Assembly (NCBI GenBank): GCA_902626435.1
Contig: CACOFO010000001.1
Location: forward strand, 1 to 64,000
DNA from: an uncultured Prochlorococcus sp.
GTDB lineage: Bacteria > Cyanobacteriota > Cyanobacteriia > PCC-6307 > Cyanobiaceae
Reading direction: 5' to 3'
Length of the DNA: 64,000 nt
Part shown: positions 1-64,000 of the stretch, one piece after another
Position numbering within the stretch: the first letter of the stretch is position 1
Layout: each line of letters opens with the position of its first letter
Program-made: the position numbers and the translations under genes
The notes under the pieces: generated by a model
Databases searched by the model: none
Seen by the model: the letters and a program-made list of their open reading frames with translations, nothing else
What the model was told of the DNA's origin: nothing

Positions 1-149
1 AAAAAAGCTTCCCAAAAAGAAGTTTAGGAAAATGAAGAATTATCAAATAAAAAAGTCTGAAAATCAAAGAATTTATTATATCCTTTTTGTTTTTTAATTC
101 TTAAAACAAAAAAATAATGCTATCTTAATCAAAATAATTCTAGAATTTT

Positions 150-284
150 ATGAGAGTAAAGCTTGAACCAGAGACAGCATTCATTGGGAAAAAATTTGCA
201 TATATATTTATCGGTGTAATTTTTAGTCTTAATGCTATGACTTTTATTTGGTTTTTTTTAATCTCAGACTTATTGACTAAGTAG
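150..284 (+). CDS. small one-helix hypothetical protein (44 aa: MRVKLEPETAFIGKKFAYIFIGVIFSLNAMTFIWFFLISDLLTK)
   Basis: Hand-read ATG-to-TAG ORF with a hydrophobic segment; not in supplied track (short). Confidence 0.55.
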   Translation: MRVKLEPETAFIGKKFAYIFIGVIFSLNAMTFIWFFLISDLLTK

Positions 285-369
285 GTTAAAGTTAAAGAAA
301 ATTATTAGATATTAATTTTTTTTGTATTAATTATTTGAGACAAAACCTAAAAAGAATTTAGAACGTATA

Positions 370-576
370 TTAAAAAATTCCAGGTATGATCTGCCCTGTA
401 GTTATGTAAGCACCTAGCAGTGCAACAAATCCAACCATTGCCCATCTGCCATTTACTTTTTCTGCATTTTGGGGGTACCCTTCATAAGAAACTGATTCAT
501 CTATATAAGGCCTAGTTTCGGAAGGGAACATATTTTGTCTTCCACCTGATTCTGTAGTAACTTCAGAGTTTGACAT
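370..576 (-). CDS. hli: high-light-inducible (HLI/Hlip) chlorophyll-binding protein
   Basis: ORF with HLI signature NGRWAMVGFVALLGAYITTGQIIPG. Confidence 0.95.
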   Translation of the reverse strand: MSNSEVTTESGGRQNMFPSETRPYIDESVSYEGYPQNAEKVNGRWAMVGFVALLGAYITTGQIIPGIF

Positions 577-819
577 TAAAATAAAAGTAATTGTTAACTA
601 AAGTAACACAAATATTAACTTATGTAAACCAAGTACATGGAAAATATCCTTTCGGGAGTATTTGATAATTATTGTGTAGCAGTTTTGTTAAACGAAATTT
701 ATTTATTGAAAAAAATTTTAAATAAATTATTTATTTAATAAAATTTATAGAAAAAATATTTGAAGTAAGCATTTATACTCACAATAAGTAATTTTACTTA
801 GTAAGATACTATAAGCATT

Positions 820-915
820 TAGGAAGTGCTTAGCTGGTTAACATCAGGTAAACTGAAGCTAACTTGGTCGTCATGAGCTTGCGGGTGGGATACTTGTAAG
901 CTCTTTTATTTTTTA
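820..915 (+). ncRNA. candidate small RNA ending in an intrinsic terminator
   Basis: Stem ttagct(830-835)/agctaa(857-862); second stem gagctt(875-880)/aagctc(898-903) followed by ttttatttttt; less AT-rich than surroundings; no ORF. Confidence 0.45.
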
Positions 916-1022
916 AAAGAAAAAAAATTAAATAGTTTATTACTGAAAAATCATTAGAGTCCAATAAAGTGCTTGTCAAAAAATAATTCTTTTGCTATAG
1001 AAATATAGAATACATAATAGTT

Positions 1023-1124
1023 ATGTCCATAGATTTTATTCTTATTCCCGCTTGTATTTTTATCATCCTTTTTCTTTTTAATCGAGAAAATAGAATCTAC
1101 AACAGAAATCAAAAAGCTAAGTAA
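1023..1124 (+). CDS. tiny membrane peptide (33 aa: MSIDFILIPACIFIILFLFNRENRIYNRNQKAK)
   Basis: Hand-read ORF with hydrophobic N-terminal half and basic C-terminus. Confidence 0.4.
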   Translation: MSIDFILIPACIFIILFLFNRENRIYNRNQKAK

Positions 1125-1554
1125 CTAAAATTTTACAAGAGTTTTTAATAATAAGCTTCAATAAAATAATTTTTTATCTTATTCAAAGATTCCGAAAAAT
1201 TTCTTATTTAGAAATAAATGAGAATATTAGAAAGTTAAAAAGGGGAACTATTTTAAATTTTTATTTAAAGTTAATTTTCTCCAATATAATCTTGAACTGT
1301 TAATCTGATTTAATTTTTGTTGGCAGTGTAAACATATACACTTTTGCAATAAAGGTTTATTTTTCATTAATTGCCCTTTTTTTTAAAGAAACCAAATTTT
1401 TTAAATAACTGCAAGTACAAAAAAATTCTTTTTTATTTAATTTTGAAAATTTATATCAAAAAGTGGTCTGCTTAACCAATAATTTTTAATTGATCTCTAA
1501 ATCATTGATATTTTATAATGCTAGAAAACATAATAAAAATCAAATAAATTACTT

Positions 1555-2754
1555 TTGAAACTTTCAAATCAATTACTATTTAAAAAAAATGTAAAAAAAA
1601 TAATTACTCCTTGGTATTCAATGCCTCTTATAGATAGATGGTTATTAGGACAAATTATACCTCCTATGATATTTGCCATTTCTGCTTTTACGGTTATTTC
1701 ATTATCTGTTGGGGTAATGTTTGATCTCATAAGGAAGATAGTTGAGTATGGATTACCTCTATTACAAGCTTTAAAAGCTTTAATTTATAGCCTTCCTAGC
1801 TTTTTGGTTTTGTCATTTCCAATGGCTGTTTTATTGTCCACACTATTATCTTATGGAAAACTATCAGCAAATTCTGAATTATTAGCTTTAAGATCTTTAG
1901 GAATTACAACATCTCGAATTATAGCTCCAGCCATTGCAGTTTCAATATGCATGACAGGATTAACTTTTTATTTCAATGATAATTTAGTTCCAACTAGTAA
2001 TAAACTTGCTGAATCAACTTTAAGATCTGGAATAGGAAGTTCATTTAACAAAGGAAAAAATAACATTATTTTTACTAGAAAAGGATCAAGAATAGCTCCT
2101 AACACTAATAAACCAACAAAAGTAAATACATACTTAACGCATATTTTTTATGCCTCTAAGTTTGAAAATAATATAATGAGAGAAGTTACAGTTTTAGACT
2201 TTTCCAGAGAAAATATAAAGCAGATTCTTACAGCAAATAGTGCCATCTTTGATAAAGATAATTCTTCCTGGATCTTTTCAGATGGAAGTATTGTTTCAAC
2301 TGATTCAATGGGTCAAACAACAAATATTAAATTTAAACAATATATATACCCTTTTGTTGAAGGCCCATTAGATCTGGGGAAAGTCCCAAAGGATGCAAGC
2401 GATATGTCTTTAAAAGAAGCCTTTGAGGCTGAAAGAATATATAAAAAGATAGGAAATCTTAAGGAGATTAGAAAAATTCAAGTAAGAATTCAAGAAAAAT
2501 TCACTTTACCTTGTGCATGTTTGGTTTTTGGACTAATAGGTAGTATCTTGGGATCTAAATCTAATTTAAGATCTTCAAAAAGTCAGGGGTTCGGATTGAG
2601 TGTAATTCTCATTTTAGTTTATTATGTTATATCGTTTATATGCAGTTCTTTTGGCGTTAAGGGATTACTTCCTCCAATAATCGCAGCTTGGTTTCCAGTA
2701 GTATTTTCTCTATTTGGTGGATTTTATTTCTTAAGAAAATCAAGTTCTATATAA
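1555..2754 (+). CDS. LptF/LptG (YjgP/YjgQ) family permease; start probably at ATG 1621 rather than TTG 1555
   Basis: ORF 399 aa; multi-TM ends and YjgP/YjgQ-like layout (MPLIDRWLLGQIIPPMIFAISAFTVIS...). Confidence 0.85.
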   Translation: MKLSNQLLFKKNVKKIITPWYSMPLIDRWLLGQIIPPMIFAISAFTVISLSVGVMFDLIRKIVEYGLPLLQALKALIYSLPSFLVLSFPMAVLLSTLLSYGKLSANSELLALRSLGITTSRIIAPAIAVSICMTGLTFYFNDNLVPTSNKLAESTLRSGIGSSFNKGKNNIIFTRKGSRIAPNTNKPTKVNTYLTHIFYASKFENNIMREVTVLDFSRENIKQILTANSAIFDKDNSSWIFSDGSIVSTDSMGQTTNIKFKQYIYPFVEGPLDLGKVPKDASDMSLKEAFEAERIYKKIGNLKEIRKIQVRIQEKFTLPCACLVFGLIGSILGSKSNLRSSKSQGFGLSVILILVYYVISFICSSFGVKGLLPPIIAAWFPVVFSLFGGFYFLRKSSSI

Positions 2755-2905
2755 TACTTTATTTAATAAATCAGAATATTTTGTCTAGCAGAAAAAATAT
2801 CATAGTATTGAATAAACCAAGAGGGGACATATTTATTTTAAATCTTATCTATTCTTTTATAACCATACCAATCAGGATTATTATTTTTTTCAATAAAATT
2901 ATTCT

Positions 2906-3049
2906 TTAATTAAACCAGCCTTTTTTCTTTGATTTAACATCTGGAGAAGTCTTAATCTTAGGTGATTCATCAGTTCTTCCTTTAATAATCATTAAAGGAA
3001 CAATTGCCCATAGGGCTAAAAATAGTATCCAGAATAAGTAAATGTTCAT
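2906..3049 (-). CDS. small membrane protein (47 aa: MNIYLFWILFLALWAIVPLMIIKGRTDESPKIKTSPDVKSKKKGWFN)
   Basis: Hand-read ORF, TM segment plus basic tail. Confidence 0.55.
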   Translation of the reverse strand: MNIYLFWILFLALWAIVPLMIIKGRTDESPKIKTSPDVKSKKKGWFN

Positions 3050-3397
3050 AAAATTAAAATCATTATATTAATAATAAACTCGATAAAAAGATATCTGTGA
3101 GTTTCTTTTTAAAGTTCAGATTTAGATGTATGATAGCATTATATTTATTTAGAAATACAGGAATTTATTGAAAAAATAGTTTTTAAATATGTAAAAATAT
3201 CAGTTTTAAAATTATAAATTATTCTAATTAAAATATATGAAAAATCAATTAAAAATATTTGCACTTTAAATTATCACTGCTTTGCTTCAGAAGATGTGGA
3301 GTGCTTTTTTATGATGACATCATGAAAATTTTATTCGCGTATTTTATTCTAACAAATTCTTTTATATTAAGAATTTCTTTAGCAAGAGTTTAATTAG

Positions 3398-3553
3398 ATG
3401 AAACGATGTGATTTATGTCATAAACCTCATAAAGTTCATTATAGGTCTAAATCCATAATTCATAAGAAATGGATTTTTTGTTGTAAAGAATGTTGGGATC
3501 TTATTTCTAAACATACAAACTATTCCTATGGTGGGACAAGAAAGTCAAAATAA
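3398..3553 (+). CDS. small Cys-rich, zinc-finger-like protein (51 aa: MKRCDLCHKPHKVHYRSKSIIHKKWIFCCKECWDLISKHTNYSYGGTRKSK)
   Basis: Hand-read ORF with CxxC...CCxxC; not in supplied track. Confidence 0.75.
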   Translation: MKRCDLCHKPHKVHYRSKSIIHKKWIFCCKECWDLISKHTNYSYGGTRKSK

Positions 3554-3639
3554 TTTATTTTCCAGCGAACTAGCTTATAAAAAAAATGAATAAAAATTAA
3601 CAACTAAATAAAATATTTTAGAAAAAGGATTCTATTTTT

Positions 3640-4161
3640 CTAAAAAAAATCTTTAAACTCTTTTTTTATAGACTTATATTCAAGATTAATATCTTTAATA
3701 AATTCATCTACTTCTTTTTTTATATTTTTATATTCATTAATTTTTTGTTTGCTTTTATCATAGAAAATCGTTTCAAATTTTCCTGGATTTGCTACCTCAA
3801 TCCAATATCCTGCTAAACAATAAATTTGGTTTGGAATAAAAGTTAAAAAAAATAATTTGTTGGAATTTTTATATTGATCAATTATCTTATTAGCGAAATT
3901 ACCTTTAGTTTTATTAATCCCAAATAGAGTAATATCTTTTGCTAAAGACTTAAAATTCCTCGAGAATTTCTTACTTTTTCTTAATGAATTTCTAGAAATG
4001 ATTTTTTCTAGAGAATAACAATAATCTAAAAAATTTGTATTTTCTTGTTTTGAGGGATATATAGCTATAAATGAACTAAAAAGTAAAAAAGAAGTTAATA
4101 GTAATTTCTTAAACATTTTTATTTGAGTTAAGTTTACTATTATATAAAAATAAAAAGACAA
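3640..4161 (-). CDS. hypothetical protein with N-terminal hydrophobic segment; start probably internal at MFKKLLLTSFLLF
   Basis: ORF 173 aa, signal-peptide-like stretch. Confidence 0.7.
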   Translation of the reverse strand: MSFYFYIIVNLTQIKMFKKLLLTSFLLFSSFIAIYPSKQENTNFLDYCYSLEKIISRNSLRKSKKFSRNFKSLAKDITLFGINKTKGNFANKIIDQYKNSNKLFFLTFIPNQIYCLAGYWIEVANPGKFETIFYDKSKQKINEYKNIKKEVDEFIKDINLEYKSIKKEFKDFF

Positions 4162-4308
4162 TTCATAATTTAGTCTAAAGCTAGTCTAAAAAATTCATTT
4201 CAATTAAATAGAATCCTTTTCAATGAGAAAACTTTTCTTGAAAAATTTTAAAATTATTTCTGACTAATTACTTATCAAACGAATAAATTTTTTTCTTATA
4301 ATAAGATT

Positions 4309-4689
4309 ATGAAAAATTCTTTTTTGAAAAATAAAAGTTTCAAATCTTTCTTAGATTTTTTTTCAAGATTATCAATTTCAGCAATATTTATCTCAGCCAT
4401 ACCTAACAAAATTAATGATTTTGAGAGAACAGTTGAGTATATTTCTTCTAAAGGTATTCCTGAACCTATTTCATCTATTCTTCTAGTAGGAGCCATTATA
4501 TGTCTTATCTTTGGTTCTGGATTTTTTATATTTGGAGAAAATCAAAAAATCGGTTCAGTCTTTTTATTACTATTTCTTATCCCAACAACAATAATTTTTC
4601 ATGTATTCCCTTTGCATCAAAAAGCAGTATTTATGAATCTTGGATTGATAGGTGGATTAATTATTGCTGCAATAAGAGAACCAAAATAA
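4309..4689 (+). CDS. DoxX family membrane protein
   Basis: ORF 126 aa; DoxX-like RLSISAIFISAIPNKI...HVFPLHQKAVFMNLGLIGGLI. Confidence 0.8.
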   Translation: MKNSFLKNKSFKSFLDFFSRLSISAIFISAIPNKINDFERTVEYISSKGIPEPISSILLVGAIICLIFGSGFFIFGENQKIGSVFLLLFLIPTTIIFHVFPLHQKAVFMNLGLIGGLIIAAIREPK

Positions 4690-4720
4690 AAAAACTTTAT
4701 TAAACAAAACTAGATATTTT

Positions 4721-4915
4721 TTATTTTTTTTCTCTTAGTTCTTCTAAGCAATTCGCAATATGAATTAATTCATAAACCTCTTTGCTATCGTATTTTTTAT
4801 TAGGAATTCCACTTCCTATTTCTATGCCTCTCTCTTTCATCTTCTTTAATATCAATTCTTGTCTTTGCATACTTGACATAGACTTAAATCTTTTAATTCG
4901 TTCTTGTTTATTCAC
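4721..4915 (-). CDS. hypothetical protein
   Basis: ORF 64 aa, charged soluble composition. Confidence 0.55.
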   Translation of the reverse strand: MNKQERIKRFKSMSSMQRQELILKKMKERGIEIGSGIPNKKYDSKEVYELIHIANCLEELREKK

Positions 4916-4957
4916 TAGATCTTAATTTAGTTAAAAAATTTTTTTAGGTTATTTCAT

Positions 4958-5080
4958 TTAGCGATTCATTAAATAAGTAAGAAATCCAGTAAATGTAAGT
5001 AATTTAAATCCAATAAAGAAAGGCAAATATTTTTTGACCTTTTTACCAATAGGTAATAATTTGTTTGATGAATTGATCAT
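4958..5080 (-). CDS. small hypothetical protein (40 aa: MINSSNKLLPIGKKVKKYLPFFIGFKLLTFTGFLTYLMNR)
   Basis: Hand-read ORF with basic N-terminus and TM segment. Confidence 0.45.
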   Translation of the reverse strand: MINSSNKLLPIGKKVKKYLPFFIGFKLLTFTGFLTYLMNR

Positions 5081-5203
5081 GATTTACACTAAAAATCTAA
5101 TTCTTGCAAACATCTTAACGAATTTTTTTTAAAATTTTCCTATTTCGATTTATACATTTAAAATAGTAGATCTACCCTAGAAGGGATACTTCACTTATTT
5201 TTT

Positions 5204-5590
5204 ATGAATGATAAAGAAACAATAATGTCATTATTAAATGAGTTTGCTAATCCAAAAAAAATGGCTTCATTTTTTATTGATAATGCGACTCCAGATTTTT
5301 TATTCATAAGACCGAGTGGTAATCCTATTGATGCAAAAGGGTTCGAACAAATGATTACTGCTGATATAGTTCAAGAAAAGGCAGAAATAACCAAAATTCA
5401 CCGATTCGAATTTTTAAGCGAAAATATAGTAATGTGCATTTTTGCACTAGGTTCAAAATTTACTTATAAAGGTATACCTAATGATGACTTACCGACAGTT
5501 ACGTCAATTTTTAAAAAAGTAAATAATGTTTGGCAAATTCACTGGATGCAAAGATCTACAGGAAATTCGGATATATCTTTATGGAATTAG
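5204..5590 (+). CDS. NTF2-like small protein (DUF3804-like)
   Basis: ORF 128 aa with NTF2/SnoaL-like pattern. Confidence 0.7.
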   Translation: MNDKETIMSLLNEFANPKKMASFFIDNATPDFLFIRPSGNPIDAKGFEQMITADIVQEKAEITKIHRFEFLSENIVMCIFALGSKFTYKGIPNDDLPTVTSIFKKVNNVWQIHWMQRSTGNSDISLWN

Positions 5591-6159
5591 CAAAGAATAT
5601 ACCTTTTTATGTTGCTACTACTTGTAGGTAATTCTTTTTTGGGATTAATAAATTATTTTATAAAATAGATACATCAAAAAACAATAACTAGTAACTATTT
5701 ATTTTTTTAGTAAACAATTGCTTATTTTTTGCTAAGTAATTTAATTTTCAGAAAGAATTAAAACTTTAGAAAGACTAACGCCTATATCTAAAGCTAATAA
5801 AGCAATGAGTAACTTACTCATTTTTGAGAACTCTCAACTATTTTTTTGTAAAGTTCTTCAGAAATAGGTTGCATAACCTTTTAAAAATCTAATTACAAAT
5901 TTAGCTATTTCTAAATTAATTTATCGTTACTTAATATACGAATATATGAATTTTTAAATAGGCAGAAAATATATTCACAATAAGTTTTTCTTATAATGTA
6001 TTAATAAATACTGAGCTAAAAAACTTCAGTTAATTCGTCAAATTTTTAAAAAAATTGAAATCCTATTTCAAGTCAATAGATCCTCTTTAAGTTAGCTTTA
6101 TAACCTTTTCTTTTTTTTTTCTAAAAATAATACGAAGACTTTCCAGTAAAATATAAATT

Positions 6160-6262
6160 TACCATGAGGCAGCTCCTAAACTTACTAAAGTCACCTTCCT
6201 ATGGCTTGAGTCTTACTGCGGTCTATCAAATAGTAGATCGGACGATTTTCTAGTATTTACTA
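6160..6262. ncRNA. candidate ncRNA locus, strand undetermined
   Basis: Locally GC-enriched, ORF-poor intergenic segment with short inverted repeats. Confidence 0.25.
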
Positions 6263-6349
6263 CAATCCATATGTAAAGTATTGATGCTTAGATATCAACA
6301 ATTAATAAAAAGCAAACTTTAATTTAAAATTAGATTCTGCTCTCGTGAA

Positions 6350-6448
6350 CTACCTAAAAAGAATAAAGAACATATAACTACGAGTAAGTCCCATAAAAAC
6401 TGAACCAAATGCTAAAAAAAAACAAATAGGGCAATGTGCTAATCCCAT
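6350..6448 (-). CDS. tiny membrane peptide (32 aa: MGLAHCPICFFLAFGSVFMGLTRSYMFFILFR)
   Basis: Hand-read ORF with hydrophobic segment and CPIC motif. Confidence 0.45.
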   Translation of the reverse strand: MGLAHCPICFFLAFGSVFMGLTRSYMFFILFR

Positions 6449-6928
6449 TATTTATTTTCCAATAAAAATTTTAATTCAGCCTCTGCATTTAGAATTTCAA
6501 TTCTTCTCTTGAATAGTTTAAAAGTTTTAATTATTTTTTTCAAAATAAAACCTTATTTAGGCATCAACAATAATATTATTCTAAGAATGAAAATATCAAT
6601 GAGCAAAAATACTGAATCTATTGATATAACTATAATCTTGTAGCATAGTGATACAATAAATAACACCAACATATCCTTAGATAATCTTATTAAATTAACC
6701 GATAAAGACTTATTCCGAATCAAATATAATAATTGGCAATCTAGCCATCTGGCAGTGCCATTTTTCATTTACAAAAAGTGAGTGAGCCAAAGCCTTATAG
6801 TGCAATTTTTTCTTAATCAATATTAATCTATCCTTTATGAGATAAATATCTTGATTGCTTGATAAATTTATTTTGTATATTGCTATTACAAAAATCATGA
6901 GGTTATTTAAATTAGTTACTAAATAATC

Positions 6929-7048
6929 ATGGAGAAATCTTTAGTCAACTTCTTTTACTGGATACTAATAAAATTAGCCGAATCTCATTATGGGGAATCA
7001 TTTTTATCTATAGAAGTTCCTTCTAATTCAATTAAAAGTTTTTCTTGA
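6929..7048 (+). CDS. small 'MEKS' family protein copy 1 (39 aa: MEKSLVNFFYWILIKLAESHYGESFLSIEVPSNSIKSFS)
   Basis: Hand-read ORF; paralogous to 9490..9597. Confidence 0.65.
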   Translation: MEKSLVNFFYWILIKLAESHYGESFLSIEVPSNSIKSFS

Positions 7049-7205
7049 TTTTATAAAGTTTTTTATTTGAAGGTTTAAATATTTAAATTCATAGCTTTCT
7101 AAACATTGAATAACTTATTTGAGTTAAGTTAGTTGATTATCTCTATTGCAAATAAAAATAAGATTGTTAATCTTGCACTTAAATAATACTTAATTTCTTA
7201 AACTG

Positions 7206-7415
7206 ATGCAATTTGATCATTTAAATTCCAACGAAGATGATAACCTCATGTCAATAGAAGATTTAAAGGCTTTACGTCTTCGAAAAAAGAAAATTGAAAG
7301 TGACAAGAAAGCCAGAAAATATATCCAGGCTATAAATCAAAGATATAGAAAAATGAGTTCCCAAAAAAGTAATGACTTTTTTAGGCATATGAAACCTTTT
7401 AAAAAAGCCGCATAA
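7206..7415 (+). CDS. small highly basic hypothetical protein
   Basis: ORF 69 aa, Lys/Arg-rich. Confidence 0.55.
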   Translation: MQFDHLNSNEDDNLMSIEDLKALRLRKKKIESDKKARKYIQAINQRYRKMSSQKSNDFFRHMKPFKKAA

Positions 7416-7741
7416 ATTATCAATCTTGATTCTTTTTTTAATTTATTTAAATTTGCATCTTTTAGAGTAGTATTTTCATATATTTTCTTTGGAAGAGTTT
7501 CACCAAGAGGGGGCGCTTTTGAACCCTACTTTCAGGAGATATTTTTTAATTTAAACTAGGTTTAAAATAATACTTTCTTAAAATGTTAAACTGATTTAAA
7601 TTTTTTTAAATTTTGTTATCACCACTTTATAAAAATACTGTATCTACAAATAAATCCTCTTATTAAAAAAAGAAAAGTTTTAGTCATGGACTCATATCAC
7701 TAAATTTATAGACTTTTTTTAATAATTATAAAATTTTTCAT

Positions 7742-7957
7742 TTGAGATTTTTAATGGCTTCACCTACTAGTTGGGAATTCTATAAAGAATTTGAAACTAA
7801 GATTTTATGGGTCAAGATTTGTGCTCAAGATTTAGAAGTATTAGATATTTCAATCAATAAATGGTGGAAGAAAAGATATCCGGAATACAAAATCAGAGTG
7901 GTTTCTAAAAAAGAATTTGAACTTATAAAAATGCAAGCTAAGAAAAAGGAGAAATAA
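7742..7957 (+). CDS. small conserved-looking hypothetical protein; start probably at MASPTSWEF
   Basis: ORF 71 aa, globular composition. Confidence 0.6.
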   Translation: MRFLMASPTSWEFYKEFETKILWVKICAQDLEVLDISINKWWKKRYPEYKIRVVSKKEFELIKMQAKKKEK

Positions 7958-8341
7958 AATTATCCTTTAGTAAATTTTGATGCTAAATATTTAATTTATA
8001 AAGTTAGGATTAATTCGCTACATCAACGAATATATGAACTCTACATTTTCAAAAATATCAAATTTAAAACTTAACAGTCTTTTTAAATAGCTATTACTCT
8101 TACATCATCAACTTTATTCTTCTATGCCTTGGGTCAATCACCAATTTTTAAAAATGTTCTTGCAAGTGCATTTTCTTGTTCTAGTTAAATAAAATACTAT
8201 TTTTAAAGAGAATCTAAAAGGCAAAAATAGACAGTGATTCATAGTCGATCTAAAATTAGTGGGGAAATACCCCCTTTTTTTTATATCTAATAGGTTTATT
8301 GCCGAAAAGATTATGAAGCTTCTTATTTCTCTTATCAGCTG

Positions 8342-8458
8342 ATGCATATTTCACCACATCTATTAATTGATGCTTTGATATTAAGCATTGCCCTCACAAT
8401 AACTTTGGTATTTAGAGCAAAAGGTAATGCTGCGAGAAAAGATAAAGAAAATAAATGA
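8342..8458 (+). CDS. tiny membrane peptide (38 aa: MHISPHLLIDALILSIALTITLVFRAKGNAARKDKENK)
   Basis: Hand-read ORF; TM plus basic tail; ATGA overlap with next ORF. Confidence 0.55.
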   Translation: MHISPHLLIDALILSIALTITLVFRAKGNAARKDKENK

Positions 8459-8595
8459 TTAATAAAGAAAAAGAAAAAGAATTTGAAAAACCTAAATCAT
8501 CTAAAATTTGGAACTTTCTTATTTATGGAAGTTCAATTGTCATTGGATTTTTCTTAGTTTATTTATATTCTGCATATATCTTTATAAATAAATGA
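8455..8595 (+). CDS. tiny membrane protein (46 aa: MINKEKEKEFEKPKSSKIWNFLIYGSSIVIGFFLVYLYSAYIFINK)
   Basis: Hand-read ORF overlapping both neighbours by 4 nt. Confidence 0.55.
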   Translation: MINKEKEKEFEKPKSSKIWNFLIYGSSIVIGFFLVYLYSAYIFINK

Positions 8596-8687
8596 CGCGC
8601 ATGTTCGGCATAGCGATTACTTATGGGGTTCTGAATCTTATATTGCTTGGTGGGTTTGCATACTTTACTTTTAAAATGAAACGCTAA
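8592..8687 (+). CDS. tiny membrane peptide (31 aa: MTRMFGIAITYGVLNLILLGGFAYFTFKMKR)
   Basis: Hand-read ORF; single TM; ATGA overlap with upstream ORF. Confidence 0.5.
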   Translation: MTRMFGIAITYGVLNLILLGGFAYFTFKMKR

Positions 8688-8704
8688 TATTTATATCTTA
8701 TTAA

Positions 8705-8818
8705 ATGAAAGATTTCTTAGATAAATTTTTTGATTTATATAGAGAATATCAACAAGAAATTCCACCTCAAAAGATGGCTGAGGTTTTAAGAGAATATGCA
8801 GATAGATTAGATAGATGA
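8705..8818 (+). CDS. small soluble peptide (37 aa: MKDFLDKFFDLYREYQQEIPPQKMAEVLREYADRLDR)
   Basis: Hand-read ORF with amphipathic helical composition. Confidence 0.5.
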   Translation: MKDFLDKFFDLYREYQQEIPPQKMAEVLREYADRLDR

Positions 8819-8995
8819 AGAATAATGGCGGATCTTAGAAATTATTAAGGTTTATAATTTAAAGACATATTTATCCAAATTTTTTAATTTGAAAATTTTT
8901 TTTTGAAGATATTTTCTTGGTAAATATTTTTAATTTAAGAGTTATTTTGATCCTTAATCGGTATACTTTAGTTCCTCTAACCGCACATATAAAAC

Positions 8996-9202
8996 TTGAA
9001 ATTAACTATTCAAATCAATAAAAATAGGTGTAGTTATCAGGTATGTCTTATGGCATTAAATGACACATTTTCTATTCAAGATATTAATTTTTACAAAAAA
9101 CATCTTTTAAATGATAATAAGCCAAAAGAAATTGAAGCTTATTGGAATAAAGAATGTTCAGAGCATCCAAGTAATAACCATTGCAAGATTTTTTGTGATT
9201 AA
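8996..9202 (+). CDS. C-x8-C mini-protein, cassette copy A (TTG start; ends EAYWNKECSEHPSNNHCKIFCD)
   Basis: ORF 68 aa; C-terminus and MKLT start shared with 15162..15326. Confidence 0.7.
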   Translation: MKLTIQINKNRCSYQVCLMALNDTFSIQDINFYKKHLLNDNKPKEIEAYWNKECSEHPSNNHCKIFCD

Positions 9203-9288
9203 TAACCTAAATTTTTAGGTATTCTTACGCTTGATTTTTATACAATTGCCGTATTAGAGAATAAATAGATAGAAGTAAGGCCAAGCAA

Positions 9289-9390
9289 ATGACTAATTTA
9301 GGTATAGAGATTTTATTCTGGACAATTTTAATTTCTTATCTGGGATTAAGATTTTCTCAAACTTGGGATGGATTCAAAAAACAGTATTAA
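9289..9390 (+). CDS. 'MTNL' one-helix peptide, cassette copy A (33 aa: MTNLGIEILFWTILISYLGLRFSQTWDGFKKQY)
   Basis: Hand-read ORF; near-identical layout to 15414..15515. Confidence 0.75.
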   Translation: MTNLGIEILFWTILISYLGLRFSQTWDGFKKQY

Positions 9391-9489
9391 TTAGTAGAAA
9401 AGAAAATCTAAATCTCTTCTATTAAGTATTTTCTACGATGTTTTTATTTAAGATTCTTATTTGAATTAAGAAAGGTTATAAATGTTCCT

Positions 9490-9597
9490 ATGGAAAAATC
9501 ATTTCTAAATTTCATTTATTGGATCCTATTAAAGTCAGCTGAAAGTTACTATGGGGATTCAATGAAAACAGAAGTCCCATACACACCTTATTTTTAG
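9490..9597 (+). CDS. small 'MEKS' family protein copy 2 (35 aa: MEKSFLNFIYWILLKSAESYYGDSMKTEVPYTPYF)
   Basis: Hand-read ORF; paralogous to 6929..7048. Confidence 0.65.
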   Translation: MEKSFLNFIYWILLKSAESYYGDSMKTEVPYTPYF

Positions 9598-9731
9598 ATT
9601 TACTAGATTTTTTTAAATTCTAGAATTGAAACTATAGTTTCGTAGTTATTAGCTTTGGATTTAGCTCCTTTTTTTTCTTGCTATATAAATACTAAGCGAT
9701 GATTTAACTTACTATTTTTGAATAAAGTATT

Positions 9732-10022
9732 TTGGACTTAACTGAGCGAATAAAGGATTACGTAGCCACAGAGTTATTATCAAGTATTGAACTTGACTTT
9801 CTTGAAGGAGAGTTGTGGGAAGCTACTCAAAATATTGCAGAAATAAATACAGTTTTTAAAGCGCCCAAAAATATATGCGAGAAATTAGACCTAGATTAAA
9901 AATCTTGTTGGCAATTATGTTGTGCAGCTGCACTTGATTCATCAAGACCATTAAAAAATGGACAAAAAAGAGTTGATGATTTTAAAAAATTAATTAAACA
10001 ATATAAAATTAGCTTCATATAA
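9732..10022 (+). pseudogene. small gene interrupted by one in-frame TAA (9897-9899): LDLTERIKDYVATELLSSIELDFLEGELWEATQNIAEINTVFKAPKNICEKLDLD*KSCWQLCCAAALDSSRPLKNGQKRVDDFKKLIKQYKISFI
   Basis: The frame stays open and protein-like on both sides of a single stop; TTG start inferred. Confidence 0.5.
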
Positions 10023-10446
10023 AAAGAAAAGAATCAAGGAAACATTTATTCATTACATTATCCTTTTTTTAAACAAAAACTTTTTAAAAATAAATATTCG
10101 ATCTCATTTGTTTGTAAAGAAATTTGAATCTAAACTAAAGTAAATAATAGAAACTAATTAATTTTTTTTATGAAGAAACTTATTAAATCATGTAACTTTC
10201 CTAAATAGATAAATTGATTAATAATAAATTTACAGAATCAAATCAACCAAGATTATATTCACAATTTATAATTGATCCTAATCGATTGTTATGACTGAGG
10301 GAAAAATTCGGGCTAATAAAAAGCATATTATAAGAAATAACTCAGTGATAGAAAGGTTCTAATTTTTACTTCAAACCTACTCGAACCTAATTCAAAAATT
10401 TCATATAAATCTTATAAATTTAAAAAATAAATATCCAAGAAAAAAA

Positions 10447-10472
10447 GTTAGCAAGCATTACTACTTGCTAAC
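10447..10472 (-). terminator. intrinsic terminator for the minus-strand HLI cluster
   Basis: 9-bp stem gttagcaag/cttgctaac followed on the minus strand by a T-run. Confidence 0.75.
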
Positions 10473-10498
10473 TCAATAAAAAATTGGTTGAAAAAAAT

Positions 10499-10642
10499 TT
10501 AAATAACACCTGGAACAATTTGTCCAGTTGTTATGTATGCTCCAACAAGAGCAATTAGGCCAACAAGAGCAAATTTACCATTCAAATTCTCAGCTTTGAT
10601 TTTTTGAGGATCAATATTTCTTGATTGATTTTTATCTTTCAT
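10499..10642 (-). CDS. hli: high-light-inducible protein (47 aa: MKDKNQSRNIDPQKIKAENLNGKFALVGLIALVGAYITTGQIVPGVI)
   Basis: Hand-read ORF with HLI motif. Confidence 0.95.
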   Translation of the reverse strand: MKDKNQSRNIDPQKIKAENLNGKFALVGLIALVGAYITTGQIVPGVI

Positions 10643-10758
10643 TAATAGATACCAGGGATAAGTTGACCGGTTGTTAAATAAGTTCCCACTAAGATCATGA
10701 AAGCCATCATTGCTGGTCTTCCGATTGCTCTGTTGAGAATATCTTTATTAGAATTCAT
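10642..10758 (-). CDS. hli: short high-light-inducible protein (38 aa: MNSNKDILNRAIGRPAMMAFMILVGTYLTTGQLIPGIY)
   Basis: Hand-read ORF with HLI motif; its TAA overlaps the next ATG (TAATG). Confidence 0.93.
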   Translation of the reverse strand: MNSNKDILNRAIGRPAMMAFMILVGTYLTTGQLIPGIY

Positions 10759-10911
10759 TAAGTTTGAAAGTTAGTATTAAAATATTACTTAATGTAAACA
10801 GCTATCGAGAAATAGCTGTATAAAATGATACGTTATCACAGAAATGAGGCAAAAATGTATCATAATTTCAAAAACTATTTAGTAACGTTCTGGAAATTTC
10901 TAAAGATAACT

Positions 10912-11049
10912 TTATTGCTTTTCTAACATTGCATTTTGATTTGTAAGCCAAAATAGCAGGAAAATAAAGAAGGATAATAATGCACCTGAAAGAATTGTAA
11001 TAAAGAAGAATTGCGTCGTTAATTCTGAATCAAAGAAATATAAATACAT
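10912..11049 (-). CDS. small membrane protein (45 aa: MYLYFFDSELTTQFFFITILSGALLSFFIFLLFWLTNQNAMLEKQ)
   Basis: Hand-read ORF between HLI genes and the His-rich gene. Confidence 0.6.
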   Translation of the reverse strand: MYLYFFDSELTTQFFFITILSGALLSFFIFLLFWLTNQNAMLEKQ

Positions 11050-11058
11050 TTATAAATC

Positions 11059-11274
11059 TCAATGAATATGTTCTGCTTCATTATGATTATGGCCATTGTG
11101 ACCATGAGCAATACCTAATTCATGCATCCTTGCATGCTCTTGGTTTGTGTCTCTTAGTTTATGAGAAGAGGGTCCAACTGTTGTATAAATTCCATAATCT
11201 ATTGAGCCAAAAAGTGAAATTTCAACACTGCCAAAAAGTAAAAATAAAGTGGGATCTTTGATCGTTCCTAACAT
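11059..11274 (-). CDS. small protein with His-rich C-terminus (HELGIAHGHNGHNHNEAEHIH)
   Basis: ORF 71 aa; eight His in the last 21 residues. Confidence 0.75.
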   Translation of the reverse strand: MLGTIKDPTLFLLFGSVEISLFGSIDYGIYTTVGPSSHKLRDTNQEHARMHELGIAHGHNGHNHNEAEHIH

Positions 11275-11626
11275 TTTCTACAAGTATAATTACCCAAATA
11301 AAAATAAAGATATTTACGGGTTAATTCAAGTTCAAAATTTATATATCGAGTAGGAAAAAGGCAAACTTAAATATAAATAATTAATGATTAAGATGTAATA
11401 AAAAAATAAATATTAAAACTAATAATTACAACAATTATATTTTAAAAATAATTATTAAAGTAAGAAATATAACACTATGAAGTTTTTAAATACTTAAACT
11501 CATTGATAATAAAGAAGTTTATATTTTATCCTTGATTTAACTAAATTTACTATGATTTGTATTATTTGATGTTGATTAAAATTAGATCTCTAAACTAATT
11601 TGTATTTAATTCAATGGTATTAGTAA

Positions 11627-11992
11627 ATGGAAGTTTTGCTTTTTGCACTTTTTTTTATTAGCGCACTAATTTTCTTTATTGCAGGTAAAGATGATTTTGG
11701 AAGGACTAAAAGTAATTCAACAATAAAGGGAGAGGAAAATATCAAAGATAGGGATAAGGTTGCAGAAGAAATAAAGATAGAGGATAAGGTCGCAGAAGAA
11801 ACAAAGATAGAGGATAAGGCCGCAGAAGAAACAAAGATAGAGGATAAGGTCGCAGAAGAAACAAAGATAGAGGATAAGGCCGCAGAAGAAACAAAGATAG
11901 AGGATAAGGTCGCAGAAGAAATAAAGATAGATGATAAGGTCGCAGAAGAGGGGAATATTGAACCCCAAGAGGAACTCAAAAAAGAATCTTAA
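11627..11992 (+). CDS. membrane-anchored repeat protein, N-terminal TM then 10-aa repeats DK[VA]AEE[TI]KIE
   Basis: ORF 121 aa; repeat visible in both protein and DNA. Confidence 0.75.
   Translation: MEVLLFALFFISALIFFIAGKDDFGRTKSNSTIKGEENIKDRDKVAEEIKIEDKVAEETKIEDKAAEETKIEDKVAEETKIEDKAAEETKIEDKVAEEIKIDDKVAEEGNIEPQEELKKES
11753..11962 (+). repeat. in-frame tandem repeat, 7 x 30 bp; units 2+3 and 4+5 form an identical 60-bp higher-order unit
   Basis: gataaggtcgcagaagaaacaaagatagag-type units read directly. Confidence 0.97.
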
Positions 11993-12015
11993 AAGGTAAA
12001 TTATTGAGATTTTTT

Positions 12016-12171
12016 ATGATTTATGGTTTTGCTTACTTAGGAATGGTTCTTGCGATAAGCGCAGGGTGGGTTTTACTTGCAATCTTAAAAAAACCTGATT
12101 TTATTGAGAAGCCACTTAGTGAACTGAAGAATAAAATAAGACCTTTTCTAAATCCAAAAGACGATCAATGA
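12016..12171 (+). CDS. small membrane protein (51 aa: MIYGFAYLGMVLAISAGWVLLAILKKPDFIEKPLSELKNKIRPFLNPKDDQ)
   Basis: Hand-read ORF; ATGA overlap with 12168 ORF. Confidence 0.65.
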   Translation: MIYGFAYLGMVLAISAGWVLLAILKKPDFIEKPLSELKNKIRPFLNPKDDQ

Positions 12172-12596
12172 ATTTTGCTCTGATTTTATTTTTATTACTT
12201 GGGTTTATCACAAAAATTGATCCTATAAATAATCGGACTATATTTGGGGAAATAAATATAGAGAAAAATATAGCCAATAATTTTTTAGCTAAAAAATATT
12301 GTGATTCTTTAGAAAAAAATCTTTTTAAAGGTCTTGATAAAGAATCAACTTTAAAATATGAATATTTCTTCTCATCCATACCTGATAATCACATAGAAGA
12401 AAAGAATAAATTTTTAGAAATTTTCAAATCTGATGTTAAATCAATCTGTTTATATGATATTTCGAAATCTGATGAAAAAGAATTTAAGTCTTTTTTAGAT
12501 AATTATTTTAAGACAAGAAGTAGTACCCCAAAGATTAAAGTTGAAGCAATAAATCCTACACCAATTAATCCTGCAATGATCCCAGTATTAAGATAA
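12168..12596 (+). CDS. hypothetical secreted/anchored protein
   Basis: ORF 142 aa with N-terminal hydrophobic segment. Confidence 0.6.
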   Translation: MNFALILFLLLGFITKIDPINNRTIFGEINIEKNIANNFLAKKYCDSLEKNLFKGLDKESTLKYEYFFSSIPDNHIEEKNKFLEIFKSDVKSICLYDISKSDEKEFKSFLDNYFKTRSSTPKIKVEAINPTPINPAMIPVLR

Positions 12597-12637
12597 ACCT
12601 TCACAGTAGCTAATTCTTTTCCGTCTTTTTTAGTCAT
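12503..12637 (-). CDS. small membrane protein (44 aa: MTKKDGKELATVKVYLNTGIIAGLIGVGFIASTLIFGVLLLVLK), antisense to the 3' end of 12168..12596
   Basis: Hand-read ORF with charged N-terminus then clean TM. Confidence 0.6.
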   Translation of the reverse strand: MTKKDGKELATVKVYLNTGIIAGLIGVGFIASTLIFGVLLLVLK

Positions 12638-12643
12638 AGTTTT

Positions 12644-12760
12644 TTACCTAAATAAGCACATCCAAGCTACCAATGAGAATAACAATAAAGCAAGGCTAAA
12701 AATACTTTTACTATTAGCTTTGCCTTTTTTGTTAGTTGATTTAAAAGGGATTAGCGCCAT
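12644..12760 (-). CDS. small membrane protein (38 aa: MALIPFKSTNKKGKANSKSIFSLALLLFSLVAWMCLFR)
   Basis: Hand-read ORF with basic N-terminus and TM. Confidence 0.55.
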   Translation of the reverse strand: MALIPFKSTNKKGKANSKSIFSLALLLFSLVAWMCLFR

Positions 12761-13395
12761 AACACTCAATAAAAAATCATTATTTCATGTTTTTTTTATT
12801 TATCAAGAAATTTTTATACGTAAATATGTATTAGTGAAATATCAAAGTTTTCCAAATCCGTTGAAGAGGAAAAAGAGTATTCTGAATGACTATTAATTAA
12901 CTCGCAGAGATGAAGTTAAATTTTTCTACTTATAGCCTCAGGAGAGATAGAACAACAAGTTGGGTTTTTGAAAGTGGCTAAACAAAATTTAATGGCGAAG
13001 CAATACTATTTAAAGATGGAAAAAATATAACACCAATATCAAAACAAAATTCAATCAAATGAATTGAATAGGCTATTATTCTCAGGATTATCAAAAATGA
13101 CTAATAACCATAATCTATCAGAGTCTACATCAGGTTTTTTTGAAATTGGAAAAGGTTGTTAATTAAGAAGGATAAATAAAGTTTAGCTTTGCTCAACTTT
13201 TATAAGTTTTTATTGCAATAAATTCATTGATTACTTTGAAAGCTATAAAATTTGTCTTTTAGAAGTTTATATTTTATTCCTATCTTAAAAATTTAACTTA
13301 TTAGTTATGTTAGGTTTTTAGTAAAGTAAAATGTTTGAAGCTCTTGTTTATTTGTTGATTGGGAAAAAACAATATTATCAAAAAGAAAATTAAAA

Positions 13396-13497
13396 ATGGA
13401 ATCATCTAAAGAGATAATTTTAATTGCTTTGGGATTATTGATTGTAATCTTCGCAGGAACATTAGCATTAAGGCTTGGGATAAGCCTAAGGGATTAG
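13396..13497 (+). CDS. tiny membrane peptide (33 aa: MESSKEIILIALGLLIVIFAGTLALRLGISLRD)
   Basis: Hand-read ORF, single TM. Confidence 0.5.
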   Translation: MESSKEIILIALGLLIVIFAGTLALRLGISLRD

Positions 13498-13500
13498 ATT

Positions 13501-13875
13501 TTGATAAGTTTCAAATCATTATTTCCAATAATTGTAGGTTTTTCATTTTGGATATATGGAAACATTTTACTGGTAAAGAAACTACAAAATAAAACGCATG
13601 AAAAAAACGAATCAAAAAAATCAATTGAGGTATTCATGGATCAAGATTTAAAAGATAAAAATAAACCTAAGAAAAAAGATTTAATAAATACAGCAGTTAA
13701 AAATAAGGAAATTTTTCATTTGAATTCACTTATCACAAAAAATATCTCGCTTTTTACAAATAATCCAAACTATAAGATGTTAACTTGGCTTATTGTTCAG
13801 CTAATCATATTTTCCCTATTTATCTTTGCAGTAAAAATATTTAAAAATAACCTTATTCCTTACTTTAATGCTTAA
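13501..13875 (+). CDS. hypothetical protein with TM segments at both ends
   Basis: ORF 124 aa (TTG start). Confidence 0.6.
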   Translation: MISFKSLFPIIVGFSFWIYGNILLVKKLQNKTHEKNESKKSIEVFMDQDLKDKNKPKKKDLINTAVKNKEIFHLNSLITKNISLFTNNPNYKMLTWLIVQLIIFSLFIFAVKIFKNNLIPYFNA

Positions 13876-13932
13876 AGCGTAGAGAATTTAGATCTCATAT
13901 ATATTTTCAATGTAACCTTATGAATAATATTT

Positions 13933-14154
13933 TTAAACTGATTTTTCTATAATCCAACGGTACCCACCACTTCTATCATTTTCCCGATAACAAATTCCTA
14001 TTAAATCTCCGTTTTTTCTTCGCAGAGAACACTCAATACCATCTTGTGTTTTATAAAAACTTGATGAATTTGGACAGACCTCCTCACCTTCCTTATTCAT
14101 TTTTTTGAGAATCATCTTCCATACTTCTTTTAATTCAATATCATCAATTTTCAT
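13933..14154 (-). CDS. small hypothetical protein
   Basis: ORF 73 aa with globular composition. Confidence 0.6.
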   Translation of the reverse strand: MKIDDIELKEVWKMILKKMNKEGEEVCPNSSSFYKTQDGIECSLRRKNGDLIGICYRENDRSGGYRWIIEKSV

Positions 14155-14460
14155 TTAAATCTTTTAAAAGTAATGATATATCCCTTATAAACTTTTAGAA
14201 ATTAATTTTTACCAAGCTTTATTTCATTGCCTACATCAATCAATTACGCAAGTTACCTATCGATATTAAATATAAAACAGATTCTTCCAAAAAAATGACT
14301 TTTCGTCAATTCATAAAGAAGTAACCTCGATTTAGATTTTTGAATGAAATGCTTACTACTTACACTTCAACTAATTAAATAAAAAGTCCAAAAAAAATAG
14401 ATATAGGAAAATCACAAACTGCACTAACTAAATAGATATAAGGGAAAGAAAAAAAATAAA

Positions 14461-14547
14461 TTATTCTCCTACTCCTGTAGTAATGTAGTAACCGTAGTCA
14501 GTTCTCGTCAGTAATGAAAAAAGGGAACTTCTTCTACTTGTTCCCGT
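14461..14547 (-). pseudogene. HLI-like C-terminal fragment without ATG (TGTSRRSSLFSLLTRTDYGYYITTGVGE)
   Basis: 28 open codons after TAG; YITTG motif shared with HLI proteins. Confidence 0.4.
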
Positions 14548-14678
14548 CTATAGTCGCATATACCAAATTGAATACACTCCAGTTTTTCATCACTAAACTT
14601 ATTTTCTGACGAAATGTCATCACTAAAAGGTGTAAAAGCATTCTTTATCATATGTTTATAAGGATTTCCGCAAGACAT
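14508..14678 (-). CDS. small Cys-containing protein (56 aa: MSCGNPYKHMIKNAFTPFSDDISSENKFSDEKLECIQFGICDYRREQVEEVPFFHY)
   Basis: Hand-read ORF with strong SD (gaggaggtttattATG). Confidence 0.6.
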   Translation of the reverse strand: MSCGNPYKHMIKNAFTPFSDDISSENKFSDEKLECIQFGICDYRREQVEEVPFFHY

Positions 14679-14710
14679 AATAAACCTCCTCTATTAAAAC
14701 TATTAATCCA

Positions 14711-14875
14711 CTAATGCTCATTGATGCAATAGGGATTACTATGTGATTTAACGCAAAAAATGTTTTTGCGTAGATGAGCTCTCATACCTTGTAAATAAAA
14801 ATTTTGTGTCATAAAAACGCCAAAATAAATTAATAAAACCGTCAATATAAGAAGCTCTAATCCTAGGTTGGTCAT
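14711..14875 (-). CDS. third 'MTNL' peptide with C-x8-C tail (54 aa: MTNLGLELLILTVLLIYFGVFMTQNFYLQGMRAHLRKNIFCVKSHSNPYCINEH)
   Basis: Hand-read ORF; strong SD (aaaggaggttactcaaaATG); N-terminus paralogous to 9289 and 15414 ORFs. Confidence 0.7.
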   Translation of the reverse strand: MTNLGLELLILTVLLIYFGVFMTQNFYLQGMRAHLRKNIFCVKSHSNPYCINEH

Positions 14876-14945
14876 TTTGAGTAACCTCCTTTTGGCTACT
14901 ATTTATTTAGTATCTCTTACATAGAAAAATCAAGAGTGGTAATAC

Positions 14946-15092
14946 CTAAAAATAAGAGGGCATTTTTTTGCCCTCTTCGAGTCGTAAGTACCTCACTGTC
15001 CACAAAGTCTATGAAGTACTTTTGCCTCCTGAATAATTTCTACTCCTATTGAATGGGTAAAGATAGTTGTGACTACAAAGCACTAATACTCG
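14946..15092 (-). ncRNA. candidate minus-strand sRNA with -10 box and terminator-like hairpin
   Basis: TATAAT on minus strand (15098-15103); stem AAGTACTTC/GAGGTACTT; 9-bp hairpin 14954-14977 followed by TATTTTTA on minus strand. Confidence 0.5.
14954..14977 (-). terminator. intrinsic terminator-like hairpin
   Basis: aagagggca-tttttt-tgccctctt, 9-bp stem. Confidence 0.6.
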
Positions 15093-15161
15093 GGTAATTA
15101 TACTCTATTAATTTCAAGTTAAAAGGAGGATAATTAAGGAGTAGAGATTAAAGGAGGTTTT

Positions 15162-15326
15162 ATGAAACTAACTACTCCATTCACAACTCTCAGAAATGCA
15201 ACTTCAGATATGTGGAGAATGCATGATTTCAATTATCAATTACCCAAAAAAGAATTAAAAAAATATTGGGATCAAGAATGCATAGCGCATCCTACTAATA
15301 GTCATTGCAAAATTTATTGTGATTAA
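15162..15326 (+). CDS. C-x8-C mini-protein, cassette copy B (54 aa: MKLTTPFTTLRNATSDMWRMHDFNYQLPKKELKKYWDQECIAHPTNSHCKIYCD)
   Basis: Hand-read ORF; strong SD (aaaggaggttttATG); paralogous to 8996..9202. Confidence 0.8.
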   Translation: MKLTTPFTTLRNATSDMWRMHDFNYQLPKKELKKYWDQECIAHPTNSHCKIYCD

Positions 15327-15413
15327 TATCCTATCTATTTTAAGTATTCTTAATCTTGATTTTTGGATTTAATCCGTACTAAAGATCAGTTATTAAAAAA
15401 GGAGGAAAAGTAG

Positions 15414-15515
15414 ATGACTAATTTAAGTTTAGAGATTATTTTTTGGACAATCTTAATTACATATCTTGGATTAAGGTTGAATCAAACTTGGAATGGCTAC
15501 AAACAACAATATTAA
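15414..15515 (+). CDS. 'MTNL' one-helix peptide, cassette copy B (33 aa: MTNLSLEIIFWTILITYLGLRLNQTWNGYKQQY)
   Basis: Hand-read ORF; SD aaaggagg; paralogous to 9289..9390. Confidence 0.8.
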   Translation: MTNLSLEIIFWTILITYLGLRLNQTWNGYKQQY

Positions 15516-15528
15516 TTAGGAGGGGCAA

Positions 15529-15651
15529 ATGAATCTGCAAACACCATTTTCTTTTACCAAAAAAGATTTGAGAGATCTTGATTACGTAAGGAAAATGCAA
15601 ACTTTAGAAAAAACTCTAAAACAAAGTTTTATAGATAATCCATCTGCATAA
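15529..15651 (+). CDS. small soluble peptide (40 aa: MNLQTPFSFTKKDLRDLDYVRKMQTLEKTLKQSFIDNPSA)
   Basis: Hand-read ORF; SD taggagggg. Confidence 0.65.
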   Translation: MNLQTPFSFTKKDLRDLDYVRKMQTLEKTLKQSFIDNPSA

Positions 15652-15749
15652 GATTGTTTAGTTTGTTGCCACTAAGTATCAATAAATAATTATTTTTTGC
15701 AAATAAATTCTAGTCGTATTTGTTAATCCCATAGCAGAGAGGTTGAATT

Positions 15750-16268
15750 ATGGAATTAAAATTCTGCCCTACAACTATTTTTAGAGAAACTCCCAAAGTA
15801 ACTTTTTTTGATGCAGGCATAGAGTCTACTAATGGTTGTGATGTAGTTATGCATTCAGGAGAAGCTATATCACCTCCAGATGAATTTAAAAATGAACAGT
15901 ACTACGTTCATAATCATCAAATTGATCACAATTTAGTTATTACTGGTGAGCGTAAATTTATTTTGATAAATCCAAATTGGGACGAGCCACATCATGTGAT
16001 TTATCTAAAAAAATCTATGGGAGCACTTGAAATTCCTATTGGAACTTTTCACAGGTCAATCTCTGGTAAAGAAGGGAGCATTGTTTTAAATCAACCTATA
16101 AGAGATAAATTTTTTGATCCAAAAAAAGAATTTATCCCTCAAAAACTCAACAAATTAAGCCTTATTAAGGCTAGAAAAAGTCCTCCCGTTTATTGGATTT
16201 GGGAAAATGATCAAATCAAAAGATTAATGTTCAATCCTTTAGTTAAAAAAACTGCAAATTCAAATTGA
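15750..16268 (+). CDS. cupin-like conserved hypothetical protein
   Basis: ORF 172 aa; cupin-like HNHQIDHNLVITGER...GTFHRSISGKEGSIVLNQ. Confidence 0.7.
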   Translation: MELKFCPTTIFRETPKVTFFDAGIESTNGCDVVMHSGEAISPPDEFKNEQYYVHNHQIDHNLVITGERKFILINPNWDEPHHVIYLKKSMGALEIPIGTFHRSISGKEGSIVLNQPIRDKFFDPKKEFIPQKLNKLSLIKARKSPPVYWIWENDQIKRLMFNPLVKKTANSN

Positions 16269-16317
16269 TATTAAAATTCAAACTCACTTCACACTTAATT
16301 TCAAGAGGACCTTAATC

Positions 16318-17709
16318 ATGAAAAAAAGAGTTATTGTTCTAGATACAAATGTTTTATTACATGATCCTGAGTCACCTCTGCATTTTGCCAATGAAAATGT
16401 TGTAATTCCAATTCAGGTAGTTGAAGAGGTTGATAGATTCAAAAGGGATCCTGGCGAGAAGGGACGAAATGCTAGAAGAGTTTCAAGATTATTAGATAGT
16501 CTCCGAGAAAAAGGTAATCTATCCTCTGGCGTAAAAATTAATAATAAATCTGAGGGGACAATAAAAGTTGCATTTTGCAGAAAAGAGACTACTGATAGAT
16601 TACCCTCAGAGCTTAGTGACAGCAGTGGAGATAATAAGATTTTAGCTGTCGCTCTTGAAGAAAAAAATACCAAAATTTTATCAGACTTTCCTGAAGTCGT
16701 ACTTATTTCAAAAGATACAAATTTAAGAATCAAAGCGGATGCTGTTGGTCTCAAAGCTGAAGATTTTACTAAAGATAAGGTTGCTTTAGATAATTTAGAT
16801 AAGGGTTTTAGGGAAATAGGTTCAAATTCAGATGAGATAAATAAGGTTCAAAAAGATGGGTTTATTTATTTAAGAGATATTAAATCAAAATTTGAACCAT
16901 CTTTAGTGAGTAATGAGGGTGTAATCTTGCGAGATAATTTAAAAGAGAATCATACCTACTTAACAAGATATAATCGATCTGAGAAAAAGTTAGTAGGTCT
17001 AAATTTTTTAAGAAGATCAAATTTAGGCAAAGTAAAACCTAAGAATCTTGAACAAAGTTTTGCTTTAGATTTACTCCTAGATCCAAAAGTTCAATTGGTA
17101 AGTCTTGTAGGAAAAGCTGGTACAGGTAAAACTTTACTTGCTTTGGCAGTAGGATTACATCAAGTTGCAGACGAAAATTTATACGAAAGATTATTAGTAT
17201 CTAGACCACCAATACCTTTAGGCAAAGAATTAGGTTATCTCCCAGGTAGTCTTGATGAAAAATTAGCTCCTTGGATGAAGCCAATAATTGATAATTTAGA
17301 TTATTTAACAACTCCAAATTCAAATAAAAATGGAGCAAGAGTTAATCAAAAAGAAAGAGATATTAACTCTAAGAATTCATGGGAAGACTTGAAAGGCATG
17401 GGTCTCTTAGAAGTAGAGGCAATAAACTACATCAGAGGAAGATCAATACCAAATCAATTTATTCTTATTGATGAAGCCCAAAATTTAACACCTTTAGAAG
17501 TAAAAACTATCGTTACCAGAGCTGGAGAAGGAACAAAAATTGTTTTTACAGGAGATCCAAACCAAATAGATCATCCATATCTTGATTCTGATAGTAACGG
17601 ATTGACTTGGTTAGCTAAAAAATTGCATGGTCAAAAAATAATTGGACACATAACTTTATCTCAAGGAGAAAGAAGTGATTTAGCAGAATTAGCGGCTGAT
17701 CTTTTATAG
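16318..17709 (+). CDS. PIN domain + PhoH-like ATPase
   Basis: ORF 463 aa; PIN N-terminus VLDTNVLLHDP; Walker A GKAGTGKT; FILIDEAQN. Confidence 0.93.
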   Translation: MKKRVIVLDTNVLLHDPESPLHFANENVVIPIQVVEEVDRFKRDPGEKGRNARRVSRLLDSLREKGNLSSGVKINNKSEGTIKVAFCRKETTDRLPSELSDSSGDNKILAVALEEKNTKILSDFPEVVLISKDTNLRIKADAVGLKAEDFTKDKVALDNLDKGFREIGSNSDEINKVQKDGFIYLRDIKSKFEPSLVSNEGVILRDNLKENHTYLTRYNRSEKKLVGLNFLRRSNLGKVKPKNLEQSFALDLLLDPKVQLVSLVGKAGTGKTLLALAVGLHQVADENLYERLLVSRPPIPLGKELGYLPGSLDEKLAPWMKPIIDNLDYLTTPNSNKNGARVNQKERDINSKNSWEDLKGMGLLEVEAINYIRGRSIPNQFILIDEAQNLTPLEVKTIVTRAGEGTKIVFTGDPNQIDHPYLDSDSNGLTWLAKKLHGQKIIGHITLSQGERSDLAELAADLL

Positions 17710-17745
17710 AAAAATGCTTAAAATATTTGTATAGAAAATAATAGA

Positions 17746-18642
17746 ATGGAGAACAATATGAATGACAAGATTAAATGTGATTTTGAACAAGAAAGAAGTA
17801 ACGAGGTTGAATTAGTTGCAAGTAATTTAGAAGCAATTTTAAAATCTAGCACTTACAAACTTGCTCACGAAGATATTGACTTATTAAATACTGATGAAAT
17901 GAGAGGGGTGAGGATGCTCCTTGAGATTACAAAGCCTGAGCAGGTTATTGAAAAAGAAAATATTATTTCAACCGTTATTGTCTTTGGAGGAGTCCACATA
18001 TCAGAAGAAATTACATCCAAAAGAAGGCTAGATGATGCAGAAAAACTTCTTTCAAGTAATCCTAAATCTAAATCTTCAAAGATAAATTTTGAGAGATTAA
18101 AAAATTTGCACTCTCTATCACATTATTATTCCGAAGCAAGAGAATTATCTAAATTAATCTCACTGGATAGCAAAACGAAAAATCCTCATTCTCACGTAAT
18201 AGTTACTGGCGGTGGACCCGGGATTATGGAAGCAGCTAATAGAGGAGCGTTTGATGCTGGATGTAAATCGATTGGATTAAATATAAGCCTGCCTAATGAG
18301 CAACATCCTAATTCTTTTATAACTCCAGGATTATGTTTTAAATTTAATTATTTTGCAATGAGGAAATTTCACTTTGTTATGAGATCTGCCGCTGCTGTTT
18401 TTTTTCCTGGAGGATTTGGAACTTTAGATGAATTATTTGAATTATTAACATTAAGACAAACTGGGATGAAAAAGAATATTCCAATAATTTTATTTGGCAG
18501 AAGCTACTGGGAAAAGTTAATTAATTTTCAATTCCTTTCTGATATGGGTTTGATTGGAGAAAATGATTTGTCTATTTTTCAGTACGCGGATACAGCAAAT
18601 GAGGCTTGGAACTTAATAAAGAATTATAAGTATATTAATTAA
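17746..18642 (+). CDS. LOG family (lysine-decarboxylase-like) protein
   Basis: ORF 298 aa; GGGPGIMEAANRGA and PGGFGTLDELFE. Confidence 0.93.
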   Translation: MENNMNDKIKCDFEQERSNEVELVASNLEAILKSSTYKLAHEDIDLLNTDEMRGVRMLLEITKPEQVIEKENIISTVIVFGGVHISEEITSKRRLDDAEKLLSSNPKSKSSKINFERLKNLHSLSHYYSEARELSKLISLDSKTKNPHSHVIVTGGGPGIMEAANRGAFDAGCKSIGLNISLPNEQHPNSFITPGLCFKFNYFAMRKFHFVMRSAAAVFFPGGFGTLDELFELLTLRQTGMKKNIPIILFGRSYWEKLINFQFLSDMGLIGENDLSIFQYADTANEAWNLIKNYKYIN

Positions 18643-18799
18643 AAAAAAATTTACCTGTAGCTATCTGTTTCTATTTTTTTTAAAACTTTCTTAGACCAAC
18701 TATCTTCGATAAACTAAACAAAATGCTTTGGGTTTTGCTGGCTTCGAAAAAGTTAACAAAATGCCATAACAGCAGCTCTATTTCCTGCAAATATAAACT

Positions 18800-19258
18800 A
18801 TGAATGAACCTAACTACTGGCTAATGAAAAGTGAGCCTGATGCTTACAGCATAGATAATTTAAAAAATGAAGGGGTAACTTTATGGGACGGGATAAGAAA
18901 TTACCAAGCTCGAAATTTCATGAGAAAAATGATTAGAGGAGATAAGGTTTTTTTCTATCATTCAAATTGCAAACCCCCCGGCATTGTTGGGCTTATGGAG
19001 GTTATAGATCTAAATATTGTTGATCCTACCCAGTTTGATAAAGATTCAAAGTATTTTGATCCAAAATCTAAGCCTGAAAATCCCAGATGGGATTGTGTAA
19101 AGATGAGATACTTATATAAATCAAATAAGATTCTAAGTTTACCTGAATTAAAGATTTTATTTAATGAGGAGGATTTATTAGTTGTAAAAAAAGGGAATAG
19201 GTTATCTATAGTACCTGTCCAAAATCATGTAGCAAAAATACTTTTAGAAAAGATATAA
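18800..19258 (+). CDS. EVE domain-containing protein
   Basis: ORF 152 aa; NYWLMKSEPDAYSIDNL...WDGIRNYQARNFMR. Confidence 0.92.
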   Translation: MNEPNYWLMKSEPDAYSIDNLKNEGVTLWDGIRNYQARNFMRKMIRGDKVFFYHSNCKPPGIVGLMEVIDLNIVDPTQFDKDSKYFDPKSKPENPRWDCVKMRYLYKSNKILSLPELKILFNEEDLLVVKKGNRLSIVPVQNHVAKILLEKI

Positions 19259-19263
19259 AAACC

Positions 19264-19515
19264 TTAATCTTTAAAATTCATTGAAAACATATTTCCAATA
19301 TAGAGTCGCGTTAAATCTCTATTTTGAAACCCTTTTTGCATCAAAAATCCAGCAATAGCAGCTTGTATTATCCTATATTGATCCCAATTAGGATGTTCCT
19401 CAACAAATACTTTCATAGCCTTTTGAAGATTTTCTTGAAGTTCACATTTAAAACTAATTACTTCATCTTTTGGATTAAAGACTTTTGGATTTTTTTCATA
19501 CTTTAACTGTTGCAT
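19264..19515 (-). CDS. DUF2811-like conserved protein
   Basis: ORF 83 aa; FVEEHPNWDQYRIIQAAIAGFLMQKGFQNR. Confidence 0.8.
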   Translation of the reverse strand: MQQLKYEKNPKVFNPKDEVISFKCELQENLQKAMKVFVEEHPNWDQYRIIQAAIAGFLMQKGFQNRDLTRLYIGNMFSMNFKD

Positions 19516-19711
19516 ATTAAAGAACCTGATTGAAATTTAAATCTACAATTTTTAGTTTTCTCCAAAATTGCTAAATCGTCAAGAAGTATTATTAAGAAGC
19601 AGTCTCAGGGCATAGAATGATAAGAATCCAGTCATAAAAGGTGAATTCACAGGAATTTATTTTTATAAATTTAATCATACTGAAATATAAAGATTTATTT
19701 AGAATCAAAAG

Positions 19712-19764
19712 TTTTCCACAAGCTTAAGATGACTAGATATTTTTTTTAAAAATGATGTGGAAAA
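19712..19764. promoter_or_regulatory. inverted pair of DnaA-box-like TTTTCCACA sites
   Basis: TTTTCCACA at 19712-19720 and TGTGGAAAA at 19756-19764 in an AT-rich intergenic region. Confidence 0.5.
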
Positions 19765-19827
19765 GTTGTGAAAAAATTCTTTTTAGAGGGGGAAATATTT
19801 TCTAAAATTTCCGATTTTATTTATCTT

Positions 19828-20205
19828 TTAATCCATTGATTCCCACATTTTTTTTATTTCATAGAATAAATTTTTTGCTATTGGTATCGGCCAATACATT
19901 TCGAAAGATCTAGTTTGATCTTGACTTTCAAAAACGAACCTTAAATTCCACTCATTCTTTTTCCCTTCTAATTCAATATACCAAGGCAGTTGTTCTAATT
20001 CTAAAGAAATACATTCCTCATCCAATAAATCATTCTTGATATCTGATAGTTGTTCATGAATCTTTATAAGTGAAAGATAAAGTGAATGAAATTCACTTTT
20101 TTGTAATTCAATTGACCAATTTTCAATACCAATCAAAAAGCAAAATTTGCCTTTTTTAAAATCTTTTAGTATTCTCCATTTTTTTTGGTGTTCTACCAAA
20201 ATCAA
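19828..20205 (-). CDS. DUF1818-like conserved cyanobacterial protein
   Basis: ORF 125 aa; [30 protein letters not shown]. Confidence 0.75.
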
Positions 20206-20438
20206 CCAGGAATTAAATCTGGTTGGTCTTGTTCATCGCTGAGTTCGATTATTGATCTTTGAACAGGTTTAATAGTTGACTCTTCTAATAGTCCGTCAAA
20301 ATCATCAAAACGCCTTTGTTTAGCTCTGAAAGCAATTCTAACTGTAGTTAAGTATCTATTAGTTGATTTTCTTATTAAGCTCTCACCTCTTTTTGCCAGA
20401 TCATTTGAATCAATTCCTGCAGTATTTGATATGTTCAT
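20202..20438 (-). CDS. rpoZ: RNA polymerase omega subunit
   Basis: ORF 78 aa; cyanobacterial omega-like [33 protein letters not shown]. Confidence 0.85.
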
Positions 20439-20530
20439 TAAAAATTTTTTATTATAAAATATATTCTACAGTTACTTGGACAGATTCAAAACATAAATCA
20501 CAAAAACTTAATTGATTCAAATAATCTAAT

Positions 20531-22099
20531 ATGGAAGGATATTTATTCGGAACGCTTGCTATTGATTTAGGGAATACTAATACTGTAGTAGCTTTTCAAG
20601 ATCAGAAAAATATAAATCCTGTTTTAGTTGAAATACCGAATATTACCTCATCTCCAGGAGTTATCCCTACTGCAGTTTGGTTCGATAAACATTCAGAAAT
20701 CTTGAAAATTGGTATTAGTGCTCTAAAGATGAGAGATAGCTCTAATTCGGATTTATTTTTTCATGCGAATTTTAAAAGATTAATTGGAAATCCTATTGAA
20801 AAAATTAACCCAAAAAATATTTTAAACCCAACTCAATGTGGCGAAAAATTTTTTAAATTTTTGTGGGAAAATATACCTCAAGAATATGTAATCAATAGAC
20901 TCGTTTTAACTGCTCCCATCGACACATATAAGGGTTACAGAGAATGGTTGATTAGCCTTTGCAGTGAGGTATCTGTAGATGAAATCGCGTTAGTTGATGA
21001 GCCTACTGCAGCAAGTTTAGGGATCAACGTACCATTTGGCTCAAAAATTATGACACTAGATATAGGAGGAAGCACAATAGATATGAATATAGTCAAAATA
21101 GAGGGAGGAGAAGGAAAATCTGGCCCAATAGCTGAATTATTAAAATTTAATGGAAATGATGTAAGCTCAATTTCAAAACAAAAACTTAGGTGCGCTGAAA
21201 TAATCAGCAAAACAGGCTCAAAAATTGGAGGAAAAGATATTGATCAATGGATCGTTGATTATTTTATTCCCGAAAATAAATATCCGATTAATCTTGTAAA
21301 GGCAGAAGAAATAAAATGTAAACTCAGTTCGCCTAAAATAAATTATGAAGATGAATATCCAACAAAATTTTTAATTGAAGGATATAAAGAAAAAGAATTT
21401 TACTTGAGTAAGGAAATATTTGAGAAAATAATTATAGAGAATAATCTTCTTAAACACCTCAACTCTTTACTAAAAGAATTATTAAATGAAGCAAGAGGTA
21501 ATTTTTGCACAGTAGATGACTTAAATGTAATTATTTTGGTTGGAGGGGGGTCTCAAATTCCATTAATTAAAGAATGGCTTACAAAAAAGATTTCAAAAAT
21601 TCAAATAAAGTCACCACCTCCCATTGAATCAATAGCTTTGGGAGCTTTAGCAATGACCCCAGGTGTAAAAATTAAAGACATATTAAATAAGGGGTTATCT
21701 ATAAGATTATTTAACAAAAGAGAACAAAAACACTTCTGGCATCCAATTTTTTTTAAAGGTCAAACATGGCCAACTGAAAACCCATTAAAACTTATCCTTC
21801 AAGCCAGTAAAAATGAGCAAGAAATATTTGAAATAATAATTGGAGAAACAAAAAAAGAAAGAGAATATGATGTGACTTTTGAAAATGGATTACCTAAATT
21901 GTCAGAGGTTCAAGGTGAAGAAGAAATACTTAAATGGGATAAAGAACCACTCAAAATAGTACTAAAAAATAAATCTTATATTGGAGAAGACAACTTAAAA
22001 CTTTTCTTTAATATCAATAAACAGGCTGACTTATTAGTTAATTGTTTTGATATTAAAGATGAATTTTTAGGAGAATATAATTTAGGAAACATTTTTTGA
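20531..22099 (+). CDS. divergent Hsp70/DnaK-like ATPase
   Basis: ORF 522 aa; AIDLGNTNTVVAF, DEPTAASLGI, LDIGGSTIDMNI, ILVGGGSQIP. Confidence 0.92.
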   Translation: MEGYLFGTLAIDLGNTNTVVAFQDQKNINPVLVEIPNITSSPGVIPTAVWFDKHSEILKIGISALKMRDSSNSDLFFHANFKRLIGNPIEKINPKNILNPTQCGEKFFKFLWENIPQEYVINRLVLTAPIDTYKGYREWLISLCSEVSVDEIALVDEPTAASLGINVPFGSKIMTLDIGGSTIDMNIVKIEGGEGKSGPIAELLKFNGNDVSSISKQKLRCAEIISKTGSKIGGKDIDQWIVDYFIPENKYPINLVKAEEIKCKLSSPKINYEDEYPTKFLIEGYKEKEFYLSKEIFEKIIIENNLLKHLNSLLKELLNEARGNFCTVDDLNVIILVGGGSQIPLIKEWLTKKISKIQIKSPPPIESIALGALAMTPGVKIKDILNKGLSIRLFNKREQKHFWHPIFFKGQTWPTENPLKLILQASKNEQEIFEIIIGETKKEREYDVTFENGLPKLSEVQGEEEILKWDKEPLKIVLKNKSYIGEDNLKLFFNINKQADLLVNCFDIKDEFLGEYNLGNIF

Positions 22100-22100
22100 T

Positions 22101-22646
22101 CTAAAGTTGTTCTAGAAAAACGCCTTCTTCATTATCAACATTATTTAGGCGTAAGCTAATACTTTCATTTTTTTTTGTAGAAACTTTTTTACCACAAAAA
22201 TCAGGTTGGATAGGTAGTTCTCTATGACCTCTATCTATCATGACTAATAACATCACTCTTTGAGGCCTGCCCCAGAAATATAAAGCATCCATTGCAGCTC
22301 TAATTGTTCTCCCGGTATAAATCACGTCATCTATCAATAAAATTTCTTTTTTCTCAATTGGTGTAGGTATATCAGTTGCTTTTATTAGCCGTGTTCCTAC
22401 TCTATTTTGATCATCCCTATAAAAAGTTGGATCAATCGTTCCTTTTCTTAGTTTTAAACCTGTCCTAGACAACAATTCCTTTTTTAGAGCTACGGCTAAA
22501 TCAATTCCTCTAGTAGGAATACCGACCAAAAGAAGGTTCTCTAAATTTTCTACTTTTTCAATAATTTCGGAAGTTAAACGTGCAAGGGTTTTTTTAAGCT
22601 CAACCTCATTAAGTATTACAATATTTTTAGTTTTATTGGACATCAT
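22101..22646 (-). CDS. pyrR: bifunctional pyr operon regulator / uracil phosphoribosyltransferase
   Basis: ORF 181 aa; PRPP motif ILLIDDVIYTGRTIRAAMDAL. Confidence 0.94.
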   Translation of the reverse strand: MMSNKTKNIVILNEVELKKTLARLTSEIIEKVENLENLLLVGIPTRGIDLAVALKKELLSRTGLKLRKGTIDPTFYRDDQNRVGTRLIKATDIPTPIEKKEILLIDDVIYTGRTIRAAMDALYFWGRPQRVMLLVMIDRGHRELPIQPDFCGKKVSTKKNESISLRLNNVDNEEGVFLEQL

Positions 22647-22779
22647 TTATCAATAAAAAATTTTGCTCAATATTTTTATAAATTAGCAAAAGCTAACTAT
22701 TTTGAATATAAATTGTTAAAGAGTAGCGTTTAAAGCTAAATTTAAGATTGGATCACTTAAAAATCAATTTGATCTAAAT

Positions 22780-24402
22780 ATGTCAAAGATGAGCAGCCAA
22801 AATATAAATAGATTAAATGTTCCTCAGAGCCCTGTAGTTCTCGCAATTCTAGATGGATGGGGATATCGAGAAGATATGTCTGACAACGCCGTAAAAAGTG
22901 CCAGCACCCCAATCATGGATTCATTATGGCACGGATATCCCCACACTCTAATAAGCGCAAGTGGAGCTGACGTAGGCCTGCCAGACGGTCAAATGGGTAA
23001 TTCAGAGGTAGGGCATCTCACAATTGGTTCGGGAAGAATAATCCAACAAGAACTTGTAAGGATTTCAAATGTTGTAAAAAATAATCAGTTAAGTCTTGTA
23101 AATAAATTTAAGGAGATGGCTGATTCATTAAAGAAAAACAATTCTACTTTGCATATCACGGGATTATGTTCTGATGGAGGAGTACATAGTCATATTGATC
23201 ACTTATTAGGCTTAATAAAATGGGCATCTGATAATGGAGTCAAAAAAGTAGCGATTCATATTATTACTGACGGAAGAGATACTCCTGCAAAAAGTGCATC
23301 GAAATATATAAATCAAATAGAAACATGTATAAAAAAATTCAATATAGGTGAGATAGCTTCTATATGCGGCAGATACTGGATAATGGATAGAAATCTTTTA
23401 TGGGAAAGAACAGAAAAAGCATATGTTAACTTAACTGATCCAGATATTAAAGTAAAAAATATTTCTCCTCAGGATTACATAAAAAAAAGTTACGAAAAAA
23501 ATATAACTGATGAATTCATAGAGCCTGTAAGAATTTCTGATAACTATCTTAAAGATGGAGATAGTTTGATTTGCTTTAACTTCCGTCCAGATAGAGCAAG
23601 ACAAATAATCAAATCCCTTTCTGATAAGGATTTCAAAGATTTTGAAAGGAAATTTTTTCCAAATCTAGATTTAATTACTTTCACTCAATATGACTCAAAT
23701 TTCCCGGTTAAAGTTGCATTTCCGCCTGAATCTCTCAATAATTTTATAGGTCAAATAGTTTCAGAAAATGGACTCAAACAATACAGAACAGCAGAAACAG
23801 AAAAATATCCTCACGTAACATATTTTTTCAATGGAGGAGTGGAAATTCCTTTACCAGGAGAAGAAAGACATTTAATTCCATCTCCAAGAGTAGCAACTTA
23901 TGATATGCAACCCGAAATGTCCGCAGAAGAATTAACTATTAGCTGCTCTAAAGCAATTAAAAGTGGGAAATATGCCTTTGTTGTTATTAATTTCGCTAAT
24001 CCTGATATGGTGGGTCATACAGGGAATATGAATGCAACAATTAAAGCTATAGAAACAGTTGATAAATGTATAGGTCAAATAGTTAATGCTACTGGTGAAA
24101 TGGGTGGAAGCATTCTCATAACAGCCGACCATGGTAACGCAGAGGTAATGAAAGGCCCTACAGGGGAACCATGGACCGCACATACTATAAATAAAGTGCC
24201 ATTGATCTTTGTTGAGGGTGAAAAAAGAAAAATTCCGAATATGGGGAATGAAATCTATTTGAGAGATAATGCTGGCTTAGCAGATATTGCACCAACTTTA
24301 TTACAATTATTGAATCTTCCAATTCCAAAAGAAATGACAGGAAAATCTCTAATTAAAGAAGTCGAGTTAAAAGGTTATAATAAGGTTGTACAACACGTTT
24401 AA
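22780..24402 (+). CDS. gpmI: 2,3-bisphosphoglycerate-independent phosphoglycerate mutase
   Basis: ORF 540 aa; [35 protein letters not shown]. Confidence 0.97.
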
Positions 24403-24425
24403 AGTTAATACAAGCTATTTAAGTA

Positions 24426-24653
24426 ATGATTCAAATTTTAAGTTGGATATGGGTATTTTCTGGAGTTCTTCTCATACTTTTAGTTTTACTACATAGTCCC
24501 AAAGGGGATGGAATGGGAGGAATAGCTGCAAGTGGAAGCTCAATGTTTAATAGTGCAAGTAGTGCAGAAGCATCTCTGAACAAAATAACTTGGACTTTTT
24601 TAATTATATTTTTATCTCTAGCAATTATTCTTAGCGCTGGCTGGATTTCATAA
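24426..24653 (+). CDS. secG: preprotein translocase SecG
   Basis: ORF 75 aa with SecG-like pattern. Confidence 0.92.
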   Translation: MIQILSWIWVFSGVLLILLVLLHSPKGDGMGGIAASGSSMFNSASSAEASLNKITWTFLIIFLSLAIILSAGWIS

Positions 24654-24672
24654 GATTTACTTATAAAAAAAA

Positions 24673-24691
24673 GGATCATTGAAAATGATCC
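24673..24691 (-). terminator. intrinsic terminator of the groESL transcript
   Basis: ggatcatt-gaa-aatgatcc 8-bp stem; T-run on minus strand. Confidence 0.8.
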
Positions 24692-24725
24692 CTTAAAATA
24701 AATATAAATATAAGCTATTTATTAT

Positions 24726-26390
<1,665 letters not shown>

Positions 26391-26414
26391 TTAATAATTT
26401 TTGAAACAAATATT

Positions 26415-26726
26415 TTAGCCTACTACAGCCAAAATATCCTTTTCTGAGAGCAAGACATATTCATCTCCCCCCAATTTTATGTCCGTTCCAGCATATTTGC
26501 TGTATAAGACTTTATCGCCAATACTCACTTCTGGAGTTTGTCGAGAACCATCTTCGTTAAGTTTCCCAGGACCTACCTGAGCAACTTCTCCTACTTGTGG
26601 TTTTTCTTTAGCTGTATCGGGCAAAAGTATGCCCCCAGCAGTTTTTTCCTCAGAAGCGGAAACTTTAATAAATATTCTATCTCCCAGTGGTTTAACTGTA
26701 GAGACTGTAAGTGAAACAGCTGCCAT
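26415..26726 (-). CDS. groS: co-chaperonin GroES
   Basis: ORF 103 aa; [33 protein letters not shown]. Confidence 0.98.
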
Positions 26727-26915
26727 AGATTAATGGAGGATCAGGATTGAGACGCTTTGCGTCATAAAAATGGAAAGAGAAATTCTCTATCCGTATCATC
26801 AACAACATAATCCGCGAAGCAGCAATTAAACCATACTTTAACTGTGCGGGTGGCCGAACCCATTTAACGAATCTACCCATTAGATGGTAGTATTTTCGGA
26901 TTATGAGCTGTTTAA

Positions 26916-28406
<1,491 letters not shown>

Positions 28407-28446
28407 ATATTTTCAAATATATTTAACCTTCAATAATTTTAAAGTA

Positions 28447-28851
28447 ATGGCAATTTCTCTTAAAGTTTTAGCACCTAATAAGAATGTTTATCAAGGAGAA
28501 GCTGAAGAAGTAATCCTTCCCAGTACTACTGGTCAACTTGGTGTTCTCCCGGGACATATTTCTTTAGTCACAGCTATTGATATTGGTGTCTTAAGGCTAA
28601 GAATGAATTCTCAGTGGAAATCAATAGCATTAATGGGAGGCTTCGCTGAAATTGAATCAGATGAAGTCATAGTTTTGGTAAACAATGCCGAAATTGGATC
28701 TGAAATTAATGTTCAAAATGCTGAACAAGATCTTAAAGAAGCAAAATCAGCAATTAGTAAATTCTCTGAGAATGAAAAAAGTCCAGAGAAAGTAAAAGCC
28801 TTGAAAGAGATTTCCAAGGCTGAGGCTAGGATTCAAGCAGCAAAGAACTAA
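28447..28851 (+). CDS. atpC: ATP synthase F1 subunit epsilon
   Basis: ORF 134 aa directly downstream of atpD. Confidence 0.97.
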
Positions 28852-28853
28852 AT

Positions 28854-29348
28854 TCAAGCAGTTCCACAAAAAGCTACTTCGGGAAATTTTAACTTAGCTT
28901 CCTCTAATTTTTTCGTTTTACCCTCTTCTTGCCAATAATTGATTACTTCTGTAGCTTTATTCAATATTTCAACTCTTTCATTATTTGTAATCCAACCTTT
29001 ATTCTCTAATTCACTTTTTAATTTTTCCCAAGCATCATCTCTTGGCCAAAAATAATAAGCAGTTAGTGGGCTTGGTCCTCCCCCCACTATTTGATCTACA
29101 GCCAAAGCAACATTATCAGGAAGCCATAATACTTTAATAATGAACCTTCCTTCGTCTGGCTTAGGGGTATAACCAGTAGGAACTCCATCTTCATCTATTG
29201 TGGCTGATGCTAATACAGCTGAAGCACCCATCATCCCTAAATTAGTAGAAGGATTTTTAGATTTTTGATGCTCATTGTTTTTGTCTTTAGTTTCTGTTGA
29301 ATTTTGACTTAACTTATCTGATGAGGTCATTCTCTTATTTATATTCAA
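28854..29348 (-). CDS. ycf65: PSRP-3/Ycf65 family protein
   Basis: ORF 164 aa; [43 protein letters not shown]. Confidence 0.92.
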
Positions 29349-29435
29349 TAAATAATTTATCAGTTAGAGGTAACATTTTGATTGATTGATTCAAAATCTC
29401 TTGATTTAGTAATTGACAATTTTTCAACAGAATTT

Positions 29436-29594
29436 CTAACTTTCAAGAGAAACTTGGTAAAAATCATAAATTTTAGCTTCCAATGAATCCCAAAGATCTT
29501 TAGGGATATCGTTTTCTTCCGCAAACATTCCAAGCTGACTAGCCAAGCTTCTCGCCTTGGAGAGTTTGGAATCATATGAATCTGAATTATTCAT
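29436..29594 (-). CDS. small conserved-looking protein (52 aa: MNNSDSYDSKLSKARSLASQLGMFAEENDIPKDLWDSLEAKIYDFYQVSLES)
   Basis: Hand-read ORF with soluble protein-like composition; preferred over the overlapping track ORF 29360..29575. Confidence 0.7.
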   Translation of the reverse strand: MNNSDSYDSKLSKARSLASQLGMFAEENDIPKDLWDSLEAKIYDFYQVSLES

Positions 29595-29647
29595 TTTTGA
29601 ACATTGAACTTTATCAAAATAAATCTATTAACTGGATAAGTCAAATT

Positions 29648-30973
29648 TCACAATTCTAAATCAGAAATTTCTTTTAACGCAGCAATACTTAAAACTTCTG
29701 GATTTGAATCATTTATAAGGACATCATCTTCAATTCTTATCCCAATGCCTTTCCATTTATCATCAATACTAGGTTGTCCATCAGGAACCGGAATCCTATC
29801 ACTTATATAAATACCAGGTTCTACAGTAAGAATCATTCCATTCTGTAATGGCACTTCATAGTCTCCCATCCTATATGCTCCAACATCATGAACATCCAAG
29901 CCAAGCCAATGTCCAGTTCTATGCATATAAAGATGTTTATATGATTGACTCTCAATTATTTGCTCAGTACTACCGGACAATAAACCAATTTCTCTTAATC
30001 CTTCTATTAGAATCTTTAAAGCAATATTGTGCACATTACTAGAATTTGATCCAGTTATGGCGCATTTTATTGCACTTTTCTGGGCACGCAATACAATTTC
30101 ATAAATAACTTTTTGCTCTTTAGAAAACTTCCCACCTATTGGAATAGTTCGCGTTATATCTCCATTGTAATAATCAGTTAATGAGCAGCCAGCATCTACC
30201 AACAATAAATCTCCCTTCTTCAAGGGGGAGTTATTTGAAGTGTAGTGCAATATACAGGCATTGTCTCCAGAAGCAACAATGGAGTTATAGGCAGGTCCTC
30301 TAGCACCTTTTTCTAAGAAATACCCCTCTAACAGACCCTGGATTTGTCTTTCATTTTTCTTAGAGGAGATAGATTTTCTTACTAACTCATGGGCCTCTGC
30401 TGAAATTTGTATAGCTTCTCTCATTCTTTTAATTTCAAATTCACTTTTAATTAATCTCATTTCATTTAAATAAATTTCTGGAGATTTTAAAGAATTTGCA
30501 CCAATTCCCAATCTTGAGCGATTTTCAAGTTGTTGAGTAAATACCTCTAGTACTATTTTCTCAATTAATGGATGCTTACCAATTGAAAAAACAAGTTCAT
30601 CAGAACCATTTATATAGCCAGGAAGTAGGTCTCTGAATTCATTTATTGAGTGAGCCTTATCAGCCTTAAACTCTTTTTCAGCACCTTCTAAACCCCATCT
30701 AAAGCCATGCCACACTTCGCTGATTACATCTTTAGGAGCAACAAACAAAATAAATCTTTCTCCTTTTGGCTTATGAGACAAGAAAAGAGCGATCGCATCA
30801 GGCTCATCAAAACCAGTTAAATACCAAAAATTACTATCTTGTCTAAAAGGATATTCACAATCGGCATGGTGCTTTACAAGTTTAGCCCCAGGAATAATAG
30901 CAGCCTTACCCCCTAATCTTTCTAGGAAAATTTCCCTTCTTTCTTCAAAAACTTTATTATTAGGCTTAAACAT
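29648..30973 (-). CDS. pepP: Xaa-Pro aminopeptidase
   Basis: ORF 441 aa; LVDAGCSLTDYYNGDITRTIP and HRTGHWLGLDVHDVG. Confidence 0.95.
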   Translation of the reverse strand: MFKPNNKVFEERREIFLERLGGKAAIIPGAKLVKHHADCEYPFRQDSNFWYLTGFDEPDAIALFLSHKPKGERFILFVAPKDVISEVWHGFRWGLEGAEKEFKADKAHSINEFRDLLPGYINGSDELVFSIGKHPLIEKIVLEVFTQQLENRSRLGIGANSLKSPEIYLNEMRLIKSEFEIKRMREAIQISAEAHELVRKSISSKKNERQIQGLLEGYFLEKGARGPAYNSIVASGDNACILHYTSNNSPLKKGDLLLVDAGCSLTDYYNGDITRTIPIGGKFSKEQKVIYEIVLRAQKSAIKCAITGSNSSNVHNIALKILIEGLREIGLLSGSTEQIIESQSYKHLYMHRTGHWLGLDVHDVGAYRMGDYEVPLQNGMILTVEPGIYISDRIPVPDGQPSIDDKWKGIGIRIEDDVLINDSNPEVLSIAALKEISDLEL

Positions 30974-31047
30974 AGATTGAGTATTGGCGTGTTTTTAAAA
31001 AAAATGGAAGAATAAATCAAAACAGATTTATTATTTAATTTATCTTA

Positions 31048-32025
31048 ATGGAACCAAGTGTTTACGTTTTAATTTTGCTCATTTTTATTATTTTAATTGG
31101 GTCAGCATGTTGTTCGGGAGTAGAAGCGGCTTTTTTAGCTGTAAATTCAATTAGAATTTTGGAAATAGCCTCAAAACAGAAGCCTAAAAGTTCTGCGAAT
31201 CAACTGCTTAAACTTAGGAAACATCTTGGGAGAACATTAACTGTAATTACAATTACTAATAATGGATTTAATATAATCGGAAGCCTTATTTTAGGTGTAT
31301 ACGGAGCGCTAATTATTCAAAGTAGTTATGGCTTAACCCTTTTTTCAATTGCTTTTTATATACTTGTTGTTTTAGTTGGAGAAGTACTACCCAAAGCTCT
31401 TGGTACGAGATTCTCAATACAAATAGCATTATCATCAGTTCCAATCCTGCATATATTGAATACTTTAATGAGGCCATTCTTAGTTTTAATAGAGCGAATA
31501 TTTCCAGTTATTACTGCGGAAAATGAAATTTCAACCGATGAAGAGGAAATTAGACAAATGGCAAAAATTGGAAGTCAGAAAGGGTTGATAGAAGCTGATG
31601 AAGCTGCAATGATATTTAAGGTTTTTCAATTAAATGATTTAAAAGCCAAAGATTTAATGATCCCCAGAGTATCAGCACCTTGTCTTGATGGATCTTCAAA
31701 TCTTGAAGAAATTTCAAAACTTATAATGTCAGATAACTCACCATGGTGGGTTATTTTGGGAGATAAAGTTGACAAAATCCAAGGAGTAGTTAAACGTGAA
31801 AATATTTTAGAAGAATTAATTAATGGGAAAAATAAAATATTATTATCAGAAATTTGCGAACCTGTTGACTACATTCCAGAAATGATAAAAGCAGATCAAT
31901 TATTAACAAGATTTGACAAGAACCATAAAGGAGTGAAAGTAGTAGTAGATGAATTTGGTGGATTCGTGGGGATTATTAGTGCAGAAGCTGTGTTATCTGT
32001 ATTAGCTGGTTGGTGGAAAAAATAA
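31048..32025 (+). CDS. CNNM/DUF21 + CBS domain transporter-like protein
   Basis: ORF 325 aa; CNNM membrane domain and CBS pair. Confidence 0.9.
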   Translation: MEPSVYVLILLIFIILIGSACCSGVEAAFLAVNSIRILEIASKQKPKSSANQLLKLRKHLGRTLTVITITNNGFNIIGSLILGVYGALIIQSSYGLTLFSIAFYILVVLVGEVLPKALGTRFSIQIALSSVPILHILNTLMRPFLVLIERIFPVITAENEISTDEEEIRQMAKIGSQKGLIEADEAAMIFKVFQLNDLKAKDLMIPRVSAPCLDGSSNLEEISKLIMSDNSPWWVILGDKVDKIQGVVKRENILEELINGKNKILLSEICEPVDYIPEMIKADQLLTRFDKNHKGVKVVVDEFGGFVGIISAEAVLSVLAGWWKK

Positions 32026-32028
32026 AAA

Positions 32029-33270
32029 ATGGAACAATTTAAAATTAATAAAAATTATTTACTTTTAAAAAATTGGTGGGAGGCTCTTGATCTTACCAAT
32101 TATGAAAAAAGTTTTTTTAATAGAGAAATAATTTCTTTTAATCAACAACTTTTTAGGCTCAAAGAAAATAAAATAATAATTGGTGCATATGGTAAATCAG
32201 GCGTAGGTAAATCCTCTGTTTTAAATTCTTTATTGAAAAAAAATATATTTAAAACAGATATTATTAACGGTTCTACAAGTGAAATTCAGTCTAAAGAATG
32301 GAACCTTAAAGGTCAAGTACTAAAAAGTATAGAGTTACTAGATTCGCCAGGATTTGATTTATGCGATATTAAATTCCCAGATAAAATCTACTATCGCATA
32401 AATCATTCAGATCTAATTTTATTTGTAGTTGCAGGAGATATTAATAGAAATGAAGTAAGCGAAATTAGCTCATTTATTAAAGATGGGAAAAAAATTATTT
32501 TAATTTTAAATAAAATCGATCTTTTTAAAAAAAAAGGATTAAAAGAAATAATAGAAAATATACGGTTAAAGCTCCCAAGTGAGTTAAATATTCCAATCAT
32601 TATTAATCATGAAAACAATCTTAAAGACTACATAACAAAAATAATCAATCAATATGGAAAGACTTTATTAACATTAAATTCTCTCCAATTAGCTGATAAG
32701 TTGTTTCTAAAGATAAAAGAGCAAAGACTAAAAAGACGGCGGAACTTGGCTCAGTCAACTATTGGCAAATTTACAACTTTAAAAGCATCGGCAGTAGCTC
32801 TGAATCCTTTTATTTTGATTGATGTCGCTGGTAGTTTTGCGCTAGATACTGCATTAATAAGGGAATTAAGTAAGGTTTATGGCTTAAATTTAAAGAGTGA
32901 ATCTACGAGAAAAATATTCCAAAATATATCTATCAATAATTTATTTTTGGGATTCACTCAAGTTAGTATCAATACATCTTTCAACCTTATCAAGAAAGTA
33001 ATTTTATTTTCAGCACCTTTTACTAACGGGCTATCATTAATACCATATGGACCAATCGCAATTATTCAAGCAGCAATCGCAGTGCACTCTACAAAAAACC
33101 TTGGGAAATTAGCAGCCAAAGAGATATTTATAAGAAGCAAGTCTTCTTATATAGAGCCTTCTATTATGATCCAAAATATATCTTTCAAAGAACCAGATAT
33201 TTTTAACCACATTAATATTTATTTATCAAAGAGGAACTTAAATAAAAATTTTGTGAGTTTACTTCCTTAA
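32029..33270 (+). CDS. GTPase (Era/dynamin-like, DUF697-type C-terminus)
   Basis: ORF 413 aa; GKSGVGKSSVLN, DSPGFD, NKID. Confidence 0.88.
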   Translation: MEQFKINKNYLLLKNWWEALDLTNYEKSFFNREIISFNQQLFRLKENKIIIGAYGKSGVGKSSVLNSLLKKNIFKTDIINGSTSEIQSKEWNLKGQVLKSIELLDSPGFDLCDIKFPDKIYYRINHSDLILFVVAGDINRNEVSEISSFIKDGKKIILILNKIDLFKKKGLKEIIENIRLKLPSELNIPIIINHENNLKDYITKIINQYGKTLLTLNSLQLADKLFLKIKEQRLKRRRNLAQSTIGKFTTLKASAVALNPFILIDVAGSFALDTALIRELSKVYGLNLKSESTRKIFQNISINNLFLGFTQVSINTSFNLIKKVILFSAPFTNGLSLIPYGPIAIIQAAIAVHSTKNLGKLAAKEIFIRSKSSYIEPSIMIQNISFKEPDIFNHINIYLSKRNLNKNFVSLLP

Positions 33271-33271
33271 C

Positions 33272-33850
33272 ATGGAAAAAGGCGTTGCTTTATTTGGTAC
33301 CAGTGCAGATCCACCTACAATTGGTCATAAAAAAATACTTGAAGAATTATCCAAAATTTATGCTTTTACAGTTAGTTATGTAAGTAATAACCCAAACAAA
33401 AATCACAAAGAGAATATCTCTATTCGTAGCCATTTATTAAAAACTCTTATTGAAGATTTAGATAATCCAAAAATTTTATTTAATCAAAGTGTTAGTAGCC
33501 AATGGGCAGTAGAGTCAATTAAAAAATGTAAAAGAATTTATGAATTTAATAATTTAGATTTTGTTATTGGGAGTGATTTAATTAAAGATATTTTCCATTG
33601 GAAAAATTTTGACAAAATCATTAAGGAGGTAAGTTTTTTTATAATTTCAAGAGACGGATATCCTGTTGAAACAAATACGTTTAAAATGTTAGAAACTTAT
33701 AATGTGAAGTTTAAGATTTCAACTATAAAAATCCCAGAAATTTCAAGTTCTAAGTTCAGGTCAAATTTTAATTATTCTAATTTACCAACTTCATTAATAG
33801 ATATTGTTAAAAAGAATAACTTATATGAATCTACTAAATTAGCTGAATGA
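33272..33850 (+). CDS. nadD: nicotinate-nucleotide adenylyltransferase
   Basis: ORF 192 aa; ALFGTSADPPTIGHKKIL; overlaps nadE by 4 nt. Confidence 0.92.
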   Translation: MEKGVALFGTSADPPTIGHKKILEELSKIYAFTVSYVSNNPNKNHKENISIRSHLLKTLIEDLDNPKILFNQSVSSQWAVESIKKCKRIYEFNNLDFVIGSDLIKDIFHWKNFDKIIKEVSFFIISRDGYPVETNTFKMLETYNVKFKISTIKIPEISSSKFRSNFNYSNLPTSLIDIVKKNNLYESTKLAE

Positions 33851-35544
33851 AGTTTTTTCTCGCTCAAATTAATCCAGTTGTTGGAGATTTAGGGGGCAAT
33901 GCAAAAAAAATACTTTATGTTGCTTCGAAAGCTAGCTCAATTTCTGCTGATTTAGTTCTTACTCCAGAATTATCATTATGGGGATATCCTGCAAATGACT
34001 TACTTCTTAAAAAAAATTTAATCAAAAATCAATATCAAATTCTTGACCAATTAGCTTCAGACATTAATAAAAAATATGGAAACTTGAGTATTACAGTGGG
34101 AATAGCTGAGATAATAAATGATTCTTTTTTCCCAAATCTCTATAATTCTGTTGCATTGCTTGAGGGTGGTGAATGGAAAATAATTGCTCGTAAAATTATT
34201 CTTCCCAGCTATGAAGTATTTGATGAGAAAAGATACTTTAGATCAGGAGAAAAAGTTTCTGTATTAACAAAAGAAATAAATAATAAAAATTGGAGACTTG
34301 GCTTTACTATATGTGAGGATTTATGGGTAAACAAAAATATAGATGGTAGAGGAATTCATATAAAGAATCCTATTTTTGATTTAAAGAAAAAAAAAGTTGA
34401 TATCTTAGTGAATTTATCAGCCTCCCCATATACCTTCAAGAAGTTAGACCTAAGATCCAAAGTTTCCAGTTTTGCTGCTCAATATCTTCAAGTACCACTG
34501 ATATATGTCAACCAGATTGGAGCAAATGATAATTTAATTTTTGATGGAAATAGTTTTATTCTTGATAAGAATGGATCTAAAATTAAGCAATTAAAATCTT
34601 TTTCAGAAGACCTCTCCAGTTGGGATATTGAACAAACAAATCCTCAACAAAATAAATTTGAAAAGTCTGAGATGTCATCAATTTTTGATGCATTAGTCCT
34701 TGGTGTTAAGGATTATGCTCAAAAATGCGGTTTTAAAACAGCTTTAATTGGACTAAGTGGTGGCATTGATTCAGCACTAGTTTCAGCAATTGCGACAGCT
34801 GCCCTTGGCAGCAATAATATTTATTGCGTCTCAATGCCCTCTAAGTGGAGCTCATCTCATTCAAAGAGTGATGCGAAAGATTTAGCGAGTCGATTAAAAA
34901 TAAATTTCAATAGCATTCCAATTGAAAGCTTGATGAGCTCTTTTGAAGAATCTTTTTTGAAAACCATATCTTTCGAGATGGCTGAAGTAACAAATCAAAA
35001 TATTCAATCAAGGATCAGAGGAACGCTTCTAATGGCTTTAGCAAATCAAGAAAAGCATTTATTACTTTCAACAGGAAATAAATCAGAGCTAGCTGTAGGA
35101 TACTGCACACTTTATGGCGATATGAATGGGGGATTATCAGTAATTGGGGATTTATACAAAACTAATGTTTTTAAATTATGCAATTGGATTGATAGCGAAG
35201 ATTCAATCAATCATAGAAAATCATATATGTTAGATACTAATGTCAATATAATTGGAGAAAATATACGCACAAAAGCTCCAAGTGCCGAATTAGGTCCTGA
35301 TCAATTGGATACTGATTCTCTCCCACCTTATTCTATTTTAGATAATATTCTTAAAGGAATTATTGAAGAGAAAAAAGATTTACAACAACTAGAAGAAGAT
35401 GGTTATAAAAAAGAATTAATTTTAAAAATAATATCACTTATTAAAAAAGCGGAATTCAAAAGAAAGCAGGCTCCCCCTATTCTTAAACTAAGCAGTCAGT
35501 CATTGGGAAGTGACTGGAGAGTTCCAATTGCAATATCTTATTAA
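33847..35544 (+). CDS. nadE: NAD+ synthase (nitrilase + synthetase domains)
   Basis: ORF 565 aa; LIGLSGGIDSALVSAIA. Confidence 0.97.
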   Translation: MKFFLAQINPVVGDLGGNAKKILYVASKASSISADLVLTPELSLWGYPANDLLLKKNLIKNQYQILDQLASDINKKYGNLSITVGIAEIINDSFFPNLYNSVALLEGGEWKIIARKIILPSYEVFDEKRYFRSGEKVSVLTKEINNKNWRLGFTICEDLWVNKNIDGRGIHIKNPIFDLKKKKVDILVNLSASPYTFKKLDLRSKVSSFAAQYLQVPLIYVNQIGANDNLIFDGNSFILDKNGSKIKQLKSFSEDLSSWDIEQTNPQQNKFEKSEMSSIFDALVLGVKDYAQKCGFKTALIGLSGGIDSALVSAIATAALGSNNIYCVSMPSKWSSSHSKSDAKDLASRLKINFNSIPIESLMSSFEESFLKTISFEMAEVTNQNIQSRIRGTLLMALANQEKHLLLSTGNKSELAVGYCTLYGDMNGGLSVIGDLYKTNVFKLCNWIDSEDSINHRKSYMLDTNVNIIGENIRTKAPSAELGPDQLDTDSLPPYSILDNILKGIIEEKKDLQQLEEDGYKKELILKIISLIKKAEFKRKQAPPILKLSSQSLGSDWRVPIAISY

Positions 35545-36599
35545 TCACTATAAGAACACTGTTGGATTTTTTTTAAAGGCCGTTTTACTGAATCAAGGTT
35601 TATACCTTTTTTGATAGCAATAATTAGGCCTGCAGCTTCTAGGTAATTATCCACTTCAAAAAGATTGGGATAATCATAAAACTCACTTGTCACTTTTAAT
35701 GTATTTTGATTTTTTACAGAGATAATATTTAAACCTTTTTCAATTCCTGCTAGTACTGCTTCTCCACCTAGTGCCCCATTAGGAACAACAATAGTTTCAA
35801 TCTGATCAGGGTGTAGTGAGATTAATTCATTTTTAGCAGGCAATTCAACAATGTCAGGAGCATTGCTTAACCCAATCAATACTGATGGTAAAAAGGTGTA
35901 TCCTATTTCTTCTGAAGCTGCACGAGGATCTAATTTTTTATTCAATTCAATTGGATTTAAAGCAGGTGCGTGAGCACAAGGAACTTTTAGGAATTTGCTT
36001 ATTAAATGACTTATAACTGCTTCGACTCCAGAGATAGGATCTACCCCTTTTCCCTCTCGATAAATATTTGTTTCTGAAGAATCTGAATCATCTGGAAATT
36101 TTGCCACAATTGCTATAGCCGTAACTCCTTTTTCTATTAAACATTTTCCAGCATCAATTAGAGTATCAGGATTTTCAATTATGCCACCACTTATTTTTGA
36201 CGAGTCAGAATCAATAACTATGTTTAATGGCTTTTTTGTAATTACATAAGAATGAACATTAATCCCTAAAGTAGAAACACATGCATCAGCAACTTGTAAA
36301 TGTCTTACTAAGATTTCACTTTCAATGGCTGAATCAAAAATTATCCCAATTTTCTGTTGCTTTACCTTTTTTAAAGCGACTTCTCCTTTAGCAAGTCGGT
36401 CTAGACAATAACCTTCAACATAAAAAATATTTTTATCTTTTTCAGAAAGAGAGCCGCCATTCATAACATTTGGATGAGTAATTAAACATCCACTTGCCGA
36501 TGCTAATAATTTAGCGGTAGGAAGTGCATCCCCAGCAAAACCTCCTACTTCACAACCAATACCAGTTGGTATGATGAATATTGTTGGTGAATTTTCCAT
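35541..36599 (-). CDS. DUF3326-like conserved protein
   Basis: ORF 352 aa; FIIPTGIGCEVGGFAGDALPTAKLLA. Confidence 0.8.
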   Translation of the reverse strand: MENSPTIFIIPTGIGCEVGGFAGDALPTAKLLASASGCLITHPNVMNGGSLSEKDKNIFYVEGYCLDRLAKGEVALKKVKQQKIGIIFDSAIESEILVRHLQVADACVSTLGINVHSYVITKKPLNIVIDSDSSKISGGIIENPDTLIDAGKCLIEKGVTAIAIVAKFPDDSDSSETNIYREGKGVDPISGVEAVISHLISKFLKVPCAHAPALNPIELNKKLDPRAASEEIGYTFLPSVLIGLSNAPDIVELPAKNELISLHPDQIETIVVPNGALGGEAVLAGIEKGLNIISVKNQNTLKVTSEFYDYPNLFEVDNYLEAAGLIIAIKKGINLDSVKRPLKKIQQCSYSD

Positions 36600-36627
36600 T
36601 ATTAAAAATATTTCAAATTTTTATTTT

Positions 36628-36819
36628 TTAATTAGCTAAGACAGCTTTAATTTTAAGTTTTTTTGTTCCAAAAGAGTCAATAGAATTTTGAATATCAACA
36701 ATTGACCATCGAATAACATCACCTTTTTTTTCTAAATTTGCAATAATAAATTCTCTTAAATTTTTTAATTTCATTGAAACTGGCCAATCTAAATAAAAAT
36801 CAACTGAACTTAATTTCAT
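36628..36819 (-). CDS. small conserved hypothetical protein
   Basis: ORF 63 aa. Confidence 0.65.
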   Translation of the reverse strand: MKLSSVDFYLDWPVSMKLKNLREFIIANLEKKGDVIRWSIVDIQNSIDSFGTKKLKIKAVLAN

Positions 36820-36821
36820 TT

Positions 36822-37141
36822 TTAATATTTACCAAATTGTTCGTTATGATAGTCATTTTCGACTTCTTTACCAATAACAATATTCAAATCTGACTTGGGA
36901 TATGCCACACACAAAAGTGCAAAGCCATTTTCCCTCAAATTATCATTTAATCCCATAGCATCTCCTTGATCTACAGAACCTTCCAATATCATGGATGCAT
37001 AATCTGTATAAACTCCTGAACAACAACTATTTGGTAAATCTATTCCATTCATTTGTGCCGCTGAAATAATTTCTTGATCTTCAGAACATAAAAAACTAAA
37101 GTCTTTTGTTCAAATAGAACTTTGATATTGTATTCAGGCAT
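36822..37141 (-). pseudogene. 2Fe-2S plant-type ferredoxin relic: 1-nt frameshift near 37098-37100 and two Cys-to-Tyr changes at ligand positions
   Basis: Inserting one T restores MPEYNIKVLFEQKTFSFLCSEDQEIISAAQMNGIDLPNSCCSGVYTDYASMILEGSV...LLCVAYPKSDLN; expected C-x4-C-x2-C reads CCSGVYTDY. Confidence 0.85.
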
Positions 37142-37157
37142 ATCCTAAATCTTATTA

Positions 37158-38108
37158 CTAAACTGCAGAACCACCTACAACTTCTAATATTTCTTGAGTA
37201 ATAGCTGCTTGTCTGGCCTTGTTATAGGTTAGATTCAAAGTACTTGCTAATTCTTTAGCATTATCACTCGCATTATTCATAGCGGTCATCCTACAAGCGA
37301 GTTCTGAAGCTGCGGACTCTTGAAGAGCTCTGAGGACCTGATTCTGCAAATATAATGGTAACAATGAATCTAATAGTTGATCAGGACTTTGTTCAAAAAC
37401 AATATCTGATGGCAACTTCTCTGAATCACTTTTTTCGATATTTGATTTTTCAACAAGCAGCTTACTATCTTTCGTAGTCAACCTAAAAATTTCATCGTTT
37501 TCCTCAGCAATTCCTTGGGGATCAAGTGGCAATAATGTTTGAACGACAGGGGCGCAGCTAACTAGAGTGATGAATTTCGTGTAAATAATTTCCACCCTAT
37601 CAGAACTTTCTGAAAGGAATTCAGCTAAAATCTCATTTGTAACTCCCTCTGAGTCCTTGACTGTAGGCACCTGTTCTAGTTCTTTGAATGTACTTTTAAT
37701 TACATATCTATCCTTTCTATTTTGAAAATATCCAATAGCTTTCTTTCCTACTAAAATCAAATTTGGTTGATACCCTTGTTTGACTAGATCTGCGTATCTA
37801 ATTTCTACTTTTTTTATTATATTTGTGTTGTAACCACCGCATAAACCTCTATCTGCAGTAATGCAAACCAAAGTAATGGTCTTTACCTCTCTTTTAGTTA
37901 ATAAAGGAGAGTCGACAGCCTCAAATTGTACTCTAGATTGTATATTTTCTAAAACCCGGGCAAGTTTATCTGCAAAGGGTCTACTTTTTAGAACTTGATC
38001 TTGTGCTCTTCTTACTTTTGCAGCAGCAACAAGTCTCATAGCCTCCGTTATTTTCCTAGTGTTTTTAACGGAAACAATTCGATCTCTAATCTCTTTAAGA
38101 TTTGCCAT
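37158..38108 (-). CDS. atpG: ATP synthase F1 subunit gamma
   Basis: ORF 316 aa; [30 protein letters not shown]. Confidence 0.98.
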
Positions 38109-38126
38109 GGTATATCCTTAAATAAT

Positions 38127-39656
<1,530 letters not shown>

Positions 39657-39674
39657 TTAAGGTTGATTTAAAAG

Positions 39675-40217
39675 TTACTTGGATAGGGATAAGCCAAGTT
39701 TTTTTATTTGTGAAGCAAGGGAAGCATCAATTACTTTTGATCCTACACTGGCAACGAAACCACCAATAAGAGATGGGTCAATTTTAGTTACAAGTTCTAA
39801 TTTTTCAGTTCCAGCAATATTGATGATTTTTTTGGTAATTAAACCTTTCTGTTCATCAGTAAGCTCGACTGCAGAAGTAACAGTTGCCAAAGCAATATTA
39901 CTATTTTCTCGGTAAATCTCTAAAAACCTATCAAGAATTGAAGTAAGAATTCCAATTCTTTGCCTATCGGCTAATAATTTCAAGAAATTTAGTAAAGAAG
40001 GATTAACCTTATTTGAAAAAATTTCAATAATGATTTTCTTCTTAGCATCTGTCTCTAAAATGGGAGAGGATAGTGCCTTCTCTAATTCAGGAGAATCATT
40101 TATTAATTCCAAGAGTTGTTTAACATCAGAAACCATCTCTTCAGTTTGCGAATTTTCATTCACAACTTGAAGTAACGCCTCTGCGTATGGTGTAGTGACT
40201 GAATTTAAAAGTGGCAT
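39675..40217 (-). CDS. atpH: ATP synthase F1 subunit delta
   Basis: ORF 180 aa; position and OSCP-like sequence. Confidence 0.97.
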   Translation of the reverse strand: MPLLNSVTTPYAEALLQVVNENSQTEEMVSDVKQLLELINDSPELEKALSSPILETDAKKKIIIEIFSNKVNPSLLNFLKLLADRQRIGILTSILDRFLEIYRENSNIALATVTSAVELTDEQKGLITKKIINIAGTEKLELVTKIDPSLIGGFVASVGSKVIDASLASQIKKLGLSLSK

Positions 40218-40729
40218 TAGTTCCCCTCAATATTGTTAATTGATTGAGTTACCAAATTTTCTTGTGTTGTCTTATCAAGTCGATTTGGAAGAGAATCTAA
40301 AGCTTTTTTAATAGCTAGTTCAACAGCTTCTTTTCGAAGTTGAGAAATTGCTCTGGATGCTTCAGAGCTCTCATCAGATATTGCACTTTGTTTAATTCGT
40401 GCCATCTCTTCTATAGCTTTTTTCTCACTTTCCATTCTGATTGATTCAGATCTTTTAAGTGAATCTGCTTTTATTTGAGAAGCTTTTTCTTCTGCTGAAG
40501 ATAAGTCTTTCTTTGCCTTCTCTAAAGCTTGAGTAGCTTTGAGGAGTCGGTCTTCAGCATCTTTTAATTCAAGAAGAATTCCTTCTCTCCTTTTTTGAAG
40601 CATCTTACCTAGGAAACCCGGCAAAAATTTATAAAGGCCGAAAACTACTACAGCCCAATTAAGGATATTAGTTTCAAATAAATTGAAATTAAATCCAAAA
40701 CCTTCTGTAGCTAAAAGAGTTAAATTCAT
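40217..40729 (-). CDS. atpF: ATP synthase F0 subunit b
   Basis: ORF 170 aa in atp operon. Confidence 0.96.
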
Positions 40730-41187
40730 TTTTCTAGAATCAATCTATTAACAATAAGTTCGCTTAAATCATCAGCCTGTTTAGAAAGTTGATCACGAGC
40801 AGCATTCGTCTGATTTTCAATTTCTAGCCTTGCTTTTTCTTTTGAAGCATTTGCCTCATTGTTGGCAAGTTCTAGTGCTTCTTTATAAAGCTTTTCAGAC
40901 TCATTCTCAGCTTCGCTCACAATTTTTAGGGCTTCTGTTCGAGCACTTTGAAGCTGAGTTAATAAATCAGCTTCTAATTTTTCAACTTCTGAAAGTTTAT
41001 TTTTCGCCTCAATAATATTGTTACTTACAAACTTTTCTCTTTTTTCAACAACATTGCCAACAGGCTTAAAAAAGAGAGAATTTAATATGTAAGTAAGAGC
41101 AACTACTTGTATTGCCATTAGCGGCAAAGTGGCATTTATATCAAATAATCCACCTTCTGTAGCACCAAAATAATTAAAGGCCAACAT
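40726..41187 (-). CDS. atpF': ATP synthase F0 subunit b'
   Basis: ORF 153 aa in atp operon; 4-nt overlap with atpF. Confidence 0.94.
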
Positions 41188-41255
41188 ATGATTCGGTTGA
41201 AATTAAAAAATTAAATTTAAATATTGCTAATAAGAAATAAAAGCAATATTAACTT

Positions 41256-41519
<264 letters not shown>

Positions 41520-41666
41520 TTAATACTTGTGATAAATCTTTTTGTCATACACGCTTGGACATTCTTTTAATTTAAGAATGGGTCTGATATTCTCAGACCT
41601 ACGCGATTAGATATTTTGCCAGATTACAGACACTTTGTAAAAGCGTTTGATTGTATTAGAAGACAG

Positions 41667-42392
41667 CTAATGATGTTCTTCAACAGCTTCTCCTATGTAG
41701 TAGGCAGCAAGAGTTGCGAAAATCAATGCCTGAATTGCACTAGTAAATAATCCTAGAAACATAACAGGTATTGGCAGAATTAGTGGAACTAAGAATACTA
41801 AAACACCAACAACTAGTTCATCAGCCAAAATATTTCCAAATAGCCTGAAAGATAGTGATAAAGGTTTAGTAAAGTCCTCTAGAATTTTAAAAGGAAGCAT
41901 AATTGGAGTTGGGTGAACATAGTATTCGAAGTATCTCCAACCCTTATTACTCAAACCTGCATAGAAATAAGAAAGTGAAACCAATAAAGCCAAGGCTATT
42001 GTTGTATTTATATCTGCGGTAGGTGCGCCCAATTCGCCACTTGGTAACTCAATCAATCTCCAAGGAATTAAAGCTCCTCCCCAATTACTCACAAAGACGA
42101 ATAAAAATAAAGTACCTATAAATGGCATCCAATCTCTATAAACTTTTTCACCTATTTGAGTCCTCGCTAGATCTCGTATATAATCCCAGAGAAATTCAAG
42201 CAGGTTTTGAAGGCCCTTAGGATCATTTTCCATTTTTTTAGTTCCTAAAGAAATAAAAACTAATAAAGCTCCTAATAAAATCCAAGATGTCAAAAATACC
42301 TGCCCATGAAGCCTGATATTTCCAATTTGCCAATAAAGATGTTGACCAACTTCTAATGCTGCAAAACTAGTTAGCAAGGAATTAAAGAACAT
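41667..42392 (-). CDS. atpB: ATP synthase F0 subunit a
   Basis: ORF 241 aa; [20 protein letters not shown]. Confidence 0.98.
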
Positions 42393-42438
42393 TTGATTTG
42401 AATAAGAGATTAGTAAATTTTTTAGAAAAAAAATTCAC

Positions 42439-42915
42439 CTAGGAGCGTGAAAAATAAAAAATGAGTGAAGGTTTATAAATGAAAAAACCTATCATTGCAG
42501 GAAAAATATCTAAAGATCCTAGCTTGCTTGCAAAAATAAAGAGGCAAACTGGAACTAATAGTTGCAATTTTGATACACCTGATGATTCTTTACCAAGTTT
42601 CCCCACACTTTTAGCAAGCAAACGGAGGTAAAAAATACCGGCAATTGCACCTATAAAAATACTAAAACCAAACGTAAATCCTAGAAAAATTCCAGTTATT
42701 GATGCTAATAAAAGAGAGACAATAAAAGTAATCCCGAAAATTGTTAATTGCAATTTTGTATATTCATCATTTTGAGAAAGCAAATTATCTATTTGGTTGG
42801 CAATACCAGATTTACTTTCTTTAACGATCGAATTATCTAAGGATTGAGGAAATTGAACATTCTGATCAGAAGGATGCTCAAGTTTTTTTCTATTTGAGTC
42901 CACTGATGTGAACAT
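42439..42915 (-). CDS. atp1: ATP synthase protein I-like
   Basis: ORF 158 aa at head of atp operon, four TM segments. Confidence 0.85.
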   Translation of the reverse strand: MFTSVDSNRKKLEHPSDQNVQFPQSLDNSIVKESKSGIANQIDNLLSQNDEYTKLQLTIFGITFIVSLLLASITGIFLGFTFGFSIFIGAIAGIFYLRLLAKSVGKLGKESSGVSKLQLLVPVCLFIFASKLGSLDIFPAMIGFFIYKPSLIFYFSRS

Positions 42916-43131
42916 AGTTTAGAAACCCTCTCTGTATGGTTTGAAGTAAGTATATAAACTCACGGAATCTATCACGGAGAGGTCCCTTTTAGCTAGTTTT
43001 TTTCTATAAAAAATTAATTCTTAAGATTTATGATGAATTTATAGACCATTTTTTACTTTATTCTTCGAGAAAAAAATCATGAAAAGTTATCTTTTAAATT
43101 GTTTTAACACTTTAAAACGTTAATAAAAGAC

Positions 43132-44418
43132 TTGGCAAAATCTCAATTAAACGTCTCAATAGTAAATATTCATCTAAAAAAATTGGAGATAAGTCAAGAA
43201 AAAATAAAATATAGAGGAATTTCTAAAAGAAAAAAAAACCATAGTGCTTGTAAAGAAAGTGATCAAAGCAACTTTATAGAATCTTTTTTTCCTTTGCCTT
43301 GGACAATATGGCCTTATGAGGCAAAAATTCTAATACTACTAATTGGAATTTGGTCAATATTTGGAATATGCATTCTGGGATCTTCAAGTTGGTGGGTGGC
43401 TAGTAAGGAAATGGGAAATTGGGCTTATTTCTTAAAAAAACAAATTATTTGGACAATTCCAGGCATTGGTCTGTTTTATTTCGTTCTTCATACGAAAATT
43501 AGAAATCTTTTAAAATTTTCAAGAATTATTTTTTATATTTTATTTTTGTTGATTTTCCTAACCAATATTACTGGAATTACAGTGAATGGCTCATCAAGAT
43601 GGCTAGAACTAGGGAATTTACGTCTGCAACCATCTGAATTAATAAAACCTTTTTTAATTCTTGAAGCTTCTAACCTTTTTGCTCATTGGAATCTGATAAA
43701 GAATGATAAAAAATTTATTTCAATATTCTCCTTTGGCTTATTAATTTTATTAATACTTAAGCAACCAAATTTAAGTACTGCATCATTAACTGGAATTCTT
43801 TTTTGGGTAATGGGTTTATGTGGAGGTGTAAAACTTAGCTCTCTTTGTTCATTTGCTTCATTTGGAGTCTTCACTGGATACATTAGTATCCTAAATAACG
43901 AATATCAAAAACTTAGAGTTACTTCATTTATTAATCCTTGGGAAGATCAACAGGCAAGTGGATTTCAATTGGTCCAGAGTTTATTAGCTATAGGTTCAGG
44001 TGGTCTATTTGGCCAAGGTTTTGGACTGTCTATACAAAAATTACAGTATCTACCTTTCATGTATACAGATTTTATTTTTGCTATTTTTGCGGAAGAATTT
44101 GGTTTGTTGGGGTGTACCTTATTTTTAGGATTTTTAGCAGTATTCTCTTATGTAAGCCTAAGAATTAGTATTAAGTGCAGGAACAACTATACAAAATTAG
44201 TTGCTATCGGATGTGGTGTATTATTAACAGGTCAATCAATCATGCATATTGCAGTAGCAACAGGGTCAATGCCCACTACAGGCTTACCACTACCCTTCAT
44301 TAGTTATGGTGGTAATTCGTTAATCGCTTATTTTTTTATTGCAGGCATGTTACTGAGATGTTCATTAGAATCAACAGGATTCATAGGTATGATTAGTACA
44401 CGAAAGTCTCTTAATTAG
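43132..44418 (+). CDS. ftsW: cell division/peptidoglycan polymerase FtsW (SEDS family)
   Basis: ORF 428 aa; GSSRWLELGNLRLQPSELIKP and TGLPLPFISYGGNSL. Confidence 0.95.
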   Translation: MAKSQLNVSIVNIHLKKLEISQEKIKYRGISKRKKNHSACKESDQSNFIESFFPLPWTIWPYEAKILILLIGIWSIFGICILGSSSWWVASKEMGNWAYFLKKQIIWTIPGIGLFYFVLHTKIRNLLKFSRIIFYILFLLIFLTNITGITVNGSSRWLELGNLRLQPSELIKPFLILEASNLFAHWNLIKNDKKFISIFSFGLLILLILKQPNLSTASLTGILFWVMGLCGGVKLSSLCSFASFGVFTGYISILNNEYQKLRVTSFINPWEDQQASGFQLVQSLLAIGSGGLFGQGFGLSIQKLQYLPFMYTDFIFAIFAEEFGLLGCTLFLGFLAVFSYVSLRISIKCRNNYTKLVAIGCGVLLTGQSIMHIAVATGSMPTTGLPLPFISYGGNSLIAYFFIAGMLLRCSLESTGFIGMISTRKSLN

Positions 44419-44501
44419 TTAGAATTTAGAGGGATTTAAGGCAAGTTATCGAATCATTTAATTTAGTTATTTCAGAAATATCTCAAAAAGGTAATCTGCT
44501 T

Positions 44502-45158
44502 ATGCAGAATGGTCTTAATAGTCCTGGTCCATTTACTATATTTTTGGTTTTCAGCGCAGGACTTTTAACAAGTCTTGGGCCATGTTCATTATCATTACTT
44601 CCAGTCACAATTGCTTATATAGGAGGAACAGAGAAAAATAAATTTAAACTTATTAGTTTTTCCGGAGGAGTCGTTTTTTCGCTTGTTGCACTGGGGGCTG
44701 CAAGTGGATTATTAGGTAAAATATACGGGCAAATTCCATCTTATTACACTTCATTTGTTGCTCTAATAGCAATACTAATGGGTTTAAATTTATTAGGGAT
44801 TCTAAAGTTTCAGTTTCCAAATGGACCTGATCTAAAAATACTAGAAGACAAAATACCATCCCTCATAGCACCTTTTACAATAGGAACTACTTTTGGACTA
44901 GCCTCTTCACCTTGCATAACTCCAGTTTTAGCAACTCTTCTAGCTTGGGTATCGCAAGCTAAAAACCCGATAATCTCAATTATTTTCTTATTTTTCTTTG
45001 GAATAGGCCAAGTCACTCCATTAATCATTGCGGGAGCCACCGCAGAAAACTTAAAAAAATTTTTAGAGCTTAGAAAATTTAGTCAAATAATTCCAACCTT
45101 AAGTGGGATATTTTTAGTTTCCCTAGGATTATTAAATTTATTTTCAAATTGGATTTAA
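44502..45158 (+). CDS. ccdA: CcdA family cytochrome c biogenesis protein
   Basis: ORF 218 aa; SLGPCSLSLLP and ASSPCITPVLA. Confidence 0.94.
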   Translation: MQNGLNSPGPFTIFLVFSAGLLTSLGPCSLSLLPVTIAYIGGTEKNKFKLISFSGGVVFSLVALGAASGLLGKIYGQIPSYYTSFVALIAILMGLNLLGILKFQFPNGPDLKILEDKIPSLIAPFTIGTTFGLASSPCITPVLATLLAWVSQAKNPIISIIFLFFFGIGQVTPLIIAGATAENLKKFLELRKFSQIIPTLSGIFLVSLGLLNLFSNWI

Positions 45159-46445
45159 ATGATTATTTTTAAGAATCTAATTTTAAAAATATCAAGTTTA
45201 AAATTCGCTATATCACTTATAATCTTTATTGCCATTACAAGTGGCATAGGTACTTTTGTACCTCAAGGGAGTAATAAAAAATTCTATATTGATAATTTCG
45301 ATAATGCTCCAATTTTTGGACTTTTAGATGGAGAAAAAGTCTTAACACTTCAATTGGATCATGTATATACAAGCTTTTGGTTTTTATTTACATTAATTCT
45401 TCTTTGCATTTCCTTAGCAGCTTGTAGTTTCAGGAGACAAATCCCTTCATTAAAAGCTTCATTAAAATGGATTGAATATAAAAGTGAAAAAAAATTTAGC
45501 AAACTGCAATTAACTTCAAGTCACCAAATCAATCAAGATGGAGACCTCATATCAAAAGTAGATTTATTACTTAAAAAAAGAGGATGGAAAACATACAAAT
45601 TTAAAAGTCATATTTCTGCAAGAACTGGTTTAATTGGAAAAATCGGTCCTTTAGTTGTACATGTCGGATTAATTATCTTACTTGTAGGTTCAGCATATGG
45701 AAATTTTACAAGTCAATCAAAAGAACAATATTTACTGCCTGGAGAAAGTTTAGATCTTATTAATGAGAGCACAAACTCAAAAGCCAATGTAAAATTAGTC
45801 GATTTTTCTATAGAACGAGAAAGTGATGGTATACCTAAACAATTTATTTCAAAGTTAATTTTTTCTTCTGAAGATCTTAACTTAAATGAAATAAAAATGG
45901 CCAAAGTTAATCACCCAATAAGGTTTAAGGGATTAACTATTTATCAAGCTGATTGGGCAATATCAAATGTTGTTTTAGAAATAGATAATATCCTTTATCA
46001 ATTACAATTAAAGGAGATTCCAGAAATCGGCAATCAAGTTTGGGGAGTTTTAGTTGCATTAGGATCAGAGACAAAAAAAAATTTCCTTCTAACAATAGAT
46101 AATGAAAATGGGCCGCTTAAAATTTCTAATGTAGAAAATTTTTCTGGAAATAATCTTTATATCAATGATAATCCCTTAGAAATTAACTCTTCAAAAGTAT
46201 CTCTGAAAAAAATAATCCCTAGCAGTGGATTAATAATTAAAAATGATCCGTCTATTCCATTTATTTACTTTTCTTTTATTTTAATAATTTTTGGAACAAT
46301 AATAAGTCTTATACCAACTAACCAATTATGGATTCTTGTAAATGAAGAATCACAAAAGTTATTTATTGGAGGTCTTAGTAATAAAAATCTAGTTGGCTTT
46401 AAAAAAGAATTTTTTAAATTGTTAGAAGAGATTAAAAATTTTTAA
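45159..46445 (+). CDS. ccs1: cytochrome c biogenesis protein Ccs1/CcsB
   Basis: ORF 428 aa, ResB-like, immediately after ccdA. Confidence 0.94.
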
Positions 46446-46852
46446 TTTTTTTTCTTTCCACTAAATACATCTAACTGCATAGAAACATTCCCTCTGGGAT
46501 TAAATGCAGCATTTAAATGTATCCAGTGAGGTGAGCCTTCATTCACTAAATCATCCATAATTCTATTTACAACTTCCTCATGTGATATTTTTACATCTCT
46601 AAAACTGTTAATATAAAGCTTTAAAGACTTCAACTCATAGACTCTCAAATTAGGTTGATAAATGATATTTAGCTTTGCAAAATCTGGATAACCAGAAAAT
46701 GGGCACTTACAAGTGAATTCAGGTAATTGGATAGAAACTTCATAAATTCTTTTTTTATTTGGATTTTCGAAACAAATTATTTTTGATTCTTCAATAATTC
46801 TTTCACCATATAGTGGGCTTTGTGTCGAATCATTTAATTTAGCTTTACTCAT
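46442..46852 (-). CDS. queF: preQ1 reductase QueF
   Basis: ORF 136 aa; [14 protein letters not shown] and [14 protein letters not shown]. Confidence 0.97.
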
Positions 46853-47030
46853 TTTTAGTAGAACTTATTTACTAAAACTATATATAAAGATCAAAATTCG
46901 CAAAAATCTCGATAAGGTTAATTATTACAGTTGACTAAGACAAAAGCTGTTAAATCTTATTTTTGTATCAATCGCGACATTCAAGATGCTGTTCTAAAGG
47001 GTTATATGTATCTAGTTCAAAGAAAAATTA

Positions 47031-47276
47031 ATGGACATTTGTTTGACAAATATCGATAACAAGCTTAATAAGTCACTTCAACCCAAGAGTGCAATTGGAA
47101 TGTTATGGCTTCAAACACACTTTGAGAATGAACAGTGGGAAGCTTTATCAAATAGTACAATAATCATTTCTGAGGAAAACTCCAAATTATTAATTGAAGA
47201 CGCCACAGATGCAGGCCTTGATATTAAATGTTTTTCTGATATTTCAATGTTGGATGTTTTCCAAAAAAACGATTAA
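47031..47276 (+). CDS. conserved hypothetical upstream of glnB
   Basis: ORF 81 aa. Confidence 0.75.
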   Translation: MDICLTNIDNKLNKSLQPKSAIGMLWLQTHFENEQWEALSNSTIIISEENSKLLIEDATDAGLDIKCFSDISMLDVFQKND

Positions 47277-47639
<363 letters not shown>

Positions 47640-47640
47640 T

Positions 47641-48453
47641 TCAAAGAGTTTCTTTTACTAAGTTTTGTATATATTCTCTATTAATACTAGGATTTGATTC
47701 ACTTTTTAAACACATCCAAGCTAAATATTCATGATTTCCGGCAGGACCTACCAATGGAGATGCTATCAAATTCTTTACATTCCACTGAAAACTTTTTGCA
47801 GTTTCAATAACAGACTCTATTGCCTCAGTATGAAATTTAGGATTACGAACTACCCCTCCTTTACAAACTTTATCTTTACCCACCTCGAATTGGGGTTTAA
47901 TTAAAAATATCCCCTCTATGCAATCTCCTACTAATAAATTACTAATGGATTTAAAAACTAACTTTAATGAGATAAAAGACAAATCAGCAACCACAAAATT
48001 TGGCAATTCATCACTTCTAGATAAAAGATCTTGAGGTTTTAAATTTCGAATGTTTGTTCGTTCAAAAAGTAAGACTTTTGAGTTTTTTCTAATCTTCCAT
48101 GCAGTCTGTCCATAACCAACATCTATCCCGAAAACTAACTTTGCTCCTTGTTGCAATAAGCAATCAGTAAATCCTCCCGTTGAGATTCCTGCATCAATAC
48201 ATATTTTATCTTTTACTTTAACTTCAAGTCTTTTAAATGCCTCCAATAATTTTTCCCCTCCCCTTGAAACAAACATAGGTTCTGAATCAATAAAAAATTC
48301 AGATCCAATTAATACTTGATGTCCAGGTTTATCCAATACTTTTCCATTGACATCTTTAACCTTGCCGGCAAGAATTAAACCTTGGGCTTTTTGACGAGTT
48401 TCACACAAACCTTTTTTAAGAAGATAAAGGTCTAATCTACTTTTTTTAATCAT
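47641..48453 (-). CDS. tlyA: TlyA family rRNA methyltransferase/hemolysin
   Basis: ORF 270 aa; S4 domain + DAGISTGGFTDCLLQQGA. Confidence 0.94.
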   Translation of the reverse strand: MIKKSRLDLYLLKKGLCETRQKAQGLILAGKVKDVNGKVLDKPGHQVLIGSEFFIDSEPMFVSRGGEKLLEAFKRLEVKVKDKICIDAGISTGGFTDCLLQQGAKLVFGIDVGYGQTAWKIRKNSKVLLFERTNIRNLKPQDLLSRSDELPNFVVADLSFISLKLVFKSISNLLVGDCIEGIFLIKPQFEVGKDKVCKGGVVRNPKFHTEAIESVIETAKSFQWNVKNLIASPLVGPAGNHEYLAWMCLKSESNPSINREYIQNLVKETL

Positions 48454-48737
48454 CTATTCATCAATAATGTAAAGACCGAATAATGAACTTATACAAAATG
48501 AAGATCCAAATTCTCTCATACCTTCTAATTTTAAATTAGAACTAAAAAATTACCCATTAGTAAAGAACGAAATGAACGCAAATATTTTTTATATTTAAAC
48601 TGTCTTTAATTGACAGAAGAATGTTACATAAGAAAATAATAATCAGGCAAATATGTTCAATGGCAAGTACATCTTTAAGGTATAGGGCAATAATTCAATT
48701 TTGGTTATAAAGTTTAAATTGATGATTAATAAAATTC

Positions 48738-50033
48738 GTGATCGAGCGTTACACATTACCCGAAATGGGAAAAATCTGGACTGAAAGCTCAAAATTCCAG
48801 AGTTGGCTTAAGGTTGAAATAGCTGCATGTGAAGCAAATTTTTCTCTTGGGAAAATTCCTGAGAATGCCATGAAAGAGATACGTTCAAATGCAAAGTTTG
48901 ATGAATCTAGAATCACAGAAATTGAGAAAGAAGTTAAACATGACGTTATTGCATTTCTTACAAGCGTTAATGAATTTGTGGGAGATTCTGGAAGATATAT
49001 CCATGTAGGTATGACCAGTAGCGATGTACTTGATACTGGCTTATCTCTTCAGTTAAAAGATTCTTGCAAATTGTTATTAGAAGAAATTGAGAACCTAGAA
49101 AATGAAGTCAGATTATTAGCTAGTAAGCATAAAAATACATTAATGATTGGCAGATCTCATGCAATTCATGGGGAGCCAATTTCCTTCGGTTTTAAACTTG
49201 CTGGATGGTTAGCAGAAATAATAAGGAACAAAAAAAGATTGTTAACACTGAAAGAATCTATAGCAATTGGACAAATAAGCGGAGCTATGGGAACTTACGC
49301 TAATACAAACCCTGAGGTGGAACAGATAACTTGTGATTTACTTGGCTTAAAACCAGACACAGCAAGTACCCAAGTTATATCGAGAGACAGACATGCAGAA
49401 TATGTGCAAACTATTGCACTAGTTGGTGCTTCTCTAGATAGATTCGCAACTGAAATAAGAAATTTACAAAGAACTGATGTTTTAGAAGTTGAGGAGGGCT
49501 TTACAAAAGGGCAAAAAGGAAGTTCTGCCATGCCTCATAAAAGAAATCCTATTAGAAGTGAAAGAGTAAGCGGTTTAGCAAGAATTTTGAGGAGTTACGT
49601 CATAACAGCTCTGGAAAATGTTCCGCTTTGGCACGAAAGAGATATTAGCCATAGTTCAAATGAACGTATTATGTTGCCTGACGTATCAATCTGTTTGCAT
49701 TTTATGCTCAGGGAGATGAAAGATATAGTAAGTCATTTGGAAGTTTATCCAAAAAATATGCTCAAAAATTTAAATATATATGGTGGTGTAATCTTTAGTC
49801 AGAAAGTTTTACTTTTACTTGTAGAAAAAGGCTTGTCTAGAGAAAAAGCTTATAGCTTAGTACAAAAAAATGCGCATCTGGCCTGGAATACTCAGAATGG
49901 GGATTTCAAACAAAATATAGAGAGAGATAATGAAATAATGGATTTTATTGATCAAAGTGACTTAGAAGAATGTTTTAATCCTTCAATTCATCTCAATAAT
50001 TTAAGTGTAATATGGGAGAAGTTAGGTATCTAG
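48738..50033 (+). CDS. purB: adenylosuccinate lyase (GTG start)
   Basis: ORF 431 aa; GSSAMPHKRNP. Confidence 0.98.
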   Translation: MIERYTLPEMGKIWTESSKFQSWLKVEIAACEANFSLGKIPENAMKEIRSNAKFDESRITEIEKEVKHDVIAFLTSVNEFVGDSGRYIHVGMTSSDVLDTGLSLQLKDSCKLLLEEIENLENEVRLLASKHKNTLMIGRSHAIHGEPISFGFKLAGWLAEIIRNKKRLLTLKESIAIGQISGAMGTYANTNPEVEQITCDLLGLKPDTASTQVISRDRHAEYVQTIALVGASLDRFATEIRNLQRTDVLEVEEGFTKGQKGSSAMPHKRNPIRSERVSGLARILRSYVITALENVPLWHERDISHSSNERIMLPDVSICLHFMLREMKDIVSHLEVYPKNMLKNLNIYGGVIFSQKVLLLLVEKGLSREKAYSLVQKNAHLAWNTQNGDFKQNIERDNEIMDFIDQSDLEECFNPSIHLNNLSVIWEKLGI

Positions 50034-50081
50034 GATTACTGAAAACCTTATCCAAATGAAACCAGTGTTTTCAGAGGAATA

Positions 50082-51467
50082 ATGACAAAAAAATTTAGGA
50101 TTGAAAAAGATAGTATGGGAACAATAGAGGTTCCATTAGAGGCTTTGTGGGGTGCTCAAACACAAAGATCGATAATAAATTTTTCTGTTGGAGAAGAATT
50201 AATTCCAATTGAGTTAATTTATTCACTCACTCTCATAAAAAAGGCTGCTGCAATTGCAAATTTCAATCTAGGGTTAATAGATAAAAGGAAAAAAGATTTA
50301 ATTGTAGAGGCATGTACAGAAATACTTGATGGGCTTCATGATTCACAGTTTCCCTTAAAGGTTTGGCAAACAGGTAGTGGCACGCAAACAAATATGAATG
50401 TAAATGAGGTAATTTCAAATATTGCAGCATTAAAAACAAATTCAGAGCTTGGTAGTCATCAACCAATTCATCCGAATGATGATGTAAATAAATCTCAGTC
50501 AACTAATGATACTTTTCCTGCTGCTATTCAAATATCTGTTGTTAATGAAATAATCAAAAATTTAGTTCCAACTATCAGAGAATTTACAAAGATCCTTGAT
50601 AAAAAAAGTGAAAAATGGAAAGACCTTATAAAGATAGGAAGAACCCATTTTCAAGATGCAGTGCCCCTTACTTTTGGGCAAGAAATATCAGGATGGTCAG
50701 AGCAACTTAAAGATGCTGAGAATGCAATTATTATGAGTCTGAATGAATTGTATTTCTTACCTCTGGGAGGAACTGCAGTTGGTACAGGTATTAATTGTCC
50801 AAAAGGATTTTGTGAAGATTCAATAAAATCAATTTCCGATGATACTAATCTAATGTTCTATAAATCAAAAAATAATTTTTCTATAATGGCTTCGCACGAT
50901 CGTCTAGCCCAAGTAATGAGTCAGATAAAAATATTAGCTGGTGCATTATTTAAAATTTCAAATGATATAAAAATTCTATCTTCTGGTCCAAGATCAGGAA
51001 TATATGAATTAATTATCCCTCAAAATGAACCCGGAAGTTCTATCATGCCGGGCAAAGTAAATCCGACTCAATGCGAAGCCTTATCAATGGTTTGCACTCA
51101 GATAATGGGTCTTGAATATGCAGTTTCAATGGCAAATTCTAACGGCACTTTACAGATGAATGAATACAAGCCTCTTATTGGATTTAATATTCTTACAAGT
51201 TTAAAATTAATTAAAAATGCAATAGAAAACTTCAGAACAAAATTAGTTGATGGGATGGAACCTAATCAAAAGAATATGAAGTTAAATTTAGAAAATTCAC
51301 TAATGTTGGTTACAGCCATAGTGCCAAAAGTTGGCTATGAAAAAGCAGCTGAAATTGCAAACCTTGCCTTCAAAGAATCATTAAATTTAAAAGAGGCAAC
51401 ACTTAAATTAGGTTATTTAAAAGAAGATGAATTGGATAAAGCAATGAATATTAATTCAATGATTTGA
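50082..51467 (+). CDS. fumC: class II fumarate hydratase
   Basis: ORF 461 aa; GSSIMPGKVNPTQCE. Confidence 0.98.
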   Translation: MTKKFRIEKDSMGTIEVPLEALWGAQTQRSIINFSVGEELIPIELIYSLTLIKKAAAIANFNLGLIDKRKKDLIVEACTEILDGLHDSQFPLKVWQTGSGTQTNMNVNEVISNIAALKTNSELGSHQPIHPNDDVNKSQSTNDTFPAAIQISVVNEIIKNLVPTIREFTKILDKKSEKWKDLIKIGRTHFQDAVPLTFGQEISGWSEQLKDAENAIIMSLNELYFLPLGGTAVGTGINCPKGFCEDSIKSISDDTNLMFYKSKNNFSIMASHDRLAQVMSQIKILAGALFKISNDIKILSSGPRSGIYELIIPQNEPGSSIMPGKVNPTQCEALSMVCTQIMGLEYAVSMANSNGTLQMNEYKPLIGFNILTSLKLIKNAIENFRTKLVDGMEPNQKNMKLNLENSLMLVTAIVPKVGYEKAAEIANLAFKESLNLKEATLKLGYLKEDELDKAMNINSMI

Positions 51468-51476
51468 TTCAAAAAT

Positions 51477-54203
51477 TTAAGAATTATTGTCAATTCTTTT
51501 TGTTGCAGGATTAATATCTTCAGATACTTTTATAAGATCATTAGATTCAGAAACAGGAAAACGATTAATAGCTTTTAATGCTAGCTTTGCTTTACTTTTT
51601 AATTTATTACTAACACCAATACAATATTGTACTTGAGAAAGGACATCAATTGATCTTCTAATAATCTTAACTACATCGCCTTCATCTAATGAAGTATTAA
51701 AAACCAAATCTTTCCATTTTTTTCCTTTTGCCCATTCAGAAATAATCCCAGTCAATTCTATTTCTAAATAGATAGGAATTTCAATATGAAACTTATTTTG
51801 TTGACAAGCGACTAATTTTCTTAAACCATCTAATTCATTAAAAACATCTATTACCTTTAAAGAAGGCTTGAAATTACACCAAAGATTAGGCCTCCTTACA
51901 TCTACACATATAGCTTGAATAATTGCAGCTAACTCAGGAGGATCTAAATCATCCAAATAACCACTAACTAAAACAAGACCAATCCATAATTCATTTTCAC
52001 TTCTTATTGCACCAACTGTTTGTCCAACTTCTGTCAATTTCAAATCATTTAAACAACCAAAATGATTCAAAATTTTAATCAAGTCGGTAAAAGTTCTCCA
52101 GTTATGATTTTCTTTATCATCAAGAAGCTTTTTTCTCATATTTATTTCTTGTTCAACATCAACAATTCTTTTTCTATATTTCTTTAATTTTCTGGAGTCT
52201 CCAAATCTATGTGCGGAATGATTAGTGACGGTTTCTTCTAAATTATTAATTTGTTGCTGTTGTGCCAAAACTTCCGTTGTCAGATCATATTGTGGAGTTT
52301 GTAAATCATTTTTTTTAGAAACTTCCATAATTCGATCCGCAAAACACTGCGTCATATCATCTCCCCTAAATACCTCTCCTGAGAAATACATCTTTGGTGC
52401 TTCAAGTCCAAAGACATCAATTGTATCCAAATCATTAAAAATACTTACTATGTATGAGGGTTTTATAAGAATAAATAAATTATCAATTGTCAAACACAAT
52501 AAACTCTTAATTTTTTGGGATTCATATATTTTCTTACAAATTAATCCTGGAACAATTTTTCTTTTAATTTGAGGAGCTTTGATTGAAATTAAGCTTCCAT
52601 CTTTAATATATGGGAGTGCATTAGTGATCTCTTCTGATAATTTTTCTGCTGCTTGTTTTTCTAAAATTTTCAAGAGTCTTCTCTCTTCTTTAAGACGATT
52701 TTTTAACTTTTCGTAGTCATCAAAATCTTTCCATGAAACGTTAGATGTAATTTTTTTTAATTCAATTAAATCCTTATCTAAATTTTCAAGAATTACATTC
52801 TCACCTGAGGATTGACCTAAATATAAAAAACTACCAAAACTTCTTTTAATTAATTCTTTAGACTTCTCTAAAGTATAACTTTGTAAAAGATTAAGTACCA
52901 TTCCATAGCTAGGCGTGAATTGACTCTCTAAAGAATTTGGTTTGCTAATAGCTAGTACACTTGCTTCTTTAGCACCTTCGAATCTTGTTTGTAATGTAAC
53001 AACATATCCTTGGGTATCTTTTCCTCTTCTTCCAGCTCTTCCTGACATTTGCAAAAATTCACTGCTAAATAATAATCTATGTCCATCTTCTGTTCTTTTT
53101 GATAAAGAAGAAATAATAGTTGTTCTTGCGGGCATATTAATTCCTGCAGCGAGCGTTTCAGTTGCAAAAACAACTTTTATCAAACCTTGCTGAAATAATT
53201 CCTCAACCAATTCTTTCCATGCAGGCAATAATCCAGCATGATGAGATGCAATACCGCGTTTTAATGCCTCATATTGAGATTTATCTTTAATTGCCTCTTG
53301 ATTATTTTTAAGATAAACTTCTAATTTTTGGGATATTATATATGATTCTGAATAACTTACTAAAGTTAAATCTTTTATAGTCTCAATAGCCTTGTCACAT
53401 CCTCTTCTACTAAAAATAAAATAAATAGCTGGCAACATATTTCTTTCAGCTAATTTCGAGATCACAAAGCCAATTGAGGGAGACTTTGGTTGCATTATCC
53501 TACCCACTTTCCCTCTCATTTTCTGGCCTTTAGGAGCTCTCCAAACCTTACAGTTTGGATGAATTCCATTACCCTTATTATTTAAAAGTGGATGGAGGCC
53601 TTTGATACTACAAAAAATAAAATTAAGTGGGACTGGTCTCTTATCACTATTAATTAGAACAGTGGGTCCATGAACTTTTTCTATCCAATTTTGTAGTTGA
53701 TCTGCATTAGCTATTGTTGCTGATAAAGCTATTATTTGAATTCTAGTAGGGCAATGGATTATAGTCTCTTCCCAAACTGTGCCTCTTTGAGGGTCATTCA
53801 TGTAATGACATTCATCAAGAATTACAGATTCTAAATTTTCTAAGGGATCATCAAGTTCATCAAATTCGCCATAAAGCATGTTCCTAAAAATCTCAGTCGT
53901 CATGACTAAGATTGGCGCTTCTCTATTTATGCTTATATCTCCAGTTAAAAGACCAACTTTATTCTGACCATATTGATTAGCAAAATCTCTAAACTTTTGG
54001 TTTGATAGAGCCTTTAAAGGTGTTGTATAAAAAACTCTGCTGTCATGAGATAAACCTCTATAAATAGCAAATTCACCTATCAATGTTTTACCTGAACCCG
54101 TCGGTGCCGTTAAAACAACAGAATTTCCGCTATTAATAGCTTGTATTGCCTCTAATTGGAAATCATCTAGCGGAAAAGGGAAATATTCCTCTAAATTAAG
54201 CAA
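51477..54203 (-). CDS. Ski2/Mtr4-like superfamily II helicase
   Basis: ORF 908 aa; TAPTGSGKT, DECHYM, QMSGRAGRRG. Confidence 0.95.
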   Translation of the reverse strand: MLNLEEYFPFPLDDFQLEAIQAINSGNSVVLTAPTGSGKTLIGEFAIYRGLSHDSRVFYTTPLKALSNQKFRDFANQYGQNKVGLLTGDISINREAPILVMTTEIFRNMLYGEFDELDDPLENLESVILDECHYMNDPQRGTVWEETIIHCPTRIQIIALSATIANADQLQNWIEKVHGPTVLINSDKRPVPLNFIFCSIKGLHPLLNNKGNGIHPNCKVWRAPKGQKMRGKVGRIMQPKSPSIGFVISKLAERNMLPAIYFIFSRRGCDKAIETIKDLTLVSYSESYIISQKLEVYLKNNQEAIKDKSQYEALKRGIASHHAGLLPAWKELVEELFQQGLIKVVFATETLAAGINMPARTTIISSLSKRTEDGHRLLFSSEFLQMSGRAGRRGKDTQGYVVTLQTRFEGAKEASVLAISKPNSLESQFTPSYGMVLNLLQSYTLEKSKELIKRSFGSFLYLGQSSGENVILENLDKDLIELKKITSNVSWKDFDDYEKLKNRLKEERRLLKILEKQAAEKLSEEITNALPYIKDGSLISIKAPQIKRKIVPGLICKKIYESQKIKSLLCLTIDNLFILIKPSYIVSIFNDLDTIDVFGLEAPKMYFSGEVFRGDDMTQCFADRIMEVSKKNDLQTPQYDLTTEVLAQQQQINNLEETVTNHSAHRFGDSRKLKKYRKRIVDVEQEINMRKKLLDDKENHNWRTFTDLIKILNHFGCLNDLKLTEVGQTVGAIRSENELWIGLVLVSGYLDDLDPPELAAIIQAICVDVRRPNLWCNFKPSLKVIDVFNELDGLRKLVACQQNKFHIEIPIYLEIELTGIISEWAKGKKWKDLVFNTSLDEGDVVKIIRRSIDVLSQVQYCIGVSNKLKSKAKLALKAINRFPVSESNDLIKVSEDINPATKRIDNNS

Positions 54204-54342
54204 TAATTGTGATTGAAGAGAGGATGAGTTAACTTCTTAATATATGATCTATATAGATATTAATAAACAAAAAATACCTTGCAAACTTTAATAGTAAATC
54301 TAAATCTTTTTAATTAAATCCAATATATTTTATTTTGTCAAA

Positions 54343-55482
54343 ATGAAAAAAATAAAAATTCCAAAAAATAGAGTCCGTAAATTAATAACATTTTCTTTAG
54401 GTAAAAAACCATTCGAACTTCTAACTTTAAATTCACAAAATAAAAAACTTATAGACTTATGCAGTAATGATTATTTTGGATTAAGTAGAGACAAGGATTT
54501 AATAAAAGCTGCTTACGAAACAAGCCTTTTAGAAGGTATTGGTTCAGGAAGCTCTAGGTTTATTACAGGTTCAAGACCAATACATAGATTATTAGAAACA
54601 GAACTTGCCAAGTGGCTTGATCAAGGGAAAGTATTGCTTTTCCCAAGCGGATTTCAAGCAAATATAGCCGCTATCCAAGCTTTAGCAAATAGAAATAGTA
54701 TCGTAATAGCAGATAAATTGATCCATAACTCTTTATTGGTGGGAGTCAAAGCTGCTCAAGCAAAACTGGTGCGATTTTCACACAATAATTTAAAAGATTT
54801 AGAAGATAAAATTATTAAATCTAACCCCACAAAAAATTCCATTTTAGTTGTTGTTGAATCTCTTTATAGCATGGAAGGATCAATTGCTCCGCTAAGAGAA
54901 ATAACACAAATTTGCAAAAAAAATAGTGTTCAATTATTAGTTGACGAAGCTCATGCAATTGGGATCTTGGGCCCTGAAGGCAGGGGTTTAAGTTTTAATT
55001 GCCGTTCGGATATAACTATGATTACTGGAACTTTTGGAAAAGCATTTGGAAGTGGTGGAGCTTTCATAGCTTCGAATTCAGAAATTGGTGAATATCTTAT
55101 ACAAACAAGTGGTGCATTTAGATACACAACCGCGCTTGCTCCATCTTTAGCTGCTGGAGCATTAGAAGGTTTAAAAAAAATTTTAGAAAATAAAGAATGG
55201 GGTTATGATTTGTTATCCTCTGCGAAGGTATGGAAAGATGAAATTATTAGAAACTTTAGTTTTCCGGTTCAAGGAGATTCTCACATTTTATCTATTATTG
55301 TTGGCCAAGAAGAGAAGGCCACTTATCTACAAAAATATCTCGAAAAAAATGGTTTTTTAGCAATTGCAATAAGACCTCCAACTGTACCTGTAGGGCAATC
55401 AAGAATTAGAATAACAATAAGAAGAAACTTAGATTTTAATCTGCTAAAGAATTTCATTGCAGTTTTAAAAGAGTTTAAATGA
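54343..55482 (+). CDS. bioF: 8-amino-7-oxononanoate synthase
   Basis: ORF 379 aa; alpha-oxoamine synthase motifs, biotin cluster. Confidence 0.95.
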   Translation: MKKIKIPKNRVRKLITFSLGKKPFELLTLNSQNKKLIDLCSNDYFGLSRDKDLIKAAYETSLLEGIGSGSSRFITGSRPIHRLLETELAKWLDQGKVLLFPSGFQANIAAIQALANRNSIVIADKLIHNSLLVGVKAAQAKLVRFSHNNLKDLEDKIIKSNPTKNSILVVVESLYSMEGSIAPLREITQICKKNSVQLLVDEAHAIGILGPEGRGLSFNCRSDITMITGTFGKAFGSGGAFIASNSEIGEYLIQTSGAFRYTTALAPSLAAGALEGLKKILENKEWGYDLLSSAKVWKDEIIRNFSFPVQGDSHILSIIVGQEEKATYLQKYLEKNGFLAIAIRPPTVPVGQSRIRITIRRNLDFNLLKNFIAVLKEFK

Positions 55483-56192
55483 AACAAATTATTACTCAAC
55501 ATGGGTGGGGACTAAATAAACATTTCTGGGATTATTATAAAGTTGATTTTTTAAAAAATAATTGGCATTGGCAAGATAATGAAAGAGGCTATTTTTCGAC
55601 AGATAATTATCAAGCAAAATGGATTACAAGCGACTCAAAAAAAGAAATCAGAATGACTTTATGCCATTCATATGGTTTTCATTTAATGCGAAAAACCATT
55701 TTAGAAGAAGCTACTCATATTGTTCTAATAAATTCTTTTAATAATTTTCTGCCAGTAAGTAGTAAGAGAAATTTTATTTTGAGGTCTCTAAAAAGAATGG
55801 AAACAAAAATCAAAGAAGATGCATCAAAAGATATGTTGAAAGAATTTATACAAAGATCATTTATGCCAAATGATGTAAATTATAGTTTTAAAAATATCTT
55901 TTATAAAAATTTAGAAAGTTTAAATAAACCTCTTCTTTTAAATGATTTAAAACAACTTTACATCAATAGAGATTTTCCAGTTTTTTTAAAAAAAGATTGC
56001 AAAATTATTTTTATAAAATCAGAAAATGACATGATTCTTGACAACGACTCAAATAATAACTTTTTAGATTTCTTGAATAGAACAATTGATAGAAAGCCTA
56101 TTTTAATCAAATTAGCTAAACAAGGTCATTGCTTAACTAATTTAAATTTATATGAGATTTTACTTAAAACATTTCATAACTCCAATGGATAA
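55479..56192 (+). CDS. bioK: alpha/beta-hydrolase-like protein in the biotin operon, probable pimeloyl-ACP methyl ester esterase (BioK-like)
   Basis: ORF 237 aa between bioF and bioC; nucleophile-elbow-like LCHSYGFH, GHCLT near C-terminus. Confidence 0.7.
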   Translation: MKQIITQHGWGLNKHFWDYYKVDFLKNNWHWQDNERGYFSTDNYQAKWITSDSKKEIRMTLCHSYGFHLMRKTILEEATHIVLINSFNNFLPVSSKRNFILRSLKRMETKIKEDASKDMLKEFIQRSFMPNDVNYSFKNIFYKNLESLNKPLLLNDLKQLYINRDFPVFLKKDCKIIFIKSENDMILDNDSNNNFLDFLNRTIDRKPILIKLAKQGHCLTNLNLYEILLKTFHNSNG

Positions 56193-56946
56193 TACAAAGT
56201 GGAATGAAAAAATAAAAAATAATTTTAATGATGCTGCATCTCGGTATTTAGAATATTCAAATATTCAAAAGTTTTTTGCAGAAAAGATTGTTCACTTTAT
56301 CAAAGAATTAAATCCTCTGAAAAAAGGTGAATGGATAGATTTAGGATCAGGACCAGGACTATTAGCTGATGAAATAGAAAAAAATTTTTCTTCCCAAAAA
56401 GTATCCAGAATTGATTTCAGCAAAAAAATGCTTCTCGAGAATAAATTATCTAGTAAAAAAATTTTATGGGATTTAAATAATGATTTACCTCCTGAAATCA
56501 ATAACTCTTCTCTGCTAACATCTAACTTTTGCATACATTGGTTAAACAACCCAGAAAAGATTATAAAGAATTGGTTTAGTAAATTAATGCCTGGAGGTTA
56601 TTTAATCATTTCATATCCAACAAAATATTGTTTCCCTGAGTGGAAAGATACTTGTAGAAAAATTGATATTGAATACAGTGGTCTTAATTTCCTTTGCTCT
56701 AAAGAATTATTAAAAGATTTCAAATCAAACGAAATATATTATTCAGAAAAGTTTATTTATCTAGAAAATTTTGAAGATGTATATAAACTTTTTAGAAGCA
56801 TAAAAAATGTTGGAGCACAATCAACGAACTGTAAACGTAAAACAGTGAAAGAGTTAAAAAAAATTCAAAAGTTTTGGCCAAAGAATTACAATAATACAGT
56901 TAACCTTTCTTGGGAAATTGATATTCAAATCATAAAAAAATTATGA
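56185..56946 (+). CDS. bioC: malonyl-ACP O-methyltransferase
   Basis: SAM methyltransferase motif WIDLGSGPGLLADEI; ATG at 56185 preferred over 56152. Confidence 0.92.
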   Translation: MDNTKWNEKIKNNFNDAASRYLEYSNIQKFFAEKIVHFIKELNPLKKGEWIDLGSGPGLLADEIEKNFSSQKVSRIDFSKKMLLENKLSSKKILWDLNNDLPPEINNSSLLTSNFCIHWLNNPEKIIKNWFSKLMPGGYLIISYPTKYCFPEWKDTCRKIDIEYSGLNFLCSKELLKDFKSNEIYYSEKFIYLENFEDVYKLFRSIKNVGAQSTNCKRKTVKELKKIQKFWPKNYNNTVNLSWEIDIQIIKKL

Positions 56947-57605
56947 ATAGTAAAGAAAGTATTTACAAATTTATAATTTGTGGAACAGACACAGATATTG
57001 GTAAAACTTTAATAAGCTCTTTTTTTGTAAGAGGATTAAATTCTTATTATTGGAAGCCTATTCAAAGTGGTATTGAAACGCAAACTGATAGCAAGACTGT
57101 TGAAAAACTTGCACGAGTAAGTAGAGATAAAATAATTAAAGAAGCGTATGTTTTTACAAAACCTCTATCTCCTCATTGGGCTGCTGAAATAGATAAAAAA
57201 ATTATTAATTTTGACATTTTGAGATTACCGAAAGTAAAAGGTTCACTTGTTGTAGAAACAGCAGGGGGCTTAATGGTTCCAATAACACGCAATTTTTTGC
57301 AAATAGATCAAATAAAACAATGGAATCTTCCAGTTATACTAGTATGTAAGAGCTCACTGGGTACTCTTAACCATACTCTACTTAGTATCGAGGCTTTAAA
57401 ACGAAGAAATATTGAGATTTTAGGTTTGGTTGTTAATGGTGAAAAACACTTAGACAATCCAAAAACGCTAGTTGAATTTAGTGGAATTCCTTTAATTGCT
57501 GAATTTCCTTACATAAGAAAAATTGACTCAAATAATTTCGATATACTTTGGAAAGAACTTGAAATTCAAGATAAGTTGCTCTCACTTTTTAAACTCAAAA
57601 AATAA
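56943..57605 (+). CDS. bioD: dethiobiotin synthase
   Basis: ORF 220 aa; GTDTDIGKTLISS. Confidence 0.96.
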   Translation: MNSKESIYKFIICGTDTDIGKTLISSFFVRGLNSYYWKPIQSGIETQTDSKTVEKLARVSRDKIIKEAYVFTKPLSPHWAAEIDKKIINFDILRLPKVKGSLVVETAGGLMVPITRNFLQIDQIKQWNLPVILVCKSSLGTLNHTLLSIEALKRRNIEILGLVVNGEKHLDNPKTLVEFSGIPLIAEFPYIRKIDSNNFDILWKELEIQDKLLSLFKLKK

Positions 57606-57610
57606 GCCAA

Positions 57611-58912
57611 ATGAAATCGTTTGATTCAGAAACTCTTAATCAAAATTGGCATCCAAATATTTGGCCCCCTTTTACTCAAATCACTACCAGCAAACCTCAA
57701 ATAGAAGTAACTCATGGTAAGGATGCGCTTATATTTACTAAAGATCCAAAAAAAGAACTAATAGACGCTATCAGTAGTTGGTGGGTCACTCTTCATGGCC
57801 ATAGTAACGCTTACATTGCTGATGCCATTTTCAATCAAGCAAAAACCCTTGAGCAAGTTATCTTTGCTGATTTTTTACATCCTCAGGCACAAAAATTGGC
57901 AGAAAGGCTTAGTAAAGTAACAAAACTAGAACGATTATTCTTTTCTGATAATGGTTCTACTGCAGTGGAGGTAGCTTTAAAAATCGCCTTCCAATCATGG
58001 CAAAATAGAGGAGAGAAAAGATCTCAAATAGTGGCTTTTGATGGCGCTTATCATGGAGATACATTTGGAGCAATGGCCTTAGGTGAAAGAAATATTTTTA
58101 ATGAGAGTTTTGATAATCTTATGTTCCCAGTTAGGAGAGTCCCATGGCCTTCAACTTGGATGAATGATGAAAAAGTAGAAAGCAAAGAAAATGAGGCAAT
58201 CCAAAAATTAGAAACTCTTCTTAAAACCCCAACAGTAGCAGTTATTCTGGAGCCACTTGTTCAAGGAGCAGGAGGAATGAATATGGTTAGGCCTCAGTTT
58301 ATTAAAAAAGTTTCAGAAACTATAAAAAATAATAATTCTTTGTTAATTGCCGATGAAGTATTGACTGGTTTTGGAAGATGTGGAACCCTTTTTGCATTTC
58401 AAAAAGCAAAAATAATTCCTGATTTAATAAGTATTTCAAAAGGCTTAACTGGTGGATTTTTGCCGATGGGAATAACTTTATGTAAAGAAAAAATTTTTCA
58501 GTCTTTTATTGATGATTCCCCAAGAAAAACTTTTTGGCATGGCCATAGTTTTACTGCTAATCCTTTGGGTTGTGCTGCGGCGAACGCTAGCCTTGATTTA
58601 TTAGAAAAAGAACCCAACAAATACCTTTCACTTGAAGAAAAACATTTATTTCATTTAACTAAATTTAAAAAATTACCCTATGTAAAAAAGATTAGAGTAT
58701 CTGGCACTATTGCTGCCTTCGATTTAGAAATTGGAAATAAAAAAGGGTATTTTAATAATATTGGAAAAGAAATAAAGAGTCTAGCAATGGCCCAAGGTTT
58801 ATTTATTAGGCCCCTCGGGAATGTTATTTATCTTTTGCCACCTCTTTGTATAACTGATGCTCAATTAGAAAAAAGTTACTGGATAATAAAGCGCATCTTA
58901 GATAATCTGTAG
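57611..58912 (+). CDS. bioA: adenosylmethionine-8-amino-7-oxononanoate aminotransferase
   Basis: ORF 433 aa; class III aminotransferase LLIADEVLTGFGR. Confidence 0.97.
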   Translation: MKSFDSETLNQNWHPNIWPPFTQITTSKPQIEVTHGKDALIFTKDPKKELIDAISSWWVTLHGHSNAYIADAIFNQAKTLEQVIFADFLHPQAQKLAERLSKVTKLERLFFSDNGSTAVEVALKIAFQSWQNRGEKRSQIVAFDGAYHGDTFGAMALGERNIFNESFDNLMFPVRRVPWPSTWMNDEKVESKENEAIQKLETLLKTPTVAVILEPLVQGAGGMNMVRPQFIKKVSETIKNNNSLLIADEVLTGFGRCGTLFAFQKAKIIPDLISISKGLTGGFLPMGITLCKEKIFQSFIDDSPRKTFWHGHSFTANPLGCAAANASLDLLEKEPNKYLSLEEKHLFHLTKFKKLPYVKKIRVSGTIAAFDLEIGNKKGYFNNIGKEIKSLAMAQGLFIRPLGNVIYLLPPLCITDAQLEKSYWIIKRILDNL

Positions 58913-58919
58913 ATAAAAT

Positions 58920-59177
58920 TTAAGGTCCTTGCAGAATTGCATTTTCCACATCTTCTCTATTTATACAATAGGAAAATAGTCTTTTAGTTTCTTGTCCTTC
59001 TCTTTCCCAGATAACACTTAAATCTTCTTGTTCAAAAAAAATAGTTGCATTCCAACTAGAAAGTAATAGATACCATTTAGATGGATTATTTATATCTTTC
59101 ACAGCACCTAAATCAGTTAGCCACAATTCCAATGATTTAAGTGAATGTTGGTTAATAGGTTTTTTAGAGAAATTCAC
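58920..59177 (-). CDS. DUF3143-like conserved protein
   Basis: ORF 85 aa; LKSLELWLTDLGAVKDINNPSKWYL. Confidence 0.75.
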   Translation of the reverse strand: MNFSKKPINQHSLKSLELWLTDLGAVKDINNPSKWYLLLSSWNATIFFEQEDLSVIWEREGQETKRLFSYCINREDVENAILQGP

Positions 59178-59193
59178 AAACTTTTTTAAATAA

Positions 59194-59634
59194 TCATTTT
59201 ATTAGCCAGATGGGAATTGTATCTAATTCTTTACCAGTAAAAGAAGCAATAAAAACTGAACAAATTAAACTAATAGAAATGATAATAATCAAAAGAAATA
59301 ACGAAAACAATTCACCGTTTGAAAAAGGTCTTCTATTCCCTACTAAATTTTGATTATTAGAATCAATTATTAAATTATTAAAAATATTAGTATTATTTTT
59401 ACTTATAGATTTTTCCTTTAGTTTGTCATCGTATATTTTTCTCAAATTACTATTATTTAAATTTTCATAAGCTTCTAAAACTTCTTGGAATTTACTTTTA
59501 GCATCGTCGATTTCTAAAGAAGTTGTATCAGGATGCAGCTCAATAGAAAGTTTACAAAATGCCTTCCTTAATTCATGATTTGAGGCATTTTCATTTACAC
59601 CTAAAATTTTGTAATAGGAAATTTCCTCTTTCAA
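59194..59634 (-). CDS. J-domain protein with C-terminal TM
   Basis: ORF 146 aa; J domain YYKILGVNENASNHELRKAFCKLSIELHPD. Confidence 0.9.
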   Translation of the reverse strand: MKEEISYYKILGVNENASNHELRKAFCKLSIELHPDTTSLEIDDAKSKFQEVLEAYENLNNSNLRKIYDDKLKEKSISKNNTNIFNNLIIDSNNQNLVGNRRPFSNGELFSLFLLIIIISISLICSVFIASFTGKELDTIPIWLIK

Positions 59635-59723
59635 AATAATGTTTTATTAATATTGTAATTCTAATAAATTTTTAATAAATAAAATGTATTCAATGAATAG
59701 TAAAAATTAATATTCATAACGAA

Positions 59724-60437
59724 ATGAAAAGACAAAACATTCCAAAGGAAATTTCTTCATTAATAACTGAAGAAGAAATAATTATATTTCAAGAATTACA
59801 AATTAAAATTGAAGAATTAAATAATAAAACCAATCTAACTAGATTAATTAATGGGGACGATTATTGGATATCTCAAGTATTTGACAGTATTTGGCCATTT
59901 AAAACTTTCCCAAATATTAATTTCGATAATAAAAAATTTTTAGATATTGGATCTGGCTGTGGCTTCCCTGGTTTAGCTTATGCCATAACTCATCCTACTT
60001 CAGAAATTTTCCTGATTGATTCTTCAAAAAAGAAAACAGAAGCACTAAAAATTTTAGTTAATGAGATCAATTTCAAAAACAGTATTCATATAATAAATGA
60101 TCGTATTGAAAACTTAGCCCATCAATCATCAATGAGAAATAGCTTCGATATAGCCACCACTCGAGCGGTGAGTAATCCATCCACAGTTTCAGAATATATA
60201 CTTCCAATGCTAAAAAAAGAAGGTTTAGGAGTTTTGTACTGTGGCAAATGGACTGATGAAGACAGTAAAAATCTGGACAAAACTTTAGATACGTTAGAAG
60301 GAAAATTCAAAGAAAAAAAGAAGATTTTGTTACCAAGAAGTAAAGGCACCCGAAATATTGTTATTGTTCAACCAATAAATTTTTGCCCTGAAATTTACCC
60401 AAGAAAAGTTGGCAAACCTGAGAAAAATCCATTATGA
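59724..60437 (+). CDS. rsmG: 16S rRNA (guanine527-N7)-methyltransferase
   Basis: ORF 237 aa; FLDIGSGCGFPGLAYAI and TTRAVSNPSTVSEY. Confidence 0.95.
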   Translation: MKRQNIPKEISSLITEEEIIIFQELQIKIEELNNKTNLTRLINGDDYWISQVFDSIWPFKTFPNINFDNKKFLDIGSGCGFPGLAYAITHPTSEIFLIDSSKKKTEALKILVNEINFKNSIHIINDRIENLAHQSSMRNSFDIATTRAVSNPSTVSEYILPMLKKEGLGVLYCGKWTDEDSKNLDKTLDTLEGKFKEKKKILLPRSKGTRNIVIVQPINFCPEIYPRKVGKPEKNPL

Positions 60438-60439
60438 AA

Positions 60440-61633
60440 TTATTTTTTTGATAATCTTTGAGCAACCTTATCTCCAAATTTTTCTTTTAACATTCTCAAT
60501 TTATTTATAACTTTTTTTGGATTTATATGACCTTCTAAAACTTTCATTAATTGTCCTTCAGAAACTTCCACATCAAGTGAATTAGAGTTACATCCAGGGA
60601 ACCAATGACTTCCATTACCAAGTAATTGATATCTAGATCTTGCAAATCCTTCCATATCCAACCAGTCTATTAAATTTGAAAGCCAAAGCAGAACTGGAAT
60701 ATTAATATTTCCTGGCGTATTTTCCCAATTAGGAAGATTCCTATTCCAATTTTTGTACCACTCTAAACCTAAAGCATTAATTGATTCCTGCCTTAATATG
60801 TTTATTATCTTTGGAACATATTTCTCAGATTCTGATAACAAAGAAACCGCCTCTAAATGCAGATCAAAATCTGACTCTTTAGCAATACCCACACTCAGAG
60901 TATGAACGTTTTGATTTCTTAAGCAAAAAAGATCATTAAAAACTATAGGGTGAAGGGGAGTGCAAAGTTCCAACATTTTAGTTGAGGGAGAATGTAGATG
61001 TCCCCCTTTATCAGTGGGACTTATTATGAAAACCCCAAGATCAAACTTATTTGCTAAATTTATAACCTTTGTATTTTCTTGATTTATGAAATACCAGTGC
61101 AAATTTACGTAATCAAATAGGTTTGTTGATATGGCCTTCTCAATAAGTGAAGATTTTCCATGGGTAGAAAATCCAATTGATCCAATTAAATTTTCTTTTT
61201 GCATCTTCCTTAAAATTTCAATGCAACCTCCATTTCTAATAGTCTGATGTAAATGTTCATCTGTATTAATGCCATGTATCGCTAGCAAATCAATTCTTTT
61301 AACTTTTAATTTATCAATACTTGTTAGAACATCTTTCTTGAAAATTTCGGGATCACTATTTGGAGGAATCTTGGTTTGAATAATATTTGGGATTTTTTCA
61401 ATTTTTTTAAAACCCATCCCTAATTGCACCTCAGAAGTTCCATAGTACTTAGCAGTTTCTACATGGCTTAAGCCAAATTTATTAGCCAGATTTAATATAT
61501 TTTCAACTTTATTTTGTTCTTCATATGAAATCTCAGAAAAATCTAATTGATCCCAACTTTTTTGAAATCTCATGCCTCCCAAAGATAAGATAGGAATCTT
61601 TAGATTGGTTCGACCAAATCTTCGATATTGCAT
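60440..61633 (-). CDS. aldo/keto reductase family protein
   Basis: ORF 397 aa; MQYRRFGRTNLKIPILSLGGMRF. Confidence 0.93.
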   Translation of the reverse strand: MQYRRFGRTNLKIPILSLGGMRFQKSWDQLDFSEISYEEQNKVENILNLANKFGLSHVETAKYYGTSEVQLGMGFKKIEKIPNIIQTKIPPNSDPEIFKKDVLTSIDKLKVKRIDLLAIHGINTDEHLHQTIRNGGCIEILRKMQKENLIGSIGFSTHGKSSLIEKAISTNLFDYVNLHWYFINQENTKVINLANKFDLGVFIISPTDKGGHLHSPSTKMLELCTPLHPIVFNDLFCLRNQNVHTLSVGIAKESDFDLHLEAVSLLSESEKYVPKIINILRQESINALGLEWYKNWNRNLPNWENTPGNINIPVLLWLSNLIDWLDMEGFARSRYQLLGNGSHWFPGCNSNSLDVEVSEGQLMKVLEGHINPKKVINKLRMLKEKFGDKVAQRLSKK

Positions 61634-61643
61634 CTCTTTGAAA

Positions 61644-62003
61644 TTAATGCTTGTTCATCCTTGGTGGTTTTCCATGTGATTGAAACATATCCCTATCTAA
61701 ACTATTTTCTAAATCATCCAATTCTTCAAATTTGACCCAGTGAATGCAATCAACAGGGCATGTATCTATTGCTTCTTGCATAATATCTAAACTATCCCCA
61801 TCTTGTCTAATAGCTCTGCTTCTGCCATGGAATTCGTCAACTATGAAAGTGTTTGAAGCAACATGCACACAATATTGGCAGCCTATACATTTGGCCTCAT
61901 CAACCCATATAGCTTTCTCAGCTAACTGACCACCTAATACAGGCTCCCAGCCTGTAATCTCAATGTTATCTCCAAAATTATCTAATGGACCGTCAAAATC
62001 CAT
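61644..62003 (-). CDS. 4Fe-4S ferredoxin-like protein
   Basis: ORF 119 aa; CIGCQYCVHVASNTF...DTCPVDCIHWV. Confidence 0.94.
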   Translation of the reverse strand: MDFDGPLDNFGDNIEITGWEPVLGGQLAEKAIWVDEAKCIGCQYCVHVASNTFIVDEFHGRSRAIRQDGDSLDIMQEAIDTCPVDCIHWVKFEELDDLENSLDRDMFQSHGKPPRMNKH

Positions 62004-62012
62004 ATTTTGATG

Positions 62013-62405
62013 TTAGTTATCCCACTTGGTTAAAACCAATTCAATGGAACCGTCATTTTTGTTTTTTTGTTCCACAATTTGATAACCATCTTCTTTGGTT
62101 TTAGAAATAATTGTTTGGTAAGCATACATTTGTGTGACTTTAGAAATGAATCTTTCTACTGGCAGTTCAAATTTCCAAAGATCGAGATCAGTAACTAATT
62201 CATATGCATTTGAATTGTTATCCCATTTAAATCCAACTTTAGTATCACCAGGTAAATTCATACTTATATCAACAGCTGTAAACTGCCCCCTGTAACCTTT
62301 AACAAACTTTTCTTCTTGATTTATGTTATAACCTAGGCTATCAAGGGCCAAAATTAATGGTTCTGCTTCTTTGAGCTGAGTTTTAATAGTACTAAAATGT
62401 GACAT
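62013..62405 (-). CDS. ycf35: Ycf35/DUF1257 family protein
   Basis: ORF 130 aa; MSHFSTIKTQLKEAEPLILALDSLGY. Confidence 0.92.
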   Translation of the reverse strand: MSHFSTIKTQLKEAEPLILALDSLGYNINQEEKFVKGYRGQFTAVDISMNLPGDTKVGFKWDNNSNAYELVTDLDLWKFELPVERFISKVTQMYAYQTIISKTKEDGYQIVEQKNKNDGSIELVLTKWDN

Positions 62406-62616
62406 TAGATTCGTTGTTGAGTTGTTTTAAGTTTTCATTTTGCTTAGAGACGAAAGCACCAGATGTTTGCTTCTTTACTGTCACTTTACCAAGAGCTTCT
62501 TCAAGATTTTTTGTAGCTTCATTGCATGAATTCCCAGTGAATCCTTCAACTGTTTCTTCAACTTTTCCGTCTTGATGAATTTTGAATCTTAATGTTCTTT
62601 GAGGCATTAAATTCAA
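62392..62616 (-). CDS. DUF2997-like protein
   Basis: ORF 74 aa; LRFKIHQDGKVEETVEGFTGNSC; 14-nt overlap with ycf35. Confidence 0.85.
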   Translation of the reverse strand: MNLMPQRTLRFKIHQDGKVEETVEGFTGNSCNEATKNLEEALGKVTVKKQTSGAFVSKQNENLKQLNNESNVTF

Positions 62617-62753
62617 GTACTAAGTACTTTTACTTTACATAGAATAACGAAAAAATTTTTTTTTAGTTGGTACAAGTTAATTTATTACAACTTTTATATT
62701 GAATAGTTGATAAATTAATTTTTTAAGTAGCGTTCTGTTAAAAAAAAAGATAT

Positions 62754-63521
62754 TTAGTTATAAAAACCTTGCATCCCCATTGAATCCAAGGCAGTTTTTG
62801 CTTCTTCCATAACAGATGGTTCTTTATCGAAAAGAGCTATCTTGGTACATTCGTCAACGAAACTTTCTTGAAATGTATTGTTCAATTTTTCATACAACCT
62901 ACACAATGACCAAATGCAATTACTTCTTACAACTGATTCGTTATCTATCTTTAAACTTATTAAAAGCTGTTCTGCTGCTAATTGAGCATTTTCCAAAGAA
63001 ACATTTCCAATTTCAGCTAAAGAACTAGATGACCATAACCTGACCGCGGCTACATCATTCTTTAAAGCACTTATTAACGGATTTAGTACAATTTGATCAT
63101 CATAATTAGCTAAGCTCCATGCAGTCGCCCTTCTAACATAAGCATTATCATCAGTCTCCAAAAGACTTACAAGTTTCTTAACTGCGCTAGGACATGGATT
63201 TCGACCTAAAGCGTATACCGCACTCATTCTCTCAACAGGACAAGGTTGGTCGAGTAATGGTAACAAAAGGGGAAAAGATCTTTTATCTCTATATTCACAA
63301 AATATTCTTAAACCCTGTATTCTTTCTTCTCTGCTACCTGCAAGCATTTTTAAAGCTTCATTACACTCTTGAGCTATGTTTAAACCTTTTGAAAATGCAT
63401 CTTCATCAATCTGCTCTAAAGGATCTATTTCAATCTCTAGAGCCAGTTCTCTGGCCAAAATATCTGGATCAACTGCAATTTCAGCTAGGCTTTCTTTTTT
63501 AGGATCATTATTTTTTGTCAT
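62754..63521 (-). CDS. HEAT/PBS-lyase repeat protein
   Basis: ORF 255 aa; bilin-lyase-like HEAT repeats. Confidence 0.88.
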   Translation of the reverse strand: MTKNNDPKKESLAEIAVDPDILARELALEIEIDPLEQIDEDAFSKGLNIAQECNEALKMLAGSREERIQGLRIFCEYRDKRSFPLLLPLLDQPCPVERMSAVYALGRNPCPSAVKKLVSLLETDDNAYVRRATAWSLANYDDQIVLNPLISALKNDVAAVRLWSSSSLAEIGNVSLENAQLAAEQLLISLKIDNESVVRSNCIWSLCRLYEKLNNTFQESFVDECTKIALFDKEPSVMEEAKTALDSMGMQGFYN

Positions 63522-63539
63522 TTAAAAAAACTAAAAATA

Positions 63540-63665
63540 TTAATTCATGGGTGCAGGCGACATCATATCTCCTGGCAACCAAATTCTCGCACTAACTGCA
63601 AAGAAGGCAATACCAAAAAGTGCGACTATAGCGAAAGGTAAAATTTTTGTCTTAATAAAACCCAA
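63540..63665 (-). CDS. small membrane protein without ATG start (core: LGFIKTKILPFAIVALFGIAFFAVSARIWLPGDMMSPAPMN)
   Basis: Hand-read minus frame; TTG start assumed; open frame extends to about 63698. Confidence 0.5.
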   Translation of the reverse strand: MGFIKTKILPFAIVALFGIAFFAVSARIWLPGDMMSPAPMN

Positions 63666-63734
63666 AGATTCAAAATTGATTAAATCAATAATAACCTGTT
63701 ACATATACTTTAAAAAAATTTTCTTTAGATAATA

Positions 63735-63998
<264 letters not shown>

Positions 63999-64000
63999 TT

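Follow-up and report, generated by a model that had tools for sequence, protein, structure and literature searches.

Organisation of the locus

The window analysed here (64,000 nucleotides, GC 30.6%) comes from a draft genome of 1.07 Mb that is 65% complete. It contains two clusters of small genes, A and B, whose features are collected in Table 1. In each, a gene for a small cysteine-bearing protein (gene 1) is followed by one for a single-helix micropeptide (gene 2). Aligned with each other, the clusters match at 75.8% over 277 bp (E 3.7e-52), a stretch that takes in the last part of gene 1, the spacer and gene 2; the two gene pairs and matching spacers described in an earlier note on this DNA are thus both present, but the unit is not limited to two genes, as that note had supposed.

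Table 1. Features of clusters A and B and their surroundings, in positions of the window.
Feature	Position	Strand	Remarks
A1, gene 1 of A-type cluster	9050..9202	+	50 aa, CP12-type tail CSEHPSNNHCKIFCD; ORF, orthologue alignment, purifying selection, CP12-tail scores
Conserved upstream element of A2	9214..9239	+	within the gene 1-gene 2 spacer
A2, gene 2	9289..9390	+	33-aa single-helix micropeptide; purifying selection; phrog_36745 match, E 2.4e-4
A-cluster break point	9391..9410	.	gene 3, cupin-like and LOG-like genes absent, compared with MIT9401 (L080) and G004 (L153)
C2, gene-2-like single-helix protein with C-terminal extension	14711..14875	-	divergent from B1
Same upstream element, before C2	14925..14945	-	
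B1, gene 1 of B-type cluster	15162..15326	+	54 aa, tail CIAHPTNSHCKIYCD
Conserved upstream element of B2	15339..15364	+	
B2, gene 2	15414..15515	+	33-aa single-helix micropeptide; phrog_36745 match, about E 1e-4
B3, gene 3, homologue of gene 1	15529..15675	+	stop codon at 15649-15651
Cupin-like gene	15750..16268	+	after gene 3 in most strains; weak WbuC-cupin match alone, E 0.045
PIN-PhoH ATPase	16318..17709	+	adjoins the B cluster here, the A cluster in MIT9215
LOG-like (TIGR00730 type) gene	17746..18642	+	downstream of cluster

The A1 and B1 proteins are 46% identical over 39 residues of the C-terminal part, and their N-termini differ, since the likely start of A1 is the ATG at 9050 and not the TTG at 8996. 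Comparison with A-type orthologues places the conserved start at this ATG (MALNDTF); the TTG, from which copy A had been read as beginning MKLT, is out of frame in the orthologues shown, where the stretch from TTG to ATG is 2 nt longer, and was therefore rejected as a miscall. The stop codon within B3 removes a segment that is read as DCLVCCN in the orthologues, none of which has the stop.

Several other small ORFs lie in the same part of the window. Positions 6929-7048 and 9490-9597 (+) hold another related pair (MEKSxxNFxYWIL...YGxS), repeated near the cluster in other strains, and 10499-10758 (-) holds two short ORFs that resemble high-light-inducible (hli) proteins and have no Pfam match. 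The ORF at 11059-11274 (-) is PsbN-like (Pfam PsbN, E 2e-4, below the cut-off), and its tail EHARMHELGIAHGH is shared with a P-TIM68 protein annotated as PsbN. At 11627-11992 (+) an ORF carries repeated EDKVAEETKI-type units; the reverse strand is likewise open.

Conservation and history of the clusters

The cluster is conserved, in the order gene 1, gene 2, gene 3 and cupin-like gene, in high-light Prochlorococcus, a label given to the genus on account of its strains MED4, MIT9401, MIT9314 and MIT9107. Among 80 named loci, each carrying gene 2, 77 have gene 1 directly upstream, at 88-89 nt in 74 cases and with the gene-1 copy broken or shortened in three. Downstream of gene 2, gene 3 is present in 79 of the loci, and the complete order is found in 72. 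Gene 3 is homologous to gene 1 (hhalign E 8e-11). The two genes are also adjacent in the reverse order in four genomes: G015, G022 (presumably MIT9515), G105 and G106. G015 is taken to be MED4; its Yfr1 motif, at 1,000,781 on the minus strand, falls within the coordinates published for yfr1. The link between them thus survives rearrangement, and their co-occurrence in other host genomes, on which the earlier reading depended, is borne out.

The ranges of the two families are different. Gene 2 was found in all 37 genomes of this genus and in none of 83 others, that is in one of 22 genera of the order, and gene 1, by profile search, in 71 of 120 genomes of the order. These belong to 12 of its 22 genera, and the gene-1 scores are lower in those genera that do not comprise Prochlorococcus-like genomes. 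The larger genomes with gene-1 relatives were taken to be marine Synechococcus. MED4 has six gene-1 matches. Both genes look coding and are adjacent, which agrees with the proposal of a two-component small-protein system; a strict pair is not supported, because gene 1 often stands alone and has the wider range, a separate upstream element precedes gene 2, and the cluster also includes gene 3 and the cupin-like gene.

In a tree of DNA covering the last part of gene 1, the intervening spacer and gene 2, copy B of the window falls among the B-type copies of other genomes (support 100/100) and copy A among A-type copies; the bootstrap had not converged, and support is low for many of the internal branches. 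A single cluster occupies the A site in MIT9401 and in MIT9215 (presumably G041). In the window, the A cluster has lost everything that normally follows gene 2, and the PhoH and LOG-like genes stand with the B cluster, at a distance of 6 kb. Both types are likewise present in G024, where B2 is frameshifted, and in G026, where it is truncated. The sequences fit better with two old lineages that coexist with decay, each having orthologues in other strains, than with a recent duplication. Of the idea that a whole unit had been duplicated and kept, what stands is that there are two copies, one without its downstream genes and one with a stop in gene 3; they do not appear to have arisen by duplication within this genome.

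Selection and a conserved upstream element

Genes 1, 2 and 3 all look coding, since omega among A-type copies is 0.29, 0.12 and 0.19, respectively, and genes 1 and 2 are under purifying selection; the B-type set for such estimates is small and mixed. The A-type spacer differs by 6.8% between strains, against 15-20% at synonymous sites, which indicates that it is constrained as well. A conserved element with the core GTATTnnnAnnCTTGATTTTT stands before both gene 2 and its relative C2, and nearly every occurrence of this core in the fetched loci precedes one of these genes. The element looks promoter-like. A near-copy is found upstream of the solo gene 1 of MED4.

Gene 1 ends in a CP12-type tail

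The C-terminus of gene 1 has the pattern C-x3-P-x4-C-[KRL]-x-[YF]-x-D, which runs right up to the stop codon, within a longer conserved end, YW-x-x-E-C-x-x-[HN]-P-x4-C-[KL]-x-[YF]-[CD]-D. The pattern CxxxPxxxxC is that of the CP12 tail, the part of CP12 that binds GAPDH and that is also present on GapB and ADK3 (PMC9406205). The motif was recognised first in gene 1 and tested afterwards. A gene-1 profile made without any CP12 and compared with 177,635 PDB sequences matched CP12 chains only (3b1j, E 0.022; 3zdf, E 0.11; 6gfo, E 0.11); with the Synechococcus relatives added, it matched seven CP12 sequences (best E 0.0012) and the unrelated surfactant protein B (E 0.078). The PDB matches of the gene-1 profile are fragments seen in GAPDH-CP12 crystals, and the matches read in other cyanobacteria were CP12-type proteins. 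When the solo gene-1 protein of MED4 was used as a single query against the PDB, CP12 was missed.

In a comparison with a set of 13 CP12 tails, all of the gene-1 tails examined score above each of 14,526 ORF tails without the motif (z 6.9-8.4), several of the top tails in this null set being damaged gene-1 copies. The tail of gene 3 is weaker (z 5.1, with 6 ORFs equally high). Among 8,295 ORFs of the fetched loci, the stop-anchored pattern C-x3-P-x4-C occurs in gene 1, gene 3 and CP12 only; most of these loci were fetched for these genes, hence the scan shows a low background and not a frequency.

The tail varies within the family. Relatives in marine Synechococcus end closer to CP12, such as YWEERCDKSPTAPGCKIYDD, and in them, as in those of low-light Prochlorococcus, the end is complete (KVYDD or KIYDD). 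In the most frequent solo form the sequence stops at CKVY, without the last two residues of the tail, which could weaken docking to GAPDH, and A1 and B1 carry an extra cysteine (YCD and FCD) that is absent from the CP12 tails read.

The match to CP12 spans about 15-20 residues and is confined to the tail; aligned with hhalign it is weak (probability 6%, P 0.006). A gene-1 relative matches PF02672 in register, at E 0.018 and below the cut-off; the gathering score of 22.7 bits is reached by no gene-1 member, the best relative having 16.2 bits and the window proteins no match. Structure prediction gave a low-confidence model (pLDDT 59). Like CP12, gene 1 encodes a small protein with the cysteine pair near the C-terminus and a [KRL]-x-Y-x-D end flush with it. 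Unlike CP12, it has no AWD_VEEL core in any sequence read and is multi-copy. The N-terminal cysteine pair is also absent from A1 and B1, as it is from ordinary Prochlorococcus CP12. Moreover, it coexists with a normal CP12, which is encoded elsewhere in the source genome (G000:C2:28290-28493). Cyanophage CP12 has the tail in common with gene 1, but aligns along the entire host CP12. The use of the tail as a separate module is known from the C-terminal extension of GapB, the extension of ADK3 and CBS-CP12 proteins (PMC9406205, PMC4436894); there it is fused to an enzyme or domain, whereas the gene-1 product is a short protein that stands by itself.

The earlier note had seen in the two genes a candidate for an undescribed small-protein system, with gene 1 as its Cys-rich member. 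Neither has a Pfam, NCBIfam or PADLOC name, and gene 1 does bear cysteines; judged by its C-terminus, however, it appears to be something more specific, a free-standing variant of the CP12 tail, with the micropeptide as a separate neighbour.

Gene 2 and its relatives in cyanophages

In phages, peptides resembling gene 2 but only some 27 residues long were matched in 45 records; almost all of these are cyanophages, and both myoviruses and podoviruses are represented. They are often unannotated and lie between or overlap their neighbours. PHROG 36745, a cyanophage micropeptide of about 27 aa, shares with gene 2 the start M[TN]N-x2-LEI-x-FW (E 2.7e-5 to 2.4e-4); its profile gives partial matches to A2 (E 2.4e-4) and B2 (E 9.9e-5), limited to 18 of its 27 positions, at the N-terminus. 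GVFKK forms the end of the phage peptide, whereas gene 2 is longer, with an end of the QTWNGFKKQY type.

Phage P-TIM68 carries a gene-1 relative at 129 kb, following an hsp20 gene; its gene-2-like peptide comes next to the gene for the sliding clamp, on the downstream side, and CP12 is encoded separately, at 60 kb. In P-SSP7 the micropeptide PSSP7_053 (L196:2501-2581) lies directly before talC, and in P-TIM40 PTIM40_24 (L198:1501-1584) lies directly after CP12. A general pairing of phage CP12 with this peptide was considered and rejected, since P-TIM40 was the only such case among the contexts read.

In the window, C2 has a gene-2-like helix and then an extension with C-x8-C (FCVKSHSNPYC), in which the proline is not at the CP12 position. 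That C2 might be a fusion of the gene-1 and gene-2 types is only a thought.

Genomic context in MED4

In MED4 the reversed pair, with gene 2 and gene 1 about 27 nt apart, lies downstream of two hli genes (1,334,598-1,335,652) and within 1 kb of Yfr20 (1,336,435), in genomic island 5. Genes of this island respond to phosphorus starvation and high light (PMC2518516). A solo gene 1 (G015:C1 627532-627690; by its coordinates probably PMED4_07142) immediately precedes Yfr14, whose RNA level increases at an early stage of phage infection. The MED4 relative of C2 (657,730) is probably PMED4_07522, again by coordinates.

Prochlorococcus has another 33-residue ORF, the Yfr6 peptide of MED4 (PMC1242208). 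Gene 2 is not this peptide: Yfr6 has a downstream-peptide (glutamine-II) leader and lies at 627729-627972, as opposed to 1335380 for gene 2. No such leader precedes A2 or B2, the only such motif between 5000 and 20000 being a glutamine-II riboswitch at 6185-6247 (-) (RF01704, 39 bits, above the cut-off), of the kind that forms the leader of Yfr6-type small ORFs in Prochlorococcus.

Proposed function and alternatives

The oxidised CP12 tail inserts its last residues into the active site of GAPDH and is released by thioredoxin, and it is functional on GapB and ADK3 as well (PMC9406205, PMC4436894, PMC3906501). By analogy, we propose tentatively, and with slightly less than even confidence, that gene 1 encodes a redox-switched tail protein acting on GAPDH. 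The product would be a microprotein made of a short N-terminal part and a C-terminal CP12 tail, in which, as in CP12 and GapB, oxidation would join the two cysteines in a disulfide. Closed in this way, the tail would occupy the active site of Gap2, the photosynthetic GAPDH, and slow the enzyme, and reduction would free the tail again. As the body of CP12 is missing, gene 1 probably does not recruit PRK, and would thus be a GAPDH-only brake, added to ordinary CP12. The position of gene-1 copies near hli genes and genomic islands suggests use in light stress or phage infection. Phage CP12 is believed to inhibit the Calvin cycle of infected cells (PMC5082946).

The steady neighbourhood of the two genes, in both orders, suggests that gene 2 may be a partner of gene 1; as a single-helix membrane micropeptide it might hold or tune the tail protein at the membrane. 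A real competitor, although we give it less than even weight, is that the genes are functionally unlinked and are merely neighbours among independently expressed small stress genes. The upstream element of gene 2, the different ranges of the two families and the many contexts of the phage peptide, beside talC in podoviruses and beside CP12 only in P-TIM40 among those read, all favour this alternative, but the persistence of adjacency in two opposite orders and the near-copy of the element before the MED4 solo gene 1 speak against it.

Slightly less probable, though still a serious alternative, is that the tail derives from CP12 but serves another target, or that its cysteines do different work, in a disulfide or a metal site, and GAPDH is uninvolved. 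The variation of the tail, with the extra cysteine of the high-light copies and the shortened end of the common solo form, would be accounted for in this way, and the strongly conserved N-terminal part of the solo form suggests another partner; CBS-CP12 proteins, furthermore, carry the tail and yet are thought to be unable to bind GAPDH (PMC3906501). On the other hand, the complete ends retained in low-light Prochlorococcus and Synechococcus, and the origin of the profile matches in GAPDH-CP12 crystals, are more readily reconciled with action on GAPDH.

That the pair serves as a toxin-antitoxin or phage-defence module, in which gene 2 would be a small toxin of the membrane, is very improbable. 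Gene 2 is indeed short and hydrophobic, the loci are near islands, and the idea has been raised for another small-peptide locus of MED4, Yfr6/Yfr14 (PMC2518516). However, gene 1 is mostly solo, phages carry gene-2-like peptides, and gene 2 is intact where gene 1 is broken (L070, L079), which is incompatible with an antitoxin role; no PADLOC profile of known anti-phage defence families matches. Of similarly low or slightly lower probability are selfish or neutral ORFs without function, kept through recombination, as the many copies per genome, several of them broken, might suggest: the selection data, in which omega is 0.12-0.29 and the spacer varies less than synonymous sites do, and the presence of gene 2 in every genome of the genus disfavour them.

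A wider form of the proposed brake on GAPDH, which we regard as a distinctly speculative extension and improbable as it stands, is a membrane-coupled switch of high-light Prochlorococcus, in which the MTN micropeptide would hold or deliver free tail proteins so that GAPDH is shut locally under light or phage stress, apart from CP12-PRK, both parts having been borrowed by cyanophages.

CP12 is a well-studied brake of the Calvin cycle and is carried by cyanophages. The resemblance of gene 1 to its tail offers a first functional lead for an unnamed family of small ORFs, and gene 2 ties an unannotated phage micropeptide to a host gene family. If Prochlorococcus, abundant as it is, indeed possesses additional stand-alone CP12 tails, encoded in clusters close to light-stress genes, its carbon fixation may have several redox brakes that annotation has missed.
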